A DNA stretch of 36,146 nucleotides. It comes from Saprospiraceae bacterium. Lineage in GTDB: Bacteria; Bacteroidota; Bacteroidia; Chitinophagales; Saprospiraceae. The first letter of the stretch is position 1. Every line of letters starts with the position of its first letter. The DNA is taken from NCBI GenBank assembly GCA_021298575.1, contig JAJTFM010000033.1, forward strand, positions 1 through 36,146, given 5' to 3'. The notes beneath the pieces were generated by a model. It saw only the letters and a list, made by a program, of their open reading frames with translations, was not told the DNA's origin and searched no databases. The translations under genes and the position numbers were made by a program. Shown here piece by piece: positions 1 through 36,146 of this stretch.

Positions 1-954
1 GAGTTTGGGGTTTTTCGTTTTAAAGGCCAGGTTAAACGAAAGATCCTGGAAATCGTTGGTTGTTCTCTCGCCAACCAGATAGAAGCCGAATTTGCTGAGC
101 AAGCCGAGTGTGGAGTACCGGTAGTTCAGCACATAAGAGGAAGAACCTTTTTTCAGGGGTCCTTCGGTGGCAAAATCCAGTCCGATAAGCCCTATTCTGA
201 CCCTGTGCTCGCGCTTTTCAAGGTTGCCCTGTCTGAAATGTATATCAAATGCTCCCGAAATAGCATTGCCGTACTCGGCAGCCATACCACCTGATGAAAA
301 GTCGGAGCGCGCCAGCAGTTGGGCGCTGAACACATTCACACCACCCACCGATGATCCGATCAGGGCGAAGTGATTCGGGTTGGGCATATCAATACCTTCC
401 ACGCGCCAGAGTATGCCCACGGGAGAGTTTCCGCGCACAATAATGGTGTTTTCCGTTTCGTCGGGACCCTGTTTTACTCCCGGAAAGGAGAGGGCCACCC
501 TTCCCGGATCGTTGATGCCGGCCGGGATACGGTCGGTTTCCTCCGCAACAAATGAGCGAGTACTTACCACCGATAGCGGATTTACGGCCTCAAAGGCATT
601 TTTGGCAGCACTTACCACAATCTCTTCGCCCTTGATGGTGCCTGCGTTCAGACTGATTTCCAGAAAAACCTCGCGAGTGGACGTCAGGATAATCCCGTCC
701 TGTGAAAAGGGCTCATAACCAATCAGCTGGCATCTGATACCTGTACGGCCTATGGGTATATCCTTGAGCACAAAAGCTCCGTTTTCATCGCTCACGGCGC
801 CAATTTTTGTGTCAGTTACAGTGATGCTTGCTCCCGGGAGTGTTTGTCCGGTTAATTTGTCTTGCACAACACCCCTTATTGTCTGGGTAGCGGGCGTTTG
901 TGCAGCGATATGAAAGGAGGTTAAAAGGGAAATCAGGAGAATCAGGTGTTTCAT
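1..954 (-). CDS. TonB-dependent receptor with carboxypeptidase-like N-terminal domain (partial, C-terminus outside window)
   Basis: The frame is open from an ATG at 954 through base 1, giving 318 codons with no stop, so the barrel continues beyond the window. Residues 1-18 are a signal peptide ending in AAQ. Residues 24-100 form a carboxypeptidase-regulatory-like beta sandwich (start TIRGVVQDKLTGQTLPGA). A TonB plug follows, with ENTIIVRGNSPVGILWRVEGID, a glycine-rich stretch and AEYGNAISGAFDI. The first barrel strands come next. This layout is that of SusC/Oar-like outer membrane transporters, which import a ligand using energy from TonB. The ligand cannot be inferred because no SusD-like lipoprotein gene is visible. 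The gene lies downstream of the protease at 1054-2694 on the same strand, with about 100 bp between them. It has no Shine-Dalgarno sequence, which is normal in this phylum. Confidence 0.9.
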   Translation of the reverse strand, partial: MKHLILLISLLTSFHIAAQTPATQTIRGVVQDKLTGQTLPGASITVTDTKIGAVSDENGAFVLKDIPIGRTGIRCQLIGYEPFSQDGIILTSTREVFLEISLNAGTIKGEEIVVSAAKNAFEAVNPLSVVSTRSFVAEETDRIPAGINDPGRVALSFPGVKQGPDETENTIIVRGNSPVGILWRVEGIDMPNPNHFALIGSSVGGVNVFSAQLLARSDFSSGGMAAEYGNAISGAFDIHFRQGNLEKREHRVRIGLIGLDFATEGPLKKGSSSYVLNYRYSTLGLLSKFGFYLVGERTTNDFQDLSFNLAFKTKNPKL

Positions 955-1053
955 AAATTCGGCATGTTGTACTGCATTGCCTGAGCTGACAAGTGCAGCA
1001 TTCTTTTTCAGGGTAAAAATATGAAACAATCTGAATCTGTAGTCGAAATAAAA

Positions 1054-2694
1054 TTACGGGGTGGCCGCAAAAGTATATAGAACCTGTTCGGATCCGTCGC
1101 TCAGAATCAAATGATAAAGTCCTGGCGGCAGGTTATGCAGGTTTCCGAGCGCAATGGTTGGCAACCTTTCGTTTGTACTTTTGAAAGTGTAGCTGCTGAC
1201 AATCTGATCTGACTGGCTGCGCAGTTCAATTTTCAGCCCCCGGGTTGGCTGGAAGTTCAGGAGTACCGAGAGTTCGCCCTTCAGTCTGTCGAACGAGCAG
1301 GGTGCATCCTGTTTGGTGAATCCGCCGAGCCTGAGCCATGCCTGTGTTATGTCTGGCAGGCCATATCCGCGTTCATTGTCGGGCTGCAGCGTTTGATCAG
1401 CGGATTCAAACACGGCATTTGTGATTTCTGCAGCAGTTTTTTCGGGGAATGCACTCCACAGTGCGGCTATACTGCCTGCCAGCATGGGAGATGCCAGAGA
1501 TGTTCCGCTGGAGAATCCCAGATCTATGCCTTTTTCACCTGCCACTACAACCATATCACCTGGTGCAATCAGGTCGGGTTTTATACGCCCGTCGGCAGTA
1601 GGGCCCACTGAGCTGAAGGAAGCCCTGTTGCCCGAATCGTCCATGGCGCCCACAGCGATAATTCCGCGCGCGTCGGCGGGCACGCCTGTGTAACGCCATG
1701 GTGAGTCGCCCTCATTTCCGGCGCTGTTACACACAATTATCCCTTTGGATGCTGCCAGCACTGCTCCGTTCGATCCAATGGCAGTTTTTCCGTCCAGTTC
1801 GGAGTAGAAATGCCCCAGTTTGGGATCATTGAAGGCTGTATATCCAAGCGAAGCATTTATTATGTGTACACCGGCACTGTCGGCCCACTCGGCACCGGCC
1901 ACCCAGTTGGCCTCCTCAATGGGGAATTCGCCGCCAGAATCCTCCGTTTTAAGTAAATAATAGGTGGCTTCGGGTGCTGTTCCTGTAAAGTACCCCGGCA
2001 GGTTGGCTGCCATAACCGACAGGACTGAAGTGCCGTGATGGGCGCTTTCAAACAGGCTCGTGTCGAGTTCAACGAAATCCCGGCCGACAACAAGCCTGCC
2101 GTTCAGTGCCACGCTGTCGAAAAAGGGCAGGGTATCAACTCCGGTGAATCCGCCGTCCATTACAGCAATACGGATGCTATTGCCCCGGAAACCCGCTGCA
2201 TGAAGGGCCGGAACACCGAGCAGACTGTTTTGCAGGGTGGCGTATCCCCAGGGGTTTTCGTCGCCGCCGGGTTTGGGGTAATCCGGAGCAGGGCCCCGTT
2301 TTTTCGCCGGCTTGTTTAATTCATTCCTTATTTTCAGATGAGGGCCCAGATATTGAACTTTTTTTACAAATGGCAGTTTTGGAAGACTGGCAGCTGAGGC
2401 AGAGTCGGCTATAATACTGACAGCATTCAGCCAGCGCGAGGTTCCGTGAATGCGAACACCACTCGCCTCTATGGCCCTGACATATTGAGGATTGACGGGT
2501 AAATCGGACTCATCCACAGGAATCCGTGCATTTTCCCGGCGTTCTATGGCCTGGAGCGACAGAAACTCGGCAGGTCGGCTCACGGAAAAAGGGGAATCTG
2601 CCTTGTCGGTGAGTTCTATCCAGTACTTGTTGAGTTTCTGGGCAGACAACAATCCGGGCAGCATCAGAAGCAGCGTAATTCTCAAGGGTAACAT
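1054..2694 (-). CDS. Secreted subtilisin-like serine protease (peptidase family S8)
   Basis: This 546-residue exported protease has the S8 triad in order: Asp180 in RIAVMDGG, His220 in AHHGTSV and Ser399 in SSGTSLASPM. The oxyanion-hole Asn327 lies in NSAGNEG. Residues 1-19 are a signal peptide ending LLSAQ. The propeptide-like segment begins KYWIELTDK, a form common in Bacteroidota subtilases. After the catalytic domain comes a beta-rich domain of about 80 residues with LPPGLYHLILSDGSEQVLYTF, which resembles a T9SS type A sorting domain although it ends without the usual basic tail. The frame stays open upstream to 2793, but only the ATG at 2694 puts the signal peptide at the N-terminus and keeps the gene out of the divergent GNAT gene. 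A -7 box ends only 5 bp upstream of this ATG. Confidence 0.9.
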   Translation of the reverse strand: MLPLRITLLLMLPGLLSAQKLNKYWIELTDKADSPFSVSRPAEFLSLQAIERRENARIPVDESDLPVNPQYVRAIEASGVRIHGTSRWLNAVSIIADSASAASLPKLPFVKKVQYLGPHLKIRNELNKPAKKRGPAPDYPKPGGDENPWGYATLQNSLLGVPALHAAGFRGNSIRIAVMDGGFTGVDTLPFFDSVALNGRLVVGRDFVELDTSLFESAHHGTSVLSVMAANLPGYFTGTAPEATYYLLKTEDSGGEFPIEEANWVAGAEWADSAGVHIINASLGYTAFNDPKLGHFYSELDGKTAIGSNGAVLAASKGIIVCNSAGNEGDSPWRYTGVPADARGIIAVGAMDDSGNRASFSSVGPTADGRIKPDLIAPGDMVVVAGEKGIDLGFSSGTSLASPMLAGSIAALWSAFPEKTAAEITNAVFESADQTLQPDNERGYGLPDITQAWLRLGGFTKQDAPCSFDRLKGELSVLLNFQPTRGLKIELRSQSDQIVSSYTFKSTNERLPTIALGNLHNLPPGLYHLILSDGSEQVLYTFAATP

Positions 2695-2699
2695 GAACA

Positions 2700-2707
2700 C
2701 AAAAGTA
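2700..2707 (-). promoter_or_regulatory. Bacteroidota-type -7 box for the subtilase gene
   Basis: On the minus strand this reads TACTTTTG, a full match to TAnnTTTG. It ends five bases before the subtilase ATG, so transcription would begin at or next to the start codon. No well-spaced TTG -33 element is visible. The box falls exactly between the two divergent start codons. Confidence 0.55.
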
Positions 2708-3133
2708 ATGCAATACACCTGCAAAGTTATTGAAACCAAAGAAGAAATGATGGCCATGACGTCATTGCTCAGGCAACTGAACACCTCGCTCACCGACGAA
2801 TATATAGATGAGTGCCTCGACGATATGATTGCGCACGGTTACCGCATGGCAGTGGTACACGACGGAGATCAATGTGTCGGATTGTCCGGAATCTGGGTCA
2901 CAACCAAATTTTACAGCGGAAAATACCTTGAAATGGATAATGTGGTAGTGGATGAGGCCTTTCGCTCGAAAGGAATCGGCAGTGTTCTGAGTGAGTTCGT
3001 GACGGAACTGGCCCGCAGGGAGGGGTGTGTCACGCTCATGCTGGATGCCTGGCTGACCAACGAAAAAGCCCATGAGTTTTACGAACGTCAGGGCTTTGTA
3101 AAACGTGGCTTTCACTTCCTAAAATCCCTGTGA
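2708..3133 (+). CDS. GNAT family N-acetyltransferase
   Basis: This protein of about 141 residues has the GNAT fold. Strand/helix elements include VVHDGDQCVGLSGIWV and LEMDNVVVDEAFRSKGIGSVL, the second holding the acetyl-CoA pyrophosphate loop (R-x-x-G-I-G). The typical C-terminal motif is LTNEKAHEFYERQGFVKRGFHF. It should transfer an acetyl group from acetyl-CoA to an amine, but the substrate cannot be told. The start is either ATG 2708 (MQYTCKV) or ATG 2693 (MNTKVMQYT). I prefer 2708 because 2693 overlaps the divergent protease start codon and places the protease promoter inside this gene. It is followed after about 100 bp by gyrA, which has its own promoter. Confidence 0.88.
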   Translation: MQYTCKVIETKEEMMAMTSLLRQLNTSLTDEYIDECLDDMIAHGYRMAVVHDGDQCVGLSGIWVTTKFYSGKYLEMDNVVVDEAFRSKGIGSVLSEFVTELARREGCVTLMLDAWLTNEKAHEFYERQGFVKRGFHFLKSL

Positions 3134-3160
3134 AATTAAGATTAATTCAGCCGAAACGCT

Positions 3161-3168
3161 TACCTTCG
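3161..3168 (+). promoter_or_regulatory. Probable -7 box for gyrA
   Basis: TACCTTCG matches TAnnTTTG with one mismatch, and the same octamer precedes the gene at 12446. A TTAAG lies about 22 bp upstream as a weak -33 element. The predicted leader is about 60 nt. Confidence 0.45.
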
Positions 3169-3235
3169 CCCTCCGATTTGGCAGTAACACTTAACCAAAA
3201 TTAAACACCTCCCGCTGCCGGATAACAAGACGCGT

Positions 3236-5731
3236 ATGCAAGATTCGAGGATTATTCCCATCAATATCGAAGACGAACTGAAGGTCGCGTATATTGACTA
3301 TTCCATGTCAGTAATCGTCAGTCGTGCCCTGCCTGACGTTCGTGATGGCCTTAAACCGGTTCACCGTCGTGTACTGTACGGTATGCTGGAGCTCGGCCTG
3401 GGCTACAACAAACCCTACAAAAAATCCGCCCGTATCGTGGGTGAGGTGCTGGGTAAGTACCACCCGCACGGCGATGCCTCTGTCTATGATACAATGGTTC
3501 GTTTGGCGCAGGACTGGAGCCTGCGTTATCCGTTGGTGGACGGACAGGGTAACTTTGGCTCTATGGACGGCGACAGCCCGGCTGCCATGCGTTATACAGA
3601 GGCGCGCCTCCGCCGTATTTCCGATGAAATTGTGGGTGATCTGGACAAGGAGACTGTTGATTTTCAGCTGAACTTCGACGACTCCCTGGAAGAGCCCACG
3701 GTTATGCCGACCAAAATACCCAACCTGCTTGTGAACGGTGCCTCGGGTATCGCGGTGGGAATGGCTACCAACATGATGCCACACAACCTCTCGGAAGTTT
3801 GCGATGCTATCATGGCAGCTGTGGACAACCCCGAGATTACGGTGGATGAGCTCATGGAGTTCGTGAAGGCTCCCGATTTTCCCACAGGAGGCATTATTTT
3901 CGGTCTGAGCGGGGTGCGTGAGGGCCTCCGAACAGGTCGCGGACGCTGCGTGGTGCGTGCCAAAACAGAAATAGAAACTGATACGAGAGGTCATGAGGCT
4001 ATTATTGTAACCGAGATACCGTATCAGGTCAACAAGGCCATGCTGATTGCCAAAATTGCCGAACTTGTCAATGAGAAGAAAATTCTTGGTATCAGTGATG
4101 TGCGTGATGAATCGAACAGGGAGGGTGTACGCGTAGTCATTGAGGTGAAAAGAGACGCCGCCGCCAATGTCATACTCAGTCAGCTGTACAAACTGACACC
4201 ATTGCAAACCAGCTATGGTATCAATAATATTGCACTGGTAAACGGTCGCCCCAAAACACTCAACCTGAAGGATCTGATTGAAGAATTCATCCGTTTCAGG
4301 CTCGATGTGATTGTCAGGCGCACAAAATATGAACTCCGCAAGGCAGAAGAGCGCGCGCACATACTTGAGGGCCTTCTTATTGCACTCGATCACCTCGATG
4401 AAGTCATTGCGCTGATACGTTCCTCGAAAGATGCCGAAGAGGCCCGGGAAGGGCTCATTGGAAAATTCGGTTTATCGGAGATACAGGCCAGGGCTATTCT
4501 GGCCATGAGGCTCCAACAGCTCACCGGACTGGAGCGCGACAAGGTCAGACTGGAGTATGAAGAACTTCTGAAAAAAATAGCCGAACTGAGAGCTATACTC
4601 GCCGATGAGGGACTGCAGCGCGGTATCGTCAAGAGTGAAACTACCGAAATAAAGGATCGCTTCGGTGACGGTCGCCGCACTGCTATTGAAATAGACGAGG
4701 CTGATATCAGCATGGAAGACCTGATTGAGGACGAAGAGGTTGTCATTACTATCAGTCATGCCGGCTATATCAAGCGCACCTCTATTTCCGAGTACAGGGC
4801 TCAGGCACGAGGGGGCAGGGGCGCCAAGGGCGTGCGCACGCGCGACGAAGATTTCGTGGAGCACATGTTCACGGCCACCAACCACCAGACTATCCTGCTC
4901 TTTACCGAAAGTGGCCGCTGCTTCTGGCTGAAAGTGTATGAAATACCTGAAGGCGGCAAGGCTACAGCCGGCCGGGTTATTCAGAATCTGCTGAATATCC
5001 CCAAAGAAGACCGGGTCAGGGCGTATATCATTGTGCGCAAACTCGACGACGAGGAGTTTATCAATAACCATTATATTATTTTCTGTACCAAACGCGGACA
5101 AATCAAGAAGACACTGCTGGAGGAATATTCCAGACCCCGACAGGGAGGTATCAACGCGATTGGTATCAACGAAGATGATGCGCTTATTGAGGCTAAACTG
5201 ACGAACGGCAACAATGAAATAATTCTCGCCATCAGAAGTGGCAAGGCCATACGCTTCAATGAGTCAGATGTGCGTTCCATGGGCCGAACGGCAGCCGGTG
5301 TACGGGGTATCTGGGTGGAGCAGGATGACACTGTTGTTGGCATGGTTTGTGTTGACCCTGCAGATACTACAACCAGTATTCTCGTCGTTTCAGAGCACGG
5401 TCTCGGAAAGCGTTCGGCACTGGAAGACTACCGGGTGCAAACAAGGGGAGGCAAGGGTGTAAAAACGCTGAACGTCACGGCCAAAACCGGTCAGTTGGTA
5501 GCCATCAAAACAGTAACCGACAACGACGACCTGATGATCACCACCATCAGTGGTATTACCATCAGAACCGGTGCCGATGATTTGCGCGTGATGGGAAGGG
5601 CTACACAGGGAGTCAAACTGATCCGACTGGATGAACAAGACAGCATAGCAGATGTAACCGTAGTGGCCACATCCGAGATAACGGAGCCCGAAATCGGAGA
5701 TGCTGAGCAGGAAACGAGTGAAAAAGTGTGA
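3236..5731 (+). CDS. gyrA: DNA gyrase subunit A
   Basis: The 831-residue protein is the DNA breakage-reunion subunit of gyrase, which introduces negative supercoils with GyrB and ATP. It has the conserved N-terminus ([23 protein letters not shown]), the quinolone-resistance-determining region [11 protein letters not shown] at 76-86, and the catalytic Tyr120 in [11 protein letters not shown] coiled-coil tower follows, then a C-terminal beta-pinwheel with a GyrA-box-like QARGGRG near residue 523 and a related QTRGGKG near residue 735. Those boxes, plus an acidic tail, favour gyrase over topoisomerase IV subunit A. The residue equivalent to E. coli Ser83 is Ala81, as in mycobacteria, while the Asp87 equivalent (Asp85) is kept. 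gyrB is not in the window, which is common. The start is ATG 3236, with no Shine-Dalgarno. Confidence 0.98.
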
Positions 5732-5856
5732 TTTTAACATTTACACGGGTGCAAATTAACAGCCCGTTAATGACCATTCATAGCCGGCTTTCGTCTGACA
5801 AGGAGTGCAGTCCGATTCCGGCAGCACAGCGACAAATCATAAACAATACCGACACC

Positions 5857-7182
5857 ATGAAAAAAGTCTCTTTTTTGCTCCTGGGTTTTCTGCTCACATT
5901 CAATCTGGCTCAGGCACAGGAAGAAGGATTGAAGCTGGCCAAGGCTGCGGCCAAGGCACTTACCGCCTACAATATTGACCCACAGGGCAATTCCGACAAA
6001 CTGCAGGAAGCCAAGGATAAAATTGAACAGGCAGTCAAACTGCCCGACGCTCAGGCACTTGGTTCAACCTGGCAATCCAAAGGGGATATTTACAACACCA
6101 TTCTGCAGCGCGATCTTGCCCGCAGGATGATTGACCCCAAAGCTCCGCTGACCGGCGATAACGATGCACTGGTGGCATTTGATGCCTACAAAAAGGCCTA
6201 TGAGCTGGGTATCAAGAAGTACGAAAAAAGTGATGCAGTGAAAGGGATTGAGGAGGTTACCCCCCATGTCATCAACAGTGCAGTTGCCAAATATGAGCTT
6301 AAGGAGTACGAGAAATCCTTCAACGCGTTCAGAGCATCGGTTGAAGCACACGATATTCTGAGAGCAAATGAGAAAAAGAGCCCGCTCGACGATCCCAAAC
6401 AACTGGAAGACCAGATTTACTTTACAGGTCTGATTGCCACCATGGCTGGTAAATGCAGCGACGCACTTCCATTCTACGATCGTCTGTACAAGGCAGGAAC
6501 AAACAACCCTGCAGTTTATGAGGGTATATATAACTGCAAGATGGAGCTGAAAGATGAAGCAGGAGCCAGTGTAATACTCACGGAAGGCCGCAAAAAATTC
6601 CCGGATGATACAGCACTGCTTTTCGCTGAAATCAATGCCTATCTCAAGGCAGGAAAACTCTCTGATCTTACCAGCCGTCTTGAAGAGGCTATTGCGAAAG
6701 AACCTTCCAATGTAGGATTGTATGTTACACTTGGCAACGTATATGACAACCTCTATCAGGGTGCCCTGAAGGAGAAAAATGATGCCGACGCCACGAAATA
6801 TTTCAATCTGGCCAAAAAACAGTACGAGGGAGCTATCAAACAGAATCCCAATTACCTGGATGCAAACTATTCCCTCGGCGCGCTCTATTACAACAAGGCA
6901 GCCGTTCGTACACAGGAGATGAATGCACTGCCCGAAGATTACTCTTCAGCCGGACTGAAGAAAATGGAATCCATGCGTAATGAAGTGATGACGCTTTTCG
7001 ATCAGGCACTTCCTTACTTCCAGCAAGCCGAATCAATTGACGCCAATGACGTCAATACACTCATAGCCCTGAACGAGATTTATGCCCGCAAAGACGACGA
7101 GGTATTGTCTCCCGAGTTCAAAAAGCGTCTTGAAGTAGTCAAGGGCGGCGGTAAAAACGCCGGCTCCTACTTCAAGAAATAA
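5857..7182 (+). CDS. Exported tetratricopeptide-repeat protein
   Basis: This 441-residue protein starts at ATG 5857, where a clean signal peptide begins (MKKVSFLLLGFLLTFNLAQAQ). The longer open frame back to 5728 would bury that signal. The mature part is almost wholly helical, with TPR-like units; the clearest are PSNVGLYVTLGNVYDNLYQGAL and NPNYLDANYSLGALYYNKAA in the C-terminal half. TPR arrays are protein-interaction scaffolds, here probably periplasmic or attached to the envelope. No enzymatic motif is seen. The stop lies just before a terminator hairpin, so this gene ends a transcription unit. It follows gyrA by 125 bp and could be co-transcribed with it or have its own promoter. Confidence 0.85.
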   Translation: MKKVSFLLLGFLLTFNLAQAQEEGLKLAKAAAKALTAYNIDPQGNSDKLQEAKDKIEQAVKLPDAQALGSTWQSKGDIYNTILQRDLARRMIDPKAPLTGDNDALVAFDAYKKAYELGIKKYEKSDAVKGIEEVTPHVINSAVAKYELKEYEKSFNAFRASVEAHDILRANEKKSPLDDPKQLEDQIYFTGLIATMAGKCSDALPFYDRLYKAGTNNPAVYEGIYNCKMELKDEAGASVILTEGRKKFPDDTALLFAEINAYLKAGKLSDLTSRLEEAIAKEPSNVGLYVTLGNVYDNLYQGALKEKNDADATKYFNLAKKQYEGAIKQNPNYLDANYSLGALYYNKAAVRTQEMNALPEDYSSAGLKKMESMRNEVMTLFDQALPYFQQAESIDANDVNTLIALNEIYARKDDEVLSPEFKKRLEVVKGGGKNAGSYFKK

Positions 7183-7210
7183 GTATCCGGAGATTATTCT
7201 GTTTTATAGG

Positions 7211-7246
7211 GTGCAGCCGGTCTCCGGATTTGGTTGCATCTTTTTT
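7211..7246 (+). terminator. Rho-independent terminator after the TPR gene
   Basis: GTGCAGCC (7211-7218) pairs with GGTTGCAT (7232-7239) with G-U wobbles, followed by CTTTTTT. A second possible stem pairs ATCCGGAGA (7185-7193) with TCTCCGGAT (7221-7229), so two folds compete. Confidence 0.6.
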
Positions 7247-7282
7247 GGTAGCTGCACAGCCGGATTTGTCCGCTTGTGTAGC

Positions 7283-7290
7283 TACTTTTG
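7283..7290 (+). promoter_or_regulatory. -7 box for the GT-C-like gene
   Basis: TACTTTTG is a full TAnnTTTG match and ends seven bases before the preferred GTG start at 7298. It lies downstream of the previous gene's terminator. No convincing -33 element is found at 17-23 bp spacing. Confidence 0.5.
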
Positions 7291-7297
7291 TTATTCA

Positions 7298-8719
7298 GTG
7301 AAGAAAAAAGACAACATCTTTCTTGCGCTCATAGCAGGGGTATTGACTCTCCTGGTACAGTGCGACCCGTTTTTCTGGGATACCGTGCAGCTTGCCTCCA
7401 AACATGCCCATTTTTTCCATGAAAACGGACTGAAGTGGAGTGTACTCCCGGAGTCCATTGATTCCGGGCATCCGCCTGCGCTGGGGTATTACCTCGCTTT
7501 TTGCTGGACAATTTTTGGCAAGTCACTTTTCGTGAGTCACTGGGCTATGTTCCCCTTCCTCTGGCTTAATATCACAATATTGTGGAGAATAGCGGTCAGG
7601 GTAACTGGCAGAGAGCTGGCTGCCTTTGCCTTTCCTGTATTTATTGCCGACCCGGTGTGGTTTACTCAACATATTCTCTGTAGTCCGGACGTACTTGTTT
7701 TTTCCGGTATGCTGCTTGTGATCCAGGGGCATTTCAGTAAAAACAGTATAACAAGCGTATTGGGTGTACTGTTACTGTCTGTGAGCAGCATGCGAGGAAT
7801 GATGACTGCTGCTGCGCTCGGGTTTTGGGAGCTGTTGCTTCTGGCTGGTCCGCTTTTTTCCTTCAGTCGTGCGTTTCGTATTCTGGCGGCCTATATACCG
7901 GGAGCTGTTCTGGCAGCTGTTTTCCTCTGGTGGCACTGGCTGGCCACAGGCTGGACAGGCTATCATGCGGGTTCGCCGTGGGCTTCAGCTTTTCAGCGGA
8001 CCGATATGGCTGAACTTTTGAGGAATATACTGATTGTTGGCTGGCGCTGGCTTGATTTCGGGAGGGCAGGAGTGTGGATTCTTTTCGGAGTACTGTTATG
8101 GCAGAACCGGCGCAGGATGAGGGATTTGTACGCCGGGAATCGGGAGTGGGTATTATTATTTGTGTGCCTGTTGATTTTTCTGACCCCATCGGCTCTTATT
8201 TATCGCAATTTGTCGGCACACAGGTATTTTTTGCCGGTATTCTATTCTTTCAGTCTGCTTGCCGTTGCTTTACTTGCTTCCGGGCGGGCTTTTTCAGTGA
8301 CAATAAAAAAGGTATCCCTGTTATTGGTGGTGCTGTTTTTGGTCAGTGGTCATTACTGGATATATCCGTTTGGTGTTTCGAGCGATTGGGATTGCACGGT
8401 GGTTCACCGGCAGTTTCACGCGCTGCGTCGCGAGGCGGTTATTTGGCTGGATGAAGCGGGGGCTGATTTTTCGGAAACCGGAACCGAATTTCCGATTCTG
8501 AATAGTGGCGAGATGGTAGAGTTGAATGGAGATACCAGGAAAATGTCGGAGTACGAGCCGGGTAAAAACCGCTGGGTAATAACCTCCAATATCTCCAACG
8601 ATTTCAGCCAGGAAACAGAGCGTAACCTGGCTGAAAGCATGGAACTGGCGTGGGAGAAATACTCCTGGCCCTTGTGGATAAAGATATACCGGGCTACAGA
8701 TTCAGGAGAAAGCCGATAG
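7298..8719 (+). CDS. Polytopic membrane protein, GT-C (ArnT/PMT-like) glycosyltransferase candidate
   Basis: About 473 residues with roughly ten hydrophobic segments. The first long loop, after TM1, carries acidic and aromatic residues (DPFFWDTVQ, then PESIDSGHPPALGYYLAFCW). In GT-C enzymes such as ArnT and protein O-mannosyltransferases, the equivalent loop holds the catalytic acidic residue and binds polyprenyl-phosphate sugar. The C-terminal 110 residues form a soluble domain. The role would be transfer of a lipid-linked sugar to an envelope acceptor, but this rests on topology and loop pattern only. I chose GTG 7298 (encoding MKKKDNIFLALIAGVL). The open frame extends to GTG 7211, but that lies in the preceding terminator and adds an unlikely Cys-rich tail. 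The 3' end overlaps the convergent gene by 26 bp. Confidence 0.7.
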   Translation: MKKKDNIFLALIAGVLTLLVQCDPFFWDTVQLASKHAHFFHENGLKWSVLPESIDSGHPPALGYYLAFCWTIFGKSLFVSHWAMFPFLWLNITILWRIAVRVTGRELAAFAFPVFIADPVWFTQHILCSPDVLVFSGMLLVIQGHFSKNSITSVLGVLLLSVSSMRGMMTAAALGFWELLLLAGPLFSFSRAFRILAAYIPGAVLAAVFLWWHWLATGWTGYHAGSPWASAFQRTDMAELLRNILIVGWRWLDFGRAGVWILFGVLLWQNRRRMRDLYAGNREWVLLFVCLLIFLTPSALIYRNLSAHRYFLPVFYSFSLLAVALLASGRAFSVTIKKVSLLLVVLFLVSGHYWIYPFGVSSDWDCTVVHRQFHALRREAVIWLDEAGADFSETGTEFPILNSGEMVELNGDTRKMSEYEPGKNRWVITSNISNDFSQETERNLAESMELAWEKYSWPLWIKIYRATDSGESR

Positions 8720-9683
8720 TGAAATTGGCATCCCAGTCGAAAACGAACTGTTTGCAGCCGGTGGTTTCGGCAATAGCGTTGTATATATTGAGACCGGCCT
8801 GCTGTTTGGCTCCCTCGGCCTTGTAATCGCCGGGTGCTTTCAGTACAGTGAAGCGTTCCTTGTCTTTACGGGTTTGTTTGGCCAGTTCGTAGGGTACGCC
8901 GCCTATGATGAAGCAGGTTTGGCGCAGGTTTTGCGGTACCTGAGCGGCTTTGATTTTAACTTCCTGAGCCACCTGTTCGGCGGTAAGGTTATTTTGGTAA
9001 TATTTGGCTCCTGGCAGCTCAATAGCGCCGTTGGGGTACCACGAAATTTTGGTATTACCCGAGCCGATATCAACCATAAAGCCTGACTTGTAAAAAGAAG
9101 CGGGCAGGGCCGCCTTCAGGCCGTACTGTCCTTCCTGTTCGGGAGTTACCACATTCACTACATAGCCCATTGCCTTGAGGGCGGCTTCTATTTTGGGCAT
9201 GATAGGTTCTTTTCTGGCGCCCGAGCTTACCATGAAGTGAATATCGCGCGCGCCCACGCCGAAAGCCACCATATCTGCGATATAGCGACGGAGGCCGGTT
9301 TTTACATCTTCGTCGGTAGCGAGTCCTTCCTTCACCAGACTGACACCGAACTCGGATTTTTCGAGTTTCCAGTTCTTTTTGGCGTCAACATTGATGATGA
9401 AAGAGTTAAATCCGGTGGCACCCAGCTCTACAATCCCCTTTAGTTTTCCGTTGACCGGTGGTGCGGAAGTGTAGTTGAATGCAGGCGCCGAGAATGTGAG
9501 CGTTGCGCCGTTTTCAGTTCTGGCCTCCTGACCAGCGTCGGGTGCGGGAGCTTCGGTCTGCTGGGCGGCCTGCCCTTCGGGCGACATTCCCGTTTGTTTC
9601 AATACATATTTGACACCCAGAAAGATACCGGCTACAATAGCTATGGTAATCAGGAGTCTCGAGAAAGTGGTTAGTCTTGCCAT
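8694..9683 (-). CDS. Membrane-anchored Ppx/GppA-like actin-fold (ASKHA) protein
   Basis: The 329-residue protein has one N-terminal transmembrane segment (about residues 9-27), then a Pro/Ala/Gln-rich linker. The globular domain has two motifs spaced like the phosphate-binding loops of Ppx/GppA phosphatases: ELGATGFNSFIINVD and FMVDIGSGNTKISW. Between them is SSGARKEPIMPKIEAALK, followed by VNVVTPEQEGQYGLKA, which recalls the Ppx pattern vIsgeeEA. Known Ppx/GppA proteins hydrolyse polyphosphate or pppGpp in the cytosol. Here the positive-inside rule (Arg before and Lys after the segment) leaves topology uncertain, and a periplasmic location would leave the fold without nucleotide. It is probably co-transcribed with the Lrp-like gene 35 bp upstream. 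Activity is not established. Confidence 0.6.
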   Translation of the reverse strand: MARLTTFSRLLITIAIVAGIFLGVKYVLKQTGMSPEGQAAQQTEAPAPDAGQEARTENGATLTFSAPAFNYTSAPPVNGKLKGIVELGATGFNSFIINVDAKKNWKLEKSEFGVSLVKEGLATDEDVKTGLRRYIADMVAFGVGARDIHFMVSSGARKEPIMPKIEAALKAMGYVVNVVTPEQEGQYGLKAALPASFYKSGFMVDIGSGNTKISWYPNGAIELPGAKYYQNNLTAEQVAQEVKIKAAQVPQNLRQTCFIIGGVPYELAKQTRKDKERFTVLKAPGDYKAEGAKQQAGLNIYNAIAETTGCKQFVFDWDANFTIGFLLNL

Positions 9684-9718
9684 GTTATGTATGTTGTGAA
9701 TGTGAGACGGTGCTTAGA

Positions 9719-10198
9719 TCAGTCCTCCTTTTCGGGTTCAAGGAATTCGACTCTTCGGCCGATAGTTTCTTCCAGAGAAATGAAAGTTTCAGTACGTTGT
9801 ATACCCGGGATGGGCTGGATTTTATTTCGGAGGATTTCGTGGAGGTGATTGGTATCGCGGCAGATAATTTTGGCCAGAATACTGTAGGAGCCTGTGATAT
9901 AGTTGGCTTCAACCACCTCTTTTACCTCCTTCAGGCGCAGTGCCACCTCTCCGTACAGCGAACTTTTGTCGAGGTAAATGCCGAGGAAGGCAGTGATTGC
10001 GTAGCCCAGTTTGTAGTAATCGACGATTAGTGTGGAGCCGAGTACTATACCTGTATTCTCCAGTTTTCGCATTCTGACGTGGATAGTTCCACTAGACACG
10101 AAGAGTTGTTTGGCCAGGTCAGTGTAGGGCGTTTTGCCGTCCTCCAGTAATCTGGAGAGGATTTGTCGGTCGAGTTGGTCAATTTCCGGATTTTCCAT
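9719..10198 (-). CDS. Lrp/AsnC family transcriptional regulator
   Basis: This 159-residue protein has the full family layout. The N-terminal winged helix-turn-helix begins IDQLDRQILSRLLEDGKTPYTDLA and has the recognition helix in SSGTIHVRMRKLE. The C-terminal effector-binding domain includes AFLGIYLD, VVEANYITGSYSILAKIIC and LHEILRNKIQPIPGIQRTETFI. Members bind DNA as octamers or higher assemblies and respond to amino acids such as leucine or asparagine. An asparaginase-domain gene lies about 0.9 kb away on the same strand, which may hint at amino-acid sensing but proves nothing. A clear -7 box lies 48 bp upstream. Confidence 0.95.
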   Translation of the reverse strand: MENPEIDQLDRQILSRLLEDGKTPYTDLAKQLFVSSGTIHVRMRKLENTGIVLGSTLIVDYYKLGYAITAFLGIYLDKSSLYGEVALRLKEVKEVVEANYITGSYSILAKIICRDTNHLHEILRNKIQPIPGIQRTETFISLEETIGRRVEFLEPEKED

Positions 10199-10245
10199 GT
10201 TGTGCGTGTAGGTTTAGAAGGGAAATACCTTCTGGATTAGATGGA

Positions 10246-10253
10246 CAAAAGTA
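10246..10253 (-). promoter_or_regulatory. -7 box for the Lrp/AsnC gene
   Basis: The minus strand reads TACTTTTG, giving a leader of about 40 nt to the ATG at 10198. No good TTG is seen at the -33 spacing. Confidence 0.5.
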
Positions 10254-10259
10254 AGCATA

Positions 10260-10799
10260 TTAGTTTCTTTTACGTACAGTTTCCTTGATTACGGTGCCAT
10301 TTTTTATTCTGTTCAGGTGTTCCTGCTTTCGTTTATTCTTGAATTCGGTGGCCAGATCGCGAATATTGACCGGTATATTGTTTAAACGTCTGTGGTAGGC
10401 GATCAGCAGGAAATCGGCCATATCGTCGGGGTAAGTGACGCCGGCGCTTTTGAGATAATGGGAAATGCGGGAGCCTTCGTAGAAACTCCAGTTGGAGATC
10501 ATCCACTGGCCCAGCCTGAAATGAAGTTCTGAGCATACACTGTCCTCGGAAAGCGCCTTGATTTTGAGCCGTGATGGCGGTTCAATTTTTTTGTCTAGTT
10601 CTGCGAGTGCATCATCCAGATTTTTGGGGATATAGACCCCTCCTATTCTGTCCTTTTTGATTCGTTCCTGATATGCACTGTTAATTTCAGATTCCGTGAA
10701 AGCAGGGGTATCTGTCTCCTGAGGAGCAGACTGTGCCGATAAAAACGATATGTTTGTCCAGCAAATCAGGCAAATAGTAGATAAAACAGGGTGTTTCAT
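10260..10799 (-). CDS. Small exported protein of unknown function, DUF6794-like
   Basis: This protein of about 179 residues starts at ATG 10799, which places a signal peptide (MKHPVLSTICLICW...LSAQS) at the N-terminus. The longer frame to 10889 would not. The mature protein has GGVYIPKNLDDALAELDK, then LHFRLGQWMISNWSFYEGSRI, then YPDDMADFLLIAYHRRLN. That order (PkdLedA, LG-W-NNW-GSR, HPDDMS) recalls a small Bacteroidota family, which from memory is DUF6794; a profile search is needed to confirm it. The function is unknown. The C-terminus is very basic (KNKRKQEHLNRIKNG...). The gene is divergent from the membrane protein gene at 10842, with only 42 bp between starts. Confidence 0.7.
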   Translation of the reverse strand: MKHPVLSTICLICWTNISFLSAQSAPQETDTPAFTESEINSAYQERIKKDRIGGVYIPKNLDDALAELDKKIEPPSRLKIKALSEDSVCSELHFRLGQWMISNWSFYEGSRISHYLKSAGVTYPDDMADFLLIAYHRRLNNIPVNIRDLATEFKNKRKQEHLNRIKNGTVIKETVRKRN

Positions 10800-10841
10800 T
10801 GGATGATTATCGAAATTTCCATCGAAGTATTCATTCTGACC

Positions 10842-11114
10842 ATGTTCAAGACGTTCAAAATCACTCTTGTCGAGCTTATACTGCTGCAAACAGCGGTATG
10901 GTTGATGCTATGGCTATCGAGCGAGTGGGTTGCAAGATTTCTTGCTATTGGTGTGGGTAGCATACTTTTTTCCGTATTGGTTATTTCGGCGATTGCCGAG
11001 GTGATAGAACGGTCAAAAGTACCTGCATCTTATTTCAGGGTCATGATTGCCAGTATTTTTTCAGTTTTGATTGCGTGGAGTGTTTACGAGTTTATTTCGG
11101 CCTCTTCGCTTTGA
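10842..11114 (+). CDS. Small three-helix membrane protein, unknown function
   Basis: The 90-residue protein starts at ATG 10842 (MFKTFKITLVELILLQ). It has three hydrophobic segments: ELILLQTAVWLMLWLS, ARFLAIGVGSILFSVLVISA and RVMIASIFSVLIAWSVYEF. The charge pattern suits an inner membrane protein. I recognise no family. An upstream in-frame start at 10791 overlaps the divergent gene's start and is less likely. The last 31 bp overlap the 3' end of the convergent asparaginase gene. Confidence 0.6.
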   Translation: MFKTFKITLVELILLQTAVWLMLWLSSEWVARFLAIGVGSILFSVLVISAIAEVIERSKVPASYFRVMIASIFSVLIAWSVYEFISASSL

Positions 11115-11602
11115 TGGATTTCCTCGAAGGTGCCAGTTTGTTTGTTTTTCCTCACATTGTTCCAGTTGAAGTAGCGCCCGTTCATAACCACATAAACTCC
11201 GGGAGGCAGCACCTGAGCGAAGGCAAGGGCACTTCCGAGGTTGAAGAACCCGTCGGATGACGTGCCAAATGCGTAAGGAATCATTGCACCGGTCAGGACG
11301 ATCGTTTTGTTCTCCAGCCTTGCTTTGGCGAGCATCTGTGCCGTTTCGACCATGGTGTCGGTTCCGTGCGTGAGGATAATTCTGTTTGAAGGAGTTTTGG
11401 TACAGTTATACTTTATGATTGCCCTGTCTTCATCCCGCATTTCGAGCGAGTCGAGCATCATCAGCGTTTTGATGTCAATGTCCACTTCACTTCTGCCGCG
11501 TTCGAACATTTCCTTGAGGTGAGTGTCCTTGAAGAAAAGTTCGCCGGTCAGGTAGTTATATTCCTTGTCGAATGTTCCGCCTGTAACAAAAACCTGAATC
11601 AT
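11084..11602 (-). CDS. Single-domain L-asparaginase-type protein (N-terminal domain only)
   Basis: This 172-residue protein matches the N-terminal domain of type I/II asparaginases. It keeps Thr10 (VTGGTFDKEYN), Ser52 (DSLEM), the Thr81-Asp82 pair (THGTDTMVE), VLTGAMIPY, and the RKNKQTGTFEE segment that aligns with the catalytic Lys region. Usual asparaginases have about 330 residues, and a C-terminal domain from a neighbouring subunit completes the active site; that domain is missing here. The reading frame ends naturally with an acidic tail, so this does not look like a fresh truncation, and similar short asparaginase-domain proteins exist in other bacteria. It may hydrolyse asparagine or another amide, or have been recruited to another role. 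The start is ATG 11602, not the upstream in-frame codon at 11659. Confidence 0.85.
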   Translation of the reverse strand: MIQVFVTGGTFDKEYNYLTGELFFKDTHLKEMFERGRSEVDIDIKTLMMLDSLEMRDEDRAIIKYNCTKTPSNRIILTHGTDTMVETAQMLAKARLENKTIVLTGAMIPYAFGTSSDGFFNLGSALAFAQVLPPGVYVVMNGRYFNWNNVRKNKQTGTFEEIHQSEEAEINS

Positions 11603-11675
11603 TTTGTGGTGTTTAAAATTAATTTGATCAGAGACTGCAAATAAACGCAATACCTGCAATTTTATTCCATGATAC

Positions 11676-11710
11676 TTTTTGACTCGGTGAGAGAATCCTG
11701 AACGAGGTCT
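11676..11710. repeat. Decayed single end of the MITE-like element found at 29190-29364
   Basis: These 35 bases match the first 35 bases of the 29190 element in reverse orientation, with two mismatches in the outer terminal repeat. The interior of the element is absent on the left side. The outer flank is TGA, compatible with a TNA-type target. Confidence 0.7.
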
Positions 11711-11731
11711 GATACTAAAATTATTGAGCAG

Positions 11732-11764
11732 TTGATGTATTTTTCGAGATGCTTCTTATTTTTG
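11732..11764 (+). promoter_or_regulatory. Promoter of the 54-residue membrane peptide gene
   Basis: TTG (11732-11734), a 22-bp spacer and TATTTTTG (11757-11764) fit the Bacteroidota pattern TTG-N17-23-TAnnTTTG. The predicted leader is about 15 nt. Confidence 0.55.
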
Positions 11765-11785
11765 CGTCGTCAAAAAAAATGAATT

Positions 11786-11950
11786 ATGAAAATCAACGAA
11801 GAATACAAGGGAAACCGTACCACTGAGTGGGCTGTTTTTGCCGTAAGTACGGTTGCAATGATCGCTTTGCTTTGGGTAAGCCCTGAATGGGTCTGGGTTG
11901 CATGGCCATTCCAGTTCACTGCACTTGCAGGCGCATTAAATCGCCTCTGA
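11786..11950 (+). CDS. 54-residue single-pass membrane peptide, unknown function
   Basis: The ATG at 11786 opens a 54-codon frame ending in TGA at 11948-11950. It has a hydrophilic N-terminus (MKINEEYKGNRTTEW), then a long hydrophobic stretch with six tryptophans over the whole peptide, including AVFAVSTVAMIALLWV and EWVWVAWPFQF. It has a matching promoter 22 bp upstream and a hairpin terminator 32 bp downstream, so it looks like a self-contained, monocistronic gene. I recognise no family. Type I toxins and small regulatory membrane peptides share this shape, but no antisense RNA is evident on the opposite strand. Confidence 0.55.
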   Translation: MKINEEYKGNRTTEWAVFAVSTVAMIALLWVSPEWVWVAWPFQFTALAGALNRL

Positions 11951-11981
11951 TCAGCATTCCCGGAAGTAAAATTCTGATCAG

Positions 11982-12019
11982 ATGAGCCGTTCCGGTTAGT
12001 TCCGGGGCGGCTCATTTTA
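11982..12019 (+). terminator. Hairpin terminator after the 54-residue ORF
   Basis: ATGAGCCG (11982-11989) pairs perfectly with CGGCTCAT (12008-12015), with an inner TTCCGG repeat, followed by a short TTTTA. Confidence 0.55.
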
Positions 12020-12082
12020 TGTGGTACCGTCAGGCCCAAGCGGGCCCGTTTTGATTTGAAATTTCAATTTCCCTACTGCCTG

Positions 12083-12118
12083 AAAAAAGAAATCCCTCGC
12101 TTTTGGCAGCGAGGGATT
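12083..12118 (-). terminator. Perfect 10-bp hairpin with a T-run on the minus strand
   Basis: AATCCCTCGC (12091-12100) pairs with GCGAGGGATT (12109-12118). Read on the minus strand, the stem is followed by TTCTTTTTT. No minus-strand gene lies to the right, so it would end an unseen non-coding transcript or block antisense transcription. Confidence 0.6.
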
Positions 12119-12375
12119 CTAACCCAAACAAATAAACACAAAAACTACTTGGTGCAATTTTATGGAGGATATTCATTACAGACAAATTTTTGATAAATTA
12201 TTTTTGTTTACATAACTCATAATATGTCTTAGTATTATATTTACGACACAATAACTTTTTTTAAGGTCAGGTAAAGTTGTGCCATTCGGATGAATTCAGA
12301 GCTTCTTGCGCATCAGTATCTGCTCCGTTCGTAGCGATACAAATTGATGTGATGCCATTTTAGCTGTGAAACTGC

Positions 12376-12405
12376 TTGAATAATACTTCATCGTGCTTAC
12401 CTTCG
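12376..12405 (+). promoter_or_regulatory. Promoter of the S45 hydrolase/ferredoxin operon
   Basis: TTG (12376-12378), 19 bp, and TACCTTCG (12398-12405) give correct Bacteroidota spacing with one mismatch in the -7 box. The leader is about 35 nt. Confidence 0.5.
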
Positions 12406-12445
12406 CGATTGGCTCTTTGAGTTTGTTACACCACTTTCTTTCCCT

Positions 12446-14887
12446 ATGCGCATCGTTCGATTATTACTTTCACTTTTCCTTACGTCCGGACTGATCTGGA
12501 TGCTTTCGGTTCAGCACCAGCCGGGTGGCAAGCCCCTGCCTGTTATTGGACAGTTTTTGAATCCGTTCACAGGTTTTTGGCGAAATGCGGAACCATCTGC
12601 AGGCCCGGAGCTGACAGACCTGAATATTCGCGGGTTAAAGGGGAAAGTTAGTGTCGCTTTTGATGATCTGTTAGTGCCACATATTTTTGCAGAAAACATG
12701 GAAGATGCGGTGAGGGTTCAAGGTTACCTTACGGCGCGTTTCAGGTTATTTCAGATGGATATTACTGCCCGCAAGGCTTCGGGCCGGCTCTCGGAGGTGC
12801 TGGGTGAAAGAACACTGCAGGTTGACCGCAGTTCCAGGAGAAAAGGGCTGCTTTATGCCGCTGAAAATGACCTGAAAGGCTGGGTGAAATCGCCTGAAAC
12901 TATGGCAATTCTGGAAGCTTATGCTGACGGCGTGAACGCATGGATTGATCAGTTGAAGCCCGCCGACTATCCAGTCGAGTTCAAGTTGCTGAACTATTCA
13001 CCGGAGAAGTGGAGTGTTCTGAAATCAGCGCTGGTTACCGAGTCAATGGCAGAGACGCTCTGCTCCAAATACGATGACCTGGAGGCTACCAATGCGCTGG
13101 CTGCATTTGGCCGTGACACATTCGATTATCTGTATCCTGAATGGAATCCAAAACAGCAGCCCATAATTCCGGATACTGGTCAGTGGGTATCAAAGACCCG
13201 TACAGGAGGCCGTTCGGTAAATCCAGGTTATGGTGCAATTGAGGGCCGAATTCCGGCAGATGAAACAAAAACTCCTGACGACTATTTTGTCGGAAGCAAT
13301 AACTGGGCGGTCAGTCCGGCAAAATCGGCCAGTGGGTATGCGCTTCTATCAAACGACCCGCACCTTAATCTGACACTTCCATCAATTTGGTATCAGGTAC
13401 AGTTGCACTCTCCGATGGGCAACGTTTACGGTGTTTCGCTGCCCGGTACGCCCGGTGTAGTAATCGGATTCAACGAGCATATCGCCTGGGGAGTAACCAA
13501 TGTCGGTCACGATGTAAGCGACTTGTACCGGGTGAAATGGGTTGATAGCTCCAGAAAAAGTTACCTGATGGACGGAGTGGCCCGTGAAGTTGAGTTCAAG
13601 GTGGAAGAAATCGGGGTCAAAGGAAAGCCGGCGCTTCTGGATACTGTCAGATATACTTTCTGGGGCCCCATGCCCTATGACGATCAACCCGATCACCCCC
13701 TGCGCGATTGTGCATTGCGCTGGACGGCACATGATGTGCCGGAACTGAGTATTTTGCAGGTATTTCTGGGGTTGAATACCGGAAAATCGTATGATGATTA
13801 CAAAAAATCGCTGGCAGGCTTTGACACTCCCGCACAGAATTTCGTATTTGCATCTGCTTCGGGCGATATAGCCCTGCAAGTACAGGGGCATTATCCGCTG
13901 AGAGAAAAGGAACAAGGCCGGTTTATTCAGGACGGAAGTACCGCAGCAACTGCCTGGAAAGGGTTCGTTCCATGGGATGAGGTGCCTTCGATGAAAAACC
14001 CTTCCCGCGGATTTGTATTTTCGGCTAATCAGCATTCAACTCCTCCAACGTATCCGTACTATTATCTCGGTGGCTTTGAGGACTTCAGAAGTCGCCGGAT
14101 TTACGACCGGCTCGATCGCCTGAATGGTGCTACACCGGACAGCATGAAGACGATTCAACTTGATAATTTTTCTCAGCGGGCAGCCGATTGTCTTCCTGCC
14201 ATGCTGAACCTGCTCGATACCAGTACACTGACGGGAGAGGAACTTCGGATCGTCAGTGAACTGAAGGGCTGGAACTTCAGATACGATGCCGCACTGACAG
14301 CCCCTCCATATTATGAGGTCTGGAGCGACTCCTGTTACCGAATGACCTGGGACGAGATGGATGTCATAGAAAAGTCGGGCAGAGAAGTGCTGTATCCTGA
14401 GATATGGCGCTGGATTGATCTGATGCAAACTGATACATCCTGTGTGTTTTTTGATGTGCCGGCTACACCGCAGAGGGAAACTGCCAGAGATATTGTTAAC
14501 GCGTCTTTCAAAAAGATGAGTGCCTATTTCGTCAGTCATCCTGAGAGGAAAATAACCTGGGGCGCCTTTAAACCGCTAAATGTGAAGCACCTGGCGCTTA
14601 TTGACGCATTCAGTCGCCTCAATCTGCAGGTAGGAGGGCATACATCTGCACCCAATGCCATAAACGGAACACTTGGTCCTTCCTGGAGAGTAATCGTCGA
14701 GCTTGGTGAACAAGTCAGGGCTCAGGGCGTTTATCCGGGCGGGCAATCGGGTAATCCGGGAAGCAGGTACTACGATAATATGCTTGATACATGGGCAAAA
14801 GGCGATTACTATCCGCTCCTGTTCATGAAAAACGCGGATGAGCAATCTGACCGCATTGTGAAAAAAGTGGTCTGTTCATCCAAATAA
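12446..14887 (+). CDS. Penicillin acylase family (S45) amide hydrolase
   Basis: The 813-residue precursor belongs to the Ntn-hydrolase S45 family, which cleaves itself into alpha and beta chains and hydrolyses N-acyl bonds (penicillins, acyl-homoserine lactones, or unknown amides). The autocatalytic junction is Gly283-Ser284 in VGSNNWAVSPAKS, and Ser284 would be the N-terminal nucleophile. Other family segments are ALLSNDPHL, LPGTPGVVIGFNEHIAWGVTN, FVFSANQHSTPP and, near the end, PGGQSGNPGSRYYDNML. The N-terminus is a signal or membrane anchor (MRIVRLLLSLFLTSGLIWML), so the enzyme should act in the periplasm. The length is typical of Bacteroidota members. It is first in an operon; the next gene begins 18 bp after its stop. 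The substrate is not inferable. Confidence 0.93.
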   Translation: MRIVRLLLSLFLTSGLIWMLSVQHQPGGKPLPVIGQFLNPFTGFWRNAEPSAGPELTDLNIRGLKGKVSVAFDDLLVPHIFAENMEDAVRVQGYLTARFRLFQMDITARKASGRLSEVLGERTLQVDRSSRRKGLLYAAENDLKGWVKSPETMAILEAYADGVNAWIDQLKPADYPVEFKLLNYSPEKWSVLKSALVTESMAETLCSKYDDLEATNALAAFGRDTFDYLYPEWNPKQQPIIPDTGQWVSKTRTGGRSVNPGYGAIEGRIPADETKTPDDYFVGSNNWAVSPAKSASGYALLSNDPHLNLTLPSIWYQVQLHSPMGNVYGVSLPGTPGVVIGFNEHIAWGVTNVGHDVSDLYRVKWVDSSRKSYLMDGVAREVEFKVEEIGVKGKPALLDTVRYTFWGPMPYDDQPDHPLRDCALRWTAHDVPELSILQVFLGLNTGKSYDDYKKSLAGFDTPAQNFVFASASGDIALQVQGHYPLREKEQGRFIQDGSTAATAWKGFVPWDEVPSMKNPSRGFVFSANQHSTPPTYPYYYLGGFEDFRSRRIYDRLDRLNGATPDSMKTIQLDNFSQRAADCLPAMLNLLDTSTLTGEELRIVSELKGWNFRYDAALTAPPYYEVWSDSCYRMTWDEMDVIEKSGREVLYPEIWRWIDLMQTDTSCVFFDVPATPQRETARDIVNASFKKMSAYFVSHPERKITWGAFKPLNVKHLALIDAFSRLNLQVGGHTSAPNAINGTLGPSWRVIVELGEQVRAQGVYPGGQSGNPGSRYYDNMLDTWAKGDYYPLLFMKNADEQSDRIVKKVVCSSK

Positions 14888-14905
14888 CCAGTATCATTCT
14901 CCGAT

Positions 14906-15307
14906 ATGACAAAGAACATGCTGGCCGCCGTGGCCGTTATCTTCGTTTTGGGCAACCTTTGCCGCTTCGGTCTGCCCTGGTGGACCATCGCACCTTTCGC
15001 TGCCATTGCCATTTTTCTGTTGCCTCAGCAATCCGGTTTCATGGCCTTTCTTTCAGGTCTGATTGCCGGCGCGCTGGTGTGGGGACTGGCCGCCGTGCTT
15101 GCCGATAATGCCAATGGAGGGATGCTCTCATCCAGGGTGGGTGAGTTGTTTCAGGGTGCAGGCAGAGGAGGTATTTTGGGTGCCACTACGCTAATCGGTG
15201 CCCTGCTGGGAGCCTTCGGTGCACTGACAGGGCAAATGGCAGTTGATATGACCAAAACGCCCAAAAAGAACTACTACGGGAAGAGAAAACGAAATGGTAA
15301 GCTCTGA
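14906..15307 (+). CDS. Small polytopic membrane protein, unknown function
   Basis: The 133-residue protein has four hydrophobic helices (about residues 4-19, 25-42, 46-68 and 88-112) and a strongly basic C-terminal tail (KTPKKNYYGKRKRNGKL), which puts the C-terminus in the cytosol. I recognise no family. It lies 18 bp after the hydrolase gene and 29 bp before the reductase gene, so it is very probably co-transcribed with them. Confidence 0.75.
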   Translation: MTKNMLAAVAVIFVLGNLCRFGLPWWTIAPFAAIAIFLLPQQSGFMAFLSGLIAGALVWGLAAVLADNANGGMLSSRVGELFQGAGRGGILGATTLIGALLGAFGALTGQMAVDMTKTPKKNYYGKRKRNGKL

Positions 15308-15336
15308 CCGGAATAAATAACGAATAACCAATCAAC

Positions 15337-16359
15337 ATGCATCAAAGTCAAGCAGAGACAGACATAATCATCATCGGAGCCGGTCCGGTAGGCTTGTTTG
15401 CAGTTTTTGAAGCCGGGCTTCTCAAATTGCGCTGTCACCTGATTGATGTTCTCCCGCAGGCGGGCGGACAATTAACTGAAATTTATCCGAAAAAACCCAT
15501 TTACGATATCCCTGGTTACCCGAGCGTGCTTGCAGGCGATCTGGTACAAAACCTGTTACAGCAGATAGCGCCCTTCAAGCCCGAATTTTCACTCGGACAC
15601 AGGGCAGAAACCATTGAAAAGAGCGAAGACGGGCGCTGGAGAGTCATTACTGACCGCGGGCTCGAACTGCTGGCTCCGGTTATTTTCATAGCCGGAGGGT
15701 TGGGCTGCTTCGAACCCAGAAAGCCGCCGCTCGAGCAAATCAGCCAGTACGAAGAGAAAGGTATTGAATACTTTGTTCGTGATCCTGAAATTTTCAGAAA
15801 CAAAAGGGTGGTTATCGCCGGAGGAGGCGATTCCGCTCTCGACTGGACCATCTATCTGGCTGATGTGGCCAGTGAACTGGTGATTATTCACCGGAGAACT
15901 GAGTTCAGGGGAGCGCTCGACAGTGTTGAAAAAGTACAACATCTGGCTGAATCCGGCCGAATCCGTCTTATCACCAATGCACAGGTGACAGGGCTTCACG
16001 GCGGCAGTCACCTGGAGGGTCTGGATGTACTGCATGACACCGATGGCAGTTTCAGAATAGATACAGACTATTTTGTCCCGCTTTTCGGACTTACACCGAA
16101 ACTCGGTCCAATCGGAGAGTGGGGACTTGGGGTTGACAGTAACGCTGTGAAAGTGAATACGTTTGATTACGCCACCGATGTGCCGGGTGTTTTTGCCATT
16201 GGTGATATTAATACTTATCCGGGCAAGCTCAAACTCATTCTTTGCGGGTTTCACGAGGCTACGCTCGCCTGCCAGTCTGCTTTCAAAATTGTCCATCCCG
16301 ACAAGAAACTGTCATTCAAATACACCACAGTAACGGGCATTGAGGGAATGCCTTCCTAA
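15337..16359 (+). CDS. Ferredoxin--NADP(+) reductase, thioredoxin-reductase-like type
   Basis: The 340-residue flavoprotein has an N-terminal FAD-binding fold (IIIGAGPVGLFAVFEAG, Gly14-Gly19) and the conserved QAGGQLTEIYPKKPIYDIPGYP segment. A second Rossmann fold for NADPH is near residue 160 (VVIAGGGDSALDW). The C-terminal FAD motif is GVFAIGDINTYPGKLKLILCGFHEA. It lacks the CxxC redox pair of thioredoxin reductase. This is the pattern of the homodimeric FNRs of Chlorobium and Bacillus (YumC type), which move electrons between NADPH and ferredoxin. The next gene, 4 bp downstream, encodes a 2Fe-2S ferredoxin, its likely partner. The start is ATG 15337. Confidence 0.93.
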   Translation: MHQSQAETDIIIIGAGPVGLFAVFEAGLLKLRCHLIDVLPQAGGQLTEIYPKKPIYDIPGYPSVLAGDLVQNLLQQIAPFKPEFSLGHRAETIEKSEDGRWRVITDRGLELLAPVIFIAGGLGCFEPRKPPLEQISQYEEKGIEYFVRDPEIFRNKRVVIAGGGDSALDWTIYLADVASELVIIHRRTEFRGALDSVEKVQHLAESGRIRLITNAQVTGLHGGSHLEGLDVLHDTDGSFRIDTDYFVPLFGLTPKLGPIGEWGLGVDSNAVKVNTFDYATDVPGVFAIGDINTYPGKLKLILCGFHEATLACQSAFKIVHPDKKLSFKYTTVTGIEGMPS

Positions 16360-16363
16360 GAAC

Positions 16364-16690
16364 ATGGAAAATACAATAATCGTCAGTATAAGCGACAGAG
16401 AAGGCAACGAAAAACAGTACGAGGCGCCCACCGACATGAATATGAATGTGATGGAATTGTGCAAGTCGTACGATCTGCCGGTGGAGGGAACCTGCGGAGG
16501 AATGGCCCTGTGCGCCTCCTGCCATGTTTATGTACTCAGCGAGCATGAACTCTCCGAGCCGACCGACGACGAAATGGCCATGCTGGATTCCGCTTTCTTC
16601 GTAAAAGACAACAGTCGTCTGGGTTGCCAGATCAGACTGAAGGACAATCTGGACGGGTTGCGACTTGCACTGGCACCGGTTTCAGGATGA
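16364..16690 (+). CDS. 2Fe-2S ferredoxin, adrenodoxin type
   Basis: The 108-residue protein has the four cluster cysteines in the vertebrate/putidaredoxin arrangement: Cys44, Cys50 and Cys53 in EGTCGGMALCASCHVYV (C-x5-C-x2-C), and Cys88 in RLGCQIRL. It should carry single electrons from the reductase encoded 4 bp upstream to an acceptor such as a hydroxylase, desaturase or biosynthetic enzyme. No acceptor gene is adjacent. The start is ATG 16364; the upstream in-frame codon at 16340 lies inside the reductase gene. It converges on the peptidase gene with an 11-bp gap. Confidence 0.94.
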   Translation: MENTIIVSISDREGNEKQYEAPTDMNMNVMELCKSYDLPVEGTCGGMALCASCHVYVLSEHELSEPTDDEMAMLDSAFFVKDNSRLGCQIRLKDNLDGLRLALAPVSG

Positions 16691-16701
16691 AGAGGAATTG
16701 A

Positions 16702-17611
16702 TTATTTCCTGATAATCTGCTCGATTTCTTCCAGCAGCCTGACTCCGTCTTCCTTGAGGTTTTCGTAAATTTTTTCTCCTTTTTTCTCCCGCATGATGTA
16801 GGCGAAATTATCGGCCAGCACTTCATCCGGATGAATGATATACCCTGTGTTTTCGCGAATCTGGCGGAAAAAGTCGGCCTGCTCCTGTACATTGATCGGG
16901 CTGCTGAGTCCGTCGCTGTTTCAGCTCAATTTTCTGTGCATAGTCAACACCATCCGGGTTGTGCAGAATTCTTTCGCCCAGTTTGTCGGGCAGCACCAGA
17001 TTTCCGAGACCCACAGGCTCGAATCCAATGGATTTATAGAGTGCCCTGCTTTTTTCGGGATTCAGTCTGGAGTAAACATGAAACAGTTCATGAAACATAG
17101 TCGTGGTGAACGACGCCACATTTTTAGATGCCAGTTCACCCTCCGGAATAATGATACAGTTCTCGCGAGTGTACCATACGCCTTGTCCGTAATGATTTTC
17201 CTTGCTGCGAATCAGTCGAAGCGTATCAGGAAGGATACCGGGATTGACTCCGGCCACCGTACTGTACATATCATGAATAATTTTTTTGAGGAACTCCACG
17301 TCACCGGCTGTGAAGTCGAGCGGTTCTGAAGTGAGGAAAGCCAGATACTCGCGCAGGAGCGTGTCGCGGGAAATGCCTGATGTGAGCGGTTTTTTCAGCT
17401 GCAAGGACATTTCTGCTGCTGTAATCAGGTTGAAAAAACGGTAAGTAGTATCGGTGACGATTGCCCCGGAGGCATCCCGGGCATCGAGCAACAGGATTAC
17501 CTTGCCGGTATTGCTGTCTTTGAGAGCTGTTGTCGGGAGAGATTGAGACCGGCACGACAAACAGGAGAACAGGGTGAAACAGCAAATGGCTAACGACGGG
17601 AGCAAGTTCAT
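16702..17611 (-). pseudogene. Zinc metallopeptidase-like lipoprotein, interrupted by a one-base frameshift
   Basis: Translation from ATG 17611 gives a lipoprotein signal (LFSC, Cys17), then a domain with HELFH at 174-178, the two His zinc ligands and catalytic Glu. In this frame the protein ends at 16823 after 262 residues with an odd tail. Past Leu230, another frame continues smoothly to a stop at 16702: NSDGLSSPIN, QEQADFFRQI, IIHPDEVLADNFAYIMREKK, then an acidic/basic helical end. The frames join if one base is removed from the AAA at 16921-16919 (minus strand), giving about 302 residues. The DEVLADNFA segment probably supplies the third metal ligand (gluzincin-like Glu), so the frameshift would inactivate the enzyme. 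It could be a true mutation or an assembly error. It is last in a four-gene operon. Confidence 0.8.
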
Positions 17612-17624
17612 GTGGTATTATTGT

Positions 17625-18992
17625 TTAATTTAATGACAAAATGAAGACAGATCCCCCCTCCACTCTGTCCTCGATACGAATAGCGATGTTGTGCAGGTCG
17701 AGAATACTTTTCACGAGAGAGAGGCCGATTCCGGTGCCACGAACGGACAGAAGGTGTCTGGGGCTTCGGTAGAAAGGTTCAAAGACAAGCAGTTTTTCCT
17801 CATCGGGAATTCCGGGGCCGTTATCTGCAATTTCGAGGGTATGTTTTCCGTCGGCGCGGAAGAATGCGTTCAGCGTTGCCTGATTATCGGGCGAATATTT
17901 GCAGGCGTTATTCATGATGTTGACGAGTGCCATTCGGAGTAGTGGTTCGTTAGCTGATATTTCGAGGTCTTCTCCATCTTCCGGCATTTCGCTGAAATAG
18001 ATGATTGCTCTGGCTCCGGGGAACTGTTTGTGCAGCTGGTCAACAGCCTGCCATATCAGTTCATCTAGCCGGGTTGCCGACATTTCAATACTGTGCGGAT
18101 TCGTGTATACCCTGGCGAGGTGGAGCAGTCTTTGTTCTGTTTCGCTCAGGTCGCGTATGTCGTCGAGTACACTTTCGAGGGCAATTTTGTATTCATCAGC
18201 TGTGCGGTCGCGCTGAAGCGCTACATCGAGTTGAGAGCGGATGACTGTTAGCGGGTTTTTCAGTTCGTGTGACACGTTGGAGACGAACATTTTCTGCATC
18301 AAGAAAGCGCGTTCCACCCGTTCGAGGAGATGATTGAACGTGACAGCCAGTTTACGGATTTCATCCTGATTTTTGCCAGGTTGCAGTCGTCGGCTCAGGT
18401 CGCTGGGTTGAATGTGCTCTACCTCCCGGACAATAGCCGACATGGGTTCGAGTGCCTTCCCGGAGTAGTACCATCCTGTGGCTGACACAAGGATGATTCC
18501 GAGGAAAAAACTGATTATCAAAACATTTCGAAGCTTTGAAACAGCTGTTGAGTCGGGGCTTCCTTCTGCTACAACAATATAAGCTGATCCATTATGGCCA
18601 GTTGCCGACATGCCGAATGCGCACAGGTTGAAGTGTTCAAATTTGTACCGGCTGCGCGTATAAATATTGGCCAGATCATTAACCGGTACGGGTACAGCGT
18701 CGCTGTGTACGGAAAAGACACGTTCATAATTACTGTTGAAAATACTGATGTTGTCCTGATAGGGCAGTTTGGAGTTTTCGTCGGGAGCAATCCATGTGGC
18801 GTCTGATATTTGCACCTTGTCAATTTCAGGGAGGATAGTTTTAACCGTCACTTCGGCTTTGGAAGCGAGACCCTGATAAAATGCCTCAGTCATGTTTTGC
18901 CGGAACATCCAGAAAACGGCAAACAGAACAGCTGCCAGAATACCTGAAGCCAGCATCAGGAACAGAAGAGTTAGACGGCCCCGGATTTGCAT
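17625..18992 (-). CDS. Sensor histidine kinase (HAMP-HisKA-HATPase)
   Basis: This 455-residue membrane kinase has TM1 at about 9-29, a periplasmic sensor region of about 125 residues, TM2 at about 156-176 and a HAMP linker. The dimerisation domain has phospho-accepting His242 in FVSNVSHELKNPLTVI. The ATPase domain has the N box (NIMNNACKYSP), G1 (DNGPGIPDE), F box (VFEPFYR) and G2 (GTGIGLSLVKSI). It should autophosphorylate on an envelope signal and pass the phosphate to a response regulator, but no regulator gene is in the window, so it is an orphan locally. It lies 8 bp after the sirtuin gene and 13 bp before the peptidase gene, all on the same strand. Confidence 0.95.
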   Translation of the reverse strand: MQIRGRLTLLFLMLASGILAAVLFAVFWMFRQNMTEAFYQGLASKAEVTVKTILPEIDKVQISDATWIAPDENSKLPYQDNISIFNSNYERVFSVHSDAVPVPVNDLANIYTRSRYKFEHFNLCAFGMSATGHNGSAYIVVAEGSPDSTAVSKLRNVLIISFFLGIILVSATGWYYSGKALEPMSAIVREVEHIQPSDLSRRLQPGKNQDEIRKLAVTFNHLLERVERAFLMQKMFVSNVSHELKNPLTVIRSQLDVALQRDRTADEYKIALESVLDDIRDLSETEQRLLHLARVYTNPHSIEMSATRLDELIWQAVDQLHKQFPGARAIIYFSEMPEDGEDLEISANEPLLRMALVNIMNNACKYSPDNQATLNAFFRADGKHTLEIADNGPGIPDEEKLLVFEPFYRSPRHLLSVRGTGIGLSLVKSILDLHNIAIRIEDRVEGGSVFILSLN

Positions 18993-19000
18993 AGTACAGT

Positions 19001-19696
19001 TCAGCTATTACGAATCATAATGGCCACTTTGGCCACGCCTGTTGATGCAGGTTCTTCTATAACGTGCAGATTCGATTTTGACTGCAATTCCCAATTGATC
19101 CGTGGGTTTGGATCAACGTAATAATATGGTATAGATTTCGGAGCGTACTGCATGAGTCCGGCGGCAGGGTACACTTGCAGCGATGTGCCGACGACCATGA
19201 AAATATCTGCTTTTTCAGCCAGCATTGCAGCCTGTTCGAGCATGGGAACTGCTTCGCCGAACCATACGATATGTGGTCGGAGCTGACTGCCTTTTTTACA
19301 CAAATCACCCGGGTAGAGATCTTTATCCCACTGGTACACCAGATTTTCGTCGAGAGTGGAGCGTACCTTGCGGAGTTCGCCGTGGAGGTGCGTTACGCGG
19401 GTACTTCCGGCTCGTTCGTGGAGATCATCCACGTTTTGTGTGATGATCTCCACGTCGAAGTCATTTTCAAGAGCGGCCAGTTCGAAATGGCCCTGATTGG
19501 GTTGAACAGAGAGAAGTTGTGCTCTGCGCTGGTTATAGAATGAAAGAACCAGTTCGGGGTTTCTTGTCCAGGCATCCGGAGTAGCTACGTCCTCGATTCG
19601 ATGATTTTCCCAAAGACCATCGCTGTCGCGGAACGTTTTGATGCCGCTTTCTGCCGAAATCCCGGCCCCTGTCAGAACGACCAGCTTCTTCTTCAT
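19001..19696 (-). CDS. cobB: Sir2-family NAD-dependent protein deacylase
   Basis: The 231-residue sirtuin has the NAD-binding GAGIS (10-14), the TFRDSDGLW loop, QNVD (87-90), catalytic His105 in THLHGEL, and VVGTSLQVYPAAGL. Tyr54 and Arg57 (FYNQR) form the Y-x2-R pair that in class III sirtuins (SIRT5, CobB) binds acidic acyl groups, so it probably removes succinyl or malonyl groups as well as acetyl groups from lysines. The module that normally holds four zinc-binding cysteines has only one (DLCKKGSQLRPHIVWFGE); this shortened form is, from memory, common in Bacteroidota. It starts 4 bp after the lamin-tail gene stop and ends 8 bp before the kinase gene, so it is co-transcribed with both. 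Confidence 0.95.
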   Translation of the reverse strand: MKKKLVVLTGAGISAESGIKTFRDSDGLWENHRIEDVATPDAWTRNPELVLSFYNQRRAQLLSVQPNQGHFELAALENDFDVEIITQNVDDLHERAGSTRVTHLHGELRKVRSTLDENLVYQWDKDLYPGDLCKKGSQLRPHIVWFGEAVPMLEQAAMLAEKADIFMVVGTSLQVYPAAGLMQYAPKSIPYYYVDPNPRINWELQSKSNLHVIEEPASTGVAKVAIMIRNS

Positions 19697-19700
19697 CAGT

Positions 19701-21419
19701 TTATTGTTTTACGAACCTGACAGTAGTGAAAGCATTGTCTTTTTCCAGGCGGAGGAAATAAACACCTGGCTGAAGCGAAGAAACATTCAGGTTCAGGTTT
19801 ATGGAATCCGTGTTTACGGTATGCAGTATTCGTCCGAGGGCATCAGAAATAATTAATCGGTTGAAGGTAGCATCTGTTTTAACCGTAACTGCATCTGTTG
19901 CCGGGTTGGGAGAAACCGTTACTCCGATACTGAGTTGATTCTCTTTGGTGCCTACTCCATAAGTGCTGATATCGGCATTATAGCGCGGAAGTACCTGATA
20001 GCCCGAAGCGAAGGGGGTGGTGGCGTCGAACTGGCCACCTATGCCTCTCAGGTCGAACGGCTCTGGCGGAGCGGGTGTATTGTAGGTTTCCACATCGCGG
20101 TCAATACGGATAAGGATGGTGTCGAGTGGAGAGTTGTCGGATACAGCGCGGACGTTGAAACCGCTGCCGCCGACTCCGGTGGTCCATTCTGCCGGATTGA
20201 CAAGTCGGAGATTATTGATTCTGATTAGTTGAGATTCGGTTGCTTCAGAAAGACTGGTAACAACGCTGGCCTGTACGAGGCTGTTGTTATCCGACAATTT
20301 CAGGATAGTGTCTGGTCTTATTTCGGTCATTCCGTTGAACTGGCCGATCACACCGCGTACGATCACCTCATCTTTTTCTGTTACCTGGTATCCTAAATCT
20401 TTGGTCAGAGAGGATACGGAGATACCGTTGCCCTGTTCGTCAATGATGGTAAAGAGGGTGGAGGAGAGGGTTCCCGTCAGCGGGCGGATATTATACCCGT
20501 AAACCACCCCGCGGAGTTCGCAGGCTACTCCGGCTGAAGTTGCCTCGCCGGCTGCATTTTCGCCGGATACCTCTGAAATACTTTTGGAAGGATAGCAGCG
20601 GACCTCTATGGTAACAACCGCCGTACCGCACTGTCCGTCGGTGTTGCAAACCTTGTAAACGAGCTGATCGGGGCCACAGTAAGTCTGATTAGGTGTATAG
20701 ACAACTTTGTTATCAGATACAGAAGCGCCACCGTGTGCTGGCTGGACGTCTATGGAAAGTGAGGATACCGTTCCGAGGAAGAGGTCGTTGAACAGAACAT
20801 TAAAGATACTGGACAGGCCAGTGGGGGCTACGACGGCGTCGGGGGTGGGAGAGATGGCGGTGCCGCCACAACCGGAATCGGCGTAAGGATTACCCCTTAC
20901 TTCAAAATTATTGATAATCACACCAGTACCCGTCTGGGCGGCCACCCAGTTACCGGCAACAGTATTGTCGGCGCCGTAATCGCAGAGCACGATGGAACTT
21001 CCCATACCGGCACCTTCAGCCGGCCACGGAGAGGCATTCAGGTAGTCAACATAATCAATAACATTGGCACTGGCATCGCGGAGCTCAATATCCTCGCCGG
21101 GAGTATTGGTGAGCGCGCCGTTGGTCCAGACTGTTGGAGTTACTCCGAAGACCGACTTGAAAGCATTGGCATTTTTTGCCAGTACGACATATCCGCCTGC
21201 GGGGACCACCGTTCCTGAGGCAAAGACGTGTTCGATACCCTGCGTGAAGTTCCATCCCGAGATGTCAATTGAGGCATTGCTATTGTTATAAAGTTCCAGA
21301 TATTCGAGCGAATCGGTACCACTTTCCGGTGGATTGAACATGATTTCGGTGATGACAATCTGGGCGTTTGCGAGCGCTGCGAGCGCTGTCAGGCAGCAGA
21401 AAAGTACGATTTTTTTCAT
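19701..21419 (-). CDS. Secreted lamin-tail-domain protein with T9SS type A sorting domain
   Basis: This 572-residue exported protein starts at ATG 21419 with signal peptide MKKIVLFCCLTALAALANAQ. A lamin-tail (LTD) domain follows at about 20-140 (IVITEIMFNPPESGTDSLEY, ELYNNSNASIDISGWNF). Next is an Ig/cadherin-like repeat ending in VVYTPNQTYCGPDQLVYKVC. An OB-fold-like region at about 280-470 includes LRGVVYGYNI, FTIIDEQGNGISVSS and DEVIVRGVIGQFNG; this combination is typical of secreted LTD proteins, some of which carry nuclease domains, but no nuclease motif is seen. The C-terminus is a T9SS type A domain (VSPNPATDAVTVK ... LQPGVYFLRLEKDNAFTTVRFVKQ). The gene is first in the operon with the sirtuin, kinase and peptidase, and has the best-formed promoter in the window. 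Confidence 0.9.
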   Translation of the reverse strand: MKKIVLFCCLTALAALANAQIVITEIMFNPPESGTDSLEYLELYNNSNASIDISGWNFTQGIEHVFASGTVVPAGGYVVLAKNANAFKSVFGVTPTVWTNGALTNTPGEDIELRDASANVIDYVDYLNASPWPAEGAGMGSSIVLCDYGADNTVAGNWVAAQTGTGVIINNFEVRGNPYADSGCGGTAISPTPDAVVAPTGLSSIFNVLFNDLFLGTVSSLSIDVQPAHGGASVSDNKVVYTPNQTYCGPDQLVYKVCNTDGQCGTAVVTIEVRCYPSKSISEVSGENAAGEATSAGVACELRGVVYGYNIRPLTGTLSSTLFTIIDEQGNGISVSSLTKDLGYQVTEKDEVIVRGVIGQFNGMTEIRPDTILKLSDNNSLVQASVVTSLSEATESQLIRINNLRLVNPAEWTTGVGGSGFNVRAVSDNSPLDTILIRIDRDVETYNTPAPPEPFDLRGIGGQFDATTPFASGYQVLPRYNADISTYGVGTKENQLSIGVTVSPNPATDAVTVKTDATFNRLIISDALGRILHTVNTDSINLNLNVSSLQPGVYFLRLEKDNAFTTVRFVKQ

Positions 21420-21451
21420 AGAAAAAAGATGCAATAAAATGAAATTCGCGC

Positions 21452-21483
21452 CAAAAGTATGCAATAAAACGTGGTCAGACAAA
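21452..21483 (-). promoter_or_regulatory. Promoter of the lamin-tail/sirtuin/kinase/peptidase operon
   Basis: On the minus strand: TTTG (21483-21480), a 20-bp spacer, and TACTTTTG (21459-21452). This is a full match to the Bacteroidota consensus. The leader to ATG 21419 is about 27 nt. Confidence 0.75.
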
Positions 21484-21635
21484 CACGAATCAGCATTTGT
21501 AAATTGATATGCAAAAAACGGCTTTTACCCTGCGGGTCAATCAGGGAGATAACTGGTGGTCAGCCTCGATTATTTTTTTTGAACTTAAACAGATGCGAAA
21601 TCCGGCTTTTTAACAATTAAATTACGTTTTATTGC
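21461..21635. repeat. 12-bp inverted repeat in the divergent promoter region
   Basis: GCAATAAAACGT (21461-21472) and its exact reverse complement (21624-21635) flank the region between the two divergent promoters. A third, direct copy, GCAATAAAAT, lies at 21431-21440. Two copies overlap or abut the minus-strand promoter, so they could be operator sites. The rest of the 330-bp gap (21420-21749) is AT-rich and non-coding. Confidence 0.4.
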
Positions 21636-21699
21636 CAAATTTTCTTTTATTCTAACGTTGAAAATTGTCGAACTTAAGATACATTTAACATTCCATGAT

Positions 21700-21707
21700 T
21701 ACTTTTG
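21700..21707 (+). promoter_or_regulatory. -7 box for the Oar-like receptor gene
   Basis: TACTTTTG, a full TAnnTTTG match, gives a leader of about 37 nt to ATG 21750. The only -33 candidate is TTAAG, 23 bp upstream. Confidence 0.55.
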
Positions 21708-21749
21708 CATCACAAACCAACCTTTCACTCAATTCAATCTTTATTCACT

Positions 21750-24700
21750 ATGAACCATTTTACACTGTACAGGACTGCAGGTAAAGGTATCATGCTTCTG
21801 GCGCTGCTTTTCAGCAGTTTCGGAGTAATGGCACAGGTAACTACATCTACCATCTCTGGCGTTGTTACAGACGGCAAAGGTGAGGCGCTCATCGGTGCCA
21901 CAGTGGTTGCCACCCACGGCCCTACAAACACACGTTACGGTACAGCAACCAATGCTTCCGGTCGCTACACGCTCCCGGCAGTTCGTGTTGGCGGGCCTTA
22001 CACTCTTGCTGTAAGTTACACAGGCTTTGAGGCTCAGTCGCGCGAGGGCGTGTACGCGAGTCTTGGTACAGCTGCAAACGTTGATTTTCAACTGTCAGAG
22101 AGCGGATCCGTTTTGGGAGAGGTAACTGTTACTGCTACCCGCAACGACCTGTTCAGTTCCGACCGCACAGGAGCTGCCACTACCTTTGATCGCAGCCAGC
22201 TCAGTTCTATCCCTGTGGTAGGAGCGCGTTCAATCAACTCGATCACCAAGTATGATCCGACCAGCAACGGAAACTCGTTTGGTGCTCAGGACAGCCGTTT
22301 GAACAACTTCACGATTGACGGTTCTGTATTCAACAACGGCTTCGGTCTGGGTACCGAATCTCAGGCAGGCGGTCGTACTGGTTCTACAGCGATTTCGCTG
22401 GATGCCATTGAAGAGGTACAAATCAACCAGGCTCCGTTTGATGTTCGTCAGTCGGGCTTCGTTGGTTCAGGTCTGAATGCTGTTACCCGTTCGGGCAAGA
22501 ATGAGTTCTTTGGTACTGCTTTCTACAACACACGTGCCAACGATACTACTGGCCTTTACAATGGTACCAAAATTGGTGATACCAAACTGAATATCGGCAA
22601 ATTTGAAGAGAATGTGTTTGGCTTCAGCATTGGCGGACCAATCATGAAAGACAAACTCTTCTTCTTCGCCAACTTCGAAAGTCAGCGTCGTACTGAGCCG
22701 GCAACCACCTGGGTAGCCGACGGTTCTCCGCTCGACAATAACGCCAACAACACTACCCGCGTACAATATGATGATCTGGTACAACTCAGCTCATTCCTTC
22801 GCGAGAAGTACGGTTACGAAACCGGTGCGTTTGAAAACTACAATAACGCGACCAAGAGTGACAAGTTCCTCGTTCGCCTCGACTGGAACGTGAACGAAAA
22901 GAACAAACTGACTTTCCGTTATACATTCCACAACTCCAGTGCAGATGTACTGATCAGCAACAGTTCTTCACTGGGTAACGGAACGCGTCGTACGAATATC
23001 AACTCCATGTCGTATGAAAATTCCGGCTATGTTATTCTTGACAATACCCGCTCTGTTGTTGCCGAACTGAACACTACACTGGGCAGCAATATGCACAACA
23101 GCTTCATCGCTGGTTACGATTACCAGGATGAAGACCGTGCGTACAAGGGAGACCTTTTCCCCACGATTGACATCAAGAAAGGTACAAACACGTATATCTC
23201 CGTTGGCTTCGATCCGTTCACTCCGGACAACAAACTGAACTACGGAACACTGCACTTCACTGACAACCTGTCTATCTACAAAGACAAGCACACCATCACT
23301 GTAGGAGCAAACTACGAGCGCTACAAGTCGAACAACCTGTTCTTCCCCGGCTCCAACGGTGTTTACATCTTTGACTCACTGCAGCAGTTCTATGACATTG
23401 CCAACTATGCACTGAACAATCCGGATGCTGCCAACTCACCTGTTCAGTTCAACCGTTTCCAGTTCCGCTACTCTGCTATCGAGGGCGGCGCTGCTCCACT
23501 TCAGGTGCTGACAGTAAACCGTTTCGAACTGTACGGTCAGGATGAATTCCAGATCACCAAGAACTTCAAGACAACGTACGGTCTGCGTGCCGGTATCATT
23601 GCTTTCGAAGATACAGGTCTTTCCAATGCTACCGTTGATGGTCAGGACTATGTTGGGCCGGACGGCAATCGCGGCTACCAGCTGCAAACAGGCAAAATGC
23701 CTGGTACCAAAGTCCTTTGGGAGCCTCGCCTCGGTTTCAACTGGAATGTAGGTGGCAAGAAGACAACACAGATTCGCGGTGGTACAGGTGTGTTCACCGG
23801 TCGTCCGCCTTATGTGTGGATTTCCAACGCGATTGGTAACAACGGTGTACTCACAGGCTTTATTGACGAGTCAGGCACCAAAACCCTGAACCGTCCGTTC
23901 TCTGTTGATCCGTCCGTTCACATCCCGTCAACTCCGACCCTGCCGTCAACTTTCGATATCGCAACAGTTGACAACAACTACCGTTTCCCGCAGGTTTGGA
24001 AAACAAACCTCGCTATTGACCAGAAGCTGCCACTTGGTTTCGTAGGTACCATCGAACTGCACTACAATCAGAATATCAACGCTGTTCAGTATTTTGATGC
24101 CAATTTCGAGACTCCAACAGGCAACTTCTCTGGTCCTGATACCCGTCCGCGCTTCGCAGGCAACGACAATGGTGTACGTATCAACGACAACGTATCACGC
24201 GCTGCTGTAATGACTACAACCAACCAGGGCAGCTACTCGGCCGCAACTTTCAAACTCGAATATCCGAGCAAGAAAGGTATTTACGGTATGGTGGCACACA
24301 CCATCTCCAACGCAACCGAGTTGATGAGCGCAGGCTCTATCGCTTCCGGTTCATGGACTGGCGTTCGCTCTGTACGCGGTGGTAACGACCTCGATCTTTC
24401 TTTCGCTGATCAGAACGACCCGGGCCGCACCGTTGGTTTGCTGGGATACCGTTTTGAATATGGTGGCGACTTTGGTGGCGCTACAGGATTCACACTGGGT
24501 TATGTTGGTGAGCACCGCGGCTTCAATGGCGGTATCAACTCTGCCCGTTTCGGTTACATTGTTTCAGGTGATATGAACGGCGACCGTGTTCAGAACAACG
24601 ACCTGCTGTTTGTTCCGGAGAAAGCTTCCGACCTGATTTTCGACCCGCTGACTGTTGGTTCCAAGACTTACACAGCTGACGAACAGGCTGCTGCCTTCGA

Positions 24701-25097
24701 CGCATTTATCGAACAGGATGAATATCTGCGCACCCGCCGCGGTCAGTATGCCGAGCGCAACGGCGTGATTTTCCCGCTGGTAAATCGCTTTGATCTGTCT
24801 GTTACCCAGGAGTTCTTTATCAAAGTGGGTGGCAAGCGCAACACAATTCAGCTGCGTGCCGATATCCTGAATGCTGCCAACCTGCTCAACAGCGAGTGGG
24901 GACTTGGAAACAACTTCGTGAACGACCGTCCGCTCGCAAGTGCTGGTACTACTGCCGACGGAGTTCCGAAATTCAAAATGGCTACACAGAAATTTGCTGA
25001 TGGTACTACTGGCCTCCTCCGCGATTCTTTCGTGAAGAGCAAAACACAGTTCGATGTATGGACTGCCCAGTTTGGTATCCGTTACATCTTCAACTAA
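21750..25097 (+). CDS. Oar-like TonB-dependent outer membrane receptor
   Basis: The 1115-residue protein starts at ATG 21750, with a signal peptide ending in SSFGVMAQ. A carboxypeptidase-regulatory-like domain spans about 30-115 (TISGVVTDGKGEALIGATVVATHG). A TonB plug follows (EVTVTATRNDLF, IDGSVFNNGFGLG, EVQINQAPFDVRQSGFVGSG), then a long beta-barrel ending in an aromatic last strand (TAQFGIRYIF plus Asn). The plug text GLNAVTRSGKNEFFGTAFYN is typical of Oar/OmpA-related receptors, named after Myxococcus Oar, which take part in transport and, in myxobacteria, protease secretion. No SusD partner is next to it, which also favours Oar. The codon use is strongly biased and the gene has its own promoter and a strong terminator, suggesting high expression. 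Confidence 0.92.
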   Translation: MNHFTLYRTAGKGIMLLALLFSSFGVMAQVTTSTISGVVTDGKGEALIGATVVATHGPTNTRYGTATNASGRYTLPAVRVGGPYTLAVSYTGFEAQSREGVYASLGTAANVDFQLSESGSVLGEVTVTATRNDLFSSDRTGAATTFDRSQLSSIPVVGARSINSITKYDPTSNGNSFGAQDSRLNNFTIDGSVFNNGFGLGTESQAGGRTGSTAISLDAIEEVQINQAPFDVRQSGFVGSGLNAVTRSGKNEFFGTAFYNTRANDTTGLYNGTKIGDTKLNIGKFEENVFGFSIGGPIMKDKLFFFANFESQRRTEPATTWVADGSPLDNNANNTTRVQYDDLVQLSSFLREKYGYETGAFENYNNATKSDKFLVRLDWNVNEKNKLTFRYTFHNSSADVLISNSSSLGNGTRRTNINSMSYENSGYVILDNTRSVVAELNTTLGSNMHNSFIAGYDYQDEDRAYKGDLFPTIDIKKGTNTYISVGFDPFTPDNKLNYGTLHFTDNLSIYKDKHTITVGANYERYKSNNLFFPGSNGVYIFDSLQQFYDIANYALNNPDAANSPVQFNRFQFRYSAIEGGAAPLQVLTVNRFELYGQDEFQITKNFKTTYGLRAGIIAFEDTGLSNATVDGQDYVGPDGNRGYQLQTGKMPGTKVLWEPRLGFNWNVGGKKTTQIRGGTGVFTGRPPYVWISNAIGNNGVLTGFIDESGTKTLNRPFSVDPSVHIPSTPTLPSTFDIATVDNNYRFPQVWKTNLAIDQKLPLGFVGTIELHYNQNINAVQYFDANFETPTGNFSGPDTRPRFAGNDNGVRINDNVSRAAVMTTTNQGSYSAATFKLEYPSKKGIYGMVAHTISNATELMSAGSIASGSWTGVRSVRGGNDLDLSFADQNDPGRTVGLLGYRFEYGGDFGGATGFTLGYVGEHRGFNGGINSARFGYIVSGDMNGDRVQNNDLLFVPEKASDLIFDPLTVGSKTYTADEQAAAFDAFIEQDEYLRTRRGQYAERNGVIFPLVNRFDLSVTQEFFIKVGGKRNTIQLRADILNAANLLNSEWGLGNNFVNDRPLASAGTTADGVPKFKMATQKFADGTTGLLRDSFVKSKTQFDVWTAQFGIRYIFN

Positions 25098-25124
25098 TCT
25101 GAACAGGATTCAGTTGATTCCCGG

Positions 25125-25158
25125 CCCGGTAGCGTCTGACGATGCTACCGGGCTTTTT
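25125..25158 (+). terminator. Strong rho-independent terminator of the Oar-like gene
   Basis: CCCGGTAGC (25125-25133) pairs perfectly with GCTACCGGG (25144-25152), followed by CTTTTT. The right arm contains the stop codon (TAG, 25147-25145 on the minus strand) of the convergent gene. Confidence 0.85.
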
Positions 25159-26584
25159 CATTCAGTTTTTCCAGCAACCAGTCGTGATTGACCGTATTGG
25201 AGCGATTCTGAATAATATCAGCTCTTAATTTATCTGCCGACTTCAGGTCTTTTTTCTCCAGTTTCATCAGTTTCCTGGTAAATCTGACGAGATTGAGATA
25301 GCCTTCCCTGCGTTGAACCGGAATATCACGCTGTCTGTTCAGAAACGTCCTGAAAGAAACGGTGAATGAGCCAAGTGTTTCCCATTCATTCAGTTCATAA
25401 TAGGTGATGAGCAGAACAGCCTTGCTGATCAGGTTATATCCTATATCCGCATACTCCACGTTGCGGAGCAGTTCAAGTACTTTTCCGTAGCGTTTCTGGT
25501 ATCTGTAAACCCTGGCAAGATTGAATGTACGGGTGTTTTCGCGCGAATCCTCCGGAAGGACAGGATAGTTTGTCTCAATAAAATCTTCTGCCCAGTCGGC
25601 CTTGCCCAGTCGCAGCGCAGCGGCCACGATATTGTTGAATCGCCAAACTGCCAACTCGCCCTTTATCAGAAATATGCCTTTTTTAAGGCCATTCTCGAAA
25701 AGTTCAAAATACTCCCGGATAAAGTCCTGGTTGCCTTTGTTAATTCTCCCGGTACAAAAGTGCAGTGCGGCATCTATCAGATCCAGGGCGTCTTTACGGG
25801 GCAGCAAATCGGCAAATTGTTCCAGTCCCTGCTTCAGTTTGTAGTAATTAACCGCTTCTTCTTCATCATAAACGGTGAGAAAGGCGTAATATTCCAGTGC
25901 AAGGGCAGGGTGGTGCTCCAGGGGAAACCGACGAATCTGGGTGAGGACGGCCTCTATGTCTCCTGTATCGTAACTGTAATTGAGGGTTTTTTTCTGACTG
26001 ATAGCCGCACTGGCCAGCTTCAGTTTTTCAATCCAGTAAAAAACATCGAGACTGGTTGAAATTTCCGTCAGATTCGCTTTTTGATCAACCTTTACCCCGA
26101 AGTCCATCATGGTATAATACTGTTTTTCAAACCTGTAGCTGTTGTAATAGTAATTTACAGATCTGAAACTGCCGTTCAGGTCTTCGCGTATGGATGATGC
26201 AGCCGATTGCATAACAGGCTCGATTCTGTGTTCGATGGCAAAGTCCAGCGCTTCGAAATCAGTGCTGATTTTGCTGGCCGCAAGCGATTCGTGTGCCAGA
26301 AACAGATGTACCAGCTTCAGCGTCTCGGAACAATATTTTCTGAAGAGCACATCGTTACTGGCAGTATTACCTGCCACTTTTTTCCAGATTTTCTCCTTGT
26401 TGAAGCCCGAGGCTCCGGCAGTTACGCATTCCAGCATTCCTTCACAGAGCAGGAGGGGGTGCCGGCTGTTCACATACAGCGGCGATTGCAAAAACCGGAC
26501 AAGGTTCCTGTGTAGCGATGCCTCCATCGCCACAAGTGTCCGATAAAGGCGATTAGACGAAACAGTTTTTTCCATTTTCAGCAT
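25145..26584 (-). CDS. Cytoplasmic helical-repeat protein, unknown function
   Basis: About 479 residues with no signal peptide or membrane segment, almost all helical and rich in Leu, Tyr and charged residues, like a TPR/solenoid. The N-terminal text (RTLVAMEASLHRNLVRFLQSPLYVNSRHPLLL) resembles a protein family I recall as frequent in Saprospirales, with the pattern L-x3-E-x4-F-x2-FL-x-SP-x-(F/Y)-N; the role of that family is unknown to me. C-terminal repeats include TRTFNLARVYRYQKRYGKVLELLRNV and KAVLLITYYELNEWETL. The start is ATG 26584 or 26575; a TAAATTTG box lies 15 bp upstream of the first. The stop codon lies inside the convergent terminator. Confidence 0.7.
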   Translation of the reverse strand: MLKMEKTVSSNRLYRTLVAMEASLHRNLVRFLQSPLYVNSRHPLLLCEGMLECVTAGASGFNKEKIWKKVAGNTASNDVLFRKYCSETLKLVHLFLAHESLAASKISTDFEALDFAIEHRIEPVMQSAASSIREDLNGSFRSVNYYYNSYRFEKQYYTMMDFGVKVDQKANLTEISTSLDVFYWIEKLKLASAAISQKKTLNYSYDTGDIEAVLTQIRRFPLEHHPALALEYYAFLTVYDEEEAVNYYKLKQGLEQFADLLPRKDALDLIDAALHFCTGRINKGNQDFIREYFELFENGLKKGIFLIKGELAVWRFNNIVAAALRLGKADWAEDFIETNYPVLPEDSRENTRTFNLARVYRYQKRYGKVLELLRNVEYADIGYNLISKAVLLITYYELNEWETLGSFTVSFRTFLNRQRDIPVQRREGYLNLVRFTRKLMKLEKKDLKSADKLRADIIQNRSNTVNHDWLLEKLNEKAR

Positions 26585-26598
26585 TACCTGCAAATCGA

Positions 26599-26606
26599 CA
26601 AATTTA
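26599..26606 (-). promoter_or_regulatory. -7 box for the helical-repeat gene
   Basis: The minus strand reads TAAATTTG, a full TAnnTTTG match in an AT-rich region. No clear -33 element is present. Confidence 0.4.
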
Positions 26607-26714
26607 TGATGTTATAGTGATATTTTTTCAGATATAATATAAATTGTGGATTTATTGTCCATACATTTAACGGTCCCTTTGTAATCCGGCCAAAACAATA
26701 TAAATACGATCCTG

Positions 26715-29189
26715 ATGCACGCTGGACGATCTCAGTTTTGTTTGATTTGGGTTTCAATCTTTGCATTGACTACCCCCCGGTTGTTTTCCCAGAATTTTAC
26801 CCCCTACAGAACCATTCACACACTGACAGAAGTATCGGTGCGCGATACCATTTCCGGTATTGGAGTAAGTGTGCATGAGGTGATGCCCCGCGCGAAGTAC
26901 GGTGACGTCAGGATTCGGTTGCTCTCGTCGGGCAACCTGAGTACGCCGAACCTGTATGAAATTGAGTATTTTCCTGATGCCGGCTTTACTGGTGCAGATA
27001 CGTTTGTCATTGAGCGTCGCTCACCAGCAAGTTATCCGTATCTGTCATACAGGGGTTACAGAATAACAGTAGAGAATTCCATTCTTCAGCCTCAACACGA
27101 CTATTCGCTTTCGGAAGACGGCTCTCCTGTTGTTGTTACTCCGCTTTTGAATGATTTTAGTACAGCCGGAGAACTTGAAATACGTTCGATTCCTCTGGTG
27201 AATCACGGTACAGCAGCCATTCTTAATGGTAATGAAATTTTATTTACTCCTGAGCCCGGTTATTCCGGTGTCGGACATCTGAATTACACGGTCTGCGATG
27301 CGGCTGACAATTGCCGGACAGGCTGTGTCAGTATTGGTATCGGAGGCGCTGTTCCCGATTGTGAACCACTGAAAATTCATGTAAAGCGGGATGAACTGCA
27401 CGCATTGCCCCTCTCTTTCAGTTGCGATACTTTCATAACAGCAGCTCATGGTGTCTTGCAGATTGAAAACGGACACATACTGCGCTACCGTCCTGATCCT
27501 GGGTTCACAGGATACGATGAGTGTGTACTTTTTTACAAGAACAACGGTTATTCCTGTTCAAAGAATGTTGTTTTTCGGGTAATAGATCCGGGCACGCCTA
27601 ATATCATGGCCATGGATGACCGGGTATTCACTCCTGTGGGAATGCCTGTAACTTTCAACGTCAGGCAAAATGATATTGGAAATCTGCTGGTAAGGGGCTG
27701 GATAGTTCCTGCCGATTTCCCGGGAGAACTTACCAATAAAACAAGTGCCGGTCAGGTCACTTTTACGCCACGGGCTGGTTTTTCAGGAATAGCTACTTTT
27801 CAGTACAGAATTGGCTCTCCTTCTGCCACATCGCTGGAAACGGCAACCGTATCTGTTGTCGTTGATAATCTGGCTCCCTCGGGCAGATACACCCATAAAC
27901 TGACGTCGCCAGCCGGAAGGCCGCTCGTTATTAATTACAATATTCCTTTTAACGACTTCAGTTTCAGTATTGCAAGTGATGCTTCTCACGGTCAGATTCA
28001 GTACTTCCCCGGGAAAACCACTCAGACTATTGACGGTGAACCAGTAACCGGAGATAACCTGATTATTTATACACCTGATTATGGCTACCACGGTACTGAT
28101 AAATTTTCGCTGATCTATTGTGCGCCCAACGGACAGTGTCAGGTTGCAAAAGTGGAAGTGGAACTGAAAGCCACTGCTGATCCATCAGGTTGTTTTAATG
28201 AATGTGTGTGGCCCGGTGATATCAATAACGATGGTGCAATAAACTCCCGTGACCTGCTTCCGCTGGGTTCGCTTACAGGCAGGGCAGGAGTGCCGAGAAG
28301 CATTGGAAGTACCGACTGGATGGGGCATTTCTCTTTGCCCTGGCCCTCCAATCTGGTGGAAACGGGCTTTAACCACAAGTATGCCGATGCCGATGGAAAC
28401 GGCGAAATTGGTGCGTCGGATGCCGATTTCCTGCGTGTTGACGGTCAGAAATCAAGAAATCTGATGCCGCCCTTTATTCCGGATATAAAAGGTTTGCCGT
28501 TCTACATGAAAATGCTCACTCCCGCGCCTCAACTGGGTAAACCCATGCAGATAGAAGTCGGGCTTGGTTCACCAACGAATCCGGTGGTTGACCTGTACGG
28601 CTTCACTTTTGAATTTGCACTGGGTCCGGGCCTCCGTGATTCCGCATTTCAAATGAATTTTTATGATAATTCCTGGATAAATCTGGATGCACCGTCGCTG
28701 AATCTGGCCCGCAAGGCGGCGCAGGGACGGTTCGAAATGGCCTTCACCCGTACCAACGGTGAACCGGTAAGCGGCTATGGCCCTATAGGTGTCATGGAAC
28801 TGGTCATTATTGATATCATTGACGGAGGGGATCAGGACAGTCGCAGGGGCTTCACCGAAACTCCCGTTATTTCACTGAATTCGGGTCTGCAGACACTGGA
28901 TGCCATAGAACTTTCCATTCCAGTTGAAAGAGACTATACTACAGGAATCAGTGAATGCCGGGTATGGCCCTCTCCGGCGTCCGCTGTACTCTTTGTTCGT
29001 AATGAAGGACTGTCTGAACAGGCTTGCCTGCGTATAACCGACCTGTACGGAAGGGAGGTATTTCAATGCAGAAACTGGAATGGTAGTGAATTGTCTGTAC
29101 CCGTTGATAATCTTGAATCAGGTGTTTATCAGCTACATTTAATATCAGGGCGTTTCGCTACTCAGCAGCTTGTGGTTATTGCGCATTAA
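26715..29189 (+). CDS. Large secreted surface protein with Ig-like repeats, dockerin-like pair, cohesin-like domain and T9SS type A signal
   Basis: The 824-residue protein begins with a signal peptide (about 1-26, ending PRLFSQ). Several Ig/cadherin-like repeats follow (signature ILFTPEPGYSGVGHLNYTVCD; also VTFTPRAGFSGIATFQYRI and IIYTPDYGYHGTDKFSLIYC). A split dockerin-like module follows: GDINNDGAINSRDLLPLG near residue 498 and ADADGNGEIGASDADFL near 556, each a calcium-binding DxNxDG loop. Residues about 605-710 look like a cohesin/carbohydrate-binding beta sandwich (QIEVGLGSPTNPVVDLYGFTFEF). The last 80 residues are a T9SS type A sorting domain (VWPSPASAVLFV ... LESGVYQLHLISG). It is probably an adhesin or surface scaffold. 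The stop codon TAA is one copy of the target duplication of the adjacent MITE-like element. Confidence 0.85.
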   Translation: MHAGRSQFCLIWVSIFALTTPRLFSQNFTPYRTIHTLTEVSVRDTISGIGVSVHEVMPRAKYGDVRIRLLSSGNLSTPNLYEIEYFPDAGFTGADTFVIERRSPASYPYLSYRGYRITVENSILQPQHDYSLSEDGSPVVVTPLLNDFSTAGELEIRSIPLVNHGTAAILNGNEILFTPEPGYSGVGHLNYTVCDAADNCRTGCVSIGIGGAVPDCEPLKIHVKRDELHALPLSFSCDTFITAAHGVLQIENGHILRYRPDPGFTGYDECVLFYKNNGYSCSKNVVFRVIDPGTPNIMAMDDRVFTPVGMPVTFNVRQNDIGNLLVRGWIVPADFPGELTNKTSAGQVTFTPRAGFSGIATFQYRIGSPSATSLETATVSVVVDNLAPSGRYTHKLTSPAGRPLVINYNIPFNDFSFSIASDASHGQIQYFPGKTTQTIDGEPVTGDNLIIYTPDYGYHGTDKFSLIYCAPNGQCQVAKVEVELKATADPSGCFNECVWPGDINNDGAINSRDLLPLGSLTGRAGVPRSIGSTDWMGHFSLPWPSNLVETGFNHKYADADGNGEIGASDADFLRVDGQKSRNLMPPFIPDIKGLPFYMKMLTPAPQLGKPMQIEVGLGSPTNPVVDLYGFTFEFALGPGLRDSAFQMNFYDNSWINLDAPSLNLARKAAQGRFEMAFTRTNGEPVSGYGPIGVMELVIIDIIDGGDQDSRRGFTETPVISLNSGLQTLDAIELSIPVERDYTTGISECRVWPSPASAVLFVRNEGLSEQACLRITDLYGREVFQCRNWNGSELSVPVDNLESGVYQLHLISGRFATQQLVVIAH

Positions 29190-29367
29190 GAGCTTGTTCA
29201 GGATTCTCTCACCGAGTCAAAAACGTCTCATTTTTCGCCATTTTTCACCTTTTTTCAGTTACGTAGCTCCGGCTATGCGCCTTCAAAAATGCAAAAACTG
29301 AAATGCAAAAACTGACAAAAAATCAGCCTGTTTTTGCCACCGGCAGAGAATCCTGAACAAGCTCTAA
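29187..29367. mobile_element. 175-bp MITE-like palindromic element with TAA target duplication
   Basis: Perfect 20-bp terminal inverted repeats, GAGCTTGTTCAGGATTCTCT at 29190-29209 and its reverse complement at 29345-29364, enclose a non-coding, partly palindromic core. The core includes a near-perfect central stem around CGTAGC-TCCG-GCTATG, and A/T-runs that mirror each other. TAA occurs immediately outside both ends (29187-29189 and 29365-29367), as expected for a 3-bp target duplication. TNA duplications and termini of the GAGC-TGTTCAG type are known in parts of the IS5 family, so a non-autonomous IS5-like derivative is the best guess. No transposase is encoded. It makes up most of the 299-bp gap between the two T9SS genes; the rest (29368-29488) shows nothing beyond a weak TACCTTTTG near 29462. 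Confidence 0.75.
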
Positions 29368-29488
29368 GGCAAGCCGGGCAACCACATAGCCAGTATCAAC
29401 GTATTGGGGGGAGACCTGATAATTATTCGAGGCCGGGATGCAACCTCTGACACCTGAATGTTACCTTTTGGGGGGCATGCTTTATATT

Positions 29489-31840
29489 ATGAACAACCTG
29501 CCTGCTGTCTGCCGCTATCTGCGAGGATTAATCTGTGTCCTGTCATTCCAGATTCCGTTTTCTGTAATAGCTCAACCTGTTCCATGCGGGCCAGTCCCCG
29601 ATATGACACCAACGTGTATTGACGCTTGTGTGATATGCGATATCAATGGATATACAGGTATCAACGATGATACACAACAAGGACAGGCTCCTCCGGGATT
29701 CTGTACAACCCAGATTCACCACATGCAGTGGATTGCCTTTATTGCAGGCAGTACCAACCTGACTATTACAGTGAAACCTTCCAATTGTAATGGCGGACAG
29801 GGGCTCGAAATCGGTATCTACAGAAGTTTGAACTGCAGTGCCTTCCAACTGGTCTCCAACTGTGATACAGATGTGCAGGAGGGAGAAACCGGTGTTTTTA
29901 CCAATACGGTCCCGCTGGTTATCGGGCAGTATTACTATTTTGTAATGGATGGCAATCAGGGCGATATCTGCAACTACACCATCAATGTCACTTCAGGCAG
30001 TACGCAGGTTCCGCCACTTCCCCCCGCAGGTGCAGTTCAGGGGCCCGATGAAGTATGTCAGTTTGAAAGTGCAACCTTTGCGATTCCTCAGATAACCGGG
30101 GCAGTCACCTATAAATGGACCCTTGATGGTCAGCAGGTAGCCGGAGGGTTTCAGACTCCTGTAGTTTTCAACACCCCGGGCGACCATGAGGTATGCGTGC
30201 TGGCCTATAACGTGTGTGACACTGTGGCACCCTCCTGCAAAACAGTTCGTGTTAACAGTGTGAAAACAACCAGTCTTCAGTACGACCTCTGCAACGGGAA
30301 ATGTCTGTCGGTAGCTGATACAACTATCTGTGACCCGGGTAACTATGTATTCCACTTCCAGACGTCGGAAGGCTGCGATAGTACGGTGAATGTGACGGTG
30401 AGCGGATTACCCACCGTCATTACTTATCTCAGTGTCAATATATGTTCAACGGACAGTCTTTATGTAGGCGATACCTGGTATTTTCCACCCGGTCAGTTCA
30501 CGGAAGTACAAACCGCAGCCAATGGGTGCGACAGTATTATTAACCTGTCGCTGAATCCGATTATTTGTGAAATAACGGGCGCCACAGTGGTTCAGGATGT
30601 TGCCTGCAACGGGGATTCAACGGGCAGTGTCGCTTTTTCCGTTCAGAATGGAACCTCAACATTCAACTATACCTGGAAGCGGCTGGAGGGGTGGCCCTCA
30701 GGTGTCGGAACTATCGCCGCGCTGGGAGAACAAAAAATAATCTCCAATCTGCCTGCAGGAGAGTATCTGATTACAATTTCCGACAATTTCGGCAATGATG
30801 TGGTACTGACAGCAGAAGTCTCGGAGCCGCCGGCACTTTCTATCACCGAGACTTTATCAAGCTATAATGGTTTTGGTGTGTCTTGTTATGGTAGTTCAGA
30901 CGGTAGTATCAGTACTATCTGTACAGGAGGAACTCCGTCTTATTCCTGGAAATGGAACAATGGAGAAAGCATTCCTCAACTCGATTCGCTGAAAGCAGGG
31001 ACTTATATACTTACCCTCACCGACGCATCCGGTTGTACCGAAATAACCTCTGTTACCCTGACCCAGCCCCAGCCGCTTGTTCTGTCGGCCAGTTTCACCA
31101 ATCCGGGCTGCGAAGGGCCTGATACAGGTATCGCGACAGCCGAATTTGTATCAGGTGGAGTTGAGCCATATATGTTTTCGCTGTCCGGGGGCGTGTTTTC
31201 CTCCGGTTCCGTTTATCCCGGACTAACTGAAGGTCCCTGGTCGCTGGTGGTGGAGGACATCAACAGTTGTACCGACGATACCATTGCCATATTGAGGGCA
31301 GCAGAGATACCCGTAGTGGAAGCAGGAGAGGATGTGGATCTGCCACTCGGTTGTCCGCACCAGTTGCAGGCATTTTCGACCGTAACTCCGGCCTCGATTA
31401 CCTGGTCGAACAGTGGAAGTCTGTCGTGTACCGATTGTCTGTATCCGCTTGCAACGCCATTTAATACAACCGTTTATACCCTGCAGGTCACGTCAGGTGA
31501 TGGTTGCCTAGCCAGTGACAGCCTGACAGTGTATGTTATAAAGAACAGAAACATATACGCGCCCAATGTATTCTCGCCCGATAATGATGGTCTCAATGAT
31601 CATTTCAATCTGTACACCGACAAGGGAGCGCGTCAGATACGCTTTATGAGGATATACTCGCGGTGGGGTGAACTGGTTTTTGAAAAGAATAACTTTCAGC
31701 CGAATGAACTCTCGAACGGTTGGGATGGCTTGTTCGAGGGTCGCCTGATGCCACCCGGTGTGTTTGTCTGGACAGCCGAAATAGAATACTTCGACGATGA
31801 GGTGGTGAGAGCACAGGGTGACGTGACGATTGTGCGGTAA
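29489..31840 (+). CDS. Large secreted surface protein with PKD-like and SprB-like repeats and T9SS type B (gliding-motility) C-terminal domain
   Basis: The 783-residue protein starts at ATG 29489 (MNNLPAVCRYLRGLICVLSF... ending VIAQ). A Cys-rich N-terminal domain of about 150 residues (CIDACVICDINGYTG ... YYYFVMDGNQGDICNYTINV) is followed by a PKD-like domain (FAIPQITGAVTYKWTLDGQ) and three SprB-type repeats, each with a Cys, a glycine turn and GTY or GEY (for example CYGSSDGSISTICTGGTPSYSW and LKAGTYILTLTDASGC). The C-terminal 95 residues are the CHU_C/type B T9SS signal: APNVFSPDNDGLNDHFNLY, FMRIYSRWGELVFEKNNF, GWDGLFEGRLMPPGVFVWTAEIEY. Related proteins are exported and anchored to the surface, and some act in gliding or adhesion. 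Further in-frame ATGs lie upstream (29477, for example), but they add a non-signal tail. Confidence 0.9.
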   Translation: MNNLPAVCRYLRGLICVLSFQIPFSVIAQPVPCGPVPDMTPTCIDACVICDINGYTGINDDTQQGQAPPGFCTTQIHHMQWIAFIAGSTNLTITVKPSNCNGGQGLEIGIYRSLNCSAFQLVSNCDTDVQEGETGVFTNTVPLVIGQYYYFVMDGNQGDICNYTINVTSGSTQVPPLPPAGAVQGPDEVCQFESATFAIPQITGAVTYKWTLDGQQVAGGFQTPVVFNTPGDHEVCVLAYNVCDTVAPSCKTVRVNSVKTTSLQYDLCNGKCLSVADTTICDPGNYVFHFQTSEGCDSTVNVTVSGLPTVITYLSVNICSTDSLYVGDTWYFPPGQFTEVQTAANGCDSIINLSLNPIICEITGATVVQDVACNGDSTGSVAFSVQNGTSTFNYTWKRLEGWPSGVGTIAALGEQKIISNLPAGEYLITISDNFGNDVVLTAEVSEPPALSITETLSSYNGFGVSCYGSSDGSISTICTGGTPSYSWKWNNGESIPQLDSLKAGTYILTLTDASGCTEITSVTLTQPQPLVLSASFTNPGCEGPDTGIATAEFVSGGVEPYMFSLSGGVFSSGSVYPGLTEGPWSLVVEDINSCTDDTIAILRAAEIPVVEAGEDVDLPLGCPHQLQAFSTVTPASITWSNSGSLSCTDCLYPLATPFNTTVYTLQVTSGDGCLASDSLTVYVIKNRNIYAPNVFSPDNDGLNDHFNLYTDKGARQIRFMRIYSRWGELVFEKNNFQPNELSNGWDGLFEGRLMPPGVFVWTAEIEYFDDEVVRAQGDVTIVR

Positions 31841-31844
31841 AGAG

Positions 31845-31871
31845 TGGGCAACCGGATTAATCGGTTGCCCA
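31845..31871. terminator. Hairpin between convergent genes
   Basis: TGGGCAACCG (31845-31854) pairs perfectly with CGGTTGCCCA (31862-31871), with a 7-nt loop. T-runs are weak on both sides (CTCTTT on the minus strand), but the location just after one gene and before the end of the convergent one suits a bidirectional terminator. Confidence 0.6.
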
Positions 31872-31887
31872 TTCCGACATAAATAGC

Positions 31888-32448
31888 CTATCCTGCACTC
31901 ACAGCACCGATTTTTTCCAGAAATGCGCTGTCAACCGTGATGAGCAGGCTCATACCCAGCGACTCAAGCTCTACCTGAAATTTGCGTTTTCCTTCCTTTT
32001 TGACGATTTTACCCTTCATGCCAATCAGTGATCCGGCAGATATCTCAATAGGGTCGCCTTCGGCAAATAAATCGGTATCTATGGTTACTTCAATGTCTTT
32101 TTCCAGCGTTACACGCTGGATAATATCAATTTCCTCGTCCTTGACGGCCATCAGGTTAGGGCCTATTCTGGCAAAACTGACGACGTTCTCTGTCTCCATC
32201 ACCTTAAGGTACTGGTCCTTGGTGATGTGTACAAAGACATAGCAGTTAATCAGGGGACGCTCAACAAGTCTGCGCACGCGCCCGTACTGGCGCATGATCT
32301 TCTGCAGGGGCAGGTAGGTTTCGATCTCTTTTTTTTCCAGCATACGCTTTACAAATTTTTCACTTTTGTTGCGCGTATGCACGGCAAACCACCGGATTTC
32401 CGTCGGATGCAGGTCGTTTATTGGCTTTTTTTCTACTTTTCTGGCCAT
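31888..32448 (-). CDS. UpxY-like NusG-family transcription antiterminator
   Basis: The 186-residue protein has the NusG N-terminal domain at about 18-115 (IRWFAVHTRNKSEKFVKRMLEKKEIETYLPL; ERPLINCYVFVHI) and a C-terminal KOW domain near 128-160 (ISAGSLIGMKGKIVKKEGKRKFQVEL). It is a specialised paralog rather than housekeeping NusG: the basic N-terminal extension and the pattern match Bacteroides UpxY/RfaH-like proteins, which bind RNA polymerase and let it read through long polysaccharide operons. It is last in a tightly coupled minus-strand operon; nothing lies downstream on the same strand, so it must act on transcripts elsewhere or on its own upstream genes. Confidence 0.9.
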   Translation of the reverse strand: MARKVEKKPINDLHPTEIRWFAVHTRNKSEKFVKRMLEKKEIETYLPLQKIMRQYGRVRRLVERPLINCYVFVHITKDQYLKVMETENVVSFARIGPNLMAVKDEEIDIIQRVTLEKDIEVTIDTDLFAEGDPIEISAGSLIGMKGKIVKKEGKRKFQVELESLGMSLLITVDSAFLEKIGAVSAG

Positions 32449-32450
32449 TT

Positions 32451-34130
32451 TTAAAAATCGTTATTCACGGGCCACAGGTTCATCCGGAAACCTGCTGAAA
32501 TAACCCGGGTTGTCTGGTTGGTTGAAGCATCAGCACCTTCTCTGGTGCGTGAAAGAAGTTTCAGGTCGAAAAAAGCATTGTGGAAGCACATCCAGGATAT
32601 ATCGAGTCCTGCAATGAAGATTGTCGAGCGCTTGCCCTGACCAATTTCGTTGCCGTATTCCTGTTCGCGTGTATTGTACGTCAGTAACGGGTTGCTTCCC
32701 CAGTTTTCACCAGGCAGGTTGTCGCCTTTCAGTGCCTGAATCAGTCTGGCAGTGAAGAAAAGCCGGGGAGTGGGGCGGTATCTGACAATACCAACCATCT
32801 CCCTGAAATTTGCTCCGAACGGATGAGCCAGGGGCTGATTATAGTGTGTGTAACTGTTTTCTATGTTGAAGTGGGAGTAAGTGTAGGGTCTCGAACTGTT
32901 GAATTCTCCCTGCAGATCGAGGCGCTGAATACCCATTACATTCAGGTACTTGAAGCCAGCCTGAATACTGTATTTGTTGCCCCACCAGCCGTTTCCACCG
33001 AAAAACTCGCTGAATCTGAGCTCGTCGAGCAGAAATTGTCCGTACAACTGAACACCTTTCAGGGCCGTCCAGGATACGTTCATACCCAGCATGGCATTGT
33101 CGGGACTACCGATCATTCCTTCTACCGTGCGGTACAGAATAACCGGATTCAGATATTGAAATTCGAAATCGTTGGTTCTGTGAAAGATGGTTGATTCGAA
33201 GAAACCGAATGTCAGTCGCGGATTTACCTTGTAGCTCAGGTAGTGAATGGCGGCATATTTTCGACCCAGCCGGCTATCGCCCGGGGTAGTATCAGTGCTG
33301 GTAAGTGAAGTAAGTTCCATAAACAGATTCTGATAATGGAACTTCCAGAGGCGTGTGTCTAGTTTCAGGTAAAATTGTGGTGCGGAATTGTCGGACAGGA
33401 ACATGGACCGGTATCCGTTTCCGATGAAATGAGAGCCGTGACCAAGCTGCAGCCCAATATGCTTTGAAATCTTTACACCCAGATAAGCATTGGCAATATT
33501 GAAGTCGTAACCCTGAGCAAGGCCAAACGGATCCCCGGAGTAGTTCTTGGTGAAACCGGCTCCCGGCACCTTGTAGTCACGGATGTACTGATCCACATAA
33601 TCCGGATATCTCAACTGGGTTTCTTCCAGATTGGTGTGAAAGTAAACACGATCGTCAATACTTCCACGGACTTCAAAACCCCTTGTATTGATGTATAACA
33701 TCTCGTCGCGGTTCGATTCGAAGCCCACCTGACCGTTCAGGAGCGGATTAACCCGAAGCTTGAAATCCGGTGTGTTTACCTCATACAAGAAAGCGGGGGT
33801 CTTGTAAAACCAGCGTTTGCGGGGCTCCGAAACGCGGTTGGTCCCGTCGTTATTGTCGTCAGCCAGGTATTGAACATCTGCCTTTTCCTGTTCAGACAGG
33901 GCAACGGTGGTTGTGTCGGCCCAGTTTGCCCAGTCGGCGGCATCTTTTCTGAAATAGCCTCTCAGGTCGGTGTGTACGCTGTTTTGTCCGGGATAGAGAA
34001 TATCAAACCGCTCGGTGAGCCATGTACCGTGCGAGCGAACGGGGAGGTTGGTGGACTGAGCGGCCAGTCTGGCCTGCGAGCTCAGAACCATCATCATCCC
34101 GGATATCAGCAACAGGCGTATTTTGGTCAT
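32451..34130 (-). CDS. Wzi/RemB-like outer membrane beta-barrel protein
   Basis: This 559-residue protein has a signal peptide (1-24, ending ARLAAQ) and an all-beta, aromatic-rich barrel. Segments such as GDPFGLAQGYDFNIANAYLGV, LGHGSHFIGNGYRSMFLSD and FQYLNPVILYRTVEG resemble the capsule-assembly Wzi family and its Bacteroidota branch, which includes Flavobacterium RemB, a gliding-related protein. Wzi is an outer membrane lectin that holds capsule polysaccharide on the cell surface. The neighbours (deacetylase-like protein, UpxY-like antiterminator) support a surface polysaccharide role. Its ATG overlaps the stop of the upstream gene (ATGA), and it ends 2 bp before the NusG-like gene. Capsule versus gliding cannot be decided from sequence. 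Confidence 0.8.
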   Translation of the reverse strand: MTKIRLLLISGMMMVLSSQARLAAQSTNLPVRSHGTWLTERFDILYPGQNSVHTDLRGYFRKDAADWANWADTTTVALSEQEKADVQYLADDNNDGTNRVSEPRKRWFYKTPAFLYEVNTPDFKLRVNPLLNGQVGFESNRDEMLYINTRGFEVRGSIDDRVYFHTNLEETQLRYPDYVDQYIRDYKVPGAGFTKNYSGDPFGLAQGYDFNIANAYLGVKISKHIGLQLGHGSHFIGNGYRSMFLSDNSAPQFYLKLDTRLWKFHYQNLFMELTSLTSTDTTPGDSRLGRKYAAIHYLSYKVNPRLTFGFFESTIFHRTNDFEFQYLNPVILYRTVEGMIGSPDNAMLGMNVSWTALKGVQLYGQFLLDELRFSEFFGGNGWWGNKYSIQAGFKYLNVMGIQRLDLQGEFNSSRPYTYSHFNIENSYTHYNQPLAHPFGANFREMVGIVRYRPTPRLFFTARLIQALKGDNLPGENWGSNPLLTYNTREQEYGNEIGQGKRSTIFIAGLDISWMCFHNAFFDLKLLSRTREGADASTNQTTRVISAGFRMNLWPVNNDF

Positions 34131-35470
34131 AGTTGACGAGATTCATTGATGAAATTCGTGAAAACACGTTTCCAGGGTGTCCAAAAATGCGTATTCCACG
34201 AAGAATTGTGCCAAAGCAGGGTAAATGTACCGTTGTACTTCAGAACTTCCTTTTTCAGATTAAACAGCAGCTCCAAAGCCTGTTCGGGTGTATATCGCCG
34301 GTATAACGCCAGCGTCACATCCATTGCAATGAGAGGTTGCTCTTGCAAAGGTAGTTTCTTTCTGTTCAAAAAATCGAATACCGTGTAAGATGTACACATG
34401 CCGGTTCTGAATCCCTCGGCCTCCGGATACCCCGCTGAACTGTCGGAGGTGATACCGGCATCATTCAAAAACTGCCAGGTTTCGGGCGCACTGAATCGGA
34501 GATAGTGTGCTCTTGCGCTTGTAACTGAAAGGCCCGTGATGCGCTCCAGGGCTGTGCGTTCAGAGATTATCAGTTCCGGATTATCGAACGACTCGTACGA
34601 TGTGTGTAGTCCGGTTTTATGTGCTCTGGATGAAATTTCCCTGATCTTTCCGAGAACAAAAGGGTGTTCAACCGGATACCAGCAATCGCTCCCTGTAACT
34701 CTTTCACTCAAAAAATTAAACTGAGCCGTCAGATGAAACTGTTCAAAAATATCCAGCCACTCATCGAATACGTCATACGGGTCTTTTTCTGAAGTCATAC
34801 GGTATTTCAGCCAGAATGCAGCCTCCTTCAGATCACGCCGTTTGAGCAGGGCCCCGCCGATAGACCTGAGCCAGTCCGACGAACGCCACCACAATCGGGG
34901 ATGATCCACGTCGCAACTGATGTCGAGTCTGAAACGAGCCTGTTTTTCCGGAAGATTAAATCCGAGACGCTCGACGATCTGCCTGAGCAATTGCGACCAT
35001 TCGTGAACAACTGGCCGTTCGAGCCAGCCTGACCTGAAGGCCAGTGATTGTTTAGCGGGAAATCGTCCGTGTTCGTCGCGGAAGGGTAGTACATATTCTT
35101 CCCAACGTGTAACCATAAAGAAACAGGAGGCAAACAGATCGAGGCCGCAATAGTAACAGTTATTTTCGAAGGTAAAATAAGGTTTGCCGTAAAGCACAGC
35201 AAGCTTCGAATGGTCGAAGGGGTTTTCTGTGTCTGTTCCCTTGTCAGGAATCAGTTCTGCTTTCAGGTAATTGTCTCCTGTTCTGCTGAAAAAATCATCA
35301 CTGATACTGACAGAATGACCATTGGGAAGTTCGATCAGATATCCTGAATATTCCGGTGAAAAAAGGATCTCCCATCCGATTCCGGGCAATTCGGTCATCA
35401 GTATTTCCAGGGCATACTCCTTTTCCTCCCTGAAAGCAGAGTTGGCGAATATTTTCAGCTTTTCAGCCAT
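34127..35470 (-). CDS. Polysaccharide-deacetylase-like protein
   Basis: This 447-residue protein lacks a signal peptide. Residues 1-180 form a domain seen before deacetylase folds in Bacteroidota (recalled as DUF7033; includes ALEILMTELPGIGWEILFSPEY and FASCFFMVTRWEEY). Residues about 180-447 look like a NodB/carbohydrate esterase 4 barrel: DISCDVDHPRL near 188 would supply the catalytic Asp and Asp/His metal ligands, TGLHTSYES near 288 matches the H-x3-(S/T) motif only in part, and FTLLWHNSSWN sits where the last motif is expected. It may remove acetyl groups from surface glycans. It begins 1 bp after the upstream oxidase gene and overlaps the Wzi-like gene by 4 bp, so translation is coupled. 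Confidence 0.75.
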   Translation of the reverse strand: MAEKLKIFANSAFREEKEYALEILMTELPGIGWEILFSPEYSGYLIELPNGHSVSISDDFFSRTGDNYLKAELIPDKGTDTENPFDHSKLAVLYGKPYFTFENNCYYCGLDLFASCFFMVTRWEEYVLPFRDEHGRFPAKQSLAFRSGWLERPVVHEWSQLLRQIVERLGFNLPEKQARFRLDISCDVDHPRLWWRSSDWLRSIGGALLKRRDLKEAAFWLKYRMTSEKDPYDVFDEWLDIFEQFHLTAQFNFLSERVTGSDCWYPVEHPFVLGKIREISSRAHKTGLHTSYESFDNPELIISERTALERITGLSVTSARAHYLRFSAPETWQFLNDAGITSDSSAGYPEAEGFRTGMCTSYTVFDFLNRKKLPLQEQPLIAMDVTLALYRRYTPEQALELLFNLKKEVLKYNGTFTLLWHNSSWNTHFWTPWKRVFTNFINESRQL

Positions 35471-35471
35471 A

Positions 35472-36146
35472 TCAGAGTTGCTCCAGGACTTTTCCAGCCA
35501 CCGTTTCGCCTATAGCCAGAGAGGCTGTAGCTGCCGGGCTGGGGGCGTTACAAACGTTGATTATTCCCGGTGCATCGTAAATGGCAAAATCGTCGAGCAT
35601 ATTCCCATCGCGGTCGCACGCCATCGCGCGTACGCCCGAGCGCCCGGGCTCGAGGTCTTCCGAACGAATTTCAGGCACCAAACGCTGCAGGGCTGATACA
35701 AATGCCTGCTTGAAATATGAGCGCTTCATCTCGCCCAGTCCGTCGCGCCAGTATTTTTTTGCAATCTTCCGGAACCCGGGGAACGACAGAATTTCCGCGA
35801 ACTCGCCTGCATGGTAATCCAGGCGGGAGTAACCCTCGCGGCGGAAAGCGAGAACGGCGTTGGGGCCCGCTTCAATACCGCCCCCGATCATACGCGTGAA
35901 GTGTACACCTAGAAAGGGGAAATTCAGGTTTGGAAGCGGATAGACGAGATTTTTTACAAGGTATTGTCTTTCCGGTATGAGATCGTAGTACTCCCCCCTG
36001 AATGGAATTATCTGTAAACCGGTATTGGCGCCGGTCATTTCGGCCAGCTTGTCGGAATACAGTCCGCCGCAGTTCACGAGCATGCGTGTGTGCCAGTGTG
36101 CGCGAGAGGCATTGCCGGTTTCGACGGTAATTTCGCCGTTTGACCG
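35472..36146 (-). CDS. lhgO: L-2-hydroxyglutarate oxidase (partial, N-terminus outside window)
   Basis: The frame is open to base 36146, giving 224 residues of the C-terminal part. The N-terminal FAD-binding motif lies outside. Diagnostic stretches are LVNCGGLYSDKLAEM, IPFRGEYYDLIPERQYLVKN, FPFLGVHFTRMIGGGIEAGP, YWRDGLGEMKRSYF and VCNAPSPAATASLAIGE, which together define LhgO/YgaF rather than other DAO-fold oxidases. The enzyme oxidises L-2-hydroxyglutarate to 2-oxoglutarate at the membrane, passing electrons to quinone or oxygen. Its stop codon is 1 bp before the deacetylase-like gene's ATG, tying a metabolite-repair enzyme to surface-polysaccharide genes. An ATG at 36083 is internal and is not the true start. 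Confidence 0.93.
   Translation of the reverse strand, partial: RSNGEITVETGNASRAHWHTRMLVNCGGLYSDKLAEMTGANTGLQIIPFRGEYYDLIPERQYLVKNLVYPLPNLNFPFLGVHFTRMIGGGIEAGPNAVLAFRREGYSRLDYHAGEFAEILSFPGFRKIAKKYWRDGLGEMKRSYFKQAFVSALQRLVPEIRSEDLEPGRSGVRAMACDRDGNMLDDFAIYDAPGIINVCNAPSPAATASLAIGETVAGKVLEQL

Follow-up and report, generated by a model that had tools for sequence, protein, structure and literature searches.

The window analyzed here is a 36,146-nucleotide stretch of the genome of a Saprospiraceae bacterium, and the locus of interest lies between two large genes on its forward strand. The upstream gene (26715..29189, +) encodes an adhesin-like protein of 824 aa with matches to the Big_9, Cadherin_5 and Dockerin domains, and the C-terminus of this protein matches Por_Secre_tail marginally below the cut-off (26.8 vs 27 bits); given these matches, the label of T9SS adhesin that it had received in an earlier note, made from the DNA alone, is reasonable. 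The downstream gene (29438..31840, +) encodes a protein of 800 aa with SprB repeats and a CHU_C type IX secretion signal. Between the two lies a complete palindromic element of 175 bp (29190..29364, +), with terminal inverted repeats that match over exactly 20 bp (GAGCTTGTTCAGGATTCTCT; left repeat 29190..29209, +; right repeat, the same as the left, 29345..29364, −) and with a TAA target duplication on each side. The left TAA (29187..29189, +) serves as stop codon for the upstream gene and is thus the insertion site, and the right TAA lies at 29365..29367 (+). The perfect inverted ends, the palindrome, the paired TAA and the coincidence of the left TAA with the stop of the open reading frame at 26715-29189, all described in the earlier note, were thus borne out on the window sequence. 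There was no ORF of at least 80 aa within the element. Its length of 175 bp is unique among the 70 paired elements recovered from the host genome, the usual length in the family being 161 bp, and it is explained by a 14-bp tandem duplication (29287..29314, +), in which positions 29287-29300 are repeated at 29301-29314.

The element is a member of a MITE-like family that has spread to about 100 places in the host genome, a 3.57-Mb draft of 250 contigs. A genome-wide search with the 19-bp end, allowing at most two mismatches, returned 227 matches (122 forward and 105 reverse), whereas the reversed control returned none in either direction, so that these matches are not due to chance. At least 130 clusters were counted among the end matches listed, and 36 pairs had exact 16-bp ends at a total length of 132-162 bp. 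From 115 fetched stretches we obtained the 70 paired elements, 42 of them of 161 bp, nine of 151 bp and the others of 49 to 175 bp, apart from a single 249-bp pair that is probably spurious. Removal of one pair longer than 180 bp and of one with a repeated flank left 68 unique copies, of which 46 had matched TAA/TTA duplications and 22 did not. The 59 copies of 145-180 bp included 26 with TAA/TAA and 17 with TTA/TTA, while matched TGA or TCA pairs were absent (0/59) and TGA or TCA on one side only occurred in 6/59. The short length, the lack of coding capacity, the inverted repeats, the TWA duplication, the dispersed copies and the empty sites in a sister species together support the MITE-like nature that the earlier note had proposed. 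Since full-length host copies differ from their consensus at about 5 of 161 bases, the burst in the host was probably fairly recent.

Some copies lie in unusual arrangements. Elements or end fragments directly abut, or share one TWA, at L123 10741-10902, L131 2505-2690, L135 2503-2680 and L098 2500-2683, and we read these as insertions beside each other's target duplication. Two elements with near-identical flanks were found on different host contigs (L076 and L182, on C6 and C225), representing either a duplicated segment or a duplicate that stems from the assembly or from strains. Both ends are kept in short forms of about 58-86 bp, seen at L083, L084, L139, L145, L170 and L190 in the host and at L263 in the sister species; those with matched duplications, L083, L084, L170 and L190 among them, may have moved as such.

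Relatives found with the consensus were present in at least 25 of the 42 genomes of the genus, the host included; no more than 20 candidates were scored per genome, and the counts are lower bounds. The sample from other species comprised 65 places, two of them cut at the ends, and of the 63 complete ones 58 were exactly 161 bp long and 51 had matched TTA/TAA duplications. The end sequences vary by species, for example GAGCATGTTGGGG and GAGCGTGTTCGGG, and the two ends of one element agree. Because both ends change together between species, a recognition protein may have co-evolved with them. Among GTDB contigs, the exact 19-bp host end was restricted to the sister species (CAILQK010, LaPlata-5m-a_bin-010), apart from four single places in unrelated organisms. 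Viral contigs contained three single matches, two of them within genes. No match to a second end was found in viral contigs, plasmids searched with two copies of the element gave none, and Rfam returned three weak matches, all far below the gathering score.

Movement of the copies would occur in trans, by a DDE-type transposase. DDE_Tnp_4 is the transposase domain of PIF/Harbinger elements. An IS5-like parent had been suggested in the earlier note on the basis of the termini and a TNA target; the target is indeed compatible with TNA, but all matched pairs are either TAA or TTA, a narrower choice. The Pfam families PF01609, PF13586 and PF13359 had no match in the host or sister genome (drafts, 87% and 94% complete), although the built-in controls for the three families were positive in 9, 5 and 1 of 14 genomes, so that neither the proposed IS5-family transposase nor the PIF/Harbinger-type transposase PF13359 (DDE_Tnp_4; 0/2 genomes) was detected in the two drafts. 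In the excerpts of PMC4482050, eukaryotic PIF/Harbinger elements duplicate TWA and are related to bacterial IS5, which, together with the 3-bp A+T-rich duplication, would be consistent with a MITE that derives from IS5 and is mobilized by an IS5-family transposase. The same excerpts, however, give ANT as the duplication of bacterial IS5, and the three transposase families are missing from both genomes, an absence that in drafts falls short of proof; we consider this origin rather doubtful. No parent transposon with the element's ends at a larger spacing was found in the 115 host stretches. A wide inward-facing pair (L093, on host contig C56) was tried as a parent and set aside, the ORFs inside it looking ordinary. 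The same stretch (~1-423) holds the N-terminal part of an ORF of IS66 type, recognized by eye as a transposase and cut by the start of the contig; the start of this ORF falls outside the wide pair. A second wide inward-facing pair, of about 870 bp at L140, has flanks that are unlike.

Stop codons and the 3′ ends of genes carry a strong excess of the family's copies. The flanks of each copy were joined to restore the empty site, and genes were called by a simple codon-usage method. Among the 46 host copies with matched duplications, the duplication fell exactly on a TAA stop in 19, overlapped a stop by one base in 5 and was intergenic in 22. Thus 24/46 copies were at stops, compared with 184/2251 non-internal background TWA sites (8%; odds 12, p = 3e-14), and none of the 46 was inside a gene, compared with 7270/9521 background TWA sites. 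The 22 unmatched copies, five of which were at stops and five inside genes, were not counted in this test. Per 1000 TWA sites, the density fell from 129-152 at the stop to 22-25 within 1-30 bp downstream, 14 at 31-60 bp and at most 10 beyond, and the step from the stop to the adjoining 1-30 bp was about 6-fold (24/180 vs 6/259 sites, p = 9e-6). A second set, of 61 one-ended host copies, had 19 at the stop and 5 at 1-30 bp (p = 4e-4, same background).

A third set was drawn from the other species, where gene calls rest on the codon-usage method alone, the same method as in the host. The 65 places were reduced by 2 cut copies, 2 repeated loci, 12 unmatched copies and 3 copies inside genes (of 49 matched ones) to 46 copies outside genes, of which 14 were at stops, compared with 81/2318 background sites (3.5%; p = 9e-10). 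The 1-30 bp downstream of the stop were enriched as well (9/46 copies), the density per 1000 sites being 173 at the stop and 77-83 at 1-30 bp. The contrast between the stop and 1-30 bp was not significant in the other species alone (odds 2.1, p = 0.12), while pooling of the host and other-species sets gave p = 2e-5; it is thus mainly the host genome that supports exactness at the stop. The copies in the sister genome (G001) are older and mostly away from stops: ten stretches yielded one remnant at a stop.

Harmless landing within a coding frame would be an unusual ability in a mobile element. The distribution might reflect selection alone: the transposase would use any TWA, and copies would survive where they are harmless, the stop and the 3′ end being the safest places. 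The absence of matched host copies from genes, the fall in density with distance from the gene end and the strong use of the 1-30 bp interval in other species are all in line with this reading. However, the host stop is about 6 times as densely occupied as the following 1-30 bp, although both lie just behind the gene, and the one-ended host copies show the same contrast. Furthermore, stop and intergenic copies are similar in age, with means of 4.4 and 5.4 substitutions from the consensus (p = 0.21, not significant). We therefore regard selection alone as possible but not likely, and favor a combination, in which purifying selection would clear most insertions inside genes and target choice, not a function of the hairpin in the host, would add a preference for gene 3′ ends that is sharpest at host stops. 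A wider target motif was considered as an explanation for this preference at stops and rejected, since a matrix built from intergenic insertions favors background stops only about 1.4-fold relative to intergenic background sites (1.87 vs 1.34). Stop insertions score 0.91 on this matrix, and flanks are A+T-rich at intergenic insertions but not at stop insertions.

As read from the joined flanks, a landing on the stop rebuilds the stop, owing to the TWA target and to the G with which the element starts. The new stop is either TAA, the duplication itself, or TA followed by the element's first base. The latter applies to the register shifted by one base, in which the gene reads T-TA and the G of the element completes TAG; the joined empty site reads TAG at L132, L150 and L158, and TAA at L131 and L143. 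That the stop existed before the insertion was supported by the sister species, in whose genome we searched 23 of the 29 stop-associated host pieces, six having been omitted for query length. The sister lacked the element at 22 of the 23 loci compared, and in 18 of these 22 a stop (TAA, TGA or TAG) stood at the same column; at L107 and L150 the sister ORF ended one or two codons away, and for L135 and L174 no alignment was obtained at the end. The window locus was one of the empty ones: its orthologue in the sister shares 48% identity over the C-terminal piece and carries no element; a TGA occupies the same column, and similar sequence picks up again downstream of the stop. The empty allele sought by the earlier note is therefore present at the window locus and overall at 22/23 loci, and its claim of an insertion at a pre-existing stop that left the protein unchanged agrees with the position of the sister's TGA. 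The sole exception was L170, where a short, old and decayed element occupies this place in the sister, its left TAA changed. At this stop in the sister (L221, ~1830-1920) the ORF runs on into the old element, so that a repeat has here supplied the end of a protein.

The window copy lies in the orientation (+) that is mostly found behind stops in the host genome. Host stops carry 20 copies in this orientation and 4 in the opposite one (binomial p 0.0015), compared with 10 and 11 elsewhere, and for matched duplications only the counts were 18 vs 4 at stops and 8 vs 7 elsewhere; likewise, a host stop was faced by 33/84 left ends and by 11/75 right ends. At the stops of other species the split was 9 vs 5, which is not significant (p = 0.42). 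The idea that the strand of the TAA dictates the orientation was rejected, as intergenic copies split about evenly. A machinery that aims at gene ends and reads the direction of the gene would give oriented insertion at stops, perhaps by way of DNA exposed where ribosomes leave the transcript, with the TWA target and the leading G having evolved as a stop-rebuilding design; we hold this to be unlikely.

On either strand the window element is predicted to fold into a hairpin of nearly full length, with −61.3 kcal/mol for the plus strand (z −7.7) and −77 kcal/mol for the minus strand (z −8.5), and none of 200 shuffles was as stable. With the palindrome pairs assigned by self-alignment of the elements, two-sided compensatory changes were found at 19/60 interior pairs across species. 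The minus strand was the more stable one in 63/63 copies from other species, and G-U outnumbered A-C mismatches in 91/98 copies, with the reverse in 3 and ties in 4. These patterns make selection on an RNA possible. In its strongest form, the element would be a structured RNA whose minus-strand hairpin is itself selected, for mobility or for a role in the host, and private changes that lean to G-U in G022 (9 vs 1) and G061 (10 vs 3) would point the same way. However, private changes are even in three species (15 vs 12 in G000, 5 vs 4 in G020 and 5 vs 5 in G060), and by alignment column the asymmetry is small (about 11 vs 7 columns) and could be inherited. Arm-to-arm template switching can create compensatory changes in palindromes, and those observed here could have arisen in this way too. 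Taken together, we find an RNA element of this kind improbable.

The suggestion in the earlier note that the hairpin acts as a terminator for the adhesin transcript was not upheld. The region 28900-29800 contains no terminator-like site with a G+C-rich stem and a U-run (shuffles average 0.7), the element lacks a U-run at its end, and terminator-like hairpins, seen by eye, persist downstream of the element at L079, L175 and L180. These observations also count against a broader possibility, namely that the hairpin has been domesticated, serving mRNA 3′ end formation, stability or termination, and that selection keeps it behind genes in a preferred orientation. Such a role would account for the orientation bias at host stops, the stability of the hairpin and the compensatory changes that keep the palindrome paired. 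Yet the element is missing from the sister at 22/23 loci, copies get lost with remnants left behind, the weaker hairpin belongs to the strand found mostly behind genes, and the orientation bias is not significant in other species. We consider domestication very improbable.

The loss of copies can be followed in the one-ended host copies, about 10 of which are cut by contig ends while many others are not. We compared 14 one-ended copies at stops with the sister species and found orthologues for all 14. The compared copies keep between 13 and about 118 bp of the element, the minimum of 13 bp being set by the search word. In clear cases the remnants rejoin the native sequence at a shared short word, such as GGATT at L148 and TCAGG at L106; at L086, L146 and L184 the kept end stands in place of a similar length of native sequence, and at L080 the downstream side of the remnant did not align with the sister. 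Palindromes can be deleted between short repeats, a mechanism that the one-ended remnants fit, and copies of the family would in time be lost through such palindrome-associated deletion.

Taken together, these findings suggest as the probable explanation a genus-wide, non-autonomous MITE-like family, usually of 161 bp, whose copies are concentrated at stop codons by target choice together with selection and are later lost through their palindromes. With about 100 natural insertions in one genome and empty sites in a close relative, target choice becomes separable from selection. Should the stop preference arise during transposition itself, it would amount to a new targeting rule, one that might be used to place DNA behind genes with the proteins unchanged. 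The family is also a natural record of the loss of long palindromes.

REPINs are moved by a single-strand transposase (RAYT) and have no target duplication, which distinguishes them from the present family, with its clear 3-bp duplication. They resemble it as hairpin elements whose non-autonomous copies spread, as described in parts of PMC3116915. The 3-bp TWA duplication is shared with PIF/Harbinger elements (excerpts of PMC4482050), whereas neither for these nor for IS5 was a related transposase found in the host or sister drafts with the three families searched. No report of a MITE family whose duplication habitually forms a stop codon was found in the open-licence papers searched, and the excerpts of PMC6382973 and PMC2229807 describe no such habit. 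Precedents for repeats at gene ends are provided by the QMITEs and BOX. QMITE2 of Coxiella burnetii, of 150-190 bp, lies mainly in 3′ untranslated and intergenic regions, and QMITE1 and QMITE2 resemble the present family as MITEs at or overlapping gene 3′ ends (excerpts of PMC5896051 and PMC10969869). By contrast, the direct repeats of QMITE2 are variable, at 7-11 nt, and not a 3-bp TWA, and several QMITE1 copies extend 2-50 bp into the end of the coding sequence (excerpts of PMC5896051); in the present family the protein is unchanged. In Streptococcus pneumoniae, 36 of the 58 CDSs that overlap BOX do so at their extreme 3′ end, where the repeat encodes the stop codon, and the parts of PMC3049150 concerned report no strong evidence that these CDSs are truncated. 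BOX is therefore similar in being a small repeat that supplies the stop codon of a host gene, but its length is variable and can exceed 500 bp (same excerpts), whereas the element described here is a palindrome of fixed length. In the present family, furthermore, the TWA duplication is itself the stop codon, and this is accompanied by empty sites and by a measured excess at stops.
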